Positions 1-64,000 of a DNA stretch of 64,000 bases are shown piece after piece (position 1 is the stretch's first letter; the number at the start of each line of letters is the position of its first letter). The translations under genes were made by a program, and so were the position numbers. The notes under the pieces were generated by a model that saw nothing but the letters and a program-made list of their open reading frames with translations, was not told the origin of the DNA and searched no databases. Source of the DNA: Paenibacillus sp. FSL H7-0357 (lineage in GTDB: Bacteria; Bacillota; Bacilli; Paenibacillales; Paenibacillaceae); the NCBI RefSeq assembly GCF_000758525.1, contig NZ_CP009241.1, forward strand, positions 7,545,501 to 7,609,500, written 5' to 3'.

Positions 1-1142
1 TTGCCTTCAAGCGAAATGGAACTTGACGTTGTGCAGCTTAACACTACAAATAAGGAAAGCAGGATAGGAGCCAGCGTACTCAGATAATGGGATAATTGCG
101 GAATTTCAATCATTTCCCCCAGCTTCTCCGAACTGACAAACAATAAGGCAACCGACATCACCAGTAATAGAATCATGCCTATACTTGTGTTCAGCACATA
201 AACAGAAGAGCCAAAATATCGGCGCAACTCCTTCTTATACAGTGCACGAAATGGAGAGGAGGCTTCTAACGGCTTCATGGTATATTTGCTGCCTGCATGA
301 CTGGTCATTAGACCTGTATGAATCGCTTTATATTTTGTACTTAACACAGTGGCAAATATAATAAATGAAAGTACGGATAACGCAATAAATAATAACAATG
401 AGCCTACCTGATACGAGCAGACCGCATCGACATACATCGCTGCAAGAGGATACAGCTTAAATATCATATCGGCCAGCTCAGCCCCCATATCAGCAAGTGC
501 CTGCTCGTTTCCATTGAGTGTAAATGAACCGACCATAAGTACAATCACAATGGCAAAAGTTAATACAAGACTGATCATCCGGCTCGCTTTAAACCGGGAA
601 GAGATCCAGCTGATGCATGAACCAATAATCGTTGCCGCAATAATCGGCAGTAATGGGATAAATAAAAGGGTCAATAGAAAAAACAGATAAAATAACGTCC
701 CCGGATTCACTTTTATAGCATACACCACACCTGCTGGCAGCATGACAATCAAAGAAAGGAACAAATTCAGCACATAAAGCTGAAGAACACGGCTTGCCAC
801 AACATGACTCGTCTTGATCGGCAGCGACATCACCAAATCGTAGTCCTTATAGCTGAATAATACACCGCTTGCCTTATAGACCGTGGTGAAGAACCCTACA
901 ATAGAAGTAACAGCCATCATAATCGCCAGTAATAGATCCATTCGCCCCATTTGCTCAAAAGTCACTGCCAACATGAAGTTGTATCCAAATGAAACTACTG
1001 CTATCATGAGCACTCCCACAAGAATACCAAAGGCGAGTAAAAGCGATTTGCGTTTTTCTTTAACATCTTTTGTATGTAAAGCTTTATTCAACCCAAATGA
1101 AGAAAACAACTGCAGCTTCGTTAATCTCCAGATATTAATCAT
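1..1142 (-). CDS. ABC-2 type transporter permease, C-terminus cut by window edge
   Basis: Reading leftwards from an ATG at 1142 gives an uninterrupted frame to the window edge (about 380 codons visible), so the protein is partial. It has long hydrophobic stretches typical of an integral membrane exporter subunit, including segments near residues 35-55, 75-95 and 140-200, and a charged loop containing KDYDLVMSLPIKTSHV. That loop resembles the 'specific lesion of bulk permease' type found in Bacillus bacitracin/YtrF-like exporters. The start overlaps the stop of the upstream ATPase gene (ends 1135) by 8 bases, which implies translational coupling. The pair would form a two-component exporter with unknown substrate. 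The function beyond ABC-2 permease cannot be read from the sequence. Confidence 0.8.
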   Translation of the reverse strand, partial: MINIWRLTKLQLFSSFGLNKALHTKDVKEKRKSLLLAFGILVGVLMIAVVSFGYNFMLAVTFEQMGRMDLLLAIMMAVTSIVGFFTTVYKASGVLFSYKDYDLVMSLPIKTSHVVASRVLQLYVLNLFLSLIVMLPAGVVYAIKVNPGTLFYLFFLLTLLFIPLLPIIAATIIGSCISWISSRFKASRMISLVLTFAIVIVLMVGSFTLNGNEQALADMGAELADMIFKLYPLAAMYVDAVCSYQVGSLLLFIALSVLSFIIFATVLSTKYKAIHTGLMTSHAGSKYTMKPLEASSPFRALYKKELRRYFGSSVYVLNTSIGMILLLVMSVALLFVSSEKLGEMIEIPQLSHYLSTLAPILLSLFVVLSCTTSSSISLEG

Positions 1143-1848
1143 TGTCGATCAGCTCCATGAATAATGCTTCCAGGCTATTTTCGCCCTTTACTTCTTCTGT
1201 CTTGCCATGGGCTATTAATTGGCCCCCCTTTATGATCGCTATCTTATTGCAGAGCTTCTCTGCCACATCCAGCACATGCGTGGAGAAGAAGATGGCACTG
1301 CCGTTGCTGCACAGCTCTACCATAATTGTCTTTAGCATGTGAGCGGCTTTTGGATCAAGGCCAACAAAGGGTTCGTCTAACACCAACAACTTTGGTTTAT
1401 GAATAAGTGCAGAGATAATCGCAAGCTTCTGCTTCATCCCATGGGAATACGATGAGATCATATCACCCAAATGGACCGTAATTTGAAAAGCATCGCTGTA
1501 TTTTTTAATAAGCTGCTCACGATCCGCTTTGGATACACTAAAGAGATCACCGATAAAATTCAAGTACTGAATGCCGGTAAGATGATCATACAAATCCGGG
1601 TTATCCGGAATATACGCAATCCTCGCCTTGCACGCTACCGGATCTTTTTTAATGGAGATACCGTCAATTTCAATATCCCCTTCTTCAAAATCAAGCACGC
1701 CCACTACTGCCCGAATGGTTGTTGTTTTACCTGCTCCGTTATGTCCGATAAAGCCGTAGATATCGCCTTGCTCCACCACCAAATTCAAGTCATTTACTGC
1801 CTTTTTACCACCCTTATAGCTTTTGGTAAAATGTTTGATTGTAAGCAT
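1135..1848 (-). CDS. ABC transporter ATP-binding protein
   Basis: The protein has about 237 residues and would energise export through the partner permease that overlaps its 3' end. The order is Walker A (GHNGAGKTTT, about residue 36), a Q-loop region, the signature-like YSHGMKQKL, Walker B (LLVLDEP) and a switch histidine in STHV. This is the order and spacing of DRA/NatA-type exporter ATPases. The frame stays open upstream to 1980, but the ATG at 1848 is preferred: it is preceded by AAAGGGTGAAGGG and homologous ATPases begin with a similar MLxIxxFTKSY stretch. An alternative start lies at about 1888 after GGGAAGAG. The gene is separated from the amidohydrolase gene upstream by a terminator, so it probably starts a new transcript. 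Confidence 0.88.
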   Translation of the reverse strand: MLTIKHFTKSYKGGKKAVNDLNLVVEQGDIYGFIGHNGAGKTTTIRAVVGVLDFEEGDIEIDGISIKKDPVACKARIAYIPDNPDLYDHLTGIQYLNFIGDLFSVSKADREQLIKKYSDAFQITVHLGDMISSYSHGMKQKLAIISALIHKPKLLVLDEPFVGLDPKAAHMLKTIMVELCSNGSAIFFSTHVLDVAEKLCNKIAIIKGGQLIAHGKTEEVKGENSLEALFMELIDND

Positions 1849-1942
1849 GCCCTTCACCCTTTCAATGTGTTTTCCCATACGCTCTTCCCGTAGAATAACT
1901 ATAGTACGAATAGCACCGCCCGAACGTTCATTTGTCTGCATA

Positions 1943-1973
1943 TTAAAAAAAGCCCATCCCCTTAGGATGGACT
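1943..1973 (-). terminator. Rho-independent terminator of the amidohydrolase gene
   Basis: Read on the minus strand, a 9-bp stem (AGTCCATCC paired with GGATGGGCT, one G-U pair) encloses a 5-base loop and is followed by a run of seven T. It lies about 36 bases past the stop codon at 2009 and closes that transcription unit before the ABC genes. Confidence 0.8.
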
Positions 1974-2008
1974 TCCTCATTATTAAAAAATCAAGCGCCA
2001 GCGTAGTT

Positions 2009-3295
2009 TCACACTTCTTCTACTTTCTGAATGCCGCGCAGCCATATTCTACGGATGGATAACGTATCGGAAATAGTCGTGGTCGGGTCGCCGTCGACCA
2101 AGACCAAGTCTGCTCTTGCCCCCTGAATGATACGCCCGCGGTCGTTCAGGCCGAACCGGCGGGCTGTTTTTGAAGTAGCGGACTGAAGAGCTTCTACGGG
2201 CGTGAATCCCGCTTCCACCAATAGCTGCATTTCATGGTGTACACTAGCGCCATGGGCAAGCCCGCCAAGCGATGGAACCGGCACGGAGACATCCGTACCC
2301 ACCAGGATGTCTACACCTGCATGATGAAGATCCATCACATTCCGGTAGTTGTCTTCCATGCTGCCTTGCGGGTAGGTATGGAAGCTGGCATTCAGCGTAT
2401 CCAACCATCCCGGACTGAGCCTGGAACTCACACGGTGATCCTTGGCCAATTCCGCTGCGGAGTTACCAATAATGGAGGAGTTCAAGACCAGACACGGTGT
2501 AACGAAAGCACCGGCCTCTGCGATCATTCTCACCAGATCCGAAGTATTGTCCGGGCGGTCGATGAATAAATGGGCCAGACCATCGACCCCGACTTCGATG
2601 GCTTGCCGGGAGGAGTCCGCAGTCAACACATGGGCAATCGCAATCTTGCCGTACCGGTGTGCTTCCCCTACGGCTGCACTTAGAATATCTTGGCTTAAAA
2701 CAGGCAATCCGGGGGCGGCCAGTACCGTCCCTTCCTCAATCATAATCTTAATATAGTCGGCTCCCTCCCTGACTTGTTCGCCTACAAATGCCAACGCCTC
2801 GTCCCTGTTCGATACCGCAGCCGCTTCTCCGTGATCGTGATCATGGGCATGAGCAGCCAGCATAGCGTTGCGATCTTCCTCGCTCATTTTCTCCAATTCC
2901 TTCAGTACAAAATCCGGGATTTCCCCATCCCCAGGCATAAGTTCATCGGGATGCCCTCCAGGAGGTGTGACCCCCATTCCGGCAGACCGCACGTCGGCAA
3001 TATCCTCAATCCCCTGGAGCTGTGCCTCGCGGCCGTTTTTCGTAAACCCGCCCATCATTTCCAGTTCAGTCGTCACACCGAATTTCAGTGCGTCACGCAG
3101 GCCCTCTACGGAAGTGTGAACGTGGGCATCGATCAGACCCGGCAATAAAGTCCCTCCTTTCGCATCAATGGTGACCGCATGTGCCGGTATTTCCCCGCCT
3201 ACCGATAGGATCTGTTCGCCTTCAATCAGGACCGTCGTGGCTCTGATCACGTTCTCGCCGTCAAATATGCACGCATTGGTGATTGCTGTAATCAT
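2009..3295 (-). CDS. Metal-dependent amidohydrolase family protein (imidazolonepropionase-like)
   Basis: A 428-residue cytosolic hydrolase of the amidohydrolase superfamily (TIM barrel plus small beta domain). Visible landmarks are the composite N-terminal beta strand (AITNACIFDGENVI), the metal-binding DAHVHT at about residue 57, a carboxylated-lysine candidate in ADYIKIM near 182, HVL near 220, HLFIDRP near 240 and the C-terminal metal aspartate in ILVGTDVSVP near 335. A histidine-rich loop (HAHDHDHG, about 149-156) is unusual and might bind metal. The substrate is unknown; the subgroup includes imidazolonepropionase-like and prolidase-like enzymes. It is divergently transcribed from a MarR regulator across a 180-bp gap with a perfect dyad, so MarR control is likely (inference). 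Confidence 0.85.
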   Translation of the reverse strand: MITAITNACIFDGENVIRATTVLIEGEQILSVGGEIPAHAVTIDAKGGTLLPGLIDAHVHTSVEGLRDALKFGVTTELEMMGGFTKNGREAQLQGIEDIADVRSAGMGVTPPGGHPDELMPGDGEIPDFVLKELEKMSEEDRNAMLAAHAHDHDHGEAAAVSNRDEALAFVGEQVREGADYIKIMIEEGTVLAAPGLPVLSQDILSAAVGEAHRYGKIAIAHVLTADSSRQAIEVGVDGLAHLFIDRPDNTSDLVRMIAEAGAFVTPCLVLNSSIIGNSAAELAKDHRVSSRLSPGWLDTLNASFHTYPQGSMEDNYRNVMDLHHAGVDILVGTDVSVPVPSLGGLAHGASVHHEMQLLVEAGFTPVEALQSATSKTARRFGLNDRGRIIQGARADLVLVDGDPTTTISDTLSIRRIWLRGIQKVEEV

Positions 3296-3343
3296 TGTGA
3301 TACCTCCTATAATGGAATAGCATTTGTTATTGATTGAAATATA

Positions 3344-3363
3344 ACAGTTAGATTTCTAACTGT
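3344..3363. promoter_or_regulatory. Palindromic operator between amidohydrolase and marR-type gene
   Basis: A perfect inverted repeat has 9-bp arms ACAGTTAGA and TCTAACTGT separated by TT. It lies 49 bases upstream of the amidohydrolase start and 113 bases upstream of the MarR start. Length and symmetry fit a MarR-family dimer. A further half-site-like AGTCTAACC follows at about 3382. Confidence 0.7.
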
Positions 3364-3475
3364 CAATCTTAAAATTAAATGAAGTCTAACCATTTGAATT
3401 TGACAATTTAGGGACCGAAAATTAAGATGTTCTTATAATTAGAATTCAAACTATAGCGAGGGAGTCAGGCACAGG

Positions 3476-3907
3476 ATGACGAAGCAAGCTTTGCTTACCC
3501 CCTACTCCGATTTAATCCGGGAGATTGGATTGAAAATCAGAGGTATGGCCAATGTCAGATTATCGGAACTGGGACTGAATGCGCAGCAAGGGCAGATGAT
3601 GGGCTATATTTTTGAGCATCAGGACAAAGGTGTGATCCAGAAGGATTTGGCCGAGCGTTTCAACCGTAAGGGAGCCACCATCACCAGCATGCTTCAGGGG
3701 TTGGAGAAAAAAGGGTATATCAAGCGGGTGATTCCGGAAGATAATGAACGGCAGAAAAAAATATATTTATTGCAAAAAGGGGCCGACCTCGTCGAAGAAT
3801 TCCACGATATATTCATGGAAGTAGAACGATGTGTTACCCAGGGCCTTACCGAAGAAGAAAGCGCGGCCTTCTTGAAGTTATTAATCAAAGTGAAAGACAC
3901 CTTGTAG
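3476..3907 (+). CDS. MarR family transcriptional regulator
   Basis: A 143-residue winged-helix regulator. It has an N-terminal dimerisation helix, a helix-turn-helix around residues 55-80 (VIQKDLAERFNRKGATITSM), and a wing with the family DxRxK-like pattern EDNERQKKIYLL. A C-terminal helical dimer region follows. The length is normal. The start is an ATG after GAGGGAGTCAGGCACAGG. It probably represses the divergent amidohydrolase and itself through the dyad at 3344-3363. The terminator immediately downstream makes it monocistronic, but an MFS pump remnant follows, so it may once have controlled an efflux gene (inference). Confidence 0.9.
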   Translation: MTKQALLTPYSDLIREIGLKIRGMANVRLSELGLNAQQGQMMGYIFEHQDKGVIQKDLAERFNRKGATITSMLQGLEKKGYIKRVIPEDNERQKKIYLLQKGADLVEEFHDIFMEVERCVTQGLTEEESAAFLKLLIKVKDTL

Positions 3908-3917
3908 CAAGACAATG

Positions 3918-3946
3918 CCACTCCTGCCCATGTGAGTGGTTTTTTT
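3918..3946 (+). terminator. Rho-independent terminator after marR-type gene
   Basis: CCACTC pairs with GAGTGG around a 10-base loop and is followed by seven T. It begins 11 bases after the stop codon. Confidence 0.85.
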
Positions 3947-4018
3947 ATTGAGATGAAACCCTCTTGCTATATGCGGACCTTACCGGTTACAAAAACCTTC
4001 TTCTATGCATCAAGGTAA

Positions 4019-4346
4019 TTTGCGCTGCCCAAGCAACTCGGCACACATGGTACAGCAGTAAATAATACCGTCCGCCAAATTGCCGGGGCGATTGGTACGG
4101 CTGTCGTGATTACGATTTACAGTGCAGGCTACAAGCCATGCAGCTACAGTGCTCCAGCACAATCCTTCTACTACTGCTGAGCTCCTTAAATCTCTTACAT
4201 CAATTTTAGGGGCAAGTGACGCCTATTACTTCATGATAATTCTATCCATTGCCGCGTTTGTTATCACATTATTTATGCCCACGAAAAAGAAGATCATGAT
4301 TGAAAAAAAAGCAAACGTAGTCAGCAAGGAAGAACCTCTGTTGTAA
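4019..4346 (+). pseudogene. C-terminal remnant of an MFS drug exporter (DHA2 family)
   Basis: Two overlapping frames encode the last two transmembrane segments of an EmrB/QacA-type transporter. From about 4019 one frame reads LPKQLGTHGTAVNNTVRQIA and continues GAIGTAVVITIYS. It then shifts near 4120-4170 to the frame that reads TVLQHNPSTTAELLKSL, then a hydrophobic helix, and ends KKEEPLL-like at 4346. The first block matches the HGTAIYNTLQQIAGGIG motif of the intact MFS gene at 33114-34535 in this window, which supports the family call. A stop (4016) lies just upstream, and no N-terminal 10 or more helices exist. This is a truncated, frameshifted relic next to the MarR gene that may once have regulated it. 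A 74-codon GTG frame from 4122 is only part of this remnant. Confidence 0.75.
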
Positions 4347-4376
4347 CACGCATGAGCTAGCAATATCAGTATATGA

Positions 4377-4416
4377 AGAAGAGAAGCCACTCTTTATGCG
4401 GAGTGGCTTCTCTTCT
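4377..4416. terminator. Strong bidirectional hairpin terminator between convergent genes
   Basis: A perfect 16-bp stem (arms 4377-4392 and 4401-4416) has an 8-base loop. It separates the MFS remnant (plus) from the YdeI-type gene (minus). The T-tract is weak on both sides, so termination efficiency is uncertain. Confidence 0.65.
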
Positions 4417-4444
4417 ATTATGTCCGCAAGGATGACAGTTCTAT

Positions 4445-5116
4445 TTACGGCCTGTCTCTTCGGTAAATATCGATGCTTTTATACCCTTCACCCAGAATCT
4501 TCTTCATTTCTGCCCGCCGTTTTTCTCTAGTCTCCTCTTGTACAGCGCTGTATATATAACGGGCCCAATCCTTTCGGTAGCCGGGCGTAAGGGATTGGTA
4601 AAAAGCCAGTATCTCCGCACTATCCGTCAGATCTTGCTCCACAGCAGGGATCATAGAGGTGTAATCGTCCACACGTTGACTTGGCTTTGAAGATACATCC
4701 TTGTTCTTCCGCGCCTCCTCTTTGAATCCGACAACGGTAAACACCTCATTTAAGCCCACCATACGTGCAAACTTCAGGTTGCTCGTTCCAATATAACCGT
4801 CCTCATCGGCTCCTACCCCTTCAAAAAGACTGTCTCTGTGAATGTAGGCCGAATAAACCTTATTCCCTTTTTTGGGATAAGCGGCGAACAAATAGCCTCC
4901 TTTATTTAAATAGTTGTGATCAATCACTTTGTGGACGAGCTCCTGTAGCGATTCCATATTGAGCACATAAGCAAAAATCAGATCATAACTGCTGGCTGTT
5001 AATTCAGTGTCATGCTCTGCTAATCCCGCTAAACTGTCTTCATTCTCTGGTCTGTACAATACAGCAACCTTTTTGAATTTGTGCATATTTAACTTTTCTA
5101 CAATTGTTTTAGCCAT
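4445..5116 (-). CDS. YdeI/OmpD-associated family protein
   Basis: A 223-residue soluble protein. The C-terminal part (about 165-215) carries the family signature FYQSLTPGYRKDWARYIYSA followed by an EETREKRRAEM helix, which is the bacteriocin-protection/YdeI family module. The N-terminal 150 residues form a separate domain (KVAVLYRPENED ... FAYVL ... GGYLFAAYPKKGNK) that I recognise only loosely as a DUF3052-like region. The start is an ATG after GGGGGGCCGTAC. There are no signal peptide or membrane segments. Biochemical function is unknown. It stands alone between two hairpins. Confidence 0.7.
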   Translation of the reverse strand: MAKTIVEKLNMHKFKKVAVLYRPENEDSLAGLAEHDTELTASSYDLIFAYVLNMESLQELVHKVIDHNYLNKGGYLFAAYPKKGNKVYSAYIHRDSLFEGVGADEDGYIGTSNLKFARMVGLNEVFTVVGFKEEARKNKDVSSKPSQRVDDYTSMIPAVEQDLTDSAEILAFYQSLTPGYRKDWARYIYSAVQEETREKRRAEMKKILGEGYKSIDIYRRDRP

Positions 5117-5234
5117 GTACGGCCCCCCGTTAAATGTTGTCTTTATTTAGGGTTGCATAACCGTTGTCTTTTTGCAAGCCGGGCAGCTTTTGTAGCTCCA
5201 CAAGGAAATGACTTCCTTGCTGAATAAATCAAAC

Positions 5235-5270
5235 AGCCCCCAAGACCCCTAAAAAGTGGGGTAGGAGGCT
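5235..5270 (-). terminator. Possible terminator hairpin downstream of the phytase gene
   Basis: CCCC (5246-5249) pairs with GGGG around TAAAAAGT, and outer AGCC/GGCT pairs extend the stem with mismatches. It sits about 56 bases after the phytase stop on the minus strand. No long T-run follows, so the call is weak. Confidence 0.4.
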
Positions 5271-5325
5271 ACTTGTGAGAAAATGTTCTTTGCTTTAAAA
5301 CTTGCACGATAGCTGTTAACCAATA

Positions 5326-6729
5326 TTACTTCGCGCTGCGGTCCACAAGTTTACGAGGATCCACTTTGTTGTCCATCAGAAGCGGAGTCTTTGCACCTTT
5401 AGCAATTTGATCCCAGGCTACCACTTTAAAGTTTTGGTTAAGCTCTTTGCCATTGTTAATGTTAGAATCATCCTGTGCGATGAAAATGCCATAAGGGAAC
5501 TGTTCGCCCAGTCCGAACCCGAGTACATCAATACCATCAGTTACTGAGGTGCCATCGGTCAATGCGCCATCGGCGATATTGAAGCTAGTAAGGTAAGCGT
5601 TATTGCCTTCACGGTCATATATTGCGTAGCTGTCACTGCCTTGGCTGGAGGCGATTAAATAACCTTTGCCGTCGGCACCGTAATAGAGAGTCAACCCTTC
5701 AATATCATCCTGTAATCGGCGTCCGTCTGCAATATCGACAGTGGATAGAGGTTTTGTGCCGCTGTCAGGCTCCGCATTATATTTGTATATCGCGTAATCC
5801 TCTTCCGCTATATACATCATGCCATACTCATCATCGGCTACCATTCCTTCTGATTGCGTAGCCAGCTTAAACTCGCGAACGAGCTTACCTGAAACTTTCC
5901 CCTTCCCGTTGTCAGCCAGCTCATATTGTTCAAATTCGCCTTCTTTACCCAGAACCAGAGCGTAATACTTATCCGATTTCAGGCTATGGTAGAGGCTGAA
6001 TCCGTATACCTCTTCCATCTTCGCTTTAATGGGCTCTGCTACGATGTCAGTCAACTTTCCGGTTGCCCCGTCCATGGCAAAAATATCAACCGTGTTCGTA
6101 GAACGGTTCGTCGCGCCAACAAGATCTACTTTTTTATCGCCAAGCTGAAAATCATAACGTATATCAATATTATTCATTTTTCCTACTTTATAATTTTGAA
6201 GCTCTTTGCCGTTCAAATCATAGACGAGAACGCCTCCGCCTTTGTTCGTGGCAATGATTTTGGAATTCGCCGGGTTCGCAGAATCGAGCCAAATGGCCGG
6301 GTCATCGGCTGCATCCTCACCATCTTCAACGGCTGCCGTCTCTACCTGGGCGGTTACGGAATAAGGAGTGATGATATCAGCGGAATTGATAAACTTTGCA
6401 TTTTCCGCCAGAATAGCTTGAAGCAGCTTGGAAGGAATGTACATCGTGCCATCGACTAATTTGACCTCCGCTGGAAGCTCGCCTGCTTTACCCGCTAGAC
6501 GATATTCCTTATCGCCTGCCGTGAACGTGCCTGCGAATCCGTTCTTCAGCTTGACCAGTGCCGACTTATCGTCACTATCCCAAGTGATAGTTGCTCCGAT
6601 CCCATCCATGTGCTTGCGCAGAGGTTCATATCCTTTTAGGTCTGAGGCGGATGCTGCGTTAGTTGTTGCGGCAGGAAGTAGAGCGCCTGCAAGGAGCAGC
6701 GTAGATAGTACAGTTTCCCATGTTTTCAT
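5326..6729 (-). CDS. Secreted beta-propeller (alkaline) phytase
   Basis: A 467-residue exported enzyme that releases phosphate from phytate using Ca2+-bridged substrate sites. A signal peptide occupies about residues 1-25 (hydrophobic LLLAGALLPAATTNA). Residues about 35-110 resemble a copper-amine-oxidase-like N-terminal domain (WDSDDKSALVKLKNG ... DGTMYIPSKLL). The six-bladed propeller follows, with family motifs DDPAIWLD, TNKGGGVLVYDLNGKE, NNIDIRYDF, GATNRS, EGMVADDEYG, EEDYAIYKY and QGSDSYAIYDREG, which provide the calcium and phosphate ligands. It is longer than Bacillus phytases (about 380 residues) because of the extra N-terminal domain. It is a single-gene unit with Pho-box-like repeats upstream, fitting induction by phosphate starvation. 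Confidence 0.92.
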   Translation of the reverse strand: MKTWETVLSTLLLAGALLPAATTNAASASDLKGYEPLRKHMDGIGATITWDSDDKSALVKLKNGFAGTFTAGDKEYRLAGKAGELPAEVKLVDGTMYIPSKLLQAILAENAKFINSADIITPYSVTAQVETAAVEDGEDAADDPAIWLDSANPANSKIIATNKGGGVLVYDLNGKELQNYKVGKMNNIDIRYDFQLGDKKVDLVGATNRSTNTVDIFAMDGATGKLTDIVAEPIKAKMEEVYGFSLYHSLKSDKYYALVLGKEGEFEQYELADNGKGKVSGKLVREFKLATQSEGMVADDEYGMMYIAEEDYAIYKYNAEPDSGTKPLSTVDIADGRRLQDDIEGLTLYYGADGKGYLIASSQGSDSYAIYDREGNNAYLTSFNIADGALTDGTSVTDGIDVLGFGLGEQFPYGIFIAQDDSNINNGKELNQNFKVVAWDQIAKGAKTPLLMDNKVDPRKLVDRSAK

Positions 6730-6768
6730 TGATGTTCAATGTTCCCCTCTATTGTTAGTAATTGCTTA

Positions 6769-6836
6769 ACTATAGAAGATGAGTGTAAAAGAAGTATTAA
6801 CAGGCAACTAGGCCTTTGTAAAATTTACAATGTAAA
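6769..6836 (-). promoter_or_regulatory. Pho-box-like repeats and -10 element of the phytase promoter
   Basis: On the minus strand, TT(T/A)A(C/T)A-like hexamers occur at 6836-6831, 6822-6817, 6800-6795 and 6789-6784. The last three are in an 11-bp register (offsets 11 and 22). A TATAGT -10 lies at 6774-6769, and no good -35 is present. This geometry fits a PhoP-activated promoter as known in Bacillus; binding is inferred. Confidence 0.5.
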
Positions 6837-6882
6837 TTCAAGATAGTATTTGAATGCATCTCATAGTTCCAGACTGCCACTA

Positions 6883-7299
6883 TTATTTCTCAGCAGGGAA
6901 TTTGCTCATATCCATATACAGCACATTCCAGCGATGACCATCCAAATCAGCAAAACCAGCACCATACATCCAGCCCTGGTCATGGGGTTTGCCGTAAATG
7001 CTACCGCCTGCCTTTCCCACCTTCGTTACCATTTCATCCACTTCTTCCTTGCTATCTGCACCAATTGTAAACAATACTTCAGTGCCTTTCGTTGTATCTG
7101 CAATATTATTTCCTGTAAATCTTTCGAACGTGGACTCCGTAAATAGCATCACAATAACATTCTTGTCTCCGATGACTAGACTAGCTTTATCATCAGCATT
7201 TCCATGTCCTTGATTCAAAGAAAATCCAATCTCCGTGAAAAAATCTTTTGATTTGTTGATATCTTTAACTGGTAGATTGATCCATATTTGCCCCGCCAT
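6883..7299 (-). CDS. VOC (glyoxalase/bleomycin resistance) family protein
   Basis: A 138-residue protein with two beta-alpha-beta-beta-beta modules. The first begins IWINLPVKDINKSKDFFTEIGF; the second ends in the family tail YGAGFADLDGHRWNVLYMD, which holds a metal-ligand candidate. The start is an ATG after AAGGAGGAAT. This subgroup is usually annotated as lactoylglutathione lyase-like or extradiol-like, and the substrate cannot be deduced. It is monocistronic on the minus strand between the phytase and an amino-acid permease. Confidence 0.85.
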   Translation of the reverse strand: MAGQIWINLPVKDINKSKDFFTEIGFSLNQGHGNADDKASLVIGDKNVIVMLFTESTFERFTGNNIADTTKGTEVLFTIGADSKEEVDEMVTKVGKAGGSIYGKPHDQGWMYGAGFADLDGHRWNVLYMDMSKFPAEK

Positions 7300-7461
7300 A
7301 GTTATTCCTCCTTATAAATAAAATTATGTCCATTTTCATTTATAAGAATAACTGCCGGAGTTGCTACTTGAAAGGTGATATTGAAGAATTTCAATTTTTT
7401 TTGCCTAAAAAATAACTAAGGCCTGAGGCAATCCCCTTTGTCTATTAAAAGAATGATCGGG

Positions 7462-8853
7462 TCAGGCATCCATGGGATGTGATTCTGTACTGATTATTTT
7501 GCTGCTTCTTTCCCGCTTTCTCCGATTCGTCGAATACAAAACAAATAATAAAATAAACCATAACGGCGTCAATAATAAGGCCGGACGTGTTTCTTCAGCA
7601 AACAGCATAATAATGAGTATGATTGCAAACAACGCTAAGACTACATAATTAATAAATGGGGTGAACGGGGCTTTGAATTTTGACTTCGCCTGCAATTCCG
7701 GCTTTGTTTTCTTATACCGCAAATGGCAGATCAGAACGATACCCCAAACCCAGATGAAACAAATGGCACTGATGGTTGTCACGATTCCAAAAGCAGTCTC
7801 CGGAATCAGCTTACTCAAAAGAGCTCCCACGGACAACACAAGTGTGGAGATGAATAGAGCATTGCTTGGGACATGATTTCTATTCAGCTTTGCAAAATTG
7901 GCTGGAGCCTGGTCATTCCTGCTCAAATTATATAGAATCCGGCTTGTTGAGAACATTCCGCTGTTACAGGCAGACGCGGCTGAAGTTAATACGACAAAGT
8001 TAATAATTCCAGCAGCAATCGGTATCCCCACCAAACTAAACGTTTTAACAAAAGGACTTTCTGCCGGATTTAGTTCCGTCCATGCGTTGATGCATAACAA
8101 GGCGATAATGGCACCCACGTAGAAAAATAGAATTCTTAAAGGGATTTTATTAATAGCCGACGGGATGGTTTTTTCTGGATTGGATGTTTCGGCTGCCGAT
8201 ACCCCCACCAATTCTACACCGACAAAGGCAAACACAACCATTTGGAAGGAAAGTAGGAACCCTGAAACCCCGTTCGGGAATATCCCCCCATGTGACCAAA
8301 TATTACTGACAGTAACCGTTCCGTTAGCTGTTTTGAATCCAATCACCAGCAGGATTGCCCCGATAACAATCAACGCCAGAATAGTCACTACCTTGATTAA
8401 TGCAAACCAAAACTCCAATTCGCCAAAACTTTTTACAGTTAATAAATTGAGTCCTAATAAAATGATTAAACAAATGACGGCAGGGATCCATTGCGGGATA
8501 TCAAACCAATATTGTACATATACGCCAACAGCTATAATATCCGCCATAGCCGTCATGATCCAACAAAACCAATAGGTCCATCCGGTTACAAATGCTGCCC
8601 GCGGTCCAAGATAATCTTCAGCGATGTCTGTAAAAGATTGATAACCGGCTTTTGACAACAGGAGTTCTCCCAAGGCCCTCATAACAAAAAACACGGCAAT
8701 ACCCACGATTAAATAAGCAAAGATGATGGATGGTCCTGCGAGTTGTATAGCTTTACCTGATCCTAAAAACAATCCGGTCCCGATGGTCCCCCCAATTGCA
8801 ATGAGCTGAACATGCCGGTTCTCTAAATCTCTCTTTAGTTCTTGTGGTGCCAT
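7462..8853 (-). CDS. APC-family amino-acid permease, probably glycine/D-alanine/D-serine type
   Basis: A 463-residue inner-membrane symporter of the amino acid-polyamine-organocation superfamily with about 12 hydrophobic helices. The N-terminus carries the family consensus AIGGTIGTGLFLGSGKAIQLAGPS. The GLY/AAT subgroup marker FVGVELVGVSAAETSNPEKTIP appears in the middle of the protein, and NRRKRE precedes the C-terminus. It resembles CycA/AapA-type permeases, which carry glycine, D-alanine and D-serine. The glycine riboswitch in its leader supports glycine as a substrate. The start follows GGGGGAGTTTCAC. It is a single-gene unit with riboswitch and terminator control. Confidence 0.85.
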   Translation of the reverse strand: MAPQELKRDLENRHVQLIAIGGTIGTGLFLGSGKAIQLAGPSIIFAYLIVGIAVFFVMRALGELLLSKAGYQSFTDIAEDYLGPRAAFVTGWTYWFCWIMTAMADIIAVGVYVQYWFDIPQWIPAVICLIILLGLNLLTVKSFGELEFWFALIKVVTILALIVIGAILLVIGFKTANGTVTVSNIWSHGGIFPNGVSGFLLSFQMVVFAFVGVELVGVSAAETSNPEKTIPSAINKIPLRILFFYVGAIIALLCINAWTELNPAESPFVKTFSLVGIPIAAGIINFVVLTSAASACNSGMFSTSRILYNLSRNDQAPANFAKLNRNHVPSNALFISTLVLSVGALLSKLIPETAFGIVTTISAICFIWVWGIVLICHLRYKKTKPELQAKSKFKAPFTPFINYVVLALFAIILIIMLFAEETRPALLLTPLWFILLFVLYSTNRRKRERSSKIISTESHPMDA

Positions 8854-8916
8854 GTGAAACTCCCCCTCTACATCTAATAATTCTTTGTGAAATGATGAAC
8901 AAGTAAAAATGACAAT

Positions 8917-8946
8917 AAAAAAAGAGACTGGATGCGCTCCAATCTC
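8917..8946 (-). terminator. Leader terminator of the glycine riboswitch
   Basis: On the minus strand, GAGATTGGA pairs with TCCAGTCTC (9 bp, one G-U) around a GCGCA loop and is followed by seven T. It lies between the aptamer and the permease start, so it is the regulated expression platform. A second hairpin (TTATTCTGA/TCAGAATAA, about 8978-9003) sits between aptamer and terminator and may be the alternative structure or a degenerate second aptamer. Confidence 0.85.
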
Positions 8947-9017
8947 ACGGTCATAAGAATATTAAATAAAATACATTCATTATTCTGACGCTTATCAGAA
9001 TAACAAATGAATTATCC

Positions 9018-9100
9018 AGTACTCTTCTGTCCTTTTGCCTGAGATTGTGAACCCTTCGGCGCCGGGGAATCCCCACGGTCTCTCCAGAAGCTGCTCCTGC
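9018..9100 (-). promoter_or_regulatory. Glycine riboswitch, single recognisable aptamer
   Basis: Read on the minus strand, the leader contains the conserved aptamer blocks in order: CTGGAGAGACC, a GGGGATTCCCC stem, GGCGCCGAAGGGTT, ACAATCTCAGGC and AAAAGGACAG. This matches the gcvT-type glycine aptamer. Only one full aptamer is visible. The hairpin on its 3' side could be a vestigial partner. The downstream terminator suggests transcriptional control of the permease gene. Direction (on or off) is not readable, but off would be logical for an importer. Confidence 0.93.
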
Positions 9101-9214
9101 TATAGTGTGATCCATAGCATTCATAGCTTAGAAATTATTTGATTATAGGATCATAACTTCTTTTAAATATTTTTCAATACTAATCATAGTCAAAAGTTTT
9201 GTCAATAACATTAG

Positions 9215-10225
9215 TTACCACCGTGCTTCGCCAAAATAATTATGATAGGGCTTGAACGTTGCCAGCACTTCGTCTACCTTGCCCATTCGTTCCTCCAGGC
9301 TTCCCCGAAGTGTGATATAGGGAATCCGCCGCTCCTTCAAATCTGCAATAATTTGCTTATGGAAAATATGCCGCTTCTGATTCCCGCTGCGGTCCCATGT
9401 ATCCTCGTAAGGAATATCGTCGTCGCACAGGAAAAAAAGGTCGTACCGCTGTGCATTTTCCAGGGCGATCCGGGTTAAGCGTTCAGGGGCCCGGCCGTGG
9501 TAATCCAGGGCAAACATATAAGTGGTGATCGCATTGGTATCGACAAAAAGATATTTATCCGCTTGCAGTAAAGCCCGCTCTTCCCGCTCCATATGGCCGA
9601 CAGCAATTTCATCGAACGCCTCCAAGCCAATTCGGCGGTCCACCTGATGCTCCGTCCAATAATCGCGCCCGTATTCGCTCGCATAGGTTGTGCGATACCG
9701 CCGGGCCAACGCTTCGGTGATCGTGGATTTGCCGGTAGACATCGCTCCCACAAAAACCACTTTTGTTATTAAATCCCGATATACGCTATCGCTCACATAT
9801 TCCCGGTACTTGTAAGGATCCGAACGGACCATAGTAGCTGAAACCGGTACCTGCCCGCGGGCTTCATCCACCCGCCGGTCTACTGCGCCCAAAGCGATGC
9901 TCATGTGCTCTCCGTAAAACTCGCTGGAGTAGAAATGCGTCACTTGCTCGCCTTTCAGTAACTCCAGAATATATTGCTCCTCCCTTATCTCATGCTCCCG
10001 GTCGTTCGAATACCCGTCGGGACCGTCCCAGGCTTCAATCAGCCGCACCGCCGGGTAGAGCTTGCGAATCCAGTTGGCCCGGATATGCAGCGGGATCGGG
10101 GTCACCGTCGTCTCATAGATCACTACAATTAGTTCGTCGACCTCTTGCAGCGCCGTCTCGAACATGAACTGATGCCCTTTATGCAGCGGGGCAAACTTCC
10201 CGAGCGTCAAGCCAAGTCTCTTCAT
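9215..10225 (-). CDS. nadR: Bifunctional NMN adenylyltransferase / ribosylnicotinamide kinase (NadR type)
   Basis: A 336-residue cytosolic enzyme that phosphorylates nicotinamide riboside and adenylates NMN to NAD. The N-terminal nucleotidyltransferase domain (1-150) carries GKFAPLHKGH with the catalytic HxGH and the ATM-VRSDP loop (the ISGTxIR-equivalent TMVRSDPY) near 131. The C-terminal kinase domain has Walker A GAMSTGKST at 160-168 and VDTNAIT near 225. No N-terminal HTH is present, unlike enterobacterial NadR, so it is probably not a repressor. The start overlaps the pnuC stop by ATGA, which implies coupled translation of transporter and enzyme in one salvage operon. Confidence 0.93.
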   Translation of the reverse strand: MKRLGLTLGKFAPLHKGHQFMFETALQEVDELIVVIYETTVTPIPLHIRANWIRKLYPAVRLIEAWDGPDGYSNDREHEIREEQYILELLKGEQVTHFYSSEFYGEHMSIALGAVDRRVDEARGQVPVSATMVRSDPYKYREYVSDSVYRDLITKVVFVGAMSTGKSTITEALARRYRTTYASEYGRDYWTEHQVDRRIGLEAFDEIAVGHMEREERALLQADKYLFVDTNAITTYMFALDYHGRAPERLTRIALENAQRYDLFFLCDDDIPYEDTWDRSGNQKRHIFHKQIIADLKERRIPYITLRGSLEERMGKVDEVLATFKPYHNYFGEARW

Positions 10226-10905
10226 GCTGATACCTCCCTAGCGCCCTTGTTCCAATTGTAGTAGCCGTATACAGCGTTAACCAGATACGCGCTCCACATG
10301 ACGATCATCAGCAGGCCTTCACCGCTTCCCTCCAGCATTCGAATCACCCACAGCAGCACCGTGAACATATTGAGGACAATATAGACCAGCCATTGTTCCT
10401 TGAATCTTCGAACCATTAATAGAGTGGCGACAACGGATAACACCGTCGTAATGGCATCAATATAAGGCGAATTCTGCCCCGGTATGAACGATAGACCCAG
10501 GCCCAGCAGCAGGCTGCCTAATACGCAGACCGCCCCCACAAGGAGCAGACGCTTGAGCTCTAACTGACGCATGGACAGCTTGCCGTCAGTCCGGTTATTT
10601 TTCCACATGTAGAAGCCGACCACATTCATAGGAACAAAGAAAAGCAGATTTAGCATAACCTCTCCAAACAAACCGTTGACGTAAGCCAAGTACGCATAAC
10701 CAATGGTATTGTACATCCCAAACACATAACTCATCAGATTTCCCTTCGCCGCGAGCACCACACACAGCACCCCGGTGATAAAGACCGTAAATCCGAATAA
10801 AGAATCCTTAGAAATCACCGTAAACCCAACAGCAATTGAGGTAAACAAAACCAGCCAGGTCAATTCAAACAGGTTCCAACCGCCCCATGATTTATTCACT
10901 TGCAT
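10222..10905 (-). CDS. pnuC: Nicotinamide riboside transporter PnuC
   Basis: About 227 residues with seven predicted membrane helices. The family features GWNLFELTWLVLFT near the N-terminus, YVFGMYNTIGYAYLAYVNGLFGEV in mid-protein (given here as the helix 3 to 4 region) and the C-terminal WYI-like ... YGYYNWNKG are visible. It facilitates uptake of nicotinamide riboside, which the coupled NadR kinase traps. The open frame extends to 11088, but the ATG at 10905 right after AGAGGGG is preferred; an ATG at 10920 is possible. A short TAACA-TAT-TGTTA dyad at 10970-10982 could be an operator, but I cannot name its regulator. Confidence 0.9.
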   Translation of the reverse strand: MQVNKSWGGWNLFELTWLVLFTSIAVGFTVISKDSLFGFTVFITGVLCVVLAAKGNLMSYVFGMYNTIGYAYLAYVNGLFGEVMLNLLFFVPMNVVGFYMWKNNRTDGKLSMRQLELKRLLLVGAVCVLGSLLLGLGLSFIPGQNSPYIDAITTVLSVVATLLMVRRFKEQWLVYIVLNMFTVLLWVIRMLEGSGEGLLMIVMWSAYLVNAVYGYYNWNKGAREVSA

Positions 10906-11167
10906 CCCCTCTGCTTTCATCCGATTTGTGCACCATAAAGTTAGTTCACTCTTACTTTCAACTTGATAATAACATATTGTTAATATCATTGAAAGCAAAA
11001 ATGTACACTTGATGAATCGAATCTTCAAAAGGGAGGCTTCGTGCCTTGTGGCTGCTAATGTAACTGATAAGTTAATTCGTTTAACCACGCGGTCATTGAG
11101 GAGATTTTAAACCACAAGTTATAATTCAAGGGACTAGTCGAACTGATAAAAATTGGAGGGTATTCAA

Positions 11168-12196
11168 ATGAATATTGAGATCGGAAAAAAAATCAAAACC
11201 CTACGTTTACAAAAAGGAATGACTCAGGAAGAACTAGCAGCAAAACTGAATATGTCATCCCAAGCCATATCCAAGTGGGAAAACAACGTAACCATGCCAG
11301 ATATTCAAATTCTCCCTGAGTTATCTGTGATTTTAGGGGTTACAATTGATGAGCTATTCGCATTAACTGATGACACACATCTAGAGCGTATTGAAAATAT
11401 GATTAGTACCGAACATTTTATTTCCAAAGATGATTTTAATTATGCTGAACAATTTCTCAAAGAAAGGCTAACTAATGACGAAAAAAAGGCCCCATGTCTC
11501 ACATTGCTGGCTCAGTTACACATTCATCGTTCAGAGGAGCACCGTGAATTAGCTTCCCATTTTGCCAAGGAGGCCCTGTTATTAGATCCACATAAAAAAA
11601 GTAATCATAATGCTTTGCGGGATGCGGAGAATGGAGTCATTTTTGACTGGAACTATTCAAATCACCATAAACTTATAGAGTATTATAAAAATTTCGTGCC
11701 AAATCATCCAGATTACTGGCAGGGTTATGTATGGCTTATGAACCACTTACTTGCAGATGGCAGATGTGCTGAAGCTAAAGAAACTCTAGAAGGATTGAAC
11801 AAAATCCATCCAGGTTATTTATATCAATTATATGGAGGACTGATCTGCAAGGAAGAAGGCAACCTTTCTCAGGCATTAGTTCTTTGGGAGCAGATGACGG
11901 ATCTGTATCCTGATGAATGGCGTACGTGGTCCTTTAGGGGAGACTGCATGGCGAAACTGTGCAAATACGACGAAGCCATCGAATATTACACCAAAGGATA
12001 CGAACTACAACCCAATCCCAAATATATAGATGCATTGATAGCAATTTCACATATATATGAGATTCAAGGAGAATATGATAAAGCTATTGAGAAGCTTCAA
12101 GAAATCATCGAACAATTGGAAAGTAATTGGGAAATCACAGAGGGTAAGGCAGTTGATTTTTATGCAAGAGAAATAGAATATTTCAAGAAACTGTAA
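11168..12196 (+). CDS. XRE-family regulator with C-terminal TPR-like repeats
   Basis: A 342-residue protein. The N-terminal Cro/CI helix-turn-helix (residues 5-60, KIKTLRLQKGMTQEELAAKL ... SQAISKWEN) is followed by about 270 residues of helical repeats, including a clear TPR pair late in the protein (YDEAIEYYTKGYELQPN and YDKAIEKLQEI). Such HTH-TPR regulators often bind peptides or partner proteins. The ATG at 11168 is chosen because GGAGGG lies 8 bases upstream; a TTG at 11153 is inside the Shine-Dalgarno region. Its target is unknown. It is convergent with the histidine kinase gene at 12331. Confidence 0.85.
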   Translation: MNIEIGKKIKTLRLQKGMTQEELAAKLNMSSQAISKWENNVTMPDIQILPELSVILGVTIDELFALTDDTHLERIENMISTEHFISKDDFNYAEQFLKERLTNDEKKAPCLTLLAQLHIHRSEEHRELASHFAKEALLLDPHKKSNHNALRDAENGVIFDWNYSNHHKLIEYYKNFVPNHPDYWQGYVWLMNHLLADGRCAEAKETLEGLNKIHPGYLYQLYGGLICKEEGNLSQALVLWEQMTDLYPDEWRTWSFRGDCMAKLCKYDEAIEYYTKGYELQPNPKYIDALIAISHIYEIQGEYDKAIEKLQEIIEQLESNWEITEGKAVDFYAREIEYFKKL

Positions 12197-12280
12197 GTAA
12201 AGTGGCATAAACGACTAGCCCATCAATTACACCGCTTCCCCTGCTATATTATGGGGTGGATTTCAATTCTGTTCACGAAA

Positions 12281-12314
12281 AGCCAATCAATGGAGCTGGC
12301 TCCATTGATTGGCT
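12281..12314. terminator. Perfect 16-bp hairpin between convergent genes
   Basis: AGCCAATCAATGGAGC and its exact complement are separated by TG. On the minus strand it is followed by TTTT, so it best terminates the four-gene AMP-type operon; on the plus strand it could stop read-through from the XRE-TPR gene. Confidence 0.7.
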
Positions 12315-12330
12315 AATTCGGTGCCCGTGA

Positions 12331-13227
12331 TCACAGCTTCCAGCGGCAGGTCATCTTTAAGTTGCCCCCGTGCAGCTCCGCGGTCAGCGTTCCGTTCATC
12401 TTGTCCATTAGACTTTTGGCGATAGAAAGACCAAGTCCCGATCCTTGGCCGGATCGGGTGCGGTCGACCGTGTAGAAGCGGTCAAATAGCAGCCTCACAT
12501 CAATATCGGATAATTCCTTCGCTTCGTTAATGATCGTAAACTCGGCAATCTCAGGCTGTTGCTGGAAGCAGATTTTCACATGACCGGTCGCATGCTTGAT
12601 AGTATTGGTAAGCAAATTCTCAACGACCCTCCGCACGGCTGATTCGTCGGCATATACGGCTACCTCTCCCTCCGGCATCCGAATGTCCGGCGTAATGTCC
12701 CGCTCGTTGAACCGGTCGTAGAAACCGACCAGGATGTCTGACAGGAGGACAGTCATTCCGATCCGCTCAGTCTTAAGCTGATAATCGGAAGATTCAATTA
12801 GGGATAACTCGAAGAAGTCGTTCAATAGTGCTTGCAGCCGTCTCGTGCGATTTTTAACAATGCTGAGGTATTCGTGCTTCTCCTCAGGCGTGATAGGCTC
12901 TGCTTCCAGCAGTTGAATATAGCCAAATATGGAGGTGAGCGGAGTACGGATATCATGGGAGATGTTCGCAATCGCCTGCCGCAGCTCATTCTCGGTTCGT
13001 CTTCTGCGGGCCTCCGCGTCGACTACGAGATCGGACTGGCGATTAATTTGACCTGCAAGTCTTTCGAGCCTCTGGTCGAATAGAGTCACGTCTATTTTTT
13101 TGCCGGTTGTCCGTTCATTATAGTGGCGCAGCTGCTCCGTCATCCGCCCCAGCTCCCGCCTCATCAGCAGCAGATGGGCAAGCAGGAGAACCGCCACCGT
13201 AACCGATATGAGCGTTATGATAAACAA
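12331..13227 (-). CDS. Sensor histidine kinase of an AMP-type ABC/two-component module
   Basis: About 298 residues from a TTG at 13227 after GAGAGGGGCGGGAGAG; no in-frame ATG is available nearby and the frame upstream overlaps the permease gene. It has a single N-terminal membrane helix (residues 2-22), almost no extracellular part, a helical linker, then HisKA with the phospho-acceptor in NISHDIRTPLTS and an HATPase domain (N-box ENLLTNTIKHA, GSGLGLSIAK). A kinase this short outside the membrane cannot easily bind a ligand itself. By analogy to BceS-type kinases it may sense through its ABC transporter (inference). It is the last gene of the operon RR-ATPase-permease-kinase. Confidence 0.85.
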   Translation of the reverse strand: MFIITLISVTVAVLLLAHLLLMRRELGRMTEQLRHYNERTTGKKIDVTLFDQRLERLAGQINRQSDLVVDAEARRRRTENELRQAIANISHDIRTPLTSIFGYIQLLEAEPITPEEKHEYLSIVKNRTRRLQALLNDFFELSLIESSDYQLKTERIGMTVLLSDILVGFYDRFNERDITPDIRMPEGEVAVYADESAVRRVVENLLTNTIKHATGHVKICFQQQPEIAEFTIINEAKELSDIDVRLLFDRFYTVDRTRSGQGSGLGLSIAKSLMDKMNGTLTAELHGGNLKMTCRWKL

Positions 13228-13249
13228 GACTCTCCCGCCCCTCTCATTA

Positions 13250-14011
13250 TTATTTAATTTCTTTTCTGCGGAACACGAGAATACCGAGTAGCGCGGATAC
13301 GACAATCGTCAGCACTGGCACGAGCAGGAGCGCTGGCAGATCGCCGCTGGCAATACTGGGCTTGCCGATATCGTTCATCAGCTTGAAGATAGAATAATCA
13401 TACACTGTAGTAAAGAAAGGGATGTACTCACCCAAGCCCCCCAAAATCGTATCAATCATTAGGAAGAAAATCATCGAGAAGCCGATCGTTTTGCCGCTTT
13501 CGGTGAACACGGCAGTGAACAGCGCCCCGATCGCCGCATAGCCTGCAGTGTACAGTAGTGTCAGTCCTAGGGCCCGCGGTATGAAGGACGCGTCAAACCC
13601 CTCCGGCAAATGGCCGAAACCTGAAAGCAGGGAAACTTCGGTCGTGCTTACGATCGGGAATACCAGAGAGATAGCCATGGCTCCGACCGAGAATCCGATC
13701 AGCTTGGCGGTGAACAGCCGCCCTCTATCGTTGCCCGACGATGCGATCGTCTTCATGACACCCGTCGCATATTCATTGGCGATGAAGAATCCGGCCAGCG
13801 CTGCTACGCCGAATTTGATCAGATAGGCATTGCTTGCAATAAACTGAATCAGAAATTCGGCTCCTGTGAACTGCGGCTCTCCACTCGACTTATGGTCAAA
13901 GTAGTAGAGCAGTGGATAGGCCAATGAAAGAATGGCGGTTATTAGCAGCAGCACGCGGAACGACCTGTCCTTACGCAGCTTGAACAGCTCGGATCTAATC
14001 AGATTATACAT
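13250..14011 (-). CDS. ABC-2 permease of an AMP-type export/resistance module
   Basis: A 253-residue membrane protein with about six helices, starting MYNLIRSELFKLRKDRSFRV. That N-terminal amphipathic stretch is typical of BcrB/LanE-like permeases of peptide-antibiotic transporters. It overlaps the ATPase stop (14004) by 8 bases, implying coupling; an in-frame GTG at 14020 is less likely because the GGGGGTG block fits the ATG better. It probably moves a cationic or cyclic peptide, or otherwise clears it from the membrane. The exact substrate is unknown. Confidence 0.8.
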   Translation of the reverse strand: MYNLIRSELFKLRKDRSFRVLLLITAILSLAYPLLYYFDHKSSGEPQFTGAEFLIQFIASNAYLIKFGVAALAGFFIANEYATGVMKTIASSGNDRGRLFTAKLIGFSVGAMAISLVFPIVSTTEVSLLSGFGHLPEGFDASFIPRALGLTLLYTAGYAAIGALFTAVFTESGKTIGFSMIFFLMIDTILGGLGEYIPFFTTVYDYSIFKLMNDIGKPSIASGDLPALLLVPVLTIVVSALLGILVFRRKEIK

Positions 14012-14927
14012 GCCCGGCACCCCCGATCCGCTTCATGAAATAGCTCTCCAGGTCTTCGCCCATCGGCATAAACTGCTCAATTTCCAGACCTGCGGAGAAT
14101 AGCGTCGAAGATACTTTACCTGGCTGTTCGATATTGCCAAACAGCTTAATCGCGCCATCGGGCATCACTTCGAAATCATTCGTGCGGAGTTCGTTTTGAA
14201 TAACCGTTGCCGCCTTGTCAGGATCATCTGCTTTAATAAACACGTATTGCTGGCATTTATCATTCAATTCCTGAGCAGTGAGCTGCTCCAGCAACTTGCC
14301 GTTATGAATGATGCCGTAATGGCTTGCCAGCAAATGCAGTTCGCTCAGAATGTGGCTGGAGATCAGAATCGTTATCCCTCGTTCGTGGTTAAGCTGCTTG
14401 AGCAGCTCGCGCATTTCGATGACGCTCATCGGATCGAGCCCATTGGTCGGCTCGTCCAGAATTAGAAATTCCGGATCGCTTAGCATTGCGATTGCCAGAC
14501 CCAGCCGCTGCTTCATGCCAAGCGAGAAATTCTTCACTTTCTTCCTGCCTGTTCCCTGCAATCTGACCAATTCCAGCATCCTTGGGACGCAGTCTTTGCC
14601 GGGGATGCCCCGGAGGAGCCGGTTCACCTCCAGATTCTCGGCGGCGGTCATGTGGGGAAACAACGAGGGGCTCTCGATAATCAGACCCATCCGCTTACGG
14701 GCCTGGGTCAACGCCCGCTCGTCGCTCGCGCCGAACAGCGCAATACTTCCGCCAGACGGAAAAGCTAGTCCGGTAACGATGCGCATCAGCGTCGATTTCC
14801 CGGCTCCGTTCTGCCCAATAAAGCCATATATGGAGCCTTTGCGGATAGATAAATTCACTTTATCCAGCGCTACGCTGCCTTTGAACTTCTTAGACAATTG
14901 ATTCGTCTGCAATACATATTCACTCAT
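14004..14927 (-). CDS. ABC ATPase, bacitracin/lantibiotic-resistance type (BcrA-like)
   Basis: A 307-residue ATPase beginning MSEYVLQTNQLSKKFKG. Walker A GQNGAGKST is near residue 40, the signature NFSLGMKQRLG near 135, Walker B FLILDEPTNGLD near 157 and the switch SSHILSE near 190. The roughly 90-residue C-terminal extension is typical of BcrA/SpaF-like proteins. The ATG at 14927 is preceded by GGGAGG at an acceptable distance. It partners the permease that overlaps its end and belongs to the four-gene operon headed by the response regulator at 15703. Confidence 0.85.
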   Translation of the reverse strand: MSEYVLQTNQLSKKFKGSVALDKVNLSIRKGSIYGFIGQNGAGKSTLMRIVTGLAFPSGGSIALFGASDERALTQARKRMGLIIESPSLFPHMTAAENLEVNRLLRGIPGKDCVPRMLELVRLQGTGRKKVKNFSLGMKQRLGLAIAMLSDPEFLILDEPTNGLDPMSVIEMRELLKQLNHERGITILISSHILSELHLLASHYGIIHNGKLLEQLTAQELNDKCQQYVFIKADDPDKAATVIQNELRTNDFEVMPDGAIKLFGNIEQPGKVSSTLFSAGLEIEQFMPMGEDLESYFMKRIGGAGHV

Positions 14928-15010
14928 TGTAGTCTTGGCCTCCCTTATGTGATAGACCAAGTATAGAAACGAAAACTTAAGAGGAGCTAAAGCCAATCCT
15001 TAAGAATGTC

Positions 15011-15703
15011 TTAAGGCTTTAGCCGATAGCCCATGCCCCATACCGTCTCGATAAATTCGCTGCCGGGCGCAGCCTTCGCAAGCTTGCTCCGCAAATTGCT
15101 CATATGGACGTTGACCGTATTGTCATCTCCGTAATATGGCTCATCCCATACGCTTTCGTATAGATTCGCTTTCGTGAATACCTTTTTCGGTGCCGATAGA
15201 AGCAATGTGAGAATCTCATACTCCCGGGCGGTCAACGCAACCTCTATCCCCTCTGCCGTCACCGTTTTGGAATCGTGGTCAAGCACAAGTCCCTTATGCT
15301 GCAGCACGCTCAAAACAGCCGGCGGAGCAATCTGCGCAAACCGGCGCAGATGGGAATCGATTCGCGCCGAGACTTCCTCGATATCGAAAGGTTTCGTAAT
15401 GAAGTCGTCCGCACCCCCGCGTAGCGCTGACACTTTGGTCTGCTGCTCACCCTTGGCCGAAATGATAATGACTGGCACGCCTCCCCGCAAGCGGATCCAT
15501 TTAAGCAGCTCCTCGCCCGTCATTCCCGGCAGCATCAAATCTAGCAATACCATGCTCCATTCCCGTTGCTCCAGATAGAGCAGCGCCTCCGTTCCGGAAA
15601 AGGCAGGCTGTGGCACATAACCGCTTTTTCGAATAATGCTGCACAGCAGCCGGCTGATGTCATTGTCGTCCTCGGCCACGAGAATATTTATTGAATTATC
15701 CAT
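15011..15703 (-). CDS. OmpR-family response regulator
   Basis: A 230-residue regulator. The receiver domain (5-120) has acidic pocket EDD, phospho-acceptor aspartate in VLLDLMLPG, ISAKG and the KPF lysine. The winged-helix domain (130-228) has LTAREYEILTLLL and YYGDDNTVNVHMSNLRSKL. It heads the operon RR-ATPase-permease-kinase and most likely activates it in response to a peptide antibiotic, working with the single-helix kinase at its end. The start is an ATG after AAGGAGAAAAA. Confidence 0.9.
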   Translation of the reverse strand: MDNSINILVAEDDNDISRLLCSIIRKSGYVPQPAFSGTEALLYLEQREWSMVLLDLMLPGMTGEELLKWIRLRGGVPVIIISAKGEQQTKVSALRGGADDFITKPFDIEEVSARIDSHLRRFAQIAPPAVLSVLQHKGLVLDHDSKTVTAEGIEVALTAREYEILTLLLSAPKKVFTKANLYESVWDEPYYGDDNTVNVHMSNLRSKLAKAAPGSEFIETVWGMGYRLKP

Positions 15704-15854
15704 TTTTTCTCCTTGTTTTATCCTTAATCGCCTGTCATTTAGATGTTCTATAGCCTATATGATAGTCGATTTTTACCTCTATTTCCAGAATAGCCTTCCT
15801 GATGCGGCCCTTTCGGTGTTCGCTGGAATCCGGTGGTTTTTTATGCTATTCAAA

Positions 15855-15870
15855 TGTTCCACGTGGAAAT
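15855..15870. promoter_or_regulatory. parS-like ParB binding palindrome
   Basis: The sequence TGTTCCACGTGGAAAT matches 14 of 16 positions of the TGTTCCACGTGGAACA form of parS, including the perfect 12-bp core TTCCACGTGGAA. It is intergenic between the response regulator and the SUKH remnant. A chance CACGTG palindrome cannot be excluded. Confidence 0.4.
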
Positions 15871-15952
15871 TCGACTCCGCTGTGATGAACATGAAAAAGA
15901 ACAACCGAGCCCGGTTTTTTCGGCCATAATACAATCTACCCGCCTCATAAAT

Positions 15953-16610
15953 CTATTGCTTCAAAAATTCATCCACACTGATTTGCTGTAATTCATAATC
16001 CGCGCCGATGCTTTTTAATTGATCCTCTATTTTAGCGGAACCCCGGGCAATGCCCTTATACACCAGTAGAGGTGCCGCCTCCAAATAAGTTTTCGCCAGC
16101 GCATAATCGCAGGAGAATACCTTTTTGATAAACACCAATGTTTTTATTTTGTCGGTGCCCGGGCCTGTAATGAACACTTTGTAGTAATCCAACTGCCCGT
16201 CTTCGCCCCTCTCCCCTTCCTCCTCAATCCCCCTAGGAAGCAAGACGCTGTAAAGAAACTCGGTAAGATTATCATAACCAACGGAGAAATCCCAAGAACC
16301 CTCTCCATGCCTTGCAGTATAAATCACGGTATCTCCTCTGGAGAGATCCAGGCAATACGGATCGCCTTCATCCGACGCAATAACGAGATAGTCGCGCGGC
16401 CAATCGGCAATGACCTCTTCCGTAACGGGATTATAATTGTAGCCCGATTGGCCTTCAACCAAGTCCTTGGCACCGTAAATAAATAGATTGATCGGTTAGC
16501 AGCTGCATCGGATACTTCGCGTAAAATTCGGGGTTTTGCTGCCTTGTCTTCTCTAAAGCTGATTGCATTTTCTCCAAAACGTTGTCTATTCCTTGATAAA
16601 CGTTCTGCAT
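15953..16610 (-). pseudogene. SMI1/KNR4 (SUKH) immunity-like gene with a frameshift
   Basis: The part from about 16490 to 15953 encodes an SMI1/KNR4-like core (FIYGAKDLVEGQSGYNYNP, DYLVIASDEGDPYCLDLSRG, GEGSWDFSVGYDNLTEFL). It ends in an L7/L12-like C-terminal segment (KTLVFIKKVFSCDYALAKTY). The N-terminal 45 residues (MQNVYQGIDNVLEKMQSALE onwards, ATG at 16610 with a GGTGAT ribosome site) are in a different frame, which runs into a TGA about 30 bases after the shift point near 16485. One inserted or lost base explains this. SUKH proteins neutralise polymorphic toxins; no toxin partner is visible. The unshifted portion alone could start only at a TTG (16462). Confidence 0.65.
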
Positions 16611-16652
16611 TAAGATCACCACTTTAATTAAGAATGGATTGCTTCGAAGGAA

Positions 16653-17630
16653 TCAAAAACTGTAGAAAACTGTTTCACCGTTTAGGAAGGGTTTGCAATA
16701 ATTCTCAATCAAATCCGGCATTTGTTTACGTATCCACATATGCTTATCTTGGTTACTCATCAGAAAAGAGTAGTAGGCAAATATCACCAAAAACATGAAA
16801 CCCTCTAACTGTTCAGTGTCTATTTTTCTGGAAATGATAGTAGTGTAGCCGGCTAGTAGAGCGTTTCGCAATTCTCCTTCAGTCAAAAGGGCACCCATAG
16901 CGATATCCATCGCATAATATCCAGAACCCGACAAGCCAAAGTCGATGAACGAAATCCCCTTTGGTGTGAGGATTAAGTTACTATAGTTGATGTCTGCATG
17001 GATGAATCCCCATGTCTCCATCGTTTTGCTCAATATTTTAATACGATCATTGATCAACGAAATTGTATTTTCAAGAATATAAAAATCCTTGGTAGCGATA
17101 ATACCCATTTCTTCACCGGATCGCAATTTGGCCAGCATGGTATTTGTCCACTCTATTTCATATTCGGGCCTAATAAAACTTGAACCCTGTTGATAGCGCA
17201 TTGAAAACTGATGCAAATGGGCAATACGCGTCCCAAAGGTACGAACTGTTCCCTCACTTTTCAAATCTTGCTTGGACATGATTTCCCCAAAAATCCATTT
17301 TAAAACGGAACAGTGCACTTCTTCGTGTTCAATGACAACAGTTGTTACCAGTTCACCGTTTAAATTCGGAACAGGGATTTGAACAGGTAATTCGGAATGA
17401 GAAGACCAAGCTAACAGATATTCCAACTCCGATTGAACAGCCTCACGCGTATTATGTACACCCTGCATGTTTTTTGTAATGGGTTTATGCATCCGCAACA
17501 AGTAAGTGTCTCCAGAATGCTTTTCTGTGACCTTGTATGTAATGTTCTCATTATGACGGATCAATTCCACGAAAGGGTCAATAAAAGAATACTTCAGTAA
17601 GACTTCCTTAAAACACTTCGTATAATCCAT
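16653..17630 (-). CDS. Aminoglycoside phosphotransferase/choline kinase-like protein
   Basis: A 325-residue protein kinase-like fold enzyme. The catalytic loop is HADINYSNLI near residue 216 (HxDxxxxN) and the metal-binding aspartate is in ISFIDFGLSG near 232. The N-terminal ATP lobe has NENITYKVT and TYLLRMHK. The start at 17630 follows CTAGGAGGATATTCT; the frame extends upstream to 17663 without a better site. The substrate is unknown: homologues include homoserine kinase-like and antibiotic kinases, so resistance should not be assumed. It lies between immunity-like genes on the same strand. Confidence 0.8.
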   Translation of the reverse strand: MDYTKCFKEVLLKYSFIDPFVELIRHNENITYKVTEKHSGDTYLLRMHKPITKNMQGVHNTREAVQSELEYLLAWSSHSELPVQIPVPNLNGELVTTVVIEHEEVHCSVLKWIFGEIMSKQDLKSEGTVRTFGTRIAHLHQFSMRYQQGSSFIRPEYEIEWTNTMLAKLRSGEEMGIIATKDFYILENTISLINDRIKILSKTMETWGFIHADINYSNLILTPKGISFIDFGLSGSGYYAMDIAMGALLTEGELRNALLAGYTTIISRKIDTEQLEGFMFLVIFAYYSFLMSNQDKHMWIRKQMPDLIENYCKPFLNGETVFYSF

Positions 17631-17681
17631 AGAATATCCTCCTAGTTTAGTGAACAACCCCACTGCTTAATTTGACGATAC

Positions 17682-18359
17682 CTACTCTTCTTGGAAAATC
17701 TCTTTAATTCCCTCTAGTTCCCGGGGCTTAATTCCGTTTTCACTAAGTACAACCACGGAATCGGCCCTTTTCCAGACAAGAATTTCTCCGTTCGTATCCC
17801 AACTAATAATATCCTCAGGGAAATCTTCCACCTTTTTTAGCCCCAGCAGTTTGACTAATTCACCATACTTGTTCTCATCCACAATCTCATAGTAGTCCCT
17901 ATATGCGTCTAACTCATATTTATAAACGGTCTGCCATTTCCCTTTGTTGACCTGATTCAGCATGGCTGAACTCTCTATATGGGTCTCAAAATTGTTGCAT
18001 TTCAAGTCGTATCCCTCATAATATCTGCCTTGCTCATCAATTGAAAATATCTCTTGATACAACGTATCTGCACAATTAAAGTGGCGTATGACGATATCAT
18101 CCTCCGGTTCCATTACGATTAATCCGTTCTCATGTTTAAAATCGCCCCGGCAAGGCCTCTTATGAAGAATTCCATATACGATAGGCTCCAAATAGGCATA
18201 GAGTGTAAATCCGCCGAATCTTGTTTGGAAATCTATTAACGGATCTGTAGGCATGATTCTTGCCGCTTGAAAAGCATTGATCATCTCTTTCTCATCCTTA
18301 ACAGAGTCTTTCCATTCGGAGTGTGCAAGATAATCACAAGCTCTTATTGATAAAACCAT
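17682..18359 (-). CDS. Uncharacterised protein, possibly immunity-like
   Basis: A 225-residue soluble acidic protein that I do not recognise with certainty. Residues about 35-60 (MPTDPLIDFQTRFGGFTLYA) resemble the 'fixed distance to GG' segment of SUKH/SMI1-like immunity proteins, and the rest is a mixed alpha/beta region with many aromatic residues. It lies 51 bases upstream of the phosphotransferase gene on the same strand and close to the frameshifted SUKH gene. That context supports an immunity role only weakly. The start is an ATG after GGAAAGGGTGACGAT. Confidence 0.45.
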   Translation of the reverse strand: MVLSIRACDYLAHSEWKDSVKDEKEMINAFQAARIMPTDPLIDFQTRFGGFTLYAYLEPIVYGILHKRPCRGDFKHENGLIVMEPEDDIVIRHFNCADTLYQEIFSIDEQGRYYEGYDLKCNNFETHIESSAMLNQVNKGKWQTVYKYELDAYRDYYEIVDENKYGELVKLLGLKKVEDFPEDIISWDTNGEILVWKRADSVVVLSENGIKPRELEGIKEIFQEE

Positions 18360-18420
18360 ATCGTCACCCTTTCCTTATTCGTAATTTAACAGCTGGTTAG
18401 GCCGCGGCCATACTTTTGTT

Positions 18421-18753
18421 TCATAATAATTCTTTTAGTACATTTTTAGCCAGCCGTATCTTCTCATCATTGGCATCACGAAGTAAAGCCACAATGTCTT
18501 GAATATCGCTCTCTGCTGATGTAACGATGAAATCTTCATCCAGATATGCAAACAACTGTATTAAATTCACTTCAAGGGATTCCGCAATCTTATTTAAATT
18601 CAGCAAAGATACGTTTTTCTCCCCACGTTCAATCTGCCCTATGTATGAAAAATGAAATCCGCCTTTCTCACCAAGGGCTTCCTGAGACAAGCCCCGCTCT
18701 TTCCGAAGAGCACGAATACGGGTTCCTACGAGCTTTAAAATCCCCTTATCCAT
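18421..18753 (-). CDS. Small XRE-family regulator
   Basis: A 110-residue Cro/CI-type protein with HTH in residues 8-63 (VGTRIRALRKERGLSQEALG ... FSYIGQIERGEKNVSLLNLN). A 40-residue acidic helical tail may dimerise. The ATG at 18753 is chosen, with GGAGAGG upstream; a GTG at 18765 overlaps that site. The same architecture recurs at 61664-62002 in this window (HYSYIGGVERGDRNIS), so the two are paralogues. It is divergent from the LanF-like gene (137-bp gap) and could regulate either side. Confidence 0.88.
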   Translation of the reverse strand: MDKGILKLVGTRIRALRKERGLSQEALGEKGGFHFSYIGQIERGEKNVSLLNLNKIAESLEVNLIQLFAYLDEDFIVTSAESDIQDIVALLRDANDEKIRLAKNVLKELL

Positions 18754-18889
18754 TACGGTATTCACCTCTCCATGTCAACCCTGCCCTATGTATAGATTAC
18801 CTCTTAATTCATCGGGTGTATCCCCCATTATCCTTACAGAATCCTTAGAATCTCCCCTTACACTGTGGAAGTGGAAAGGATGATATAAT

Positions 18890-19597
18890 ATGCGGGACAT
18901 TATTTTAGAAACCCAGAATCTTTGCAAGAGCTTCAAACATCAAACAGCCGTCAACAAAGTAACGTTAGCAGTACCCCGTAACTCGATCTATGGGCTCTTG
19001 GGGCCGAATGGCGCAGGTAAATCGACAACGCTCAAAATGATCGCAGGCATGCTGCGCCCCGATTCCGGGAGTATTCGTATTCATGGGCATGAATGGACAC
19101 GGAAGGATTTAAGCGAAATTGGCGTATTAATTGAGGCGCCACCGCTCTATGAGAATCTGACTGCCAGAGAGAATCTTAAGGTGCGTACGCTTGCCCTCGG
19201 ACTGCCGCAGTCCCGAATCGAGGAGACCCTCGCCGTTGTGGATTTAACCGATACCGGAAAGAAACGTGCCGGACAGTTCTCCATGGGTATGAAGCAGCGG
19301 CTGGGAATCGCGATTGCACTCTTGAACCAGCCGAAGCTGCTGATTCTGGACGAACCGACCAACGGGCTGGACCCTATCGGGATTCAGGAGCTGCGGGAGC
19401 TGATCCGTTCTTTTCCCGGGCAAGGAATCACCGTCATTCTGTCGAGTCATATTCTCTCCGAGGTCGAACAGGTAGTGGATCAGATCGGAATTATCGCCGG
19501 GGGAGTTCTGGGATATCAGGGAGCCGTTCCCCACGGGCAAGAGCTCGAAGCCTTGTTCATGCAGGTCGCCGCAGCCAACCGAAGGGCTGGTGAATAA
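18890..19597 (+). CDS. Lantibiotic-immunity ABC ATPase (LanF/SpaF/MutF type)
   Basis: A 235-residue ATPase. It has Walker A GPNGAGKST (about residue 40), the lantibiotic-specific E-loop variant seen as GVLIEAPPLYENLTAREN in place of the usual Q-loop, signature FSMGMKQRLG, Walker B LLILDEPTNGLD and switch SSHILSE. The E-loop is the diagnostic mark of LanF proteins. It is the first gene of a five-gene operon FEG-RK, and the next gene begins 2 bases after its stop. It would power expulsion of a lantibiotic from the membrane. No lantibiotic synthesis gene is in the window. Confidence 0.9.
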   Translation: MRDIILETQNLCKSFKHQTAVNKVTLAVPRNSIYGLLGPNGAGKSTTLKMIAGMLRPDSGSIRIHGHEWTRKDLSEIGVLIEAPPLYENLTARENLKVRTLALGLPQSRIEETLAVVDLTDTGKKRAGQFSMGMKQRLGIAIALLNQPKLLILDEPTNGLDPIGIQELRELIRSFPGQGITVILSSHILSEVEQVVDQIGIIAGGVLGYQGAVPHGQELEALFMQVAAANRRAGE

Positions 19598-19598
19598 C

Positions 19599-20327
19599 AT
19601 GCTTTGTCATATTAGGGCTGAACGTTTAAAATGGCGGGGCACTTTTATCCCTAAGCTTGTCTGGCTAGCACCTGTGTTCACGATGCTCCTTTGCGCCATT
19701 TTAATGGGCGGACGCTTATTTCAAAGCGGGGCTTACAACTGGTGGTACACGATGCTCTTGCCCGGAGCGCTGACCCTAACCTGTTCACTGACTCTACATA
19801 AAGACGCTAAGATGAAATACCGTGGTCTACTGGCTCTGCCTGTTGATCTGAAGACACTCTGGGCCGGGAAAATAATTGCCTGTGCGGAATGGCTATTAGT
19901 CGCTATCCTCCTGTTCCTGGTTGGCATTACGTCGGGCGGAATGTTGTTCGGCCAATCCATTCCGCTGCTGAACAGTTTGGCTGGCAGCTTCCTGATCTTC
20001 GTCACATTTCTGTGGCAGATTCCACTGTGTCTGTTCCTGGCTGCACGACTCGGATTTTTCGCCGCTGTTCTGCTTAATATGTTCGGTAATGTCATGGGTG
20101 TCGTTGCCTTCGATACCGGAGGACTGTGGGATTTTGTGCCTTATACTATTACTTTCAGGCTCATGTGCCCGGTTCTGTCGATCCTGCCGAACGGTCTCCC
20201 CGTACCGGTGGACAGTCCGCTGAGAAGCACGGAAATGATTCTTCCGGGTGCCCTGATCTCCCTGGCCTGGTTCGGATTACTTTCCCTCCTTACTGCGCTA
20301 TGGTTCCGTAAGCAGGAGGCGAAGTAA
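19599..20327 (+). CDS. Lantibiotic-immunity permease (LanE/MutE/EpiE type)
   Basis: About 242 residues with six membrane helices, opening MLCHIRAERLKWRGTFIPKL, the characteristic start of the MutE/EpiE family. The ATG at 19599 is preferred over a GTG at 19590 that overlaps the LanF stop. It would form the heterodimeric channel with LanG. It is followed by the LanG-like gene with a 1-base gap. Confidence 0.85.
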   Translation: MLCHIRAERLKWRGTFIPKLVWLAPVFTMLLCAILMGGRLFQSGAYNWWYTMLLPGALTLTCSLTLHKDAKMKYRGLLALPVDLKTLWAGKIIACAEWLLVAILLFLVGITSGGMLFGQSIPLLNSLAGSFLIFVTFLWQIPLCLFLAARLGFFAAVLLNMFGNVMGVVAFDTGGLWDFVPYTITFRLMCPVLSILPNGLPVPVDSPLRSTEMILPGALISLAWFGLLSLLTALWFRKQEAK

Positions 20328-20328
20328 C

Positions 20329-21087
20329 ATGGCTTCACTACTGGGATTGCTGAGAGCGGATCTGCTCAAAAGCCGGCATACGCCGTTTCTGCTAATTCAT
20401 CTGCTGGCTCCTCTTATCGGAGCTGGCATATTCTTAGCGTACTATTCGTACTCCCCGTGGAGTGCAACCGACAAAGCACTGGCGTTTATGCAGTCTCTAG
20501 GATGCGCATTTCCTACCCTGATCGGGCTGGTCTGCTCCATGTCGGTGGAACAGGAAGCGGCTGCAGGACAGTTTCAAAGCATGCTTGCTATACCCGCAAA
20601 CAAAATTACAACCTATATAAGCAAGCTGCTTCTCCTGCTGTTGTTTGGCTATGGAGCCGTCCTGTTTGCTTACAGCCTTTTTGGCCTGGGGTTCGGCGTG
20701 ATTTTGCAGCAGGACAGATTGGGAATGCCCTTTTACATCACCGGGGCAGTTATTCTGTTTGGCAGCAATATGTTTCTCTACCTTCTTCATCTGACAGCCA
20801 GCCTGCGCTTCGGAAGAGGCGCTTCCATCGGGGTAGGGATTGTGGGGAGTCTGGTCGCTGCCTTAATGCTTACCGGGCTAGGTGATGCCATCTGGCCGTA
20901 TATTCCCTTCGCATGGGGCGTCCGCTTCATCTCCCTGTGGACAATCCACGCTTCCGGTACGACAGTATCCCCCGCTGTATCGGGGCTGAGCACCGGAATT
21001 ACGGTCTGGCTGCTGGGAACAATACTGGCTGCTCTTCTGTGCGCTGCATGGTTCCAGCGGTGGGAAGGACGATCAACCGATAATTAG
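20329..21087 (+). CDS. Lantibiotic-immunity permease (LanG/MutG type)
   Basis: A 252-residue membrane protein with six predicted helices, starting MASLLGLLRADLLKSRHTPF, the MutG/SpaG-like amphipathic start. It has LVCSMSVEQEAAAGQFQSML after helix 2, a motif typical of this permease family. The ATG lies directly after the LanE stop and is preceded by AGGAGGCGAAGTA. LanE and LanG probably pair to form the membrane part of the transporter. Confidence 0.85.
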   Translation: MASLLGLLRADLLKSRHTPFLLIHLLAPLIGAGIFLAYYSYSPWSATDKALAFMQSLGCAFPTLIGLVCSMSVEQEAAAGQFQSMLAIPANKITTYISKLLLLLLFGYGAVLFAYSLFGLGFGVILQQDRLGMPFYITGAVILFGSNMFLYLLHLTASLRFGRGASIGVGIVGSLVAALMLTGLGDAIWPYIPFAWGVRFISLWTIHASGTTVSPAVSGLSTGITVWLLGTILAALLCAAWFQRWEGRSTDN

Positions 21088-21116
21088 ACATACAACTTAC
21101 AATCGAGGGAACGAAT

Positions 21117-21779
21117 ATGGCAAAAATACTCGTGGTAGACGATGAACCCGCCATCCTGTCGCTGATCCGCAACGCGCTTATTACTGACAATCATCTGGTG
21201 ACAACGATCTCTGATTCTACACAGGTGTGCCGGAATGACCTTGGCGCGTATGATCTTATTTTGCTGGATGTGATGATGCCGGGTGTGGACGGCTTTACAC
21301 TTTGCCGGGAAATACGCGCGGCGGTGGATTGCCCGATCCTTTTTTTAACAGCCAAAACACTGGAAAGCGATCTGATGTACGGCCTCGGACTGGGGGCAGA
21401 TGATTATATTGTGAAGCCCTTTGGCATAGGTGCGCTGCGGGCACGGATTGGCGCCCATCTCAGGAGGGAAAGCAGGGAGCGGCGGAATGTTCTATATCTG
21501 GAGAATGTACACTTCAACCTCTCCGGTAAAGAACTGTTGGTCCAAGAGGACAAAGTGCCTCTGACCAAAAGCGAATATGAAATTTGCGAATTTCTGGCCC
21601 GCAGCCGCGGACAGGTCTTCTCCAAAGAACATATTTATGAAGCGGTCTTCGGATTTGACGGAGAAAGCGACCGCAGCGCCATTACGGAGCATATCAAGAA
21701 CATCCGCGCCAAGCTGAGCAAATACGGGATCGACGCGATTGAGACTATCTGGGGGATTGGATATAAGTGGAATCTGTGA
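21117..21779 (+). CDS. OmpR-family response regulator (LanR/SpaR-like)
   Basis: A 220-residue regulator. The receiver domain (2-115) has DDE acidic residues at 8-10, the phospho-acceptor in LILLDVMMPG near 52, FLTAK and VKPFG. The winged-helix domain (125-218) contains LTKSEYEICEFLARS and DRSAITEHIKNIRAKL. It lies 30 bases after the LanG-like gene and overlaps the kinase start by 13 bases. It probably activates the FEG operon, including itself, when the kinase detects a lantibiotic. Confidence 0.9.
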   Translation: MAKILVVDDEPAILSLIRNALITDNHLVTTISDSTQVCRNDLGAYDLILLDVMMPGVDGFTLCREIRAAVDCPILFLTAKTLESDLMYGLGLGADDYIVKPFGIGALRARIGAHLRRESRERRNVLYLENVHFNLSGKELLVQEDKVPLTKSEYEICEFLARSRGQVFSKEHIYEAVFGFDGESDRSAITEHIKNIRAKLSKYGIDAIETIWGIGYKWNL

Positions 21780-23164
21780 AACGAATCAAAACAGTGCGCC
21801 TTCGCACCTTTTTCCTGCAATACCTCTTGTTCTTAAGCACAGGGACGATTCTGCTGCTGGTGCTTGTACTTGGCTTGTTCACACTGGCGTTTTCCTCCAA
21901 TATTATACTGCCTGCTAACTATGCCGAGAAGGAGATTACTGCGTTCAAGGAGCGTCTTGCCTCAAGCAGAACAGTAACGCCCGATAGCGTTCCGGGAATG
22001 GTAGATTATACGGTTTTCACCCAGGAAGGAGAACTTCTCGCCGGTAATCTGAGCCGGAGTGAAGCAGCACATGCCTGGGAGATTATACAGCAAGGCAATA
22101 CTCAGGACTCTCATTTCTATACAACCGCCCAGCACGGACAGGAGATCTGGATATTCCGGTATAGCTTAACACCGCAGTATGCATCCTCCTTGCTGCGCAG
22201 CTATCTGCCGAATCCTCAGCTGCTGGGAGTGCTGCTCTTCATCTTGGGAATTTTGCTCCAAGCGGCCTTGCTTGCTGCCCGGTTCGGCAGAAAACTCACG
22301 GAGAAAATGGCAGGATTACAGGAAGCGACAGAGAACATCCAGCGCGAGAATCTTGAGTTTACCGTCAAGCCCAGCGGTATCCGCGAAATCGACGATGTGC
22401 TGGTCTCACTGGACCGGATGAAAGAAGCCCTGCACACTTCACTTAAGCGGCAGTGGGAGCTGGAGCGTTCCCGCAGAGAGCAGATTTCCGCGCTGGCCCA
22501 CGATATCAAAACCCCGCTTACCGTCATTCGGGGAAATGCGGAGCTGCTGCAGGAGACGACACAGAATGCTGCCCAGCTGGAATATAACGGATACATTCTT
22601 CGCAGCGCCGAGGATATTGAAGCCTTCGTACAAGAGGTTATTGATCTGTCCAGCATGCAGGCCAGCTTTGTTCGTCAGAAATCGCTGGTAAGTACAGCGG
22701 AGATTCTTGGAGAATTAGAGCTGCAGATGAAGGCTCTGTCCTCCGGCAAGGACCTGCATACGCTTGTCCATAAGGATACTCTTCCAGCATTTCTTTTTAT
22801 AGATAAGGAGCTGTTTCAGCGGGGCATCATCAATGTCATCGCCAATGCGGTCGAGCATACGCCTCCGCAGGGGAGCGTTGCTTTGCTGGTCCGGGGGGAT
22901 GACGCTGCTGTTCATTTCACGGTTACGGATACGGGGAACGGCTTCTCGCCAACCGATCTGAAAGAAGCCGCCACCCAGTTCTACAGAGGGGACCAGAGCC
23001 GAAGCTCCGGCAATCATCACGGGATGGGGCTGTACATTGCCGAGTCCGCCGCCCAGCAGCATGGAGGGAGCTTAACTATAGCAAATATGTCCTCCGGCGG
23101 AGGGAAGGTGACTATGAGCATTCCTGTTTCTACGGGAGTCAGGGATGGTTATGGGCAGGAGTAA
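21767..23164 (+). CDS. Sensor histidine kinase (LanK/SpaK-like)
   Basis: A 465-residue membrane kinase. Two helices (about 15-42 and 148-170) flank a roughly 105-residue extracellular domain. A HAMP-like linker follows, then HisKA (SALAHDIKTPLTVI, H about 245) and HATPase (NVIANAVEHTP, DTGNGF, GMGLYIAES). The start is a GTG at 21767 overlapping the response regulator; a second GTG at 21776 is possible. The extracellular domain length fits direct sensing of a peptide, unlike the kinase at 12331. It ends the immunity operon. Confidence 0.88.
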   Translation: MESVKRIKTVRLRTFFLQYLLFLSTGTILLLVLVLGLFTLAFSSNIILPANYAEKEITAFKERLASSRTVTPDSVPGMVDYTVFTQEGELLAGNLSRSEAAHAWEIIQQGNTQDSHFYTTAQHGQEIWIFRYSLTPQYASSLLRSYLPNPQLLGVLLFILGILLQAALLAARFGRKLTEKMAGLQEATENIQRENLEFTVKPSGIREIDDVLVSLDRMKEALHTSLKRQWELERSRREQISALAHDIKTPLTVIRGNAELLQETTQNAAQLEYNGYILRSAEDIEAFVQEVIDLSSMQASFVRQKSLVSTAEILGELELQMKALSSGKDLHTLVHKDTLPAFLFIDKELFQRGIINVIANAVEHTPPQGSVALLVRGDDAAVHFTVTDTGNGFSPTDLKEAATQFYRGDQSRSSGNHHGMGLYIAESAAQQHGGSLTIANMSSGGGKVTMSIPVSTGVRDGYGQE

Positions 23165-23190
23165 CGAGTTGCTCTTGTGGTGTCCCTAGA

Positions 23191-24069
23191 TTATTTCACT
23201 TTTACGGGTTCGAATAAATTCAGATAATATTTGCTTCCACAACCATCTGGATTGTCATTACGAATGTGTTCTTCCAAGCATAGTCTTGAACGGTCAGATT
23301 TGTACTTATTATGCTTGGACAAGTGACGCATTAACGTTTTCCATGAATCACCTATATCATCACTGCTTTCAAGCATGGCGTATAGGCCCCCGGGTAACAT
23401 CATTTCTTTTAAATGTTTTGGAACATCCGTACCATCTGGGATTGTAGCACACATACCATAACCATATGGGGTACCCAGATGACTTGGCATTGGCTTCACA
23501 TTACCACCAAATAAACGTGCTGTGCCCAGTAGGTTTGCCGACTTAATCCAATCCAGCACCGGTGCCATTGCCTCATCTTCTGGGGAAACACCTATAGCAA
23601 TATTGTAGGCCACCCTCATAGGAGGAAGGGTAATAATTTTGATTATGTTGGCTTCTTTCAAATTGCTCATTAATAAATCCTCCGTCTCAGTAAGGATCTC
23701 ATCCAGACTAGACAAACAGTCTGCGTTTTGCTTTTGAAGGAGTTTCAAGACCCGGCCTAATTGCTGTTCAAAAAGGAGTACTTCTGCTCTCTGCAACTTT
23801 AGAGTGGAGATTTTATTTGCAATAACCGTGCTAAGCTGTGAAGGGGACTTGTTTGCGATAACAGATTTTATATCCTTTATCGGAATATCCATTTTGCGAA
23901 GTACTGCAGTAATTCGTATACATAAGAGTGCATTTTCATCATAAATTCTCCAGCCAGAGGAGGTATCCCTTGAACTTTTAAATAGTCCCTCTGATTCCCA
24001 GTGGCGCAAAGTGCGACTCGTCAGTCCCATCTGCTCCGACAATTTATTGATTGCAACAGATCTGTTCAT
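23191..24069 (-). CDS. MerR-family regulator with GyrI-like effector domain
   Basis: A 292-residue regulator. The N-terminal MerR HTH (5-75, INKLSEQMGLTSRTLRHWES ... RIYDE) carries the WESEGL variant of the usual YYExxGL. A coiled-coil linker is around 80-125. The C-terminal half (about 140-290) resembles the GyrI/effector-binding fold of BmrR and SAV2435-type proteins, including an aromatic-lined region (GTPYGYGMCATIP) and a C-terminal DNPDGCGSKYYLNLFEPVK. It probably binds a lipophilic or cationic compound. A 19-bp-spacer promoter upstream indicates autoregulation. The start follows AAAGGAGACCAGG. Confidence 0.87.
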   Translation of the reverse strand: MNRSVAINKLSEQMGLTSRTLRHWESEGLFKSSRDTSSGWRIYDENALLCIRITAVLRKMDIPIKDIKSVIANKSPSQLSTVIANKISTLKLQRAEVLLFEQQLGRVLKLLQKQNADCLSSLDEILTETEDLLMSNLKEANIIKIITLPPMRVAYNIAIGVSPEDEAMAPVLDWIKSANLLGTARLFGGNVKPMPSHLGTPYGYGMCATIPDGTDVPKHLKEMMLPGGLYAMLESSDDIGDSWKTLMRHLSKHNKYKSDRSRLCLEEHIRNDNPDGCGSKYYLNLFEPVKVK

Positions 24070-24098
24070 CCTGGTCTCCTTTCCGAGCTCTCAAAGTT

Positions 24099-24129
24099 AT
24101 AATAGCACTTGACGCTGCGACAACTTCAA
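24099..24129 (-). promoter_or_regulatory. MerR-type promoter with 19-bp spacer
   Basis: On the minus strand, TTGAAG (-35) and TATTAT (-10) are separated by exactly 19 bp. The spacer holds an imperfect dyad (AGTTGTCGC with GCGTCAAGT, 7 of 9 pairs). This over-long spacer is the hallmark of promoters untwisted by MerR proteins and points to autoregulation of the 23191-24069 gene. Confidence 0.65.
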
Positions 24130-24207
24130 GAGTGTTCCTTCTCTAAAATGAGATTACTTGCCCCTACTTATGATAAGGTTCACCGAAGCATTTGCAAGGC
24201 AAAATTA

Positions 24208-24231
24208 TAGGGCACCCGATTGGATGCCCTA
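24208..24231 (-). terminator. Hairpin downstream of the AraC/lipoprotein unit
   Basis: TAGGGCA pairs with TGCCCTA around a 10-base loop, followed on the minus strand by the weak tract TAATTTTG. It lies about 50 bases beyond the stop at 24282. Confidence 0.5.
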
Positions 24232-24281
24232 ATGTTTGGAACAGGAGTGTGGAGCGGCAGACATTGGCTGTGTAAAGGAAT

Positions 24282-25202
24282 TTAGAGGCTTGTCAGCCAG
24301 GCTGCCAATTCTTCGGTCTGGCTCAGAATAGCTATCGGGTCCCAGTAGCCAGAGCGATCACTTGTCCATAAAAACACATGATCATTTTTGACTGCTGGAA
24401 GCGCCCCCCAGATCGGGTCTGCTTTGAGTTCATCCAGCGTTTCCGAATCGGAGGTCAGTATAATATAATCTCCCGCATACTTTGGCAATACTTCCGCAGA
24501 GAATGAAGCCCAGCCGGGATCGGCCATTTCGGCTGTGACAGCCGCTGGAGGCTTAAAGCCGAATCCATTGTATACCGGCTGTCCGCCTTTACCGAAGCCG
24601 GTTCCGACAGCCATCAAGCTTTTTTCACTCATTTCAATAACTGAAAATGTGCTGTCTGCAGGTATAACCTTCAATACGTCTTCTTTGGCACTGGCGGTAC
24701 GTGTGTCATAATCGGCAAGCCAGGCCTTCGCCTTTTCTTCTTGGCCAAGCAGCTCGCCGAAATATGCGACCTCCTCATGTACCGTTTTTAAGGAAGCGTA
24801 CGGAATGACGACAATAGGCGCTATTTTTGACATCTGCTCATTCAGCTCAGGATAGAAGTCATCCATAATAATCAAGTCCGGTTCAAGCGATAAGATTTTC
24901 TCTACATTGCCATTACCGTCCCCTATATTATCAACATCTTTCAAATATTCCTGGAAGTAAGGATTTTTAATATGATGATCGGATGTTCCGATGGGTGTAA
25001 TGCCAAGCGCAATAAGACTACCAAGATACTCCCCCGCAACGATTCGTTTCGGATGAAGCGGTACCTCTACATCACCGTTAACCGTTGTAACGATTTTGGT
25101 CTGCGGCTGCTCCACAGCATCATTCGTGCCGCATGCGCTCAGCATCAGAATGAAGCTTAGCAGCAATACTGATGCCAGCGTAGGCCTTGAATGTTTAAAC
25201 AT
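24282..25202 (-). CDS. Internal gene: Fe3+-siderophore-binding lipoprotein
   Basis: The alternative start ATG at 25202 is preceded by AGAGAGGGAGATTCATTC, a canonical ribosome site, and gives a 306-residue lipoprotein. The order is n-region KHSR, hydrophobic core, lipobox LSACG (Cys24), then a periplasmic-binding-protein class III fold typical of iron-siderophore receptors. It would sit on the outer face of the membrane and deliver ligand to an FecCD-type permease encoded elsewhere. Its own promoter and Fur box lie 30 to 85 bases upstream, within the AraC coding frame. Iron repression is therefore expected. Confidence 0.75.
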   Translation of the reverse strand: MFKHSRPTLASVLLLSFILMLSACGTNDAVEQPQTKIVTTVNGDVEVPLHPKRIVAGEYLGSLIALGITPIGTSDHHIKNPYFQEYLKDVDNIGDGNGNVEKILSLEPDLIIMDDFYPELNEQMSKIAPIVVIPYASLKTVHEEVAYFGELLGQEEKAKAWLADYDTRTASAKEDVLKVIPADSTFSVIEMSEKSLMAVGTGFGKGGQPVYNGFGFKPPAAVTAEMADPGWASFSAEVLPKYAGDYIILTSDSETLDELKADPIWGALPAVKNDHVFLWTSDRSGYWDPIAILSQTEELAAWLTSL

Positions 25203-26165
25203 GAATGAATCTCCCTCTCTGATACCATGATACTGATAATCGTTATCAATGATATTAGTATAGTTAAATGGTTCAGGAGGGACAATGGAGGATTCCATGG
25301 TTATGGCAGGACAATCTTCTAGTATCTTCTTGCCGGCATGCACTTCTCTATAACGAATTGGAGAAACACCCTTGTATTTTTTGAACAGCCTGCCCAAATA
25401 GCTTGGGTCTTGATAGCCGATGCCCTCAGCAATTTCCTTCAGTGTAGCATCTGTTTCAAGCAGCAGTGCCGCTGCCTTATCCATGCGCACCTTGATTAAG
25501 TAGTCAATTGGGCTAAGCCCTGTACGGATTTTAAAATAAGAGGATAAATGGGGAATGCTGTAATTCACGCTTTCCGCCAGTGATTCCAGCGTAATAGACT
25601 CCGCATAATGTTCATGGATAATAGCGGCGACCTGAGCTGCCAAATCACGTTTCGCCGGGCTTACACCGTGCACCTGTATTTGATGAAGCAGATCATGCAC
25701 AAACTGATAGAGTAAGGTCCGAACGCGCAGATGCACAAGTGGTTTCTGTTTCTCCCACTCCTTGAACATTTCACTCAATATCCGATGCAGCGCTACCGGG
25801 CTGCCCGGCGTTATACTGTACGAATGATCAAAGGAACGAGCCGGATCCAATAATGCGGCAAGCTCTGCGGGTACCGGAGGGTTCATACTCACTTTATAAT
25901 AAACGCTATAATAATCCATGCCTTCGCTGCCCGCGACTATGTTGAGTACATCACCTTTACCTGCATGAAGCACTGTGAACCGCTGCAGGCGATGAAATTG
26001 CTCTCCCAGATAAGCTGTAGCCTTGCCGCGAACCGACATGAGAAACAGGTTTGAGGGTACAGAATAGGAACGAATGGATTCGCCAGCGCTAATCGTGGTG
26101 CGGCGAATATCTATGACTTTGCAATTCGCGTGATTCCAAGAAACCATAAGATCATTGATGTCCAT
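24282..26165 (-). CDS. AraC-family regulator fused in frame to a siderophore-binding lipoprotein
   Basis: A single 627-codon frame. Residues 1-170 form an AraC-type sensing domain and 178-276 the double HTH (ESITLESLAESVNYSIPHLS ... IGYQDPSYLGRLFKKYKGVS). Residues 277-321 are a linker. At Met322 a lipoprotein signal peptide begins, with lipobox LSACG (Cys345), followed by a FhuD/FeuA-like substrate-binding fold (HPKRIVAGEYLGSLIALG ... EKILSLEPDLIIMDDFYPEL). Bacillus Btr is a known AraC-binding-domain fusion, but there the binding domain lacks a signal peptide. Here a ribosome site, promoter and Fur box lie inside the linker, so two products are likely (inference): the long protein and a separate lipoprotein. 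Uptake permease genes are absent nearby. Confidence 0.8.
   Translation of the reverse strand: MDINDLMVSWNHANCKVIDIRRTTISAGESIRSYSVPSNLFLMSVRGKATAYLGEQFHRLQRFTVLHAGKGDVLNIVAGSEGMDYYSVYYKVSMNPPVPAELAALLDPARSFDHSYSITPGSPVALHRILSEMFKEWEKQKPLVHLRVRTLLYQFVHDLLHQIQVHGVSPAKRDLAAQVAAIIHEHYAESITLESLAESVNYSIPHLSSYFKIRTGLSPIDYLIKVRMDKAAALLLETDATLKEIAEGIGYQDPSYLGRLFKKYKGVSPIRYREVHAGKKILEDCPAITMESSIVPPEPFNYTNIIDNDYQYHGIREGDSFMFKHSRPTLASVLLLSFILMLSACGTNDAVEQPQTKIVTTVNGDVEVPLHPKRIVAGEYLGSLIALGITPIGTSDHHIKNPYFQEYLKDVDNIGDGNGNVEKILSLEPDLIIMDDFYPELNEQMSKIAPIVVIPYASLKTVHEEVAYFGELLGQEEKAKAWLADYDTRTASAKEDVLKVIPADSTFSVIEMSEKSLMAVGTGFGKGGQPVYNGFGFKPPAAVTAEMADPGWASFSAEVLPKYAGDYIILTSDSETLDELKADPIWGALPAVKNDHVFLWTSDRSGYWDPIAILSQTEELAAWLTSL
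25234..25285 (-). promoter_or_regulatory. Sigma-A promoter with Fur box inside the AraC-lipoprotein frame
   Basis: On the minus strand, TTGTCC (25285-25280) and TATACT (25262-25257) are 17 bp apart. The 15-bp dyad TGATAACGATTATCA (25248-25234) follows, matching the Fur 7-1-7 consensus TGATAATNATTATCA at 14 of 15 positions and overlapping the expected transcript start. The ribosome site and ATG of the lipoprotein follow about 20 bases later. Confidence 0.8.
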
Positions 26166-26242
26166 GCCGCAGCCCCGCCTCCACTCTCAAAATTCTGTTT
26201 TATTTCATAATGGCCCCGCCATACGTGCTGCCCAGCTTACCG

Positions 26243-26657
26243 TTAACCTTCCTGCCGTTCTATCAAATAGAACAAATAATCGGTCGGGACCCCGGCGTAC
26301 CCTTGCTGCCTCAGCATCGCGGTCACATTGCCCCGGTGATATGTCCCATGGTTGACCACATGCTGCAGGATGCCGGAGAAATGCGTATCGAGACGACCGT
26401 ACTTCGGATGCTCGATCGTCATCGCCTTGTCCGGGTCTGGCGTACGCCGCAGCAAATCGCGAAACTGTTCGGGGACGCCAGCGAACAGCCGCCGCATCTC
26501 GTCCACGGTTTTGCCCTGTGCTTCTTCCGCCCAGCCCGGGATTTTCGGGAAAATCTCCTCGTTCGGAGCTTCCGCCAGTACGGACATATAGAGCTTTTCG
26601 TACAAATACATGTGCCCAAACAGGATATTCGTATAATTGCTGCGGATGTTGAAGCAT
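26243..26657 (-). pseudogene. DinB-family protein with internal deletion and frameshift
   Basis: The C-terminal part (26611-26243) is a typical DinB four-helix-bundle protein with the metal-binding histidine pattern QHVVNHGTYHRGN and end GVPTDYLFYLIE. The ribosome site GGAAAGGTGG precedes an ATG at 26657 in a different frame, which encodes MLQHPQQLYEYPVWAH, the usual first helix of this family. The two frames meet near 26620, where roughly 35 residues expected between helix 1 and HMYLYEKLYM are missing. A deletion of about 100 bases that shifts the frame explains this. Unless a rare start rescues the C-terminal part, the gene is inactive. Confidence 0.65.
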
Positions 26658-26734
26658 GTATGAATCCACCTTTCCTTTATTCATCGTCGTTTGGCCGCCA
26701 CTGCCGCAGCCTTATCTCTATCGTATGCCGGGTT

Positions 26735-26755
26735 CGCTGACAACCGTTGTCAGCG
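26735..26755. promoter_or_regulatory. Perfect 10-1-10 palindrome upstream of the dinB-like gene
   Basis: CGCTGACAAC and GTTGTCAGCG are exact complements around a single C. The site sits between the WYL regulator stop (26760) and the dinB-like start (26657), with no T-tract, so it is more likely an operator for the adjacent WYL regulator than a terminator. Confidence 0.5.
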
Positions 26756-26759
26756 GAGT

Positions 26760-27731
26760 TCAATCGGGATCGTCTTCGTAATGTTTTGCGATTCCGTAAG
26801 CCATTTCCTGAATCTGACGCTTCAGCTCCAGCGGCTCCCGTATACAAATGGCCGGACCAAACGTCAGCAAATACATCGGAAGGTACTTGTTCATCGTCGG
26901 AACGTCGAGCAGAAACCGCGCCTCACGATCGGTCCTTTCCGTCAAATAGTGGCGTAGATACCAGTGGCGGCAAACCGCGTTCAACGTGTCGGGCTCCCCC
27001 TCGATACGGATGACCGTCAGCGGTCCGTCCGCCTCCCGTTTCCGCTTAGACTGGTCGTGGAAATAGGCAGACGCGGAGAAATGCTCCGGCTTTTCGAACC
27101 GCGCTTCGGTTGGCTCCAGCCGCGCGATACGATCTACGCGGAACGTCCGCATTGCCAGCGACCGATGGCAAAACGCGACAACATACCATTCGTTCCGGTC
27201 GTAAGCCAACCCGTATGGATCGACGTTACGTTCGTCGGCCTGTCCTGCGTTCTCCTTACGATAGGCGATGCAGACCGTTCGCCCATCCTTCGCCGCCTGC
27301 TCCAGGTCCCGCAACAACAGAACACCGGAAGGCGGACGCACCGGAGAAATCACATCCAAGCCACTCGTCTGGCGGGACAGATCGTCGCGCTGCTCTTCGT
27401 GCAGCCCATTCTTCACTTTCTCCAATGCGCTTTCCAGCTCTTCGGTATACGGATAGCCAGCACCTTGCGCAAATTTGAACGCGTCCACAAGCGCCTTCAG
27501 CTCTACGGAATTGAAGAATAATGGCGTCTCCCTGAAGCTTTCCAGAATGTGAATGCCGCCGTCGTGGCCCGATTCCGCAACGACTGGCACACCGCTGGCG
27601 CATAATGCGTCGATATACCGGTACACGGTGCGGATGCTGATCTCCAAACTGTCCGCGATCTGTGCGGCGGTGAGTTTCCTACCGGAGCGTAGCATCCAAA
27701 GCATGGATAGCATATTATCCCATTTTGCCAA
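26760..27731 (-). CDS. WYL-domain transcriptional regulator (YafY/DeoR-like)
   Basis: About 323 residues. An N-terminal HTH_11 (KWDNMLSMLWMLRSGRKLTA ... SIRTVYRYIDAL) is followed by a WYL domain (about 130-225) with KNVDPYGLAY-like (RNVDPYGLAYDRNEWYVVAF) and FRVDRI elements. A C-terminal WCX-like region carries HWYLRHYL. The start is uncertain: GTG at 27740, or TTG at 27731 with AGAGGGTG at better spacing; the TTG is preferred. WYL regulators often control an adjacent DinB or VOC gene. The damaged dinB-like gene follows 102 bases downstream, with a palindrome in the gap. Confidence 0.85.
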   Translation of the reverse strand: MAKWDNMLSMLWMLRSGRKLTAAQIADSLEISIRTVYRYIDALCASGVPVVAESGHDGGIHILESFRETPLFFNSVELKALVDAFKFAQGAGYPYTEELESALEKVKNGLHEEQRDDLSRQTSGLDVISPVRPPSGVLLLRDLEQAAKDGRTVCIAYRKENAGQADERNVDPYGLAYDRNEWYVVAFCHRSLAMRTFRVDRIARLEPTEARFEKPEHFSASAYFHDQSKRKREADGPLTVIRIEGEPDTLNAVCRHWYLRHYLTERTDREARFLLDVPTMNKYLPMYLLTFGPAICIREPLELKRQIQEMAYGIAKHYEDDPD

Positions 27732-27784
27732 CGGGAGCACCCTCTTTCCTCGCGAAAATGTGTTCGGAAGTGACTCTTTACTAC

Positions 27785-28171
27785 CTACGGGTAGATAACT
27801 TCCGTCTGTTCATCAAAATATCCAGCTTCGGATAAGACAATCTCACTCAGATCATATTTTACAAATATCCGTAAGGACCTAGCAATATGATCCCCATAAT
27901 TCTCCCCAAAGTAAATACTGTAATAATCCCTTTGATCTACCTCATTACTTTTACTATCTGGTCTTTTTTCGACTACAACAAAATAAATAGGATCGCTCAA
28001 TTGTTCTTCGTCTTCATTTGTATCAGGCCAATCCTTTAGTTTTACTGTAGTTTCGTTTAAATCGCTGTATTTAAGAACAAAGGAAAGGATCTCATCATCT
28101 GACGAATTACTGTTATTGCATCCGACAATGAAAAGAAAAGTGAGAATGAAAAAAAACCGGATAACCTTCAT
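27785..28171 (-). CDS. Small lipoprotein of unknown function
   Basis: About 128 residues. A lipoprotein signal peptide (MKVIRFFFILTFLFIVGC) with lipobox IVGC is followed by an acidic, low-complexity start and a roughly 100-residue domain with alternating beta strands (DPIYFVVVEKRP, YYSIYFGENYG). I do not recognise the family. The start is ATG 28171, or TTG 28174 with GGAGGG upstream. It is monocistronic and probably anchored outside the membrane. Confidence 0.7.
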   Translation of the reverse strand: MKVIRFFFILTFLFIVGCNNSNSSDDEILSFVLKYSDLNETTVKLKDWPDTNEDEEQLSDPIYFVVVEKRPDSKSNEVDQRDYYSIYFGENYGDHIARSLRIFVKYDLSEIVLSEAGYFDEQTEVIYP

Positions 28172-28251
28172 CAATCTGGGGGTCCCTCCAATGAAAATAA
28201 ATAGGTTTAAAACGGTATTCGTTTGGGCTGTGGTACGATAAGCAGATACTT

Positions 28252-28303
28252 AGGGGGTGTCCCAATAGCCCTCAAATGGCTTGGTACACCCCCTCACTAT
28301 TTT
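28252..28303 (+). terminator. GC-rich hairpin with T-run, possible IS-end relic
   Basis: AGGGGGTGT (28252-28260) pairs with ACACCCCCT (28286-28294), with partial inner pairs CCAA/TTGG. CACTATTTTTT follows on the plus strand. No plus-strand gene precedes it, so it may be a relic of a mobile element end or of a lost gene rather than a working terminator. Confidence 0.4.
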
Positions 28304-28421
28304 TTGCTTTAATAACTTTTCTTTGATCCAACGTTAAATTCTCGATTAGTTGCCCTCTTCCGTGGAAGCAAAGCCGCATTGCGGACTCAGGCAAATCCGG
28401 TTCAGATCGACGTATTGCTTA
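28290..28421 (-). pseudogene. C-terminal fragment of a methionine-synthase-II-like protein (MetE/YxjG family)
   Basis: Directly after the LRR stop codon, the minus strand reads QYVDLNRICLSPQCGFASTE followed by EGN and a stop at 28346. The block CLSPQCGFASTEEGN is the zinc-site signature near the C-terminus of cobalamin-independent methionine synthase-like proteins (YxjG/YxjH). One base out of frame, translation continues LIENLTLDQRKVIKAK to about 28290. The rest of the gene is missing, so this is a short decayed 3' end fused to the end of the LRR gene by deletion. Confidence 0.6.
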
Positions 28422-29180
28422 CTCCGGCTGAGTATCCCCGTTATCTTCCAAATTTACTATGACACCATTGTTCTCCAGCTCTTGGATAACCTGCTCCGCT
28501 TGCTCATTCAGCGGGTTGTTTGCCAAAGATACTTCTTGTAATTGGGGCAACGTTTCGAGCACTTCAATATCCTGGATGAGGTTATCGTCTAGATAGAGAT
28601 GTTCCAATGTTGGATGATTTTTTAACGGCGTCAAATCTTGAATTTTATTCCCGCTCAGTAAGAGCCATTCTAACTTCAATTTCTTAATGGGACTTAGGTC
28701 TTCCACCTGATTGTTGCTGGCAAGAAGATCGGTCAGCTTATTTAGATTTTTTAACGGCACTAGACTTTTTATCATGTTACCGTCAACAACCAGCTTCTCT
28801 AGAGAACTTAACCCGGAAATCGGTGAAAGGTCAGTAATCTGATTCTCCTCAACTGCTAAGAACGTTAACTTTTTCAACTTGCTTAGCGGTTTAATATTCT
28901 TTATCTTTTGGCCGGGCAGAAATAAGCTCTCGATGTTAACCGCATATTCAAGACCTTGTAAACTGGTGATTTTAGCCTTAGATTCGCTAGGATACAAAGA
29001 TTCCAGCTTCTTCAAATCAACTGCCTTCAGTTCTTTCTTAGCCGGCAGCTCTAATTCCGCGCGAACGGCTTTCGCCAAAGCCGGGTCTGTAATGACGGAT
29101 GCAGCCCGAATGGATGTAGCCGGTAAGAATACGAGAACCAAACAAATCACGATGATATTTTTCATTAGCTTAGCAGGCAT
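28419..29180 (-). CDS. Secreted leucine-rich-repeat (internalin-like) protein
   Basis: About 253 residues from ATG 29180, which has AAGGAG seven bases upstream; the open frame begins at 29204. A signal peptide ends near AASVITDP. A cap region (ITDPALAKAVRAELELP) is followed by about seven 21-22-residue repeats with the SDS22/internalin pattern LxxLxxLxxLxLxxNxIxDLxPL (for example LTFLAVEENQITDLSPISGL). The cap matches the N-terminal segment of extracytoplasmic LRR proteins of Bacillota. There is no LPXTG or other anchor, so it is probably released or loosely held. Binding partner unknown. The gene end abuts a methionine-synthase fragment, so its true C-terminus may have been altered. Confidence 0.82.
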   Translation of the reverse strand: MPAKLMKNIIVICLVLVFLPATSIRAASVITDPALAKAVRAELELPAKKELKAVDLKKLESLYPSESKAKITSLQGLEYAVNIESLFLPGQKIKNIKPLSKLKKLTFLAVEENQITDLSPISGLSSLEKLVVDGNMIKSLVPLKNLNKLTDLLASNNQVEDLSPIKKLKLEWLLLSGNKIQDLTPLKNHPTLEHLYLDDNLIQDIEVLETLPQLQEVSLANNPLNEQAEQVIQELENNGVIVNLEDNGDTQPE

Positions 29181-29298
29181 ATACATTCTCCTTTTCAAGC
29201 ACATTGAATAAGTGCCATTCCTTACCTTTATCGGATTTCACTGCAAAAATGTTCAGCTTAACCTGTTGAATTCAATCAAAATAATTAAAATTTATACC

Positions 29299-29336
29299 GA
29301 AAAAATACCCTAAAACTATATCACATAGTCATAGGG
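29299..29336 (-). terminator. Terminator of the FMN-binding protein gene
   Basis: On the minus strand, CCCTA..ACTAT pairs with ATAGT..TAGGG (two 5-bp blocks with a 2-base bulge) around GTGAT, followed by TATTTTTT. It lies 45 bases after the stop at 29381. Confidence 0.7.
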
Positions 29337-29380
29337 CATTCGCGCTAAATTTTGAAGAAATATGAAAGCATATCTTGTCA

Positions 29381-29929
29381 TTAAATCTCTCGTCCGACAA
29401 TCGTGTCCGTTCTATACATTTTTTCTGCTTCAATAGGACTTTCTTTTGCTGTCATATGGTGCGGAATTACCCGGTAAACTTGAACCGGTCCGCCGAATAC
29501 AGCCGACCTATACTTGTCCACATGCTGCTTGGACAAGGGGCGGTTATAATAGCCGGGTACGTATTTATTGATCAATCCCTGAAGTACATGAGTGGCTTCG
29601 TCCAAATCTTTGATCGGCTCTGCTTGTCCAAATATCATTACGCTCATATAAGCCGTATCCGTTTTAGCAGGTACCGGGTCCGTAATGGTCCCGTATTCCT
29701 CACACACCGTAAAACACACCTCTGGATTTTTGCTCATGACCTGATTACGTCTTCCATCGCCAGCCCCGTGAATATAGAGCTTCCCCTCAGACCATACATA
29801 ATTTAGCGGTACAACATAAGGGAGGTTCCCATCAACCAACCCAAGATATCCAATTCTCGCTTGCTGCAGGAAGCTTTCAATTTTCTCCTGATCCTTGCAT
29901 TCCCTGGTCTTGTAACGAACTGGATCCAT
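29381..29929 (-). CDS. Pyridoxamine 5'-phosphate oxidase-like FMN-binding protein (NimA-like)
   Basis: About 182 residues with the split-barrel flavin fold. YKTRECKDQEKIESFLQQ precedes the strand RIGYLGLVDGNLPYVVPLNY, then KLYIHGAGDGRRNQVMSKNP (FMN phosphate contacts) and CFTVCEEYG. This arrangement matches NimA/PNPOx-like proteins, which reduce nitro groups or bind flavin; activity here is unknown. The ATG at 29929 is chosen, 8 bases after GGAGAG; the open frame extends to 30025. It is divergent from a MocR/PdxR-type regulator, which suggests control by a PLP-sensing protein. Confidence 0.85.
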   Translation of the reverse strand: MDPVRYKTRECKDQEKIESFLQQARIGYLGLVDGNLPYVVPLNYVWSEGKLYIHGAGDGRRNQVMSKNPEVCFTVCEEYGTITDPVPAKTDTAYMSVMIFGQAEPIKDLDEATHVLQGLINKYVPGYYNRPLSKQHVDKYRSAVFGGPVQVYRVIPHHMTAKESPIEAEKMYRTDTIVGREI

Positions 29930-30152
29930 TTCGAAATCTCTCCTTTCACTCATGAGATATTCATCCCACTCCAATAGTTTGAACTCCGATACTCTTCTAG
30001 AGTGCGGCAACGACTCAGATTGCAAATACCAGCGTTATTACGGTAGTATATCAGTGAATGGAGTGCCTTTTAAGATCCAAAGATTAAGGTTATGAGCAAT
30101 CCATAACTACTTAATATTTTATGATTGGAGCTACTATTTGGAGGTATACACG

Positions 30153-31583
30153 ATGATGAAAGTAATTCGTAATGATAAGAGACCGATCTGGCAGCAATTG
30201 CTTGATCAAGCCATTCATAATATTACAAGTGGAATCTGGGCTCCAGGAGAATTGCTGATTCCTTCCCGCGAACTCGCTCACCAGATAGGCGTCTCTCGCT
30301 CTACTATACAGATCGTCTATGAGGAATTGCTAAGCCGAGGCTATACGGTTACATCCCGGCGAGGAGGAACGCGGGTTAGTAAATGGAATCAAATCACTGA
30401 GTCAACGAAGGAAATCATAGCAAATGGCCCTCTGCCTCCCTCACTTCCCTTGTTGAACTCGGCGGTCGATCAATTACAGGACTGGTTCAGAGGCAAAGAA
30501 CATGGAGAAGCGGATATTGATTTTAGTCCCCACGAACCTTATTTGGATGGACATTTTCAAAAGAACTGGCGGCAATCGTTTCTCCACGCATCCGCTGCAA
30601 TGGACTTATCAAGCTGGGCTTACGGCAACCCCTACGGTCTCACACCATTACGTGAGCAAATCCAGCGTTATTTATCACTTGAACGAGGTATCCATATCCA
30701 AACAAATCAGATTCTGTTGACCTCAGGAGCTCAGCATAGCATTGACTTAATCGCACAATCGCTTTTATCTGATGGGGACACTGTCTCTGTAGAAGATCCC
30801 GGTTTTCCAGCTTCCTGGATGGCGATGAACTATCGGCGTATGAATGTGGTGCCCGTCCCCGTTGATGCGCATGGTCTTGTGGTTGACCGTATTCATCCAC
30901 AATCCAAACTGATCTTTGCGACTCCTTCGCACCAGTGCGCAGTCGGGGTCGTTATGTCGGAGCCGCGCAGGCAACAACTGCTACATAAGGCCGCGCAAGA
31001 ACAATTTTGGATCATTGAGGACGATTATGACAGTGAATTTCGATATCGTGGGGACCCGCTTCCCACACTCTTTAGTCAGGCATCTAATAATACCTTGTAC
31101 CTCATGAGTTTTTCTAAAATGATTGCTCCAGGCATTCGTATTTCGGCTATCGTTGGATCTGCCGAGGCAATTGCTCAACTAGCCAGGGTACAGGAGCTGA
31201 CTTACCGTCATCTTCCGATTATGGATCAGCTCACACTAACCCACTTCATCAAGAATGGACATTTTATGCGCCATATGAGAAGAGTCAGAAATGTGTACCG
31301 ACGAAGACACGAAGCTATGACAAAGGCTATTATGGCTAGCGGTTTAGGGGAACGCTTCACACTAAGTGGAGTAGAAACGGGATTGCATATGTTACTTGAA
31401 GCTGAAGAATCATACGACGAAGAAACCGTGACAAAGTTAGCCCTTCAACAGGGAATACGTGTATACCCTCTTGGACCTTATTGTTTGGAAAGCAAAAGGA
31501 AGGGATGGGTGTTGGGGTTTGCAAAAGTAGATGAAGCATCGATTGAGCAGGGAATCCATCGTCTTGCGGAGCTGATCTTATAG
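30153..31583 (+). CDS. MocR/PdxR-family regulator (GntR HTH plus aminotransferase-like domain)
   Basis: A 476-residue protein. A GntR winged helix (residues 5-70, PIWQQLLDQAIHNITSGIWA ... SRELAHQIGVSRSTI) is joined by a linker (80-110) to a fold-type-I aminotransferase domain. Its PLP site is visible: LTSGAQHSIDLIAQ, EDPGFPA, and the Schiff-base lysine in LMSFSKMIAPGIRI near 320. MocR proteins use PLP or PLP-amino acid adducts as effectors. The ATG at 30153 has GGAGG eight bases upstream. It is divergent from the FMN-binding protein gene across about 220 bp, its likely target. Confidence 0.9.
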   Translation: MMKVIRNDKRPIWQQLLDQAIHNITSGIWAPGELLIPSRELAHQIGVSRSTIQIVYEELLSRGYTVTSRRGGTRVSKWNQITESTKEIIANGPLPPSLPLLNSAVDQLQDWFRGKEHGEADIDFSPHEPYLDGHFQKNWRQSFLHASAAMDLSSWAYGNPYGLTPLREQIQRYLSLERGIHIQTNQILLTSGAQHSIDLIAQSLLSDGDTVSVEDPGFPASWMAMNYRRMNVVPVPVDAHGLVVDRIHPQSKLIFATPSHQCAVGVVMSEPRRQQLLHKAAQEQFWIIEDDYDSEFRYRGDPLPTLFSQASNNTLYLMSFSKMIAPGIRISAIVGSAEAIAQLARVQELTYRHLPIMDQLTLTHFIKNGHFMRHMRRVRNVYRRRHEAMTKAIMASGLGERFTLSGVETGLHMLLEAEESYDEETVTKLALQQGIRVYPLGPYCLESKRKGWVLGFAKVDEASIEQGIHRLAELIL

Positions 31584-31609
31584 GGTCATGTTCACAAGAA
31601 GTTTTGGGG

Positions 31610-32509
31610 TTATCTTCCGTGCTCTTTTTCTGTTAAAGCGAGCATCTCCCGCTTCCACTTGTCCCGCTCCTCCGATGGCATCGGCTCCCCTTTATCATAC
31701 AGAAATCTAACCATGTAGAACCCATCCTTGGTAAGCAGGCTGGTAACAAGTTCATGCTCTAATACATTATTGTTCATTATTTGCGTCTCAACTATAGAGC
31801 TGCAATCCGTCTGATGCAGTACTTGAGCAGCCACTATGGTCTCTTGGGAGACATAATCCGCTGTATGCTTTTCTACAGAGGCAGCCTCCATCTCATCAAA
31901 ATAATTAATCGTGAACGTACACGAAGGCTGGTACCGATGGTATTCGCCCAGCGGATAATATCCGATAAATTGACTGTTACTGTAAACATGGAATGTTGCA
32001 GGTACATAGCTATCAAGCTGAAAATACGGGATGAACCGGGCAATGCTTGGGTCGATCTCTTCACCAGGAGGAATGACCGCATCCACGCCCATAAGGAGTT
32101 CACCCTGCTTATCTACATAAATCGTGCTATAAGAGCTGTACCTCGTAATCCAAATTGAACCGTTCTCCTTCACAGCCTCAACGTAATAACTGTTAATTTG
32201 ATTTCTTTTTTCCTCACGTTCATCGGCGGGATTGACACAGGTATGCATGTGCTTCCGGGTGTAAGTAAAGACTGCTTTATTGGCGTCTATCGACAGTAAT
32301 TCAAATTTGAGAATTTCAGATTTTATATTATAGATTTGAAATGTCAGCATCAGTTGAAAGTGATTTAAGAAGGACATCCCCCTCTTATCCGGATGAAATC
32401 TTTTGACCAAACCTTGTTCATCCTTATCCATATAAGCCTGCTCCAAGCCTTTAACCATGGCCTGTAGATCCTCTTGTGTGATGTCTTTATTTTTCTTAAA
32501 AAAGAACAT
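31610..32509 (-). CDS. Uncharacterised cytosolic protein
   Basis: A 299-residue protein without signal peptide or membrane segment, starting MFFFKKNKDITQEDLQAMVK. The N-terminal 140 residues (YMDKDEQGLVKRFHPDKRG, then beta strands ending ENGSIWITRYSSYSTIYVD) look like an NTF2/SnoaL-like fold. The C-terminal half is unrecognised. It is convergent with the MocR gene (27-base gap). The ribosome site is AGGAGAGAGTAGA before the ATG. No function can be assigned. Confidence 0.6.
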   Translation of the reverse strand: MFFFKKNKDITQEDLQAMVKGLEQAYMDKDEQGLVKRFHPDKRGMSFLNHFQLMLTFQIYNIKSEILKFELLSIDANKAVFTYTRKHMHTCVNPADEREEKRNQINSYYVEAVKENGSIWITRYSSYSTIYVDKQGELLMGVDAVIPPGEEIDPSIARFIPYFQLDSYVPATFHVYSNSQFIGYYPLGEYHRYQPSCTFTINYFDEMEAASVEKHTADYVSQETIVAAQVLHQTDCSSIVETQIMNNNVLEHELVTSLLTKDGFYMVRFLYDKGEPMPSEERDKWKREMLALTEKEHGR

Positions 32510-32809
32510 GTTCTACTCTCTCCTCATCATCAGTCTACTATTGTCTCCCGTAAGCTGATTGCTAAAGGAGCGGCCGCGGCATACTCTTTCGTTTGATTTA
32601 TCTTGCAGAGTTAACTGGCACGTTATAATACTCCCCTAATCTCATCCCGTCAAGAGATAATGTGTGAATTAGCGGCGTAGCGGGGAATCCCCCCTTATAC
32701 TTTCGAAATATGAATGAATTTCCGAGTATGGAGAGCGATATCGCTTTTTCCAATTCATCCGGTTTCACGTAAAATTTACTTCAGGTTGATGGGGAAAAGG
32801 AGGCTCTGC

Positions 32810-33049
32810 ATGCACAAAGTGATCAAAATCAAATTTACGCTCTTTTACGGCGAAGCACCTGAAGCAGATTGTTACGGGTACATGGAGTTGAATCGGGATG
32901 GCAATATGATCGCGCTCTATAACAGGTATGGCGAGGAAATAGACATGTATGGCGGACATGAATTTATCAGGGTGCGGACGCTTGGCAAATTCGATAACGA
33001 AGACCGCGATAATTTTTACTCCTTGTTAGAAAGTGATGGTGTGGGGTAA
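32810..33049 (+). CDS. Small uncharacterised protein
   Basis: A 79-residue acidic protein, MHKVIKIKFTLFYGEAPEAD followed by CYGYMELNRDGNMIALYNRYG and an aromatic, charged end. A good ribosome site (AAAGGAGG, 6 bases before the ATG) supports translation, although the frame is open upstream to 32714. It has the look of small conserved Bacillus/Paenibacillus orphan proteins; no family is recognised. It lies 64 bases upstream of the MFS exporter on the same strand and might be co-transcribed. The 300-base gap before it holds only a 12-bp palindrome (AGCGATATCGCT, near 32738) and no recognised gene. Confidence 0.55.
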   Translation: MHKVIKIKFTLFYGEAPEADCYGYMELNRDGNMIALYNRYGEEIDMYGGHEFIRVRTLGKFDNEDRDNFYSLLESDGVG

Positions 33050-33113
33050 TCTGCACGGCAGGCTGGCGGTTCGGTATCAAGGCACTACGAAATAACTATT
33101 CGGGAGGTAGAAA

Positions 33114-34535
33114 ATGGACAACCGGATTCAAGAGGCAAGTGGAATGAAGAGAGGGCCGATGTTAACCGCACTACTCATCGGTGCATTTGTTGCCTTTCTT
33201 AACGAAAATTTGCTTGCTAATGCGCTTCCTGGATTGATGCGGGAATTCAATGTTGCTGCCGCGACCATACAGTGGTTATCGACAGGTTATATGCTCGTTA
33301 TCGGTGTACTGGTGCCAGTGACCGCATTACTGCAGCAATGGTTCACAACTCGCCAGATGTTTATGTCTGCGATGGCATTATTTTTGGCCGGTACCTGCTT
33401 GTGTGCAGTATCCCCGGGATTCGGAATCTTGCTGACGGGCAGGGTTATTCAGGCTTGCGGTACAGGATTATTGATCCCGTTGATGATGAATACGATTCTC
33501 GCCCTCTATCCTCCAGAACGCCGGGGTGCCGCCATGGGTCTCATGGGGCTGGTCATCATGCTTGCCCCTGTCATCGGGCCGACTTTGTCTGGTTTGATTA
33601 TCGATACCTTACACTGGCGCTGGCTGTTCTACATGGTGATTCCTGTCGCACTGTTTTCGATGATTTATGCATTCATCTACTTAAAGAATGTGACAGAACT
33701 GACCAAGCCAAGGGTCGATCTTGTGTCCATTGTGATGTCAACCGCCGGTTTCGGCTGCGTCACCTACGGCTTCAGCCAAACAAGTGTCTCTCTTGGGCCT
33801 AAAGGTTACGGATTGATTGCAATAGGCAGCCTTTTCTTGCTCTTGCTAGTATGGCGACAGCTCAAGATCAAAGAGCCGTTGATCGATCTTTCAGTATTCC
33901 GGCATCATACTTTTTCTCTCGTTGCGGTATTGATTGTTATTCTGATGATGGTTCTATTCTCCACAACAACATTGCTGCCGTTCTATATGCAGGATGTGAT
34001 GAAGTTGACAGCATTCGCGACAGGCTTACTTCTTATGCCAGGTAGCATTTTGAACGGGATCCTGATGCCGGTGTCGGGGAAATTATTCGATAAATTCGGA
34101 CCGAGACGCGTAATTGTGCCCGGTCTGCTCCTGATCGCCATATCGTTGTGGCTGTTTGCCGGCATCGACAGTGATACAACACAAGGTTCCGTGCTGTTCA
34201 ATCATGTCCTCTTATTCGTAGGCATGTCATTCGTCGTCATGCCGGCTCAGACGGCAGGATTGAATCAACTTCCACGTCACCTGGTCCCTCATGGCACAGC
34301 CATATACAATACGCTTCAACAGATTGCAGGTGGAATTGGCATTGCATTGTTCGTCGGCATCATGTCGTCTGGAGCCACTCGTTATCTTCACCATTCGCTC
34401 GATCCCACTGCAATGCATGAGAAGACACAAAGCATGGTTTCCGGTCTACAAACGGTTTTTTGGATTGAATTTATTCTTGCAATACTTATTTTGGTGCTGG
34501 GTTGGTTTATCAAAAAGACACCTGAGCATAATTGA
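33114..34535 (+). CDS. MFS multidrug exporter, DHA2 (EmrB/QacA) family
   Basis: A 473-residue inner-membrane drug/H+ antiporter with about 13-14 hydrophobic helices. Motif A-like and motif C elements are visible (TGRVIQACGTGLLIPLMMNT, ALYPPERRGAAMGLMG, VIGPTLSGLIID). The C-terminal block HGTAIYNTLQQIAGGIG is the one shared with the decayed relic at 4019-4346. The ATG follows GGGAGGTAGAAA. The nearest regulators are not of a typical partner type, so control is unclear. Substrates are unknown; the family usually exports lipophilic cations and dyes. Confidence 0.9.
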   Translation: MDNRIQEASGMKRGPMLTALLIGAFVAFLNENLLANALPGLMREFNVAAATIQWLSTGYMLVIGVLVPVTALLQQWFTTRQMFMSAMALFLAGTCLCAVSPGFGILLTGRVIQACGTGLLIPLMMNTILALYPPERRGAAMGLMGLVIMLAPVIGPTLSGLIIDTLHWRWLFYMVIPVALFSMIYAFIYLKNVTELTKPRVDLVSIVMSTAGFGCVTYGFSQTSVSLGPKGYGLIAIGSLFLLLLVWRQLKIKEPLIDLSVFRHHTFSLVAVLIVILMMVLFSTTTLLPFYMQDVMKLTAFATGLLLMPGSILNGILMPVSGKLFDKFGPRRVIVPGLLLIAISLWLFAGIDSDTTQGSVLFNHVLLFVGMSFVVMPAQTAGLNQLPRHLVPHGTAIYNTLQQIAGGIGIALFVGIMSSGATRYLHHSLDPTAMHEKTQSMVSGLQTVFWIEFILAILILVLGWFIKKTPEHN

Positions 34536-34542
34536 TTCATTG

Positions 34543-34674
34543 CTATATAGATTGAACTTATAATTCTTCTATTTTGGGATTGGCCGTGACTACAGAGAAT
34601 GTTTGGACTTCCAACCGCTGTTAGGTTTCGATTTCTTTTCCCTAAATGTATATTCTCAAGTTCAATCTAAATAG
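34543..34674. repeat. Candidate MITE: 132-bp element with terminal inverted repeats
   Basis: The ends CTATATAGATTGAACTT (34543-34559) and the complement of 34658-34674 (CTATTTAGATTGAACTT) match at 16 of 17 positions. Weaker matching continues for another 18 bp inward. The interior has no coding capacity and holds a TTGGACTTCCAA palindrome (about 34602-34613). Size and structure fit a non-autonomous miniature inverted-repeat element, but no clear target-site duplication was found, and a long hairpin between convergent genes is the alternative. Confidence 0.45.
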
Positions 34675-34685
34675 TCAATTTCATC

Positions 34686-35429
34686 CTACGCATAAAGCCA
34701 AACCCCCGCCACCGTCATCAACCCGGGCAGCACTGCCTCGTCCACCTCCACGTTGTCGTACCATCCGCCCACGGCCAGGTTAAGCAGCAGATAGAAGGGC
34801 TGGTCGAACGGCATGATGCCCGGCTCCAGCTGGCGCTGCGCGAAGCAATACCCGTCTACCAGCCAGCGAATAGAACCCGCATCCCATTCCAGCGTATAAT
34901 CGCGGAACTCATTGATGGTTCCGTCTTCAAGCTCGTGGGTGAATTCCTCAACCACTTTGCTGTCAAGGTCCTTTCCGTAGTGCAGCGTGCCGGCGATCTG
35001 CCGGGGTAGGCGGCCCTTGGCCTCCAGAATGTCGAGCTCTCCGGAGGCTGGCCAAGGCCCGTATGCCAGATCCTGCGGCAGCAGCCAGATGGCAGGCCAT
35101 AGACCCTGCCCTACCGGCAGCTTGGCGCGTATGACAAGCTTACCGTAGCAGAAAGAGAAGTGATTCCTTGTATCCAAACGGGCCGATGTATACGCAAAGC
35201 TCCGTCCATCCTTCTCAACTTTTTCAAGACACGCGCGCAGGTTTAAGCCGTACTCATCGAAATAGAGATTGTTCGGGTGACCCGTATAGAACTGCTGCTC
35301 GCCGTTCCCCCAACCGGCATAGACGGGATTATCGTTATTATCAAGCAGATCGTTGCCTATACGGATGTTCCAGAGACTCAAATCACCTCCGCCGTTCACA
35401 AAATCCTGCTCCCATATCAGCTTACTCAT
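34686..35429 (-). CDS. GH16 beta-glucanase without signal peptide (probably intracellular)
   Basis: About 247 residues, essentially a bare GH16 catalytic domain. The active-site pattern ExDxxE is in SGELDILEAKG (E131 nucleophile, D133, E136 acid/base), with the upstream FCYGKLVIRAKLPVGQGLWP and downstream FDQPFYLLLNLAVGGWYDN sheets expected for laminarinase-type GH16. The ATG at 35429 lies 8 bases after GGAGAG; no hydrophobic leader exists. It is divergent from the LplB-LplC-binding-protein operon. The likely role is cleaving imported beta-1,3-gluco-oligosaccharides in the cytosol. It shares the GRLP motif with the secreted enzyme at 42816. Confidence 0.88.
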   Translation of the reverse strand: MSKLIWEQDFVNGGGDLSLWNIRIGNDLLDNNDNPVYAGWGNGEQQFYTGHPNNLYFDEYGLNLRACLEKVEKDGRSFAYTSARLDTRNHFSFCYGKLVIRAKLPVGQGLWPAIWLLPQDLAYGPWPASGELDILEAKGRLPRQIAGTLHYGKDLDSKVVEEFTHELEDGTINEFRDYTLEWDAGSIRWLVDGYCFAQRQLEPGIMPFDQPFYLLLNLAVGGWYDNVEVDEAVLPGLMTVAGVWLYA

Positions 35430-35584
35430 CCATGACACTCTCCTTTCCATTTAACCACAGCATAATGCATTTCAGTGCCCGGCCCGAATGAATCCAAAAA
35501 AATGGGATAGGGTCAAAAATCATGCCCTTTTTTTCCCGGGTCTTTTTTCTTACGATGAAAAGGAAGGGGGGGGGGACACGAGAC

Positions 35585-36505
35585 ATGTTTCAATTTCAAA
35601 CGAAACAAATGAAAGCGTTTTTTAGACAGTGGCAGATGCAAAGCATGGTCATTCCGGGAATCATCTGGATGTTGATCTTTTGTTATTTTCCGATGCTGTG
35701 GCTCATTATCGGCTTTATGGACTATAGTATCGCGAAGCCTATGCTGGAGTCGCCGTTTGTCGGACTGAAGCACTTTCAGGATTTTGTGACGGACGACCGG
35801 TTCTGGCGTTCGATCCGCAATACGCTGGGGATGAGCAGCATCAAGCTTGTGCTGGGGTTTCCGATTCCGATTTTGTTTGCTCTGCTGCTGGGCGAAATCC
35901 GCAGCCTGCGCTTCAAGCGCACTGTGCAGACCATTTCGTACCTGCCGCACTTTATCGCCTGGACGATCTTCGGCGGCATCGCGCTCAACTGGCTGGGCGA
36001 AGGTGGTGTGGTCAACCAGCTGATGATGACACTCGGACTGCAGAACCGCGAAATTCTCTTTAACAGCGACCCGAAATATTTCTGGTGGATTACCTTTTTT
36101 ACCGATACGCTGAAGGAAACAGGCTGGAGCGCCATCATCTACATCGCGGCTATATCCGGCATCGACCCTGGTCTGTACGAGGCCGCAGAGCTTGACGGAG
36201 CGGGCCGCTGGCAGCGCATGTGGCACATTACCGTGCAGAGCATCCGTCCGACCATTGCTATTCTGTTCATCCTCGCCGTCAGCGGTATTCTCGGCAGTAA
36301 CTTTGAGCAGATCTTTATGTTAAAAAACAATATGAACATGAAGATGGCCGAGAGTCTCGATCTCTATATCTATAACATGGGACTTGTGTCGGGGCGCCAT
36401 TCTTTCTCAACAGCCGTTTTATTTGCCCGTTCCATCGTGGCGCTGGGGCTGCTGTTTATGGCGAATCAGACATCCAAAAAATTAACTGGCGACGGCATTT
36501 TCTAG
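35585..36505 (+). CDS. ABC sugar-import permease (LplB/YteP type)
   Basis: A 306-residue inner-membrane subunit with six helices and the binding-protein-dependent EAA loop (ELDGAGRWQRMWHITVQSIR). FQTKQMKAFFRQW precedes helix 1. The start is the ATG at 35585; the Shine-Dalgarno is part of a ten-G tract at 35566-35575. An in-frame ATG at 35555 lies upstream of the tract but has no ribosome site. It pairs with the LplC-type permease encoded 15 bases downstream to import oligosaccharides, and it is the first gene of the glucan uptake operon. Confidence 0.9.
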   Translation: MFQFQTKQMKAFFRQWQMQSMVIPGIIWMLIFCYFPMLWLIIGFMDYSIAKPMLESPFVGLKHFQDFVTDDRFWRSIRNTLGMSSIKLVLGFPIPILFALLLGEIRSLRFKRTVQTISYLPHFIAWTIFGGIALNWLGEGGVVNQLMMTLGLQNREILFNSDPKYFWWITFFTDTLKETGWSAIIYIAAISGIDPGLYEAAELDGAGRWQRMWHITVQSIRPTIAILFILAVSGILGSNFEQIFMLKNNMNMKMAESLDLYIYNMGLVSGRHSFSTAVLFARSIVALGLLFMANQTSKKLTGDGIF

Positions 36506-36520
36506 AAAGGGGGCCAACCG

Positions 36521-37405
36521 GTGAAAAGACGCTCAGGACTAAGGGGCATCGGAGTATTTGAAGTCTGCAACGCCCTCCTGATGCTAGGGGTATGCTTTCT
36601 GACGCTGTACCCGATGTGGTTCGTGCTTATTAACTCGCTTAACGCGCTGGAGCAGGCGTTGCTGGGCACCGTCAACTGGTTCCCGGAGCAGTTCTCGCTG
36701 GCCAGCTACAGCGTCGTATTTAACGACAAGACAATGATGAACGGGTTCGTAATTACGACCCTGCGCACTGTAATCGGGTCGGCTGCACATGTCTTTTTTA
36801 CCGCCATAATAGCTTACGGCATGAGCAAGACGACGCTGATCGGCCGCAAGCTGTATATGAAAATCGCCCTGATTACCATGCTCTTTTCAGGCGGACTCAT
36901 TCCAACGTTTATCCTGATGACGAAGCTGGGCCTGTACGACAACTTCTGGGTATTCGTCATTCCCGGCATGTACAGCTTTTTCAATATGGTCATCTTCATG
37001 AGCTTTTTCCGCACCATTCCAGACAGTCTCGAGGAATCGGCCAAGGTAGACGGGGCATCAGATTACGGCGTGCTGTTCCGGATTGTACTGCCTAACAGCA
37101 TGGCTGTAATCGCTACCATCTCACTGTTCTCAGCAGTCTATCACTGGAACGATTATTATCAGGGTGTTATCTATATCCGCTCGCAGGAGATTCTGCCTTT
37201 GCAGACCATTTTGTACAAAATCATTGCCGAAAACTCCATGTCCTTCATGCAGCAGCAGGCGATGGCCCAGTTCGGGGCAAGGCTGCCCGGCAACTCCATA
37301 AAGTTCGCCTCCATGATGGTGGCTACCCTGCCGATTCTGGTGTTCTATCCCTTCATTCAGCGTTATCTGGTCAAAGGGGTGATGATCGGCGCTATTAAGG
37401 GGTGA
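36521..37405 (+). CDS. ABC sugar-import permease (LplC/YtcP type)
   Basis: A 294-residue partner permease starting at a GTG after GAAAGGGGGCCAACCG. It has six helices, and its EAA loop ESAKVDGASDYGVLFRIVLP couples to the cytosolic ATPase, which is not encoded here (MsmX-like shared ATPases do this in Bacillus). The C-terminus ends YLVKGVMIGAIKG, the family's typical tail. It lies directly between the LplB gene and the binding-protein gene. Confidence 0.9.
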   Translation: MKRRSGLRGIGVFEVCNALLMLGVCFLTLYPMWFVLINSLNALEQALLGTVNWFPEQFSLASYSVVFNDKTMMNGFVITTLRTVIGSAAHVFFTAIIAYGMSKTTLIGRKLYMKIALITMLFSGGLIPTFILMTKLGLYDNFWVFVIPGMYSFFNMVIFMSFFRTIPDSLEESAKVDGASDYGVLFRIVLPNSMAVIATISLFSAVYHWNDYYQGVIYIRSQEILPLQTILYKIIAENSMSFMQQQAMAQFGARLPGNSIKFASMMVATLPILVFYPFIQRYLVKGVMIGAIKG

Positions 37406-37455
37406 ACCGATTCACTAATCAGTAACTTACAAAAAACCGAAAGGATGATCTTCTT

Positions 37456-39123
37456 ATGAAGCGTAAACCCGTTAAAAGAAGTCTGACTATCATGCTGACC
37501 TTGATGCTGTCGCTGGCTCTGGCCGCATGCAGCGGCAATTCCGGCAATAATGAAAGTGCCCCGACCGCGCAGCCGGCAGACTCCACACAAGCGCCGCAGA
37601 ACGAAGCAACGCTGAATCCCGATGAGCCCGCATGGAAACTGGATACGAGTCCAATCGATTTAACCTGGTTCGTCGGTGCCAACTGGTACGCCCACTCCTG
37701 GGGCGAAAGCTTGACCTCCAAGTACATTACAGAGAAAACAGGCGTCAATGTTAAGCTCGAAGTCCCTTCCGGCGAAGCGAACGAGCATATCACCTTAATG
37801 ATGACCTCCGGCCAGCTGCCGGACCTTATCTCCATGGGATCATGGGAAACCGCTGTCAAAAAACTGTGGGAAGGCGACCATGTCTATGCCTTAAACGAAC
37901 TGGCAGACCAGTACGATCCTTACTTCTACAAGGTGGCGGGCGACGGGACCCTGAAATGGTACCGGCAGGAAAACGGCAACACCTATGGCATTCCGAACGA
38001 CTCCTACAGCCCGAACCTGATGCATGAAACGGGTATGACGGCGGCCAACCAGACGTTCCTTGTCCGGAAGGATCTGTATGAAGAAATGGGCAGTCCGGAC
38101 CTCAGCACCCCGGAGGGCTTTCTGAACGCGCTGCAACTGTTCAAGGATAAATATTCGAAATATAAGGGCCAGCCGATGAGCCCCTTCTTCGCCCAAGGCA
38201 ATGTGCCATACGGCATGACTGAATATCTGCATAATCTGTTGGCCATACCGCACGAGAAGGACGGAAAAGTATACGACCGCGTAACCGATCCTGAATATAT
38301 TGCCTGGCTGAAAACATTCCGCACCGCTTACGAGCGCGGGCTGATCAACGTAGACTTCCTGGTGGATTCCGATACGCAGGTGGAGGAGAAAACGAATAAC
38401 GCGCGCTATTTCATGATGATCCGCGAATGGTCCGGCATGACGGCCGTAAATCCGATGCTGGCTGCCGGCACCAATCCCGATTCGTATTATATCGCTGTGG
38501 ATGGACCGCAGAACAGCAGCGGCGACAGCGCCAAGCTGTTCCCCGGCAATATGGACGGCTGGATGGTGACAATGATCAGCAAGTCGACGAAAAATCCGGA
38601 ACGGGCCATCCGCTTCCTGACCTATCTCTCCAGCGAAGAAGGGCAGCACGATCTGTTCCTCGGCAAAGAAGGCGAAACGTGGGAGACGGTGGACGGCAAG
38701 CCTCAGCTCAAGGCTGATATGCTGAACCTGATTGAGAGCGATATTGAGACGCTGGAGAAGCAGTATGGCGTGCTCGATACGTACTGGATGATGCGTAACC
38801 CGGTTATCGTTAACCAGTGGAGACCGGAAAAAGCACCTGTGATCAAGCAGATGGAGGACTTTGCCAACGCTCAGGCCGATATTGACAGCGGCATTTACAA
38901 GGGGCTGGACCCGCTGGGCGATTCCGAGGTTGCAGTAGCCTGGTCACGGATTTCACAGAACTGGGAGGAAGTGCTGCCGGAGCTGATTACAGCCAAGGAT
39001 GAGGCTGCGTTTGACAAAATCTTCGCAAGCTTCCTTGAGCGCCGTGACAGTTACGGCTTCCAGCAGGTAATGGAGTTCCGCCAGACCGAGCTGGATGTGC
39101 GGAAAGCGAAAATGGCCGATTAA
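37456..39123 (+). CDS. Extracellular sugar-binding lipoprotein (LplA type)
   Basis: A 555-residue solute-binding protein with a lipoprotein signal peptide (lipobox LAAC, Cys25) and a low-complexity N/S/Q-rich linker of about 40 residues. A two-lobed family-1-like binding domain of the large Paenibacillus LplA type follows (DLPDLISMGSW-like GQLPDLISMGSWETAVKKLW, and NMDGWMVTMISKSTKNPERA). It should capture beta-glucan fragments released by the secreted GH16 enzyme. It is the third gene of the operon. A hairpin just after the stop probably reduces read-through into the sensor gene and keeps binding-protein levels high. Confidence 0.9.
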   Translation: MKRKPVKRSLTIMLTLMLSLALAACSGNSGNNESAPTAQPADSTQAPQNEATLNPDEPAWKLDTSPIDLTWFVGANWYAHSWGESLTSKYITEKTGVNVKLEVPSGEANEHITLMMTSGQLPDLISMGSWETAVKKLWEGDHVYALNELADQYDPYFYKVAGDGTLKWYRQENGNTYGIPNDSYSPNLMHETGMTAANQTFLVRKDLYEEMGSPDLSTPEGFLNALQLFKDKYSKYKGQPMSPFFAQGNVPYGMTEYLHNLLAIPHEKDGKVYDRVTDPEYIAWLKTFRTAYERGLINVDFLVDSDTQVEEKTNNARYFMMIREWSGMTAVNPMLAAGTNPDSYYIAVDGPQNSSGDSAKLFPGNMDGWMVTMISKSTKNPERAIRFLTYLSSEEGQHDLFLGKEGETWETVDGKPQLKADMLNLIESDIETLEKQYGVLDTYWMMRNPVIVNQWRPEKAPVIKQMEDFANAQADIDSGIYKGLDPLGDSEVAVAWSRISQNWEEVLPELITAKDEAAFDKIFASFLERRDSYGFQQVMEFRQTELDVRKAKMAD

Positions 39124-39131
39124 CAGCACTG

Positions 39132-39153
39132 CCGGCTGCCTGAGGGCAGCCGG
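39132..39153 (+). terminator. Partial terminator/attenuator after the binding-protein gene
   Basis: CCGGCTGCC pairs perfectly with GGCAGCCGG around TGAG, 8 bases after the stop codon. It lacks a proper T-tract (TCTTGCC follows), so it may stabilise the upstream mRNA and let some transcripts pass into yesM-type gene. Confidence 0.6.
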
Positions 39154-39258
39154 TCTTGCCTGCTTACGCAGGGGTTTCAGCAAGTTCGCTCATTCTCCTG
39201 TTTACCTGCCTGAAGGTTTGTAATCCATGGTATATTACAAATGTAGGGAGGTATGGGA

Positions 39259-41100
39259 ATGAAGGCTGTATGGATGAAAATAAGGAAGCTTTACCGCAAT
39301 TCCCGTATATCACAAAAATTATTTCTGGCTTTCAGCCTGATGATTGCCATTCCTGCCATTGTGGTATCCTTCCTGTTTATCCGGGCCCAGGAAACCCAGC
39401 TCTACAAGGACGCCATGGCCACTGGCAGCAGCCACGTCTCGCGCCTGGAGGAACAGCTGCGCAGCCGCATGGATATGCTTGAGAACGCTTCCTCAACAGC
39501 TCTGACGCAGAAAGCATTTGTGGACTTCATTCATTCCGATATGCGGACCGACGGTCTGCGGCTCGTCAAGTTCAGGCAAAATCAATACGAGCAAATGCAT
39601 AATATTATTCAAAGCTACGACATGGTTAGCGAGCTAAGCTTCTATGTTGACAACCCGAATCTGTACGAGATCTGGCCGGAAATCTATCATTATGACCGCT
39701 TCTGGCCGCAGGACTATTGGAGGTCGCTGCGTGAAGAGAACGGAGCTGCTTACCGCTTGTTCTCCCTTCAGGACGGAGAGCATACGTTATCCTACTACAG
39801 ATTGGTGCGCCTTCAGGGACAACAGTACAAGCGGCCTACCATCATGGAAATCCGGACCCGGCACAGCGTCTTTTTCAGCAATCTTTTGGAGGAGGAGACA
39901 GGCGGTAATTTCTTCTCTGTTGTCATGGATGGGACCGCTCCTTCACGCCATGTTTATAATACCTCGCATGCTTTTGCCCTGGACGCAGGCGGGCAGCTGG
40001 ATGAGATCCTTACCCGCGTTCACGGGCAGCTCGACGTACTGCAGCATAACAATCCCGTCGAGGTCCGGGCCGGTGATCAGACCTATTATGCGCTATACCG
40101 TTACATCGCACCGCTGGATGCCTATGTCATTGATATCGCTTCCCGCCATGATCTGATGAAGGGGCCGCGAAGCTGGTACCTGCTCGTCGTGGCCATTACA
40201 TCCTGCGTGCTGCTGATGCTGCTGCTGTTAGTTTCATATATGACCCGGCGCATTTTCCGCCGTCTGGAGATGGTACTGGCTTCCATGCGCAAGGTGCGCA
40301 GAGGCCAGCTTGATGCCAAGATCCATACAGGTCTTGGCGACAATGAACCCGGCGATGAAATCGACTATGTCGCCGTCAGCTACAACAACATGCTTGATGA
40401 AATCCAGCGCCTGATGACCCAGGTCGTCGATAAGCAGCTGATCGCCAAAAACGCACAGCTCCATTCGCTCCATTCGCAGATTAATTCCCACTTCCTGTAC
40501 AACGCACTGGAGTCGATCCGGATGCATGCGGAAGTGGAGCGGCAGCCGGCCATCGCCGGTGCGTTGGTGTCACTCGGTTCGCTGCTGCGTTACAGCATGC
40601 AGTGGCGGGGCGATACCGTCAGTCTCGGGGATGAGCTAGCCAATATTCAGAGCTATATCCGCTTCATTAACTTTATGGAAGGCAGCAGCTTCGAGCTGCG
40701 GGCGGACCTCCCGCCTGAGGTGCTGCGCTACCCTATTCCGAAAATGTGCATGCAGCCCATTGTGGAAAACGCCGTACATCATGCGGCGCCCCCGGGGGGC
40801 AGCGTGGTCATCGAAATTAACGTAACCGTGGAGAACAACCTCATGCTTTTGATTGAAATCCGCGACAACGGCACCGGCATCAATTCTCAGACGCTCAGCA
40901 ATCTGCAAGAGGCGCTGGAGGATGAGTCGGATAACCCGATTGTCGCCAGCCAAAACGGCCTAGGATTAGAGAATGTGCACAAACGGCTGCAGCTGCACTA
41001 CGGCAAGGGCAGCGGCCTTTCAATTGATAGCATACCGGGCGCCTATACATGCGTCACGATACGGTTGCCTTGGGAACAAGTCAATCTGGGGGGATGGTAA
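39259..41100 (+). CDS. YesM-type sensor histidine kinase
   Basis: A 613-residue membrane kinase. Two helices (about 18-38 and 298-320) flank a roughly 260-residue extracellular dCache-like sensor. A HAMP domain (about 325-380) and HisK_5 follow (LHSLHSQINSHFLYNALESI, His in the motif QINSHFLYN), with HATPase (CMQPIVENAVHH, DNGTGI, GLGLENVHKRL). It is the 5TM-free LytS/YesM class, which signals to AraC-type regulators. The ATG at 39259 has GGGAGG upstream; an ATG at 39253 is too close. The stop is 3 bases before the YesN start, so sensor and regulator are co-translated. Confidence 0.9.
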   Translation: MKAVWMKIRKLYRNSRISQKLFLAFSLMIAIPAIVVSFLFIRAQETQLYKDAMATGSSHVSRLEEQLRSRMDMLENASSTALTQKAFVDFIHSDMRTDGLRLVKFRQNQYEQMHNIIQSYDMVSELSFYVDNPNLYEIWPEIYHYDRFWPQDYWRSLREENGAAYRLFSLQDGEHTLSYYRLVRLQGQQYKRPTIMEIRTRHSVFFSNLLEEETGGNFFSVVMDGTAPSRHVYNTSHAFALDAGGQLDEILTRVHGQLDVLQHNNPVEVRAGDQTYYALYRYIAPLDAYVIDIASRHDLMKGPRSWYLLVVAITSCVLLMLLLLVSYMTRRIFRRLEMVLASMRKVRRGQLDAKIHTGLGDNEPGDEIDYVAVSYNNMLDEIQRLMTQVVDKQLIAKNAQLHSLHSQINSHFLYNALESIRMHAEVERQPAIAGALVSLGSLLRYSMQWRGDTVSLGDELANIQSYIRFINFMEGSSFELRADLPPEVLRYPIPKMCMQPIVENAVHHAAPPGGSVVIEINVTVENNLMLLIEIRDNGTGINSQTLSNLQEALEDESDNPIVASQNGLGLENVHKRLQLHYGKGSGLSIDSIPGAYTCVTIRLPWEQVNLGGW

Positions 41101-41103
41101 AAG

Positions 41104-42639
41104 TTGATTAATCTGCTGATTGTGGACGATCAGAAGCATATCCGCGACGGCCTGCAGGCAATGGTGCGCCAATTCCCGCTCCAGCCGGACAGCATTTACT
41201 GCGCGGGGAATGGCATAGAGGCGTTGCAGCTGCTTCGCCAGAACAGCATCCAGCTCGTCATTACCGATATCCGCATGCCCGATATGGACGGACTGACGTT
41301 GATGGCGCACGCACGGGAAGAGCACATCACAGCTGATTACCTGATCATTAGCGGATACGGCGATTTTGCTTATGCCCAGAAGGCGATCGAACTGGGGGCG
41401 AAGGGCTATTTGCTCAAGCCGGTGAACCGCGAGGATCTGCAAGCCTCGGTTGAGCATGTGTGGCAGGAAATCCGGACCCGGCAGGCGCTTACGCACAACA
41501 TGGAGCAGCTATCCCGGCTCGCCCGGGAGACGGACCGCAAGGAACTCAGCCTTTACATGCAGGGCTCCGCAAGCGATGAGGTGTGGGTGGGCGAGACGGA
41601 GCAGCAAAATGCGGAGCTATGGCGCAGCTACCGGCTCTGCCTGCTGCGCGAGGAGCGGCGGATTAACCAGCCGGGTGCCAGCAGCGCCCACAGCATGGAA
41701 TCCATCGCCTACCGCGTGTATGGCAGTGAGGGCTGCCTCTGTCTTCAGCACCGGCCGCACCTGATATTAGCCGTTGATGCCTCTGTTCCTACCGACAAGC
41801 TGCCCACCGCTCTCAAGACCGCACAGATTGGCGCTACAGCCATCATGACTGGGCTGCAGCAAGGGTTAAAGGTACTTCCCTGCGCCTACACCGAGGTCCA
41901 GGAGTTATACCGTCACAGCTATTTATTCCCCGAGCTACGCTGCATGCTGCCGGAGAACATCGCGGGGCTTATGCAGCAGTGGCAGCTTCCCCATGAGGAG
42001 CTGTACGCTTTGTTCCGTTTCATTGGAGCTAACAACGACAGCAAAATCGCCGAGGGCATCTCGATGCTTTTTCACAAAGATGTGCTGCAGCGTTATCACA
42101 TTCAATATACCGATCGGTTATGCCGGGCTGTGGTGCAGATGCTGGAGGAGTACGAGTGGGTGATACGACCTTACATGGGGGAGGATGCGCTCGATATTGA
42201 ATCGCTGCGTAACCTGTATGACTATCCGGGTATCCGTGATTATATTCAGGCGCTGCAGCATCAGATGCTGCGTCTCAACCATTTCTATTACGAGTTTAAG
42301 TGCAGCTACCGTAACTCGCAGGACCTGAACGAAGCGATCCGCTTCATCCACGAAAATTACCACAAGCCGCTTGATCTCGCCATGGTTTCCAACCATGTGT
42401 CGCTGAACTACGCTTACTTCTCCAACCTGTTCAAAAAGAATGTCGGTAAAGGGTTCGCTGAATACTTGCGTGATGTACGGCTGGATAAAGCCCGGCGGCT
42501 GCTGGCCGAGACGGAATACAAAATCGTCGAGATCACGCCGCTGGTCGGGTATGAAAGCTACAAAAGCTTCACCCGGGCCTTCCGCGAAGTCATGGGTATG
42601 CAGCCAACGGAATACAGACAGATGATCCGGCGGAAATAA
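41104..42639 (+). CDS. YesN-type response regulator with AraC DNA-binding domain
   Basis: A 511-residue regulator starting with TTG at 41104 after GGGGGGATGGTAAAAG. The receiver (1-120) has DDQ at 8-10, phospho-acceptor in LVITDIRMPDMDG near 55 and the LLKPV lysine near 104. The middle region (130-400) is the variable YesN linker. The AraC HTH pair lies at 410-510 (DLAMVSNHVSLNYAYFSNLF ... YESYKSFTRAFREVMGMQPT). It probably activates the transporter operon and the glucanase genes when YesM detects extracellular sugar. A terminator follows 8 bases after the stop. Confidence 0.92.
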   Translation: MINLLIVDDQKHIRDGLQAMVRQFPLQPDSIYCAGNGIEALQLLRQNSIQLVITDIRMPDMDGLTLMAHAREEHITADYLIISGYGDFAYAQKAIELGAKGYLLKPVNREDLQASVEHVWQEIRTRQALTHNMEQLSRLARETDRKELSLYMQGSASDEVWVGETEQQNAELWRSYRLCLLREERRINQPGASSAHSMESIAYRVYGSEGCLCLQHRPHLILAVDASVPTDKLPTALKTAQIGATAIMTGLQQGLKVLPCAYTEVQELYRHSYLFPELRCMLPENIAGLMQQWQLPHEELYALFRFIGANNDSKIAEGISMLFHKDVLQRYHIQYTDRLCRAVVQMLEEYEWVIRPYMGEDALDIESLRNLYDYPGIRDYIQALQHQMLRLNHFYYEFKCSYRNSQDLNEAIRFIHENYHKPLDLAMVSNHVSLNYAYFSNLFKKNVGKGFAEYLRDVRLDKARRLLAETEYKIVEITPLVGYESYKSFTRAFREVMGMQPTEYRQMIRRK

Positions 42640-42647
42640 GTGTACCG

Positions 42648-42671
42648 ATCCCCCTTTATGGGGGATTTTTT
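42648..42671 (+). terminator. Terminator of the sugar-uptake/YesMN operon
   Basis: ATCCCCC pairs with GGGGGAT around TTTAT, followed by a T6 tract. It begins 8 bases after the stop of the YesN-type gene. Confidence 0.88.
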
Positions 42672-42769
42672 GGGTTCATCCTGCCTAAAGCCAAAATAAT
42701 GGGCCTTCATATAAAATCCTGTACCTTTAACCGAATTATTCCATTGGTTAAAATATAGATGTAATAATC

Positions 42770-42783
42770 TGTAAGCGTTTTCT
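42770..42783 (+). promoter_or_regulatory. cre site (CcpA operator) upstream of the secreted glucanase
   Basis: TGTAAGCGTTTTCT matches the cre consensus TGWAANCGNTNWCA at 13 of 14 positions. It lies 32 bases before the start codon and about 20 bases downstream of a TAAAAT -10 candidate (42749-42754), placing it where CcpA would repress. Catabolite repression of the glucanase is expected. Confidence 0.7.
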
Positions 42784-42815
42784 ATTGTGCCAAACGATTC
42801 TAAAGGAGGGCAAGT

Positions 42816-45416
42816 ATGAAACGAATGTACAAGACTGAGATTAGGTTTACACGCAAAGTATGGAGCCTGTTCCTCGCGCTGGTGATGCTGTCGGGCATCG
42901 GCTTGTTACCAGCTTCCAGGGTTCAGGCGGCGGGCAACACTGTAACGTCCATGGCTTATTTCTCGGCGGCAGACGGGCCGGTCATCTCCAAATCCGGAGT
43001 GGGGCAAGCCAGCTTCGGGTTTGTTATGCCGGTCTTCAATGGAGGCGCCGCCAGCTGGAGCGACGTTTCCGGCGATGTGGGCGTTAAGGTGAAGAAAAGT
43101 GGCAATTGGGTAGACATCGACAGCGCAGGCGGTTATGTCTATAACCAGAACTGGGGACACTGGAGCGACGGCGGCGCGAATGGCTACTGGTTTACGCTGA
43201 CGGCCACCACAGAAATTCAGCTATACTCCAAGGCCAATAGCGGAGTTACACTGGATTACATGCTTGTGTTCCAGAACGTTAACACCGCAACCATCACGTC
43301 GATGACGCCGACGCAAGGGCCGGCGCTTACGGCGGGCTTCACCGGCAGCGCAGGTTTTACGTATCCCATCTTCAACAACAATCCGGGCCTCATCTATGAT
43401 GCAGTAGCTCACGATCTGAAGCTGTCCGTCAAGCCTGTTAGCAGCAGCCAGTGGATTAACATCGACAACAATGCGGCCAGCGGCTGGATCTATGACAGCA
43501 ATTTTGGCCAATTTACTGAAGGGGGCGGCGGTTACTGGTTTAAGGTAACAGAATCGATCAACGTCAAGCTGGAGTCGAAGACCTCTTCCGCCAGCCTCAT
43601 CTACACCATTACCTTCAATCAGCCTGTCCGCAATTCATTCGTCCTCTCCGCTTACGACGGTACCACCTACACAGCGGACAAGAGCGGCGCCATCGGCTTC
43701 CCGTTACCTAAGATTGACGGAGGCGCACCGATTGGCAGCGAACTAGGCAACTTCGTGTATCAGATTAAAATAGGCGGGCAATGGATCGATCTCAGCAGCT
43801 CCGGCCAGAGCGGATTCGTCTACGCGGGCAACGGATACAATAACATGTCCGCCGCCAACCAGTGGGGATACTGGGCAGACTACGTCTACGGCCTCTGGTT
43901 CCAGCCGATTCAGGAGAACATGGAAATCCGTATCGGCTACCCGTTAAACGGGCAGTCCGGCGGAAACGTCGGCAGCAACTATGTGTATTACAACTTTATC
44001 GGCAACCCCAATGCACCGCGTCCCGATGAAACCGACCATGAAGACATTGCCATCGGGACACCAAGTGATCCGGCCATCGCCGGCATGAACCTCATCTGGC
44101 AGGATGAATTCAGCGGCACCGCACTCGATACAAGCAAATGGAATTATGAAACAGGCTATTACATCAGCGATGATACTAACAGCTGGGGCTGGGGCAATGC
44201 AGAGATGCAGCACTACACGAACAGCACACAGAACGTATTCGTGACTGGCGGACAGCTGAACATCCGTGCCTTGAACGATCACCGTTCGTTCCCGCAGGAC
44301 CCGAACCGGTACGCGGAGTATTCCTCCGGCAAAATCAACACCAAGGCTCATATGTCCCTTGAATACGGCCGGGTGGACATCCGCGCCAAGCTGCCTACCG
44401 GCGACGGCATCTGGCCGGCGCTCTGGATGCTGCCGGAGAATTCCGTATACGGAGCCTGGGCTGCATCCGGCGAAATCGACATCATGGAAGCCAAAGGGCG
44501 GCTGCCCGGCACCACCAGCGGCGCTATCCACTTCGGCGGCCAATGGCCGGTGAACCGCTATATCGCCGGTGAGTATCACTTCCCGCAAGGGCAGACGTTC
44601 GCGAACGATTCCCACGTCTATTCTATGGTGTGGGAAGATGACAACATCAAATGGTATGTAGACGGCAAATTCTTCTTCAAAGTAAGCCGTGAGCAATGGT
44701 ATTCTGTCGCCGCGCCGAACAATCCCGACGCACCGTTCGATCAGCCGTTCTACCTCATCATGAACCTGGCAGTCGGCGGCCATTTCGACGGTGGCCGCAT
44801 ACCGGACCCATCCAGTATCCCGGCTACAATGCAGGTGGATTATGTACGGGTGTACAAAGAAGGCACAGGCGGCGAAAATCCCGGCAACGTTCCAGTTAGC
44901 GGAGTCACCGTCACACCGTCCTCTTCCCAAGTAGAGGTAGGCAAGAGCGTCCAGTTAACTGCGGGCATAGCGCCTTCGAACGCTACCAACAAAGCGGTCA
45001 ACTGGTCAGTCTCCAATCCCGGCAGCGTAGCCGGCATCGCGCCGGGCGTTGTCACCGTAACAGCCACAACCGCTGACGGCAGCAAAACGGCCGCCAGCAC
45101 TATCACCGTCGTCACGCCGGCACCCGGCACCGTCGTCATCGGTGACAGCGTGCGCGGCCTGAAGAAGACCGCCAACAACCTGCAATTCTACGTTAACGGC
45201 GCGACCTTCGCCGACCTGCACTACAAGATCAATGGCGGCGGCCAGATCAACGTTGCCATGACCTCTACAGGGAACGGCAACTTCACCTACCCGCTCCTCA
45301 ACCTGCAGCAAGGGGATACAGCGGAATACTCCTTCACCTACAACCCGGGTCAAGGAGCGCTCGACACGCCTTGGCAAACGTATGTGCATGGATTGACGCA
45401 GGGGGTTCCGGAGTAG
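42816..45416 (+). CDS. Secreted multidomain GH16 endo-beta-1,3-glucanase (laminarinase type)
   Basis: An 866-residue exported enzyme. A signal peptide spans 1-39. Three tandem repeats of about 115 residues (41-154, 155-269, 270-395) follow, sharing a Trp-(I/V)-(D/N)-(I/L) centre and a GYWF/GLWF segment; I do not recognise this domain. The GH16 catalytic domain is at about 415-685 with SGEIDIMEAKG (E553 nucleophile, D555, E558 acid/base). A Big_2 Ig-like domain follows (about 695-770, VSGVTVTPSSSQVEVGKSVQ), and the C-terminus (780-866, VNGATFADLHYKINGGGQIN, WQTYVHG) resembles CBM56 glucan-binding modules. It cuts beta-1,3-glucan outside the cell; fragments go to the LplA/B/C importer. A cre site and a strong terminator flank it. 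Confidence 0.92.
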   Translation: MKRMYKTEIRFTRKVWSLFLALVMLSGIGLLPASRVQAAGNTVTSMAYFSAADGPVISKSGVGQASFGFVMPVFNGGAASWSDVSGDVGVKVKKSGNWVDIDSAGGYVYNQNWGHWSDGGANGYWFTLTATTEIQLYSKANSGVTLDYMLVFQNVNTATITSMTPTQGPALTAGFTGSAGFTYPIFNNNPGLIYDAVAHDLKLSVKPVSSSQWINIDNNAASGWIYDSNFGQFTEGGGGYWFKVTESINVKLESKTSSASLIYTITFNQPVRNSFVLSAYDGTTYTADKSGAIGFPLPKIDGGAPIGSELGNFVYQIKIGGQWIDLSSSGQSGFVYAGNGYNNMSAANQWGYWADYVYGLWFQPIQENMEIRIGYPLNGQSGGNVGSNYVYYNFIGNPNAPRPDETDHEDIAIGTPSDPAIAGMNLIWQDEFSGTALDTSKWNYETGYYISDDTNSWGWGNAEMQHYTNSTQNVFVTGGQLNIRALNDHRSFPQDPNRYAEYSSGKINTKAHMSLEYGRVDIRAKLPTGDGIWPALWMLPENSVYGAWAASGEIDIMEAKGRLPGTTSGAIHFGGQWPVNRYIAGEYHFPQGQTFANDSHVYSMVWEDDNIKWYVDGKFFFKVSREQWYSVAAPNNPDAPFDQPFYLIMNLAVGGHFDGGRIPDPSSIPATMQVDYVRVYKEGTGGENPGNVPVSGVTVTPSSSQVEVGKSVQLTAGIAPSNATNKAVNWSVSNPGSVAGIAPGVVTVTATTADGSKTAASTITVVTPAPGTVVIGDSVRGLKKTANNLQFYVNGATFADLHYKINGGGQINVAMTSTGNGNFTYPLLNLQQGDTAEYSFTYNPGQGALDTPWQTYVHGLTQGVPE

Positions 45417-45451
45417 GGATTATGGCGGGATGAGCTGATTAAGCGAAATGC

Positions 45452-45494
45452 AAACAACCAAGCGATGCCCCCGGGGCAATGCTTGGTTGTTTTT
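45452..45494 (+). terminator. Terminator of the secreted glucanase gene
   Basis: AACAACCAAGC pairs with GCTTGGTTGTT, with an inner ATGCCCC/GGGGCAA extension, and TTTTT follows. It lies 36 bases after the stop. Confidence 0.88.
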
Positions 45495-45496
45495 AC

Positions 45497-45643
45497 CTAC
45501 TCATATATCTTTGAAGCGTATAAAATATCAGCAAATGTCTTCCAAGTTGGTTGTGATGGAATATTACTATAATCAGTAAGCCATGCTTCCATCGCTTCAA
45601 GATAACGAAGGGGCCAAAGGCCTTTCTCGCGCCGGGCATCAGC
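45497..45643 (-). pseudogene. C-terminal fragment of an unidentified soluble protein
   Basis: A 48-codon frame on the minus strand, closed upstream by TAG at 45644-45646, reads KGLWPLRYLEAMEAWLTDYS and ends TFADILYASKIYE before a TAG. The composition and amphipathic helices look like genuine coding sequence, possibly a DUF6000-like tail, but no start codon or ribosome site exists. It is interpreted as the 3' remnant of a deleted gene. The rest of the 550-base gap to 45965 contains a second startless open stretch (45763-45957, plus) and no other recognised element. Confidence 0.4.
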
Positions 45644-45762
45644 CTACCAGACCCGCCCCCTCCACCTCAAGCCGCTTTTAGCGTACCTGTACGCGATCGG
45701 GGTAACAAACGGTTGATTACGGAGTATTGAATCGTTTTGCAACGGCCCCCCTTTCTGTGTAA

Positions 45763-45957
45763 GATAATAGTGAGGGGACTTGTCATTATGACGATAGGGC
45801 TTCCGTTCAATGGAAACCTTTCTTTAATGATAGAAAGTTCGGTGAAGCGTTAAACCGAATTTGGCAAGAAAAGCTTCAGCTTGCGCAGGGTCATTCCTCA
45901 CGGAGCGGGCTTCGAATAGATGCTTTTCTCATGGCAGGGAAAGTTAGTACGAGGTGA
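45763..45957 (+). other. Startless 64-codon open stretch, possible gene remnant
   Basis: Between a TAA at 45760 and a TGA at 45955, the plus strand is open for 64 codons (including VQWKPFFNDRKFGEALNRIW) but has no usable start codon in its first 50 codons. The composition is protein-like. It ends 7 bases before the response regulator start. It may be the 3' end of a lost gene; no family is recognised. Confidence 0.25.
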
Positions 45958-45964
45958 ATGAAGA

Positions 45965-46648
45965 TTGCCGACGATTATGGTAGTGGATGACGACGCCTAT
46001 GTCCGCGAACTGGCAGGGCTGTTATTAAGAGACGAAGGTATGGACGTCGTAGAGAAAGTGGATAGTCTCGAAGCCTGGGATTATTACTTGCATCATTCCG
46101 TCGATTTAATCATTTTGGATATTATGATGCCCGGCATGGACGGTTGGGAGCTGTGCAGAAAGCTGCGGGAGGCCGGGGACAAGCCGATACTGATGGTCAC
46201 GGCCAAAAAGGAGTCGCTGGACAAAGTCAAAGGCTTTCGATTGGGGACGGACGATTATTTGACCAAACCTTTTGATCCGATGGAGATGGTTATGCGGGTC
46301 AAGGCACTGCTCAAAAGGTATCGGATCGCTACCTCCCATATCGTGAAGCTCGGTCGAGTCATTCTCGATAAAACGAGCTACCAGGTTCACTTTTCTGATA
46401 CGGGCGAGGAATGGGCTCTTCCTTTAAAAGAATTTGAGCTGCTTTACAAACTGGCCAGTTATCCCGGGCAAATTTTTACGCGCGACATGCTGATCCGCGA
46501 CATTTGGGGTTACGCGTACAATGGGGATGAACGCACCGTGGACACGCATGTCAAACGTCTGCGCGACAAGTTTGAGCAGTATGCCGAAGATTTCCGCATC
46601 GTAACGATGCGCGGCATGGGCTACCGTCTGGAGGCGTATCATGATTAA
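45965..46648 (+). CDS. OmpR-family response regulator
   Basis: A 227-residue regulator starting with TTG at 45965 after GAGGTGAATGAAGA. The receiver (1-118) has DDD at 8-10, phospho-acceptor in LIILDIMMPGMDG near 52, VTAKK and TKPFDP. The winged-helix domain (128-225) includes LPLKEFELLYKLASY and GDERTVDTHVKRLRDKF. It overlaps the kinase start by 8 bases (ATG within the last codons), so the pair is translationally coupled. Similar to YvrH/WalR-branch regulators; the stimulus is unknown. The next gene, an S41-type exported protein, is a likely target. Confidence 0.9.
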   Translation: MPTIMVVDDDAYVRELAGLLLRDEGMDVVEKVDSLEAWDYYLHHSVDLIILDIMMPGMDGWELCRKLREAGDKPILMVTAKKESLDKVKGFRLGTDDYLTKPFDPMEMVMRVKALLKRYRIATSHIVKLGRVILDKTSYQVHFSDTGEEWALPLKEFELLYKLASYPGQIFTRDMLIRDIWGYAYNGDERTVDTHVKRLRDKFEQYAEDFRIVTMRGMGYRLEAYHD

Positions 46649-48011
46649 CTCGCTCTATGCCCGCGTCGTGTTAACGTTTCTGGGGGTCGTCATAGTCAGC
46701 CTGCTCTCGGTTTTATTCGTTCAAAGCTATTTCTACAAAGGCCATATCGAAGCGACAGTGGAAGAGAAGATGATTGGCAATGCCCAAATGATCATTCAAT
46801 TATATAAGAAATTGGCTCCGAAGGATGCGAAGGCTTTCGTGGAAGTAAGCAATTCTATGCCCTTTTATAAGATACGGTTTTATGACAGCGCGGGAACGCT
46901 GCTGAACCCGGGGAGCGCTGCTCCAGACCGGCAGAAGGATCAACCGTATCTGCAGCAAGTGCTCAAGCAAAACAAAATTTATCACAACGGGTCCAGCGAG
47001 GATGACGAGATTACGGTTGGCCTGCCTTTTGCGCTGAACGGTTCGCCGCACGTCTTGTTGGTTACGACCCAGACCAGTTTTGTCCTCGACGAAATCGATT
47101 CCTTGATCCGGTATCAGCAGCTGTTTACTCTCGGTTTGGGAAGTATTCTGGTGTTGATTGCTGCGCGGTATATGGTCAGGCCCATCCGGAAGCTGACGCA
47201 TGCAACGCAAAGAATGGCCAGGGGCGATTTTAACGTTGGCCTGTCTACCAAACGTCGTGACGAAATTGGACAGCTTACCCTAAGCTTTAACGCGATGGCG
47301 GCTGAATTGGGAAGGATGGATATGCTCCGTCGGCGGTTTGTTTCCGATGTATCCCACGAAATCCAATCTCCTCTAACGTCGATCAAAGGATATACCCGTG
47401 TGCTGAAGATCAAGTCCATGGACGAGAAAACCCGTATGCGGATGCTGAATATTATCGACGAGGAGAGCGACAGGCTGTCCCGGCTGTGCGACGATCTGCT
47501 GGAATTGACCAGCCTGGAGCACGAGCATGCAAAGCCCGCCCCGCAAAAGTTTCGTCTCGACGAGCAACTGCGCAAAGCTGTCATTCGCCTGGAACCGCAA
47601 TGGTCTGCCCGCAATCTGGATATGCAACTTATGCTGGAACCGATAACCATTGTGGCGGATGAAGACAAGATGAATCAGGTGTGGAACAACTTGCTTGGCA
47701 ATTGCATCAAATTTACCGCCGATCATGGAAAGATAATGGTGGAGTCCTTCAAGAAAAGCGAAAGCGCAGTCGTCCGAATGACGGACAATGGAATCGGCAT
47801 ACCTGAGGAGGAAATCAGCCAAATTTTCAAACCGTTCTACAAAGTGGATAAAGCGAGAAACCGCAATGTTAGCGGCAACGGAATCGGTCTTTCCATCGTG
47901 AAGCGAATTGTCGATCTTCATCATGGAAAAATCGAAGTGTCCAGCAGATTGGAGAGCGGAACCTCCTTCTCGATCACACTTCCCCTCGAAGATACAAAGC
48001 CCGAATTGTAA
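46641..48011 (+). CDS. Sensor histidine kinase (HAMP, HisKA, HATPase)
   Basis: A 456-residue membrane kinase. Helix 1 (about 8-30) and helix 2 (about 158-178) flank a roughly 125-residue extracellular domain. HAMP is at about 180-232 (MVRPIRKLTHATQRMARGDF). The phospho-acceptor is in FVSDVSHEIQSPLTSIKGY (H about 242); the ATPase core has NNLLGNCIKFTA, DNGIGIPEEE and GNGIGLSIVKRIV. EIQSP replaces the common ELRTP next to the histidine. It pairs with the overlapping OmpR-type regulator. A terminator stem begins in its last codons. Confidence 0.9.
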   Translation: MINSLYARVVLTFLGVVIVSLLSVLFVQSYFYKGHIEATVEEKMIGNAQMIIQLYKKLAPKDAKAFVEVSNSMPFYKIRFYDSAGTLLNPGSAAPDRQKDQPYLQQVLKQNKIYHNGSSEDDEITVGLPFALNGSPHVLLVTTQTSFVLDEIDSLIRYQQLFTLGLGSILVLIAARYMVRPIRKLTHATQRMARGDFNVGLSTKRRDEIGQLTLSFNAMAAELGRMDMLRRRFVSDVSHEIQSPLTSIKGYTRVLKIKSMDEKTRMRMLNIIDEESDRLSRLCDDLLELTSLEHEHAKPAPQKFRLDEQLRKAVIRLEPQWSARNLDMQLMLEPITIVADEDKMNQVWNNLLGNCIKFTADHGKIMVESFKKSESAVVRMTDNGIGIPEEEISQIFKPFYKVDKARNRNVSGNGIGLSIVKRIVDLHHGKIEVSSRLESGTSFSITLPLEDTKPEL

Positions 48012-48044
48012 TCCTCCGTTCAAACTGAGGACAAATTCGGGCTT
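47997..48044 (+). terminator. Terminator of the two-component pair
   Basis: AAGCCCGAATT (starting inside the last codons of the kinase) pairs with AATTCGGGCTT around a 25-base loop containing a small inner hairpin (CCTCCG...CTGAGG). TTATAC follows, so the T-tract is short. Confidence 0.65.
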
Positions 48045-48099
48045 TATACTATCCTCGAAAGGTCAATTTTATATTTTTTGATCAGAAGGAGGACCAAAA

Positions 48100-49467
48100 A
48101 TGAAAGTATTGATTGCCATCTTGACCCTCCTGACATTCAGCATGTCGGGAACCTATGTCCAGGCGAAGGAGAACCAGAAGCAGCCGCCCCCCGCAACCGC
48201 AGCCGCCGAGCGCCAGCTTTGGCAATCGAAAGGGTATGGCCATATATTCGAAATAGAAGGCCAATCCGTTAAGGTCTACGGCTACACCAAGGACAGCTTG
48301 GTACCGTTCGGGAAAGGAAATATCGAGAACAACGGCGACATTTATATTAATGAAATTTACGACAACACCAAAACCCAGGAGCAATTTAATGCCCCGCGAT
48401 ATCTGATGGGCCGCTTCGTTAACGGCAGCTTGACCGATGGCTTGGGGTACGTGCAGCATCTCAAACGGATCGATAATCTTCCCAAGGTGAAGTATAACGG
48501 ATTCAGCAATGATCCCGTGCAAAATTTTGAAGTATTCTGGCAATCCTTTGAAGAGAATTTCAGTTTCTTTCCGCTCGTCAAAGTGAATTGGAAAGAGGTG
48601 TACAAAGAGTATCGGCCCAAAGTTAGCGCCGCTACCTCCGAGAAGGAACTGGAGGACATTTTGACGCAAATGTTCCAAAAGCTAAACGACGGACACAGCG
48701 TCATATTCGGTAAAAAGGGTATGATCTTCTCCAAGTCCAAAGTTGAGCGAGAGGAATTTTTCGAAGCCAATTCGAAGTCGATGCAACGAAACGTCGAAGA
48801 CGGATATATGAAAGGGGCGGTAAAGAGCAAGCTCGACGGGCGCATTGTTTATGGCCAAACGAAAAGCGGCGACGCATACATCAAGCTGATTGGTTTTGAC
48901 GAGTCCGATCCGCAGAAAATTGACCAAGCGCTGGCGGAAATGGTGCAGGATCTGGCGAACTGCCGCAACTTTATGATCGATATGCGCTTTAATGAGGGGG
49001 GCGAGGACTTCTTCGGGTTGAAAATAGCCGGCTTGTTTGCCGAGAAACGCACGCTGGCGTATGCCAAACAGGCCCGAACAGGCGGATACGAGCAATTCTC
49101 CAAGCCTACGCAGGTATATATTGAACCGGGAGCAAAGCAGTTTTCAGCTGACAATATTGTGGTGCTGACCAGTCCGATAACGGTAAGCGCCGGCGAGACA
49201 GGGACGATGGCCTTAAAAGCATTGGACAAAGTAACGGTTATCGGGGAAAAGACGTGCGGATACTTTTCGGACATGCTGCTTAGACTGTTGCCGAACAAAC
49301 AGTTATTCTCCCTGAGCAACGAACGCTATACATCGCCTGACGGCACTAATTACGAGCAGCGCGGCCTACCGCCGGACGAAAAGATCATGATCAAGCAAGC
49401 CGATATTGCTGCCGGCAAGGACCCGGTGATGAACCGAGCCTTGGAATTGCTTAAAAAGAAGCCATAA
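48100..49467 (+). CDS. Secreted S41-type (C-terminal-processing/IRBP-like) peptidase family protein
   Basis: A 455-residue exported protein with a signal peptide (about 1-22, ending YVQA-KEN). The middle region (140-215) has an N-terminal S41-like helical domain (FEVFWQSFEENFSFFPLVKV ... LNDGHSVI). The core holds FMIDMRFNEGGEDFFGLKIA and VLTSPITVSAGETGTMALKA, where the Ser in VSAGE matches the nucleophile position, followed by VIGEKTCGYFSD. No PDZ domain is evident. It may trim cell-wall or secreted proteins, or be a non-proteolytic relative. The ATG has AGAAGGAGGACC upstream. It is a single gene after the two-component pair and closed by its own terminator. Confidence 0.78.
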   Translation: MKVLIAILTLLTFSMSGTYVQAKENQKQPPPATAAAERQLWQSKGYGHIFEIEGQSVKVYGYTKDSLVPFGKGNIENNGDIYINEIYDNTKTQEQFNAPRYLMGRFVNGSLTDGLGYVQHLKRIDNLPKVKYNGFSNDPVQNFEVFWQSFEENFSFFPLVKVNWKEVYKEYRPKVSAATSEKELEDILTQMFQKLNDGHSVIFGKKGMIFSKSKVEREEFFEANSKSMQRNVEDGYMKGAVKSKLDGRIVYGQTKSGDAYIKLIGFDESDPQKIDQALAEMVQDLANCRNFMIDMRFNEGGEDFFGLKIAGLFAEKRTLAYAKQARTGGYEQFSKPTQVYIEPGAKQFSADNIVVLTSPITVSAGETGTMALKALDKVTVIGEKTCGYFSDMLLRLLPNKQLFSLSNERYTSPDGTNYEQRGLPPDEKIMIKQADIAAGKDPVMNRALELLKKKP

Positions 49468-49515
49468 GGGATCCCTTTCACTCATCGGGACTCCTCCAAT
49501 GGGATAAAACACAAG

Positions 49516-49547
49516 CCCCTGGCAAATGTAGATGCCGGGGGTTTTTT
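49516..49547 (+). terminator. Terminator of the S41-type gene
   Basis: CCCCTGGCA pairs with TGCCGGGGG (one T-G pair) around an 8-base loop, followed by TTTTTT. It lies 49 bases after the stop. Confidence 0.85.
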
Positions 49548-49764
49548 GGCGTTCATTCCGCAAAATCACCGGGTATTCCGAAGCCATTCCGTAAGGCGGA
49601 CGGACGGATACCCTTTTCTTTTTCGGCCATCGGATTTGCAGATTTGCAGCAGTAGAAAAACCAAGAATGCCCACGCTGATCATTGTGGCCATTCTTGATT
49701 TCGTGTACACTTCTATTTTTTCACACTCGTGATGATGTATTTATTCTTTTGACTTGAACAATCG

Positions 49765-49803
49765 TTACTCCGCAGCACCTACTTGGTTGCGCCCTTGATA
49801 CCG
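49765..49803 (-). pseudogene. Possible C-terminal tail of a GGDEF-domain protein
   Basis: Just past the MerR stop, the minus strand encodes RYQGRNQVGAAE followed by TAA. Such KxxGRNQV tails are the usual end of diguanylate cyclase domains. Only about 12 codons remain, so this is a weak call. The 49550-49765 stretch otherwise shows only a CAAGAATG...CATTCTTG hairpin (about 49661-49698). Confidence 0.25.
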
Positions 49804-49805
49804 CG

Positions 49806-50567
49806 TTACATTTGATTGATATGATGTATAATTGCATGATATAAAAATTCGGCTAAATCTCCATCGCTATATTGATTTATATAATTATTGAATCGACTAT
49901 CTATTTTATACGTATTTGCAATGCATGTTAACATTTCAGAATCACATGCCATAGATTGTTCGAGATAACTTTTCCATTCTGTGATTAATTGCTGCACTTC
50001 ATTTGAAGAAGGGGATTGATGAATACAGGATGCTATTTTTCTGAATACCCTTTCCATGTTTTGTTCAAATCCAGAATATAGGCCCGCTTTTTCATTAGGA
50101 GCGAGTTTTTCCATCTTCTCCTCGAACTCCTTGTATGCCTCTGTTTCTCCATAGATGAATTTCGCTTCATGATCATATTGTTCTTGTAATGGTAAAATAG
50201 ATGAATCATTAAAAATTCGTAAGTTGTAAATATCCTTCCCCGACACATACTCATCCAATGCAGTAATGATTGTTTCTAATTTTTGTTTTCTCGATATTAA
50301 AGTTTGGCTATGCTTTTTTAATATTTGCTTCTGCTCTTGTTTCGCAAGCTTCAAAATATCCGCTATTTCCTTCAGGGAAAAGTCCATTTCCTTTAAAAAT
50401 AAAATCGTTTGAAGTTTTTCTAAACTGTTTCGATCATAGAGACGATAGCCTTTTTCTGTTAAGTAAGTCGGCTTAAATAAATTTATTTTATCGTAATATT
50501 GTAAGGTTCTAGTGGTTATGCCTGTAATTTTAACGATATCTTTAACCGTTAATAATGGTTTCTTCAT
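49806..50567 (-). CDS. MerR-family regulator with TipAS-like antibiotic-recognition domain
   Basis: A 253-residue regulator. MerR HTH (6-75, TVKDIVKITGITTRTLQYYD ... YRLYDRNSL) is joined through a coiled coil (80-120) to a C-terminal TipAS-type helical domain (about 130-250) with the family pattern HEAKFIYGETEAYKEFEEKM. TipA-type proteins bind thiopeptides or other toxic compounds and activate defence genes. The start overlaps the 3' end of the DUF2268 gene by 26 bases. Both genes are markedly AT-rich compared with neighbours, suggesting joint acquisition. Confidence 0.87.
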   Translation of the reverse strand: MKKPLLTVKDIVKITGITTRTLQYYDKINLFKPTYLTEKGYRLYDRNSLEKLQTILFLKEMDFSLKEIADILKLAKQEQKQILKKHSQTLISRKQKLETIITALDEYVSGKDIYNLRIFNDSSILPLQEQYDHEAKFIYGETEAYKEFEEKMEKLAPNEKAGLYSGFEQNMERVFRKIASCIHQSPSSNEVQQLITEWKSYLEQSMACDSEMLTCIANTYKIDSRFNNYINQYSDGDLAEFLYHAIIHHINQM

Positions 50568-51468
50568 CCCAAAATCCTTCTATTTCGTCTAGTATTTGAT
50601 TGGCAGGTGTAATCGTTGCTTCAAAGATCGTTTTCCCTGCTTTATCTAAGTAGTATTTAATTAAATAATAACCACAGGCATAACCAGCACTATAAGGCAT
50701 ATTGACCGGATCATAGTTTTGAAGTTTTGCTATTTCGTCACCATAAAGATACGGTGCAATTTCATCAAAGCCTGTTAGTTGTAATTGTTCCTTGAGCACA
50801 GGCTTAATATGCTTATTAAGCGTTTCTGGATTTGTTTTCGACACCCAAGGGCCTAGTAGATCTTCCCCAAAGATGGAAGTAGCGAAGTTTTCTGCTAATC
50901 CTTCACTTACGATTAATTCACCTAAGGTAACGGTATGATCCCATTGAATAAATTGATACCGAACATTATGGTTACATTCGTGTGCTAAAGCAGCCTTCAT
51001 TCGAGTTATTGTATATTCATTTGGCACAAGTGTACACAATATGTAGCCAGGAATACCCCCATCACCACTATATCCTTCACTTAACATTAATGAAGGGCTT
51101 TCCGGGTTCCCTAATTGAATGGTAAATAAGTAATCGGCTACAGATAAGCTTACTCCATGCTCTGTAAATAAATGAAGGCTTTTCTTTACAGCATTTTCAC
51201 ACTCAGACCAAAAAGAATCGGACGAAATTAAACTTATTTCTGTTGAAAGCTCATTTGTGATCTGATTAGGAGAGATGTTCATTATATTATTCAAAGTAAT
51301 AACATCAAAACCATTAGACTCCTCAGCTTTAAAAGGAATATGTTGGATTTCCCATTTTTTCATAAAAGGAGCCAACATTTCTTGTCTGAATAACTCAACC
51401 TTTTCCTCTTGTGGAGCTTGTGCAACTTTTCGGTAAATTATATCTGAACGTAATGACTTTATATTCAT
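50542..51468 (-). CDS. DUF2268 putative zinc-dependent protease
   Basis: About 308 residues from ATG 51468 (AGGGGTGAAAGTT upstream; frame open to 51507). The HExxH zinc motif is seen as ALAHECNHNVRYQF, with a downstream glutamate in SEGLAENFATSIFG completing a gluzincin-like site. The flanking GGIPGYILCTLVPNEYTITR matches the DUF2268 (YjaZ-like) family. It has no signal peptide. It is co-transcribed with the TipA-type MerR gene that overlaps its end, so the pair may be a compound-induced stress unit. The substrate is unknown. Confidence 0.85.
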   Translation of the reverse strand: MNIKSLRSDIIYRKVAQAPQEEKVELFRQEMLAPFMKKWEIQHIPFKAEESNGFDVITLNNIMNISPNQITNELSTEISLISSDSFWSECENAVKKSLHLFTEHGVSLSVADYLFTIQLGNPESPSLMLSEGYSGDGGIPGYILCTLVPNEYTITRMKAALAHECNHNVRYQFIQWDHTVTLGELIVSEGLAENFATSIFGEDLLGPWVSKTNPETLNKHIKPVLKEQLQLTGFDEIAPYLYGDEIAKLQNYDPVNMPYSAGYACGYYLIKYYLDKAGKTIFEATITPANQILDEIEGFWDEETIING

Positions 51469-51551
51469 AACTTTCACCCCTCGTTTATTATAGTGAAAAT
51501 TATGCACTATGACGTTGCGTAATAGTCAAGAGATTAAGATCAAAATATAAG

Positions 51552-52085
51552 CTAATCTATTCTAATTGCCTCGATATAAAGCTCGATCTTCACTTCATTT
51601 CCGACGATTATACCACCCGTTTCCAGCGGCGAGTTAAATGACAAGCCAAATTCGTTGCGTTCGATACTGGCTATTGAATGAAATCCTGCACGCTCCCGGC
51701 CACGAGGATCTTTGTTTAGTCCTTCAAAAACGGTCTGAAAAGTGATGGGCTTTGTTACTCCATGCAGAGTTAAATTGCCCGTAAGTTCATATTGCCGTTC
51801 GCCAGCTAGGACGCAGCTGGTGCTTTGAAACGTAATGGTTGGATACTTAGCTGCATGAAAGAATTCGTCGCTCCTCAGGTGCTCGTCCCGTTGCCGTTGG
51901 CGAGTTGTGAGACTATTTGCGTCTATGGAAGCCTGTATACCCATGGTTGTTAAATCGTTGGGGTCAAAGCTTAAGGTCGCTTGGAAATGCTCGAATACTC
52001 CTTTAATTTTATTAATCATTAAATGCGTCACCGAAAACTCGACGGAGCTGTGGTCCGGATCTACTTCCCAATTGACATTGCTCAT
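51552..52085 (-). CDS. YceI-family lipid-binding protein
   Basis: A 177-residue protein with the YceI lipocalin-like barrel: WEVDPDHSSVEFSVTHLMIN at the N-terminus, DEHLRSDEFFHAAKYPTITF in the middle and the conserved GNLTLHGVTKPITF strand. The family binds polyisoprenoid or amide lipids. There is no signal peptide, so it is cytosolic, as in most Bacillota members. It is monocistronic. The start follows AAAGGTGGAATTTATTC. Confidence 0.9.
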   Translation of the reverse strand: MSNVNWEVDPDHSSVEFSVTHLMINKIKGVFEHFQATLSFDPNDLTTMGIQASIDANSLTTRQRQRDEHLRSDEFFHAAKYPTITFQSTSCVLAGERQYELTGNLTLHGVTKPITFQTVFEGLNKDPRGRERAGFHSIASIERNEFGLSFNSPLETGGIIVGNEVKIELYIEAIRID

Positions 52086-52172
52086 GAATAAATTCCACCT
52101 TTATGATAAGATTCTGAGAAAGGTCGCCCTATCTCCAAAACACTGCGAAATTCGCATACTCCTAATATACAA

Positions 52173-52206
52173 AAACGCTACTGACAACGTGATGTCAGTA
52201 GCGTTC
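52173..52206 (-). terminator. Terminator of the former WYL regulator gene
   Basis: AACGCTACTGAC pairs perfectly with GTCAGTAGCGTT (12 bp) around an 8-base loop and is followed on the minus strand by TTTTTG. It overlaps the last codons of the WYL remnant. Confidence 0.8.
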
Positions 52207-52347
52207 TAGCATTTTTTCGGCTTTCTCGTAAATCCGATTTCGGAATGATTCAGGCTCCACCACCTTTACATTCCCTCCCAGCTGTCTGTAACGGCAAGTT
52301 TTTAGGTCATCCTTTGCGGATGGCCCTTTCTTCAAAAATCGCTTTAT
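52195..52347 (-). pseudogene. C-terminal fragment of a WYL-domain (YafY-like) regulator
   Basis: The minus strand is open from 52347 to a TGA at 52195 and encodes the end of a YafY-type protein: YRQLGGNVKVVEPESFRNRI followed by YEKAEKMLERY. The rest of the gene (HTH and WYL core) is missing, and a stop lies immediately upstream. The natural terminator is still present. It marks a deletion junction between YceI and the phosphotransferase gene. Confidence 0.65.
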
Positions 52348-52387
52348 TCAACTACCGTATCCGTGCACTAGGTTAGCGTACATCCAG

Positions 52388-53395
52388 CTAAATGTCCCCA
52401 AGTAGAGTGTCGAGTTGCTCCCACCGCTCCGCAGTGTGGATCATTTCTTCGGCAAAACGGACAGGGACCACGCTGGACGATTCGAACGACGGCTGAATCC
52501 ACCAAAGCGATTCGATACACCAGTCGTACTTGATTGCCCTTAAAATCGAGCCCGGCGGTAGCTGCCGCACACTACGGTAGCCTTCAGTGAAAGCGACCAC
52601 TGCATCCTTGCGGAATCCGCGCTCGCTGAGCGTGCCGGAAAGGACAGCCCGCCCGAGGTCCAGCGCCGGAAACGAGTAGCGTGCCCGGTCGAAATCAACG
52701 ATGGCTGCCAGAGCATCGCCTTCGAAAAGCAAATTGTCTGCCCACAGATCGAGGTGGGCCCAGCCGGCAGTCAGCGGCTTAAAGTCATCATCTCCAAGGG
52801 AATCAACAATCGCCTTCTGTAATTGCAATGCGTTCCGGACACGCTCAGACGAGTCACGGGTCGCCTCCCAACTTACCTCCCAGGTGCGCTCCAGCTCCTC
52901 GCGAGACAACTGCCAAACCGGTTCCTCCGGCGGCACTGCTGCTCCGAGGCCTGATGCCATCGCGGAATCCCAGACGGTATGCATATCCGCGGCAGCCCGT
53001 CCGAGTGCGTGCATCCTATGCTCACCGATCATGCCAGCAGGCACCATAGCGCCCGGACAGCACGTCATGACGGTCATGTACCTTCCGCACGGCAGAATGT
53101 GCATGCAGCGCCCATCCAAAGTCAGCGGCTCAGGACACGGTCCTCCCGACTGATAAAAAAGAAGTTGCAGCTGCAGCGCATTTTCAATCTTGCCGCGAAA
53201 CTCCGGGTCATGCATCTTAAACCGCTCAGGGTGATAGCTTTTGGCGAACAGCCACCCCTTGTTCGTCTCGACAATCCACTTCTCGTTCAATAGCCCACGC
53301 CTAACACGCTCGGCGGACAGCAGCTCAGCCGAAAAATGCTTTTTCAGCCAGTCCGCGATTTCGTTGACTAATTGGTCCTCAGTCGTCAACAGCAT
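52388..53395 (-). CDS. Phosphotransferase of the aminoglycoside/homoserine kinase II type
   Basis: A 335-residue kinase-like protein. The catalytic loop is WAHLDLWADNLLFEG near residue 218 (HxDxxxxN), the metal aspartate is in IVDFDRAR near 238, and ATP-lobe residues occur in LNEKWIVETNKGWLFAKSY. It resembles APH/ThrB2 proteins of unknown substrate in Bacillota. It has no partner gene and precedes, on the same strand, only the WYL relic. It differs clearly from the phosphotransferase at 16653 in sequence, so the two are not a recent duplication. Confidence 0.8.
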   Translation of the reverse strand: MLLTTEDQLVNEIADWLKKHFSAELLSAERVRRGLLNEKWIVETNKGWLFAKSYHPERFKMHDPEFRGKIENALQLQLLFYQSGGPCPEPLTLDGRCMHILPCGRYMTVMTCCPGAMVPAGMIGEHRMHALGRAAADMHTVWDSAMASGLGAAVPPEEPVWQLSREELERTWEVSWEATRDSSERVRNALQLQKAIVDSLGDDDFKPLTAGWAHLDLWADNLLFEGDALAAIVDFDRARYSFPALDLGRAVLSGTLSERGFRKDAVVAFTEGYRSVRQLPPGSILRAIKYDWCIESLWWIQPSFESSSVVPVRFAEEMIHTAERWEQLDTLLGDI

Positions 53396-53513
53396 TTGAA
53401 TCCAACCTTTCCAAATCCCTCCGCACCCGAACAGCGAAACTGCGCAGAGAGCGTAGTAGAGTTATAAAGTTTCTTGGCGGTCAGTTATGATGTCGAAATC
53501 TCCAGATGACATT

Positions 53514-54197
53514 CTACTTCTCCTGCTCTTTTATCACCTGCTCAATCCCGAGCAGAATCAGCTTCAGGCCGAACTCAAACGCCCCGTCGGTCCCCATTAG
53601 CTCGAACAGCCCGTTCGTAAACATCCTGCGGAACAGCCCTGCATCCGTCTCGCTCATGGAATCCAGAAGGCGAATCATCTCCTCACCCGGAGCTGCTCCC
53701 GGGTCCTCCTTAAGGATAGCGGAGACATTGCGCTCATGCTGATAATCGTCTAGGACGAAGTAGTAGACATAGTTCACAAGCGTAGTAATCACTTGCATTT
53801 TCTGCGCTTGTGTAAGCGGCGTCGACTCCACGCAGAGCAGCATACGGTTGGTGAACCGGATGATGTCCGGTTCGTGGGGCAGCGTCATCATCATGAGCTG
53901 CGTAGAGCAGGGATATCGGCTGAGCACGCTCCGTACTGTTACCGCAAGCCCTGTCAGTTGCTCCTTCCAATCCCCCTCGGAGTGAAACTCTTCCAGGATC
54001 ACCTTCGATACCTGATTGGCCAAGCGCTGGTAAAGATCCTGTTTGCTCTTGAAGTACCAGTACAGGGAGGGAGCCTGAATCCCCAGCCTGTCGGCCAATC
54101 GCCTCATGCTGAATTTCTCGATATCCTCCTCTCCAAGAAGCTCCCACGAGGCTTCCAGAATCCTGTCCTCCGAAATTTGAGGCTGCTGCTTTTTCAT
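53514..54197 (-). CDS. TetR-family repressor
   Basis: A 227-residue regulator. The N-terminal HTH (10-55) has the family consensus RILEASWELLGEEDIEKFSM ... PSLYWYFKSKQDLY. The C-terminal helical domain resembles the TetR_C class that binds tetracycline-like ligands in an all-helical pocket. It is divergent from the MATE efflux gene across 131 bp that contain three copies of TCTAACANNGTWAG, so it very probably represses the pump and itself. The start is an ATG after GATAAAGGGCGGATAACG. Ligand unknown. Confidence 0.9.
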   Translation of the reverse strand: MKKQQPQISEDRILEASWELLGEEDIEKFSMRRLADRLGIQAPSLYWYFKSKQDLYQRLANQVSKVILEEFHSEGDWKEQLTGLAVTVRSVLSRYPCSTQLMMMTLPHEPDIIRFTNRMLLCVESTPLTQAQKMQVITTLVNYVYYFVLDDYQHERNVSAILKEDPGAAPGEEMIRLLDSMSETDAGLFRRMFTNGLFELMGTDGAFEFGLKLILLGIEQVIKEQEK

Positions 54198-54213
54198 CGT
54201 TATCCGCCCTTTA

Positions 54214-54300
54214 TCTAACAGTGTAAGTTTATGCTTTACAGGTTTATAGGTTCATGATATCATCTAACACTGTAAGGTTCAATCTAACACCGTTAGATTG
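54214..54300. promoter_or_regulatory. Three TetR-type operator repeats between the repressor and MATE genes
   Basis: 15-bp copies of TCTAACANNGTWAG(N) lie at 54214-54228, 54263-54277 and 54283-54297. The third is extended to a perfect 9-bp-arm dyad (CAATCTAAC, ACC, GTTAGATTG; 54280-54300). Spacings of 49 and 20 bp place all on nearly the same helix face. They cover both divergent promoters. Confidence 0.7.
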
Positions 54301-54328
54301 GATACAATAAAGAAAGTGGTGATCCAAC

Positions 54329-55681
54329 ATGGATGCAGAAAACCTCTATTACTTTGAAAAAGCACCGGTCGCAAAGGCCGTAGCTCACTTCGCTATACCG
54401 ATGATGCTAGGCACATCAATGAATGTCATATACTCCATCTTGAATGCCTATTTCCTTGGTACACTCCATAATACTGCTATGTTAACCGCACTCGCGCTAA
54501 CCTTGCCACTATTCGCAGTCATTATGGCGCTGGGCAACTTGATTGGCATGGGCAGCGGTACCTACATCTCCCGTATGCTAGGAGAGAAAAAGTATGATGA
54601 CGTAAAGCATGTGTCTTCATTCGCTTTTTACAGCAGCTTAGTTCTCGGTCTTCTCGTGATGGCCGCGGGTCTCCCGTTGATCGATCCCATCGTTCATGGC
54701 CTGGGGGCCACGCCTGACTCCTTCGGATTCACGAAGGACTATGTCACGGTTATGCTTATCGGTTCACCGTTCGTCGTGCTATTTTTCACGCTGGAGAATA
54801 TCGTGCGCTCGGAGGGTGCAGCCATCACGTCGATGATCGGTATGATTCTCAGTGTTGTTGTAAATATCATTCTCGATGCGCTCGTCATCTTCGTGTTCCA
54901 TTGGGACGTGATCGGCGTTGCGTCAGCTACGGTCATTTCTAACTTGGTTGCGAGTATATACTACGCCTTCCATATGGGATATAAAAGCCAATTTTTAACT
55001 ATCTCCATAAAATGGTTCAAGGCTACCAAAGACATTCTGGGCAATGTATTCAAAATCGGGGTTCCCGTCTTTATTATGAGCATCTTTTTGGGGGCAATGT
55101 CGCTTATCTTCAACCATTTTCTTGTCGAATACGGGGATTCGGCCGTAGCGGCTTACGGAATTTCATCACGTTTATTGCAATTTCCTGAGTTTATTCTGAT
55201 GGGCTTATGCGAAGGGGTCGTGCCGCTCATTGCCTTCTCTTTTACAGCGGATAAATTGCGCATGAAGAATACCATTGGATTTACGATCAAAGTGATTGTG
55301 GGGTTAGCAGCCGTATTCGGCATCATCGTCTATTTAGTTTCCGACCATTTAATTGGTCTATTTACAAATGACCCGCAATTAATTGAAATGGGCAGCTACA
55401 TTCTGCATGTGACGTTTTTATCCTTGTTCATTACAGGAATGACCACTCTGTTTACCGGGGTCTTCCAGGCAACAGCGCAAGGAACGGCCGCGTTTATTAT
55501 GTCAATTATTCAAGGTGTTACGCTGATTCCTGTGCTTTATATCGCCAATCAAATGAACGGCTTCCACGGGGTGGTCTGGTCGATTGTCATTGCGGATGCC
55601 GCCGCATTCCTTGTCGGTGCCGTCATGCTGTATGTTCTGCGGAACAAATTGCAGCCGGAATTGGATAGTTTGGTACAGTAG
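54329..55681 (+). CDS. MATE-family multidrug efflux transporter
   Basis: A 450-residue inner-membrane Na+ or H+ antiporter with 12 predicted helices. FAIPMMLGTSMNVIYSILNA forms helix 1 and GMGSGTYISRMLGEKKYDDV follows helix 2, as in NorM/DinF-type MATE proteins. The ATG is preceded by AAAGTGGTGATCC. Its regulation by the divergent TetR protein is indicated by the operator array. Substrates are unknown. Confidence 0.9.
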   Translation: MDAENLYYFEKAPVAKAVAHFAIPMMLGTSMNVIYSILNAYFLGTLHNTAMLTALALTLPLFAVIMALGNLIGMGSGTYISRMLGEKKYDDVKHVSSFAFYSSLVLGLLVMAAGLPLIDPIVHGLGATPDSFGFTKDYVTVMLIGSPFVVLFFTLENIVRSEGAAITSMIGMILSVVVNIILDALVIFVFHWDVIGVASATVISNLVASIYYAFHMGYKSQFLTISIKWFKATKDILGNVFKIGVPVFIMSIFLGAMSLIFNHFLVEYGDSAVAAYGISSRLLQFPEFILMGLCEGVVPLIAFSFTADKLRMKNTIGFTIKVIVGLAAVFGIIVYLVSDHLIGLFTNDPQLIEMGSYILHVTFLSLFITGMTTLFTGVFQATAQGTAAFIMSIIQGVTLIPVLYIANQMNGFHGVVWSIVIADAAAFLVGAVMLYVLRNKLQPELDSLVQ

Positions 55682-55738
55682 AAGTTATGTAACAGCCAGA
55701 TCAGCCAACCTTGGAGTTCTGCGGCCTCTTTAAAAAAA

Positions 55739-55792
55739 GAAGGTGCGAGAAGCCGGTTCATCACCGGACGCTTTTCGTACCTTCGCTTTTTT
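55739..55792 (+). terminator. Terminator of the MATE gene
   Basis: GAAGGTGCGAGAAGCCGG pairs imperfectly with CCGGACGCTTTTCGTACCTTC around TTCATCA, followed by CTTTTTT. It may serve the convergent small gene as well, whose stop is at 55795. Confidence 0.8.
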
Positions 55793-55794
55793 GT

Positions 55795-56175
55795 CTAAAT
55801 CAACGCGTTGAAATGGCCCTCTGAGTTTACCGTCGCCGTCCGGGGATCAGTCAGACCGGCGCCCTTGAGGCCTCCCTTTCCTTCAGCCCGCCAGAGCGGG
55901 AGATGGTCTTGAAGCGGAGGAGCCAGTACAAAATCGACCGGGGTGCTACTCCCACTTTTCTGCACCAGTTGGGCCTCCATCAGTCGAATTTGCCGCTGCA
56001 GCTGCTCCCGGCGATAAGGAGTCTGCATCTCTCCGCCCTGCGCTGCATTCACCTTGTCCAGTTCCATCAGCAGCCGGTTCCGCTGCTTCTCCAGGGAACT
56101 GACATCGCTTTGTGTGCCACCGTAAGCTGTAATGGCCTGTACCGGGCTGATGCCTGATACCGTCTGTGTCGCCAT
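55795..56175 (-). CDS. Small FlxA-like coiled-coil protein
   Basis: About 126 residues from ATG 56175 (GGAGGGGAAGATC upstream; open frame to 56220). A short Ser/Thr/Gln-rich head (MATQTVSGISPVQAITAYGG) is followed by a helical region rich in Gln, Leu and Arg (REQLQRQIRLMEAQLVQK) that looks like a FlxA-family coiled coil, then a Pro/Gly-rich tail. No enzyme motif or signal peptide. Role unknown. The 230-base gap to 56450 holds nothing I recognise. Confidence 0.55.
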   Translation of the reverse strand: MATQTVSGISPVQAITAYGGTQSDVSSLEKQRNRLLMELDKVNAAQGGEMQTPYRREQLQRQIRLMEAQLVQKSGSSTPVDFVLAPPLQDHLPLWRAEGKGGLKGAGLTDPRTATVNSEGHFNALI

Positions 56176-56449
56176 GATCTTCCCCTCCGTTTCCTTGGCT
56201 CCTACTCCAAATTCAGCCAAATTTGAAAGTTCTAATCATGTCTATTACCCGGCCACCCCCGCCATGACAACATCCCAAACGCATTTCGGAAAAAAATCGT
56301 CTCATAGTCTCAGTCAGCCGCTTGTTTCGACCATACCAAAGACCCACCCAGGACCTGTAAAAGTCCCTTCAAGGTAAATCATTAATCTGCAGCATAAATA
56401 CAGGCTCCCGCGAGCTTTTTCATGATCCTTATTTCATTTTTCTGTACTG

Positions 56450-56815
56450 TTAATAAATCTTGTTCAGCAGCCCAATCACTTCATCAAGGGTGAGGCCAAA
56501 GGACTTGTAATATGATGTGTCGCTGTCCATTTGCTTCAGGATCATTTCGTTGCGTATCCGCAGCATCTCATCGGGCGAGAATTCGGCTACAAAACATCCT
56601 TTACCTGTTACCGTATTGATCAAACCGCTTCGCTCAAGTTCTTCCCACGCTTTCTTTACGGTGATAACACTAACATGAAGCTCCAGGGCTGCCTGACGAA
56701 TGGGCGGTAAACAATAGCCGCTTTCCAGCTCACCTTTCAGAATTTGTGCGCTGATCTGTTCGTAAAGCTGCTGATAAATCGGTTTCTCGGATGTGCTCGA
56801 AATCGTTACGTTCAT
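56450..56815 (-). CDS. GntR-family regulator, YtrA subfamily
   Basis: A 121-residue protein with a GntR winged helix (KPIYQQLYEQISAQILKGEL ... PPIRQAALELHVSVITVKKA) and a short C-terminal dimer helix, as in YtrA regulators of ABC operons. It is the last gene of the ATPase-permease-GntR operon and overlaps the permease stop by ATGA. The dyad upstream of the operon (58334-58358) matches the GTGTA/TACAC half-sites expected for this group, so autorepression of the whole operon is likely. Confidence 0.9.
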   Translation of the reverse strand: MNVTISSTSEKPIYQQLYEQISAQILKGELESGYCLPPIRQAALELHVSVITVKKAWEELERSGLINTVTGKGCFVAEFSPDEMLRIRNEMILKQMDSDTSYYKSFGLTLDEVIGLLNKIY

Positions 56816-57468
56816 AATATCTCCACTCTTAGGAATCTCTTTACCGCAATCCGATAGGCAATCAGGGTGAATGAAATAAAAATTACGAGGCCCGCGATCA
56901 GAATAGATAGCTGCAGCGCTTTATTATCCGTCCCGGAGCCATAGAAAATGTCGTTCATCCAAGGACTTCGGATTCCGGCCCATTGGGCCACTCCGGCAAA
57001 AAGTATAGCGGCCGTAGTGGCTGCGGTCGTTGCCGCGCCATACTTATACGCCGTCTTGTAGTACATGGATATAAATATGATGTTGAAGATCGCAAGCATG
57101 ATAAAGCATAATCCCCAAAAACCCATGTGTGGTGCATAGAAAATGTAAGTCAGATGAGGGTATAAGAGAAACGTAAATATACCGAAGATCATCGCAACAA
57201 GAAGATGCATTAGTTCAAGAATGACAACAACGGCTATCCTGGACTTCACGATGTCTGTTTTGGTCACTGGCATCATCGTACTAAACATCAAATCGTTCTG
57301 ACTTTTAAATCCGCCAAACATGTTCGGTACAGTTATGAAGCAGAAATATAGCTGGACAAGAAAGTAGACCCAACCGGGAATAAGCATTAAGCCACCCAGA
57401 ATTACGGGTAATACGAAGAACCAGGGATTTACTCCTAATTTCAAATCCTTCATCACCAAATTATACAT
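56812..57468 (-). CDS. ABC-2 permease of the YtrA-type operon
   Basis: About 218 residues with six helices, starting MYNLVMKDLKLGVNPWFFVL. The ATG at 57468 lies 6 bases after AGGAGG; one at 57474 is too close. PHLTYIFYAPHMGFWGLCFI and the final helix precede a short basic tail (RIAVKRFLRVEIL). It overlaps the ATPase stop and the GntR start, so all three genes are translated as a unit. The substrate is unknown; related YtrABC systems respond to cell-wall antibiotics. Confidence 0.82.
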   Translation of the reverse strand: MYNLVMKDLKLGVNPWFFVLPVILGGLMLIPGWVYFLVQLYFCFITVPNMFGGFKSQNDLMFSTMMPVTKTDIVKSRIAVVVILELMHLLVAMIFGIFTFLLYPHLTYIFYAPHMGFWGLCFIMLAIFNIIFISMYYKTAYKYGAATTAATTAAILFAGVAQWAGIRSPWMNDIFYGSGTDNKALQLSILIAGLVIFISFTLIAYRIAVKRFLRVEIL

Positions 57469-58315
57469 ATACATCCTCCTTTTTCGCGAAGTAGATCATG
57501 ATTTCATCGAGGCTGGGCGTGGTTGCCCTTAGGTTGGAGGATGGATCGAAATCATTGGCATGAATCAACCCGGTAAAGCCGAACGAGTTGATTTTGTAGG
57601 AAATCAAATATTCCTTTACTTCGCTCAATTGGGCCTCGCTGCCGCTGATTAAGCGATAGGACTCCTTAAACTCGTTTTTCTCGGAACTGGCGACGATTTG
57701 CCCGTGTTCAATGAAGGTTATATAATCCGCACATCTTTCCAAGTCGGATGTAATATGGGTAGAGAAAAGAATACTGATTTCGCCGCCAATGATAAGCTCC
57801 TGAAAGATATCTAGAAGATCGTCTCTTGAGACAGGATCGAGTCCGCTGGTCGGTTCATCAAGGATAAGCAGCTTTGCGCCATGCGATAAAGCAAGGGTCA
57901 AGCTGTACTTTACTTTCATTCCTGTAGACAGTTCCGCTATTTTTTTATTTTCATCCAATTTGAATCTTTTTAGATAGTTGTAGTACGTTTCATCATTCCA
58001 ATTCTTATAGAACTTCTTTGTAATATTGGTTAGCGTTTTTATCTTGCTGCGTGTATAGAAATCGATATCACCGAATGCGCATCCAATTTCCTGCTTCAAT
58101 TCGATTTCATGTTCAGCGATGTTCTTGCCAAAAATGCTGATCTCGCCACTATCGGCTTGAACCATGTTCAAGATCGATTTTATCGTGGTCGTTTTTCCCG
58201 CGCCATTGACCCCGATAAACCCCATAATATAACCCTTCTCCAATTGAAAAGATACATCTTTGATCTGAAAGTGAGGATATCTTTTATTTAAATTTCTAAT
58301 ATCTAATGCCAGCAT
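57461..58315 (-). CDS. ABC ATPase of the YtrA-type operon
   Basis: A 284-residue ATPase. Walker A GVNGAGKTTTI (about 38), signature LSTGMKVKYSL, Walker B LLILDEPTSGLD and switch STHITSD are visible. A C-terminal extension of about 80 residues follows, as in YtrB/EcsA-like exporters. The ATG at 58315 follows GAGGAGGTATGGT. It is the first gene of the operon, 19 bases downstream of the operator dyad. Confidence 0.88.
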   Translation of the reverse strand: MLALDIRNLNKRYPHFQIKDVSFQLEKGYIMGFIGVNGAGKTTTIKSILNMVQADSGEISIFGKNIAEHEIELKQEIGCAFGDIDFYTRSKIKTLTNITKKFYKNWNDETYYNYLKRFKLDENKKIAELSTGMKVKYSLTLALSHGAKLLILDEPTSGLDPVSRDDLLDIFQELIIGGEISILFSTHITSDLERCADYITFIEHGQIVASSEKNEFKESYRLISGSEAQLSEVKEYLISYKINSFGFTGLIHANDFDPSSNLRATTPSLDEIMIYFAKKEDVYV

Positions 58316-58333
58316 ACCATACCTCCTCAACAA

Positions 58334-58358
58334 ATTGTGTATTCCGTGTATACACAAT
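58334..58358. promoter_or_regulatory. Dyad operator of the YtrA-type operon
   Basis: ATTGTGTAT and ATACACAAT are perfect 9-bp arms separated by 7 bases. The half-sites GTGTAT/ATACAC fit YtrA-subfamily GntR operators. It lies 19-43 bases upstream of the first start codon, where repressor binding would block initiation. Confidence 0.75.
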
Positions 58359-58480
58359 GTATCATGAGGCTTTTACAAAGTCAATTGGTACACGACGACG
58401 GATACACTGATGCCGAGCAGCGCCACACATCCCTGATCCCCGAATAGTGATAACCTTTTTTAACGGGATTACGGTACGGT

Positions 58481-59203
58481 TCACAATAACATGACTAAAG
58501 CTATTACATCTGTAAAGTTAGCCAAGCAATGTACGAATATTCCTAATTTCAAAGAATCTTTTTTGTATACCAAATAAAATAATGGTGAAAATGCCACAAT
58601 TCTTGCGACTATAAGCCAAGGGGACCAGAAATGATAAACTGCAAATAATACGAGATTGACCAGTACACTATACTTGCCCATCCATTTCATACGTGCCAGT
58701 AGAAATCCTCGAAAATAGAGTTCCTCCGTTATGGGTAGTATAAGTGTAATAAAGAAAAAGCTTACTATTATTGCGATTATGATAAAATTTTTACTGAATA
58801 GGCTCATGTCCTGGACATAATTGTACTCACTTGGAAGCCAATGAAATACTGAATTTAATATGTAATTTGAAAATGGTTGTAATGCCTTCATAAGTATTCC
58901 TGCCACTGTAAGCAATAAAAGAGTGTAGACTACATATTCTTTAACCTTCATCTTACTTTTTAGGCCCAGTACCTTAAAGATATTGAAATTCCCCGTTTCC
59001 TTTTTGGCGACATAAAATAAATATCCCAGTTCTATAGGAAATACTGAGAAAAAACCGGCTATGCCTAGCGTAACAATTTTAGGATATTCTGTTAAATTGC
59101 CCGCTTTTAATAAAAACAGATAACATAGACTTAACGCTATTCCTGGAAATAAGTGAAGTATTATAAGCTTCCATATGCTTCTGATCTCATTTTCATTATT
59201 CAT
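58481..59203 (-). CDS. CPBP-family intramembrane glutamic endopeptidase
   Basis: About 240 residues from ATG 59203 (GGGGGGAACAGGAT upstream) with about seven membrane helices. The active-site motif is LPITEELYFRGFLLARM (EExxxR), followed by FAVYHFWSP (the H of motif 2) and the FVHCLANFTD C-terminal motif (HxxxN). These define the Abi/CAAX-protease family. Members process peptides or protect against bacteriocins; the role here is unknown. It is AT-rich, and it follows the MerR-type gene on the same strand with a 65-base gap, so they may form a unit. Confidence 0.88.
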   Translation of the reverse strand: MNNENEIRSIWKLIILHLFPGIALSLCYLFLLKAGNLTEYPKIVTLGIAGFFSVFPIELGYLFYVAKKETGNFNIFKVLGLKSKMKVKEYVVYTLLLLTVAGILMKALQPFSNYILNSVFHWLPSEYNYVQDMSLFSKNFIIIAIIVSFFFITLILPITEELYFRGFLLARMKWMGKYSVLVNLVLFAVYHFWSPWLIVARIVAFSPLFYLVYKKDSLKLGIFVHCLANFTDVIALVMLL

Positions 59204-59268
59204 ATCCTGTTCCCCCCATAATTTAATTCTTCTATAACTTAAACTATGGGGCCATCCCAAGGTCAACC

Positions 59269-60054
59269 TTATTCAATGGGGATATAAACTTCTAAATATG
59301 ACTTTAATATTCCTTCGTGGTAGCCTACTAATAACATCCCTATAATTACTATGCCTTTATGTTTATAATTATTGGCATCCATCCACTTCTCACCCTTTAT
59401 AAAGTTATCCTCCATCACGTCTTCATACTGTACTCCATCTTCAACAATCGTATATATACATTTTTCATAGTCTAAAATATCCGTTTCCCCTACAGCATTA
59501 TCAACCTCTATATCTTTTGTAACCAGCATTGTATTGGATTGTATTCCCTCTTCATTAAAAATGATATACCGTTTTAAACTCTTGAAAATTGGCTCCTCAG
59601 CTAATTGATCTCTGTTATTATGTATAACTTCAAATTCCTTATAAGCTCTGAAATCTGATATTTCTCCCAATATTTTTATAGGTGCCATAGGCCTAATCGA
59701 ATAATTATTTAAGTGTTTTTCAATATCGTTGCAATCCTTTTTAGCCTTTTCAATTCTATGGGCTATAGTATTTAATCTGGCTATATTTTGAATTATTTCA
59801 TTGTGTTTTTCGTCCAAAATACCTTGCATATCTTTTATATCACTTTCTTTGCATAGCTTCTGAATAGCCTTAAATTCCAAATCCAATGATCTATAGAACT
59901 CTATTGCCAATACAGTATCTATATCTTTAAAATCATATTGTCTATAATTATTTTCATCATTTTGTATTGGTGTCAAAATCTCTTTTTCTTCATAATATCT
60001 TAACTTATCCTTGGAAATTCCCATGATATTAGCGATCTGGCCTATTGTGTACAT
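59269..60054 (-). CDS. MerR-family regulator with GyrI-like effector domain
   Basis: A 261-residue regulator. MerR HTH (1-70, TIGQIANIMGISKDKLRYYE ... YRQYDFKDI) leads to a coiled coil with many Ile/Asn residues (75-115), then an effector-binding-like domain (RPMAPIKILGEISDFRAYKE ... YLEVYIPIE). It is AT-rich like the CPBP gene that follows. The start follows AAGGAGTGGGACT. It probably controls the downstream membrane protease in response to a small molecule (inference). Confidence 0.87.
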   Translation of the reverse strand: MYTIGQIANIMGISKDKLRYYEEKEILTPIQNDENNYRQYDFKDIDTVLAIEFYRSLDLEFKAIQKLCKESDIKDMQGILDEKHNEIIQNIARLNTIAHRIEKAKKDCNDIEKHLNNYSIRPMAPIKILGEISDFRAYKEFEVIHNNRDQLAEEPIFKSLKRYIIFNEEGIQSNTMLVTKDIEVDNAVGETDILDYEKCIYTIVEDGVQYEDVMEDNFIKGEKWMDANNYKHKGIVIIGMLLVGYHEGILKSYLEVYIPIE

Positions 60055-60122
60055 AGTCCCACTCCTTACTTCTCTTCTATTCTCTTGGTGATAGTAATCT
60101 TAATCCCGGCTCAATGCCTCAA

Positions 60123-60233
60123 TTAATTCCCCGGAGATTCCGCCCGATTCAAACGCAAGGCGATTTCAGTATTGATCTTATCCGGCGGCATGACTTCAAT
60201 AAGTACGCATACTGACTCCCGAAGTTGATTCAA
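60123..60233 (-). CDS. Possible small ORF or gene remnant downstream of the helical-repeat gene
   Basis: A 36-codon frame (TTG start possible at 60233, no clear ribosome site) encodes NQLRESVCVLIEVMPPDKIN followed by a charged end and TAA. The frame is open further upstream into the preceding gene. It might be a remnant or a small gene; it lacks the secretion signal expected for a Phr-type pheromone. Confidence 0.25.
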   Translation of the reverse strand: MNQLRESVCVLIEVMPPDKINTEIALRLNRAESPGN

Positions 60234-60252
60234 GGCAAATACACCCCTTAGG

Positions 60253-61053
60253 TCATCGTTCCTTAATCATCCTCTGAACCTCCCGCACCTGCTCTGCCGT
60301 CGCCCGATCTCGCAGCGATTCGAAGAGCGCCAGACTTCTTGTAAAATAACTGTCGTTCCCCGACCTATGGGCTAGCCTTACGGCTTGCAGTACCTGCTCC
60401 AGTGCCTCCTCCGTTCTTCGCGCCCGCTTCTGATACAACGCCAGGTGATGGCTGAAGCTGTAATAGTGCGCGAGATTGCCCTCCTCCTCATATGTACCGA
60501 ATTCAGCCGTCTGGTCCGAAAACGTCTCCAGCAGCTCATCCACATTCAGTCCATGCCGCAGCGCGGCCCGCAGAATTGTATCCAGCCCCGGTAACACTTC
60601 TTCGGGATTCTCCCGCAAAAAATCGGTATAGGCAGCCAGCACCTCCACATGGCCAGACAGCAGCTCCAGCGCATGCCCATTCGCTTGAGCCAGGGATCGG
60701 AACTCCTCTACAACCTCCAGCCCATCCTCACCCAGATCCTCCAGCCATCCCAGTTCGGCATACTTATCAATGTACGCACGCGATTCCTCATACTGTCCCT
60801 TCTCCTGGCAAGCCATTCCCCCCATCAAATGACTGAAGCCGTAGTAATAGACCATTGGATGCTCCAGCTCGAATGTCAACAGTGGCAAGGACTTAGCCTT
60901 CCGGTACTGCTGCTCCTGGTACAAGCACTGCACGCATTCGTACAAAATCTCCGCCGTCTCTTTCACCTTGTTCCACTTCTCCAGGCTGCAAGCCATCTCT
61001 AACATCTCCACAATGACATCAGGGTTGATTGTTTTTAGACAGGATGGGCGCAC
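60253..61053 (-). CDS. Helical-repeat (TPR-like) protein, probable regulator partner
   Basis: A 266-residue all-helical protein starting at GTG 61053 after AAAGGAGGCTCTACCC. Repeats such as WNKVKETAEILYECVQCLYQ, YEESRAYIDKYAELGWLEDL and RRTEEALEQVLQAVRLAHRS resemble the TPR-like half of Paenibacillus XRE-TPR regulators, but no HTH is present. Such domains bind peptides or partner proteins (Rap/AimR-like folds). The two small XRE proteins encoded divergently at 61275 and 61664 could be functional partners, though this is only suggested by context. Confidence 0.6.
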   Translation of the reverse strand: MRPSCLKTINPDVIVEMLEMACSLEKWNKVKETAEILYECVQCLYQEQQYRKAKSLPLLTFELEHPMVYYYGFSHLMGGMACQEKGQYEESRAYIDKYAELGWLEDLGEDGLEVVEEFRSLAQANGHALELLSGHVEVLAAYTDFLRENPEEVLPGLDTILRAALRHGLNVDELLETFSDQTAEFGTYEEEGNLAHYYSFSHHLALYQKRARRTEEALEQVLQAVRLAHRSGNDSYFTRSLALFESLRDRATAEQVREVQRMIKER

Positions 61054-61274
61054 GGGTAGAGCCTCCTTTGGGCTAAAAGAATATTTTTGCTTTTTGAGGA
61101 TAAATTATCTGTGCGATATATTTACGGGTCGGGTAACTTGGGATGATTGCGAGCCTAATATAAGGCTTTCATAAATAGCTACATAAATTGTATATATTTT
61201 ACTTTTTGTTGAATACTTTATCTGTTGTGGCCATTATATCAGATTGATAATGGACTTAAAAGGGGTAAATTTCC

Positions 61275-61532
61275 TTGAGCGATCCGTCCAATATCATTAA
61301 GCAAATTATCGGTAAAACGGTGAAAGCGATACGTATCAAACAAGGCTTAAGCCAAGAAGATCTAGCACATGAATGCAATGTCGACCGATCCTATATTTCC
61401 ATGATTGAGGTTGGCAAAAACGAACCTTCCGTCAAAAAAATTTTTGACCTTTGCAAAGGGCTAAAAATCAAGCCGTCCGACTTTTTCAAAATGGTTGAGG
61501 TGGAGTATGAGAAAGGGCGAGAGAACGAGTGA
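61275..61532 (+). CDS. Small XRE-family regulator
   Basis: An 85-residue Cro/CI-type HTH protein (KTVKAIRIKQGLSQEDLAHE ... DRSYISMIEVGKNEPSVKKI) starting with TTG at 61275 after AAAGGGG. It has no effector domain. It is divergent from the helical-repeat gene, with a 222-base gap that may hold both promoters. It is probably a phage-repressor-like or restriction-controller-like regulator; no modification enzyme is near. Confidence 0.8.
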   Translation: MSDPSNIIKQIIGKTVKAIRIKQGLSQEDLAHECNVDRSYISMIEVGKNEPSVKKIFDLCKGLKIKPSDFFKMVEVEYEKGRENE

Positions 61533-61663
61533 ATGTGAATAAGAGCGGGACATAGGGCTGTTGACCTGTGTTCCGCTCTTGTCGTTATATTGCGATATCA
61601 TTTTAAAATAACGATCAAACCACTTCCAATAAAGAGTGGAATATTGCATGTAGAGGTGACCCC

Positions 61664-62002
61664 ATGAATTTACCAGAAAACGTTGGCAGTCGCATACGTG
61701 AGCTTAGAAAAGCAAAAGGATGGACTCAAGAACAACTGGCTGAAGCAGCATCGCTTCACTACAGTTACATAGGTGGTGTCGAGCGGGGAGATCGTAACAT
61801 TTCTTTGGAAACGCTAGAGAAAATAATCGCAGCGTTTCAAGTTCCCGCCATTGAAGTTTTTCGTTTCGAAGATGAGACCGAGCACCGAAAGGCGCTTGAT
61901 GAGCATATGGCTTTGATTAGCAATAAGAGTGTAGAAGAAATAGCAGCAATCACCCGGGTTACCCGGGAAGTAATTGCTGCTATGGGGATGGGGAAGAGGT
62001 AG
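61664..62002 (+). CDS. Small XRE-family regulator
   Basis: A 112-residue Cro/CI-type protein (VGSRIRELRKAKGWTQEQLA ... HYSYIGGVERGDRNISLETL) with an acidic helical tail that may dimerise. ATG start after TAGAGGTGACCCC. It resembles the regulator at 18421-18753 in HTH and tail layout. It lies 132 bases after the first XRE gene on the same strand; transcription may be shared. Targets unknown. Confidence 0.88.
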   Translation: MNLPENVGSRIRELRKAKGWTQEQLAEAASLHYSYIGGVERGDRNISLETLEKIIAAFQVPAIEVFRFEDETEHRKALDEHMALISNKSVEEIAAITRVTREVIAAMGMGKR

Positions 62003-62132
62003 GGCTGGATAAGTGGGACATGGAAAGACAGTTCAATAGGCAGAACATGAAAAAAGAAAGAAACAAAGAGCTGTAGTCTTCATTTCTTTCTTCTTCTGAA
62101 CTCAAGAACAACCCTGCTCTGAATATTCTTCG

Positions 62133-63098
62133 TTAACCCTCTAATTTAGTGATCATGTCATACACCTTACTCAAATTCGTCTTAAAGTATGTAGTAAAGT
62201 ACCAGTTATGATACAATTCCGGTACTTCAATCTCATCAATGCTTTTCTTACTTTGAACGGCTTCTGCCACAATTGCCATTATATCGGTTATATATCCCTT
62301 CACTTCGTGAAGTTCTTGCAAAGAGCATACTTCGCCATGTCCCGGTACGATAGTTTCTACATCCAGCAGTTCGACCTGCTCCAAAATATTCAGCCATTCC
62401 TGAGGATTTGCATACGCCAAAACCGGGTGATGTTTTGAGAGCACCAGATCCCCTATTACGACAATTTTGTCTTCCGGAATGTACACGATTGCATCACTTT
62501 GCGTGTGTCCCCCACCAAAGGTAATGAGTTGAATGCTACGATTACTGCCATGTATGGTCATCTGCTGATCAAAAGTTATTGTCGGCAGCGAATGTACTAG
62601 ATTGGGTAGCATCTTCATAAACTCACGGTCACTAGCACTTTCCCATGCCATTTCCCTTTTTAACTTTTCATCCGTCTCTTGTTGTATTTGCTCTTCAAAT
62701 TCTTTGATAGCCTGATACATCTGCACCGTGTTTTCCCGATATTGGGCTAACCTGTCTCTGGCAAAAGTATTCATAATCTCACGAGTAGTTGATGTTGAGA
62801 TAATATTAGCCGCAGGTAAAAACACTTGATTTCCAGAGGTATGATCACTGTGCCAATGCGTGTTGATTACATAGGATACAGGGTTTCCCGTGAGGTACTC
62901 TGCAGCAGCTTTCAAATCTTCTGCAGCCTGTATTGTCGAGAATGTATCCACGACAAGAGTTATATCGCCTAGATCAATGATTGCTGCATTCCCCAAAGAA
63001 CCGGTACCTGGAACCGCAATCGCTGCAATTACACTATCAGCGATGTAATTCAGCCGAAAATGCTCGGAGCCTCTAAATGATTCAATCCTATTTTTCAT
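62133..63098 (-). CDS. MBL-fold metallo-hydrolase
   Basis: About 321 residues from ATG 63098 (GGAAGGGAGAGG upstream; open frame to 63203). The zinc motif HxHxDH is in VINTHWHSDHTSGNQVF, with further ligands in TFGGGHTQSDAIV and VPGHGEV. The fold resembles quorum-quenching or class-B lactamase-like hydrolases, but the substrate cannot be fixed from this. There is no signal peptide. Monocistronic. Confidence 0.88.
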   Translation of the reverse strand: MKNRIESFRGSEHFRLNYIADSVIAAIAVPGTGSLGNAAIIDLGDITLVVDTFSTIQAAEDLKAAAEYLTGNPVSYVINTHWHSDHTSGNQVFLPAANIISTSTTREIMNTFARDRLAQYRENTVQMYQAIKEFEEQIQQETDEKLKREMAWESASDREFMKMLPNLVHSLPTITFDQQMTIHGSNRSIQLITFGGGHTQSDAIVYIPEDKIVVIGDLVLSKHHPVLAYANPQEWLNILEQVELLDVETIVPGHGEVCSLQELHEVKGYITDIMAIVAEAVQSKKSIDEIEVPELYHNWYFTTYFKTNLSKVYDMITKLEG

Positions 63099-63368
63099 AG
63101 TAACCTCTCCCTTCCAACATGGGAATACACTATACTCCAAATCAATACAGTAGACAATAATTTTTCTCCAAAAAAAGTAGGCTATATAAGCTGGACTTAT
63201 CAAGGATGCAAGGCAATTTCACAAACCCATCAGTTGAACCATACCTAAATCGAGCAGAGGACTATGATAGCGATTTAATATTTTATCGTATTATTCTTCA
63301 CATGCACTAAGATTTTACAATGATAAGCTTAATAATGTATGCCTTATTTCAGTTTAGGAGGTAATATT

Positions 63369-63839
63369 ATGAGCAAGTACGACGAAGCAATGAAGCTGCT
63401 GGAAGAACAAGTGGGTAACAAGGACGGCCTAATCTCTCTGTCCACCATCGCGCTGGAACCGGGGGCCAATGGCAAAAGCCGTCCCGCCGCCCGCATTGTG
63501 GACGCCTATTATGAGGATGGCGCGTTCTACACCGTCACTTACGCGACCTCAGGCAAGATGCAACAGATCGCCCAAAACCCCGAAGTCGCCGTTTGTATCA
63601 TCGTCGAAAACTTTACGGCCGATGGTATCGGTGAAAACCTGGGCTGGGTATGTGACGAGAAAAACGCGGAGATGATGACAAAGCTGCGCACAATATTCGC
63701 CGAGTGGTATAACGAAGCCAATAACGACGAAGACCCTAACACATGCCTGCTGCGCATTCGCCTGACAAAGGGCCTGTGGAATGACGCCCATAAAGGGATC
63801 AGAAATGAGATTGATTTTGTCAATAAGACGGCAAATTAA
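63369..63839 (+). CDS. Pyridoxamine 5'-phosphate oxidase-like flavoprotein
   Basis: A 156-residue protein (ATG 63369 after AGGAGGTAATATT) with the split-barrel FMN fold (GLISLSTIALEPGANGKSRP, YYEDGAFYTVTYATSGKMQQ). It has an insertion typical of general-stress-type PNPOx relatives (GENLGWVCDEKNAEMMTKLR). It is not closely similar to the NimA-like protein at 29381. Activity unknown. The 270-base gap upstream shows no other element. Confidence 0.8.
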   Translation: MSKYDEAMKLLEEQVGNKDGLISLSTIALEPGANGKSRPAARIVDAYYEDGAFYTVTYATSGKMQQIAQNPEVAVCIIVENFTADGIGENLGWVCDEKNAEMMTKLRTIFAEWYNEANNDEDPNTCLLRIRLTKGLWNDAHKGIRNEIDFVNKTAN

Positions 63840-63896
63840 GTGGTCTATGTGGTTTCTATATTTTGCATATCATTTGATAACAGACAATTTTAGCTC

Positions 63897-63926
63897 AAAG
63901 GGAGTGTCCGCACACTCCCTTTTTTT
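63897..63926 (+). terminator. Terminator of the flavoprotein gene
   Basis: AAAGGGAGTGT pairs with ACACTCCCTTT around CCGC, followed by further T. It lies about 60 bases after the stop. The remaining 70 bases to the window end hold nothing recognised. Confidence 0.88.
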
Positions 63927-64000
63927 CGCCGTTACTTATTGTAGGGTTCACCGTAACATCTAAAGAACGAAACTTGGGTACACCCCTGATCTTGACGATT

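Follow-up and report, generated by a model that had tools for sequence, protein, structure and literature searches.

What does it mean that a transcriptional regulator and a complete lipoprotein precursor share one reading frame, with a promoter, a Fur box and a ribosome site lying in the codons that join them? The gene in question is on the minus strand of the window (the whole stretch of DNA analysed, 64,000 nt from Paenibacillus sp. FSL H7-0357). The answer that we consider probable is that this is one gene with two products, a siderophore-responsive activator and a transport lipoprotein, the latter made from a nested, Fur-gated and probably self-activated promoter. The frame starts with an ATG at 26165, ends at 24282 and encodes 627 amino acids plus a stop; the ORF, together with Pfam matches to HTH_18 and Peripla_BP_2, confirms that an AraC-type regulator and a lipoprotein are joined within its 627 codons, as a sequence-only reading of this DNA had claimed. 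Its main parts are:

24282..26165, minus strand: long frame, AraC-type regulator, linker, lipoprotein signal peptide and siderophore-binding domain (ORF, Pfam, full-length relatives)
25344..26165, minus strand: AraC half, residues 1-274, with an N-terminal beta-rich domain and two helix-turn-helix motifs (Pfam, AlphaFold2 secondary structure)
24357..25037, minus strand: FhuD-like siderophore-binding domain, residues 377-603 (PF01497; PDB 3hxp and 3g9q by sequence; FhuD2 and YxeB-family folds)
24208..24231, minus strand: terminator-like hairpin with a T-rich tail, 3' of the gene (pattern scan; weak, one found against a mean of 2.7 in shuffles)

HTH_18 matches residues 196-274 with 75.1 bits (cut-off 33.6), which places the N-terminal half among AraC/XylS regulators, and Peripla_BP_2 (PF01497) matches residues 377-603 with 100 bits (cut-off 27.5); ferric-siderophore binding by this C-terminal domain is predicted from its fold. 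The linker at residues 280-327 is predicted to be disordered (pLDDT below 50 in the AlphaFold2 model), and the model as a whole (pTM 0.46) does not give the placement of the AraC and binding halves relative to each other. Since no stop codon closes the AraC half, each completed translation of it must end in the signal segment and the siderophore-binding domain.

An assembly or sequencing error in the window could in principle have created such a frame, but we give this explanation practically no weight: full-length relatives of 78-85% identity are present in other assemblies (P0002-P0010, L031-L033), the same genome holds two further copies of the architecture, and no sign was found of the missing bases that the sequence-only reading had named as grounds for refutation. 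Nor has a stop codon simply been lost in this strain, as that reading offered as its alternative, because the fusion recurs widely in relatives, being present in Paenibacillus, Cohnella, Brevibacillus, Lysinibacillus and Saccharibacillus. With the AraC half as query, 118 genomes yielded 163 matches spread over 37 genomes. Among the 150 matches listed, whose frames were classed by length and not one by one, 141 have frames of 600 codons or more, with identities that go down to about 30%, four have frames of 549-599 codons and five have frames of less than 500 codons (L232-L236). The stop just after the AraC domain that most relatives might have carried was found as a clean split in a single one of these 150 (L234), where the AraC frame stops inside the first half-site (see below) and is followed by a similar -10, Fur box, Shine-Dalgarno site and ATG. 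In L232 the reading frame shifts within the linker, and the genes of L233, L235 and L236 are broken or have lost part of their sequence; outside this listing, the frame shifts in the signal-peptide region of L050 and L164, L171 is split into several pieces and L228 is interrupted. All of these interrupted genes (L050, L164, L171, L228, L232-L236) were left as found, none being mended. When the AraC half was compared with 30 relatives, the 29 best matches lay in frames of 581-718 codons, one containing an internal TGA.

A second set, anchored on the binding domain (SBP) and classified by script, comprised 80 loci, of which 58 were scored as fused, 20 as 'separate' and two were left unclassified (L171, in pieces, and L201, a 606-codon fused frame without part of the SBP). 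Inspection showed that L212, scored as fused, has no signal peptide; L164, with its frame change, sits among the 20 'separate' loci. Only the AraC-anchored and SBP-anchored searches, among the matches listed, give a frequency of fusion unbiased by selection of frames. The 98 distinct fused genes used below were chosen by a profile score above 500 and a length of 600-740 codons, their absence of stops thus being by construction, from loci that included 60 of about 71 further fused matches among the matches listed; 37 representatives with less than 70% identity are the basis of the trees and of part of the repeat statistics. The full-length relatives listed mostly bear the names 'AraC family transcriptional regulator' or iron-complex substrate-binding protein.

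A broader form of the lost-stop explanation holds that two genes merely lost the stop between them, the long fusion being functionless and the AraC and lipoprotein parts acting separately. The L234 pair, split and with a similar promoter layout, speaks in its favour, as do the predicted disorder of the linker peptide and a conservation that is mostly at the DNA level. At the same time, the long frame has been kept in the great majority of matches listed despite frequent stops in the other frames of the linker (present among the 98 genes in 86 for the +1 frame and in all 98 for the +2 frame), and relatives that contain no nested lipoprotein signal are still fused. We therefore regard this explanation as improbable.

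The second product would begin within the long frame:

24282..25202, minus strand: nested frame, lipoprotein precursor from an internal ATG (codon 322), 306 aa plus stop (ORF; conservation of the start column)
25131..25202, minus strand: lipoprotein signal peptide, residues 322-345, with lipobox Cys345 at 25133-25131 (lipobox conservation; helix 329-344 in the AlphaFold2 model)
25211..25214, minus strand: Shine-Dalgarno-like GGAG, 8 nt before the internal ATG (sequence; enrichment over fused genes)
25257..25285, minus strand: nested promoter TTGTCC-17 bp-TATACT (pattern scan; conservation over 98 genes)
25234..25248, minus strand: Fur box TGATAACGATTATCA, whose codons spell DNDYQ in the long frame (13 of 14 specified positions)

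The complete lipoprotein precursor proposed earlier, with signal peptide and lipobox at residues 322-345, is there: the signal segment, which ends in the lipobox LSAC345, exceeds every other stretch of the protein in hydrophobicity, and by both hydrophobicity and the AlphaFold2 model it is the one dominant hydrophobic segment separating the AraC and binding parts. Across the fused genes, Cys345 and the lipobox pattern are each conserved in 98 of 98, the signal segment is the most hydrophobic stretch in 97, and the net charge of the n-region is +1 to +4 in 94 and 0 in four. A start codon (ATG, GTG or TTG) occupies the internal-start column in 97 of the 98, and a Shine-Dalgarno match of 4 nt or more precedes this start in 92 of 97 genes, whereas of the other ATGs within these frames 223 of 1278 have one. 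The nested frame thus has what is expected of a siderophore-binding lipoprotein: a ribosome site, then a start codon, then a signal peptide of the lipobox type.

Taken by itself, the promoter pattern does not exceed chance (seven sites found in 2.8 kb, where shuffles give 4.4 +/- 1.9), and pattern scans for promoter and terminator were rejected as sole evidence, neither being clearly above shuffles. What lifts the nested promoter above chance is its conservation over the fused genes: across the 98, the repeats described below, the -35, the -10, the Fur box, the Shine-Dalgarno site and the internal start are kept in register, so that the TTGTCC-17-TATACT promoter and the ribosome site before the internal ATG, both predicted from the letters, were recovered as conserved elements. 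The Fur box was also found where predicted, at 25248-25234, the earlier count of 14/15 corresponding to 13 of 14 specified positions. At least 13/14 positions are matched in the linkers of 92 of the 98 genes, and synonymous resampling of the same peptides reaches this level in 36%; in every one of the 98 genes, 25, 28 or 31 nt separate the end of the box from the internal start. The free centre of the palindrome is its most variable base and yields D, H or Y at codon 309. A 7-1-7 Fur box that overlaps a promoter or lies just behind it marks this promoter, on its sequence, as putatively Fur-regulated, and it is a sound inference from the box that iron would set the ratio of the two products. 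A further Fur box (at least 12/14, within 300 nt upstream of the long frame) is present in 57 of 98 relatives, in which iron may control both products; upstream of the window's own long frame no such box was found, the best match being 7/14.

These elements leave a strong mark on the codons. The ten most codon-conserved of 603 columns all fall within residues 284-310, with codon identities of 0.91-1.00 against a mean of 0.41 and nearly frozen synonymous positions. Because the linker is predicted to be disordered, this conservation would be mainly of DNA, and the linker peptide appears to be kept mainly because its DNA is a promoter. Linker codons outside the elements have a dN/dS of 0.63 and a pS of 0.33, compared with 0.54 in the AraC half, values in which constraint on protein and on DNA is not separable.

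The linker also contains a direct repeat, overlooked in the sequence-only reading:

25305..25316, minus strand: distal half-site GATTGTCCTGCC of a probable AraC-type operator (block conserved from position -54, counted from the -10; repeat at offset 22)
25283..25294, minus strand: proximal half-site AATCCTCCATTG, overlapping the -35 (conservation, repeat statistics)

The half-sites bound by AraC/XylS regulators are direct repeats that lie near the -35 and are spaced by about two turns, and the repeats found here, 22 bp apart, are by their layout a probable operator of this type, as yet a candidate. Over the fused genes the repeat at offset 22 has 7.4 of 12 positions matching, compared with a mean of 3.0 and a maximum of 4.1 at 30 other offsets; the two half-sites of the window's own copy agree at only 5 of 12 positions (counted by hand). 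In the own genome the operator pattern has one exact match, the linker, and 21 more with one or two mismatches (the reversed pattern has five), and among the loci in hand at that stage the operator profile exceeded 20 only in fused linkers or a broken one (L050). A weaker operator-like site lies downstream of the gene in L111. Covariation of the half-sites was reached by none of 10000 shuffles, a shuffle that ignores relatedness, and among five control windows the one at -66 also beat all shuffles (0/2000) and the one at -70 nearly did so (19/2000). By eye, two lineages with unusual half-sites also have unusual recognition helices: the one with TGCC half-sites has SR(S/T)FKK in 5/5 representatives, one being SRTFKK, and the one with TGACAT half-sites has SLSR in the first helix in 2/2; since the tree joins each of these groups into a single lineage of relatives, such a match counts as one change per lineage. 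LGRMFKK, common to the TGACAT pair, is also present in L031, which has ordinary half-sites.

Put together, these features suggest the following sequence of events. Transcription from upstream would give the long 627-residue protein, presumably a siderophore-responsive activator that is most likely held in the membrane with its AraC half inside and its binding domain outside, while the linker promoter, with its own Shine-Dalgarno site and ATG, would make the 306-residue transport lipoprotein as a free protein and in larger amounts. Iron-loaded Fur would shut the nested promoter, as its conserved box implies. With iron short and the cognate siderophore on the long form, the AraC domains would, judging by the operator layout, bind the 22-bp-spaced repeats, the inner one over the -35, and switch on the nested promoter in their own gene. 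The same binding domain would then serve as both sensor and transport receptor, which suggests a simple way to keep ligand specificity matched. Two products from one locus had been suggested before, and the nested promoter, Shine-Dalgarno site and internal start conserved across fused genes support it. The more specific proposal, that a membrane-anchored AraC activator reads the siderophore outside the cell and fires the nested Fur-gated receptor promoter through the operator in its own linker, is one that we put forward tentatively, at somewhat less than even odds.

Perhaps instead the long form is never exported and, like Btr, senses imported ferric siderophore in the cytosol, the signal peptide serving the short product only. 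Relatives without the signal lend some weight to this: six members of the same AraC clade have no signal segment and still join AraC and binding domains, and in all six the fetched stretch also contains a separate lipoprotein gene with a signal, as against 10 of 63 stretches with a signal-bearing fusion, a contrast that speaks for the two-product reading as well. The segment was lost at least twice in the AraC-domain tree, which shows that a regulator of this type can do without tethering to the membrane. In an SBP tree that took in eight separate lipoproteins and one Btr row, the SBP of the L212 regulator groups with that of the neighbouring lipoprotein, as would also fit a cytosolic sensor. 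On the other hand, a signal that is complete in the 98 fused genes, with the lipobox, hydrophobicity and mostly positive n-region described above, is expected to insert into the membrane, and the L225 regulator, which has lost its lipobox and is accompanied by a separate lipoprotein, retains the hydrophobic segment. We judge a cytosolic sensor to be possible, if rather unlikely. Less likely still, in our estimate, is a processing switch, in which an exported long form is cut by signal peptidase II at Cys345 or by a protease in the linker and the AraC part is freed; the disordered linker and intact lipobox would allow it, and the release of YtgR from YtgCR is a precedent (PMC7755916), but cleavage at Cys345 would leave AraC on a membrane-embedded signal stub.

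The locus is a conserved case of a whole bacterial promoter kept in frame within a protein-coding linker, where codon constraint can be measured base by base, and, if the membrane-anchored activator is real, it would represent a transmembrane AraC one-component class distinct from Btr, in which the bases that encode the linker also hold the operator, promoter, Fur box and ribosome site. It opens direct tests of AraC sensing across the membrane and of Fur bound inside a gene setting the ratio of nested products. In the titles and abstract openings of the open-licence literature we found no description of such an in-frame regulator and nested-promoter layout.

Several known systems share parts of it. 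The binding domain of Btr stays inside the cell, where it senses imported ferric siderophore. Btr (YbbB; described in part in PMC9609785) is an AraC-type siderophore regulator of Bacillus subtilis, and like the window's protein it has an AraC helix-turn-helix followed by a siderophore-binding domain in a single chain. Btr-like genes that adjoin a lipoprotein gene occur in the same group of genomes, and some of their intergenic regions (11 read by eye) have promoter, Fur box and Shine-Dalgarno site in the same order; there, however, the lipoprotein is the second gene and the promoter intergenic, whereas the window's promoter is in linker codons. The Btr-like regulators examined have no signal peptide and a short stretch between their parts, unlike the window's gene with its signal at 322-345, and in their frames the family profile leaves out the stretch of linker and signal peptide. 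In the AraC-domain tree, 21 Btr-like rows lie across a branch (100/99) from 37 fused and six signal-less rows, so that the contrast with Btr-type fusions drawn by the sequence-only reading stands and the regulator clade is set apart; the NCBIfam Btr equivalog (NF049932) gives 105 bits against a cut-off of 900. FhuD/YxeB-type lipoproteins resemble the C-terminal half in fold, Pfam domain and lipobox, and differ in that the window's precursor is the in-frame C-terminal part of a regulator. ToxR/CadC-type proteins are membrane-spanning one-component regulators with a cytosolic DNA-binding part, which is a winged helix, one membrane helix and an outer sensor. The long form is predicted to have the same order of parts, but with an AraC-type HTH_18 instead of the winged helix, a lipobox at the end of the helix, a transport receptor as sensor and a nested promoter. 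Finally, YtgCR of Chlamydia (PMC7755916) is an ABC permease joined to an iron-dependent repressor that is freed by cleavage; it resembles the window's gene in having an iron-dependent regulator in one frame with a transport component, and differs in that its domains are other than AraC and a siderophore-binding lipoprotein.

The fused gene comprises a regulator half, a linker, a lipoprotein signal peptide and a siderophore-binding half:

26165-24282, minus strand: long frame of 627 codons, an AraC-type regulator joined to a Peripla_BP_2 domain
Residues 196-274 of the long frame: HTH_18, in the AraC half
Residues 277-321: linker, about 45 residues
After the linker: lipoprotein signal peptide, ending LSAC345
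Residues 377-603: Peripla_BP_2 domain
24231-24208, minus strand: terminator-like hairpin 3' of the gene, of a kind equally common in shuffles

By sequence, the C-terminal half is closest to the FhuD/YxeB-type proteins 3hxp and 3g9q, and structure comparison matched its predicted fold to these two and to FhuD2. AlphaFold2 modelled both halves of the long protein confidently and residues 329-344 as a helix, with pLDDT under 50 in the linker region (280-327) and a pTM of 0.46, so that the relative placing of the two halves is not predicted. No FecCD permease was found near the gene, the closest among the genome's listed matches lying about 1.1 Mb off. Elsewhere in the window, the plus strand at 19590-23164 has consecutive frames for two membrane proteins, one response regulator and one histidine kinase, a row that, judged from translations alone, resembles a peptide-sensing transporter cluster.

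A search with the full-length protein returned 204 relatives at E <= 0.001, and 114 of the 120 listed have at least 560 residues. Since such a search favours full-length proteins, three less biased searches were added. With the AraC half alone as query in 30 relatives, the 29 best matches fell in frames of 581-718 codons, one of them interrupted by a TGA; the first unfused AraC match had 289 codons (E = 4e-29). Against 118 genomes of the family, the AraC half matched 37 at E <= 1e-32, with 163 matches in all; sorted by frame length, 141 of the 150 listed matches had at least 600 codons, four had 549-599 and five had under 500. The signal peptide may be missing from a few of the shorter frames. 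A pattern for the siderophore-binding half found 80 loci in named genomes, 58 fused (counting one, in relative's stretch L212, that has no signal peptide), 20 separate and two unclassified. Among the named genomes the fused form occurs in Paenibacillus, Cohnella, Brevibacillus, Lysinibacillus and Saccharibacillus, and the window's own genome has two further copies. This wide recurrence refutes the alternative offered by the sequence-only reading, that a stop codon had simply been lost in this strain, while its two-product proposal, a long regulator-receptor plus a short lipoprotein, stands strengthened. Two fused genes adjoin in 9 of 63 fetched stretches (L078, L096, L106, L109, L113, L114, L115, L117 and L119), and in another searched genome an unfused AraC relative of 289 codons (G013:C1:3515755-3516507) has a fused gene about 4 kb away.

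The codons of the linker appear to spell out a promoter. Codon conservation was measured as how often two sequences sharing a residue also share its codon. Among 98 distinct fused frames the mean same-codon frequency was 0.41 over 603 columns, and the ten top columns (residues 284, 285, 294, 302, 303, 305, 306, 307, 309 and 310) reached 0.91 to 1.00. Aligned with the -10 codon as anchor, the conserved linker bases form one ungapped set from the distal half-site to the -10, conserved at the DNA level:

From -54 relative to the -10: first half-site, GATNGTCC
Ending at -21: second half-site, ATCNTCCATTG
From -23: TTG of the -35, then 17 bp, then TATANT (-10)

The distance from the -10 to the Fur box varies in whole codons. 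The internal start is preceded by a Shine-Dalgarno match of at least 4 nt in 92 of 97 genes, versus 223 of 1278 other ATGs. Only one clean split turned up among these regulators, in relative's stretch L234 (1093-3190): its AraC frame ends within the first half-site, and a separate lipoprotein follows behind a similar promoter.

At a spacing of 22 bp the half-sites form a direct repeat, matching on average at 7.4 of 12 positions per gene (the mean over 30 other offsets was 3.0, the highest 4.1), and at just 5 of 12 in the window's own gene by hand count. A pair whose inner half-site overlaps the -35 is expected for an activating AraC protein, and the repeats are the probable operator of the regulator itself. 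Read by eye, lineages with unusual half-sites have both altered, and unusual recognition helices too: TGCC half-sites go with an SR(S/T)FKK helix in 5/5 representatives (four SRSFKK, one SRTFKK) and TGACAT half-sites with SLSR in the first helix in 2/2, each group being a single related lineage in the AraC-domain tree. None of 10000 shuffles reached the observed covariation in a test that ignores relatedness, and of five control windows the one at -66 likewise scored above every one of its shuffles, the one at -70 above nearly all. The exact operator pattern occurs in the window's genome in this linker only, with 21 more hits at 1-2 mismatches.

The Fur box matches at 13 or 14 of 14 positions in 92 of 98 linkers, a level attained in 36% of cases when synonymous codons are drawn at random for these peptides. 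In 93/98 no better Fur match exists in the frame; the box keeps an identical reading frame in 98/98 and ends 25, 28 or 31 nt before the internal start (98/98). Its most variable base, among 95 linkers with 12/14 or better, is the unconstrained palindrome centre, which makes residue 309 H, D or Y. A second Fur box (12/14 or better) lies upstream of the long start in 57/98 relatives, so that iron may commonly control both products; a search upstream of the long start in the window's gene found none. With the linker box lying within the long transcription unit, one might guess that Fur also blocks upstream transcripts in iron-rich cells. Around 5685 of relative's stretch L111, a possible extra half-site, promoter and Fur box lie downstream of the fused gene.

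The other common arrangement in the same genome group has a Btr-like regulator, about 530-580 codons long and lacking a signal peptide, behind which a separate lipoprotein gene often lies; in several of 11 intergenic regions inspected, promoter, Fur box and Shine-Dalgarno come in the same order. In the AraC-domain tree a branch (100/99) separates all 21 Btr-like rows from all 37 fused and six signal-less members, the latter placed among the fused ones. A separate signal-bearing lipoprotein gene is present in 6/6 signal-less stretches (7.8-8.9 kb), versus 10/63 stretches whose fusion does bear a signal, most of these being 9.5 kb long (hypergeometric 7e-5, ignoring relatedness, three of the six being near-copies), which fits a division of labour where a separate lipoprotein takes over once the nested one is lost. 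In the tree of binding halves, the L212 regulator, which has no signal, clusters with a neighbouring lipoprotein. A same-clade regulator in L225 (2862-4728, minus strand) still carries a hydrophobic segment ahead of its binding domain, but the lipobox cysteine is gone (AHA in its place) and that stretch also holds a separate lipoprotein gene; this hints that the regulator may need the membrane segment for its own function. In the window's genome, a fused paralog at C1:5867726-5869621 (in stretch L230, C1:5863500-5873500) has two FecCD permease genes directly 3' of it, so that an entire transporter could be expressed from its nested promoter.

The frame and its domains, the recurrence of the fusion, the conservation of the promoter set as DNA and a lipobox in 98/98 fused frames are observed directly; we infer that the long protein would be a siderophore-responsive activator with the nested promoter as its target, that Fur would gate this promoter and that the short product would serve as a transport lipoprotein. 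The long form might sense outside the cell or inside it, or might be cut. Like Btr, it has an AraC domain plus a siderophore-binding domain and would work in the same way, but it falls outside Btr on score cut-off, on clade and in having a signal peptide; it would be a siderophore one-component regulator of a new form. To our knowledge, the nearest known precedent for a transport part fused to an iron regulator is YtgCR. PMC7755916 describes YtgCR as such a fusion.
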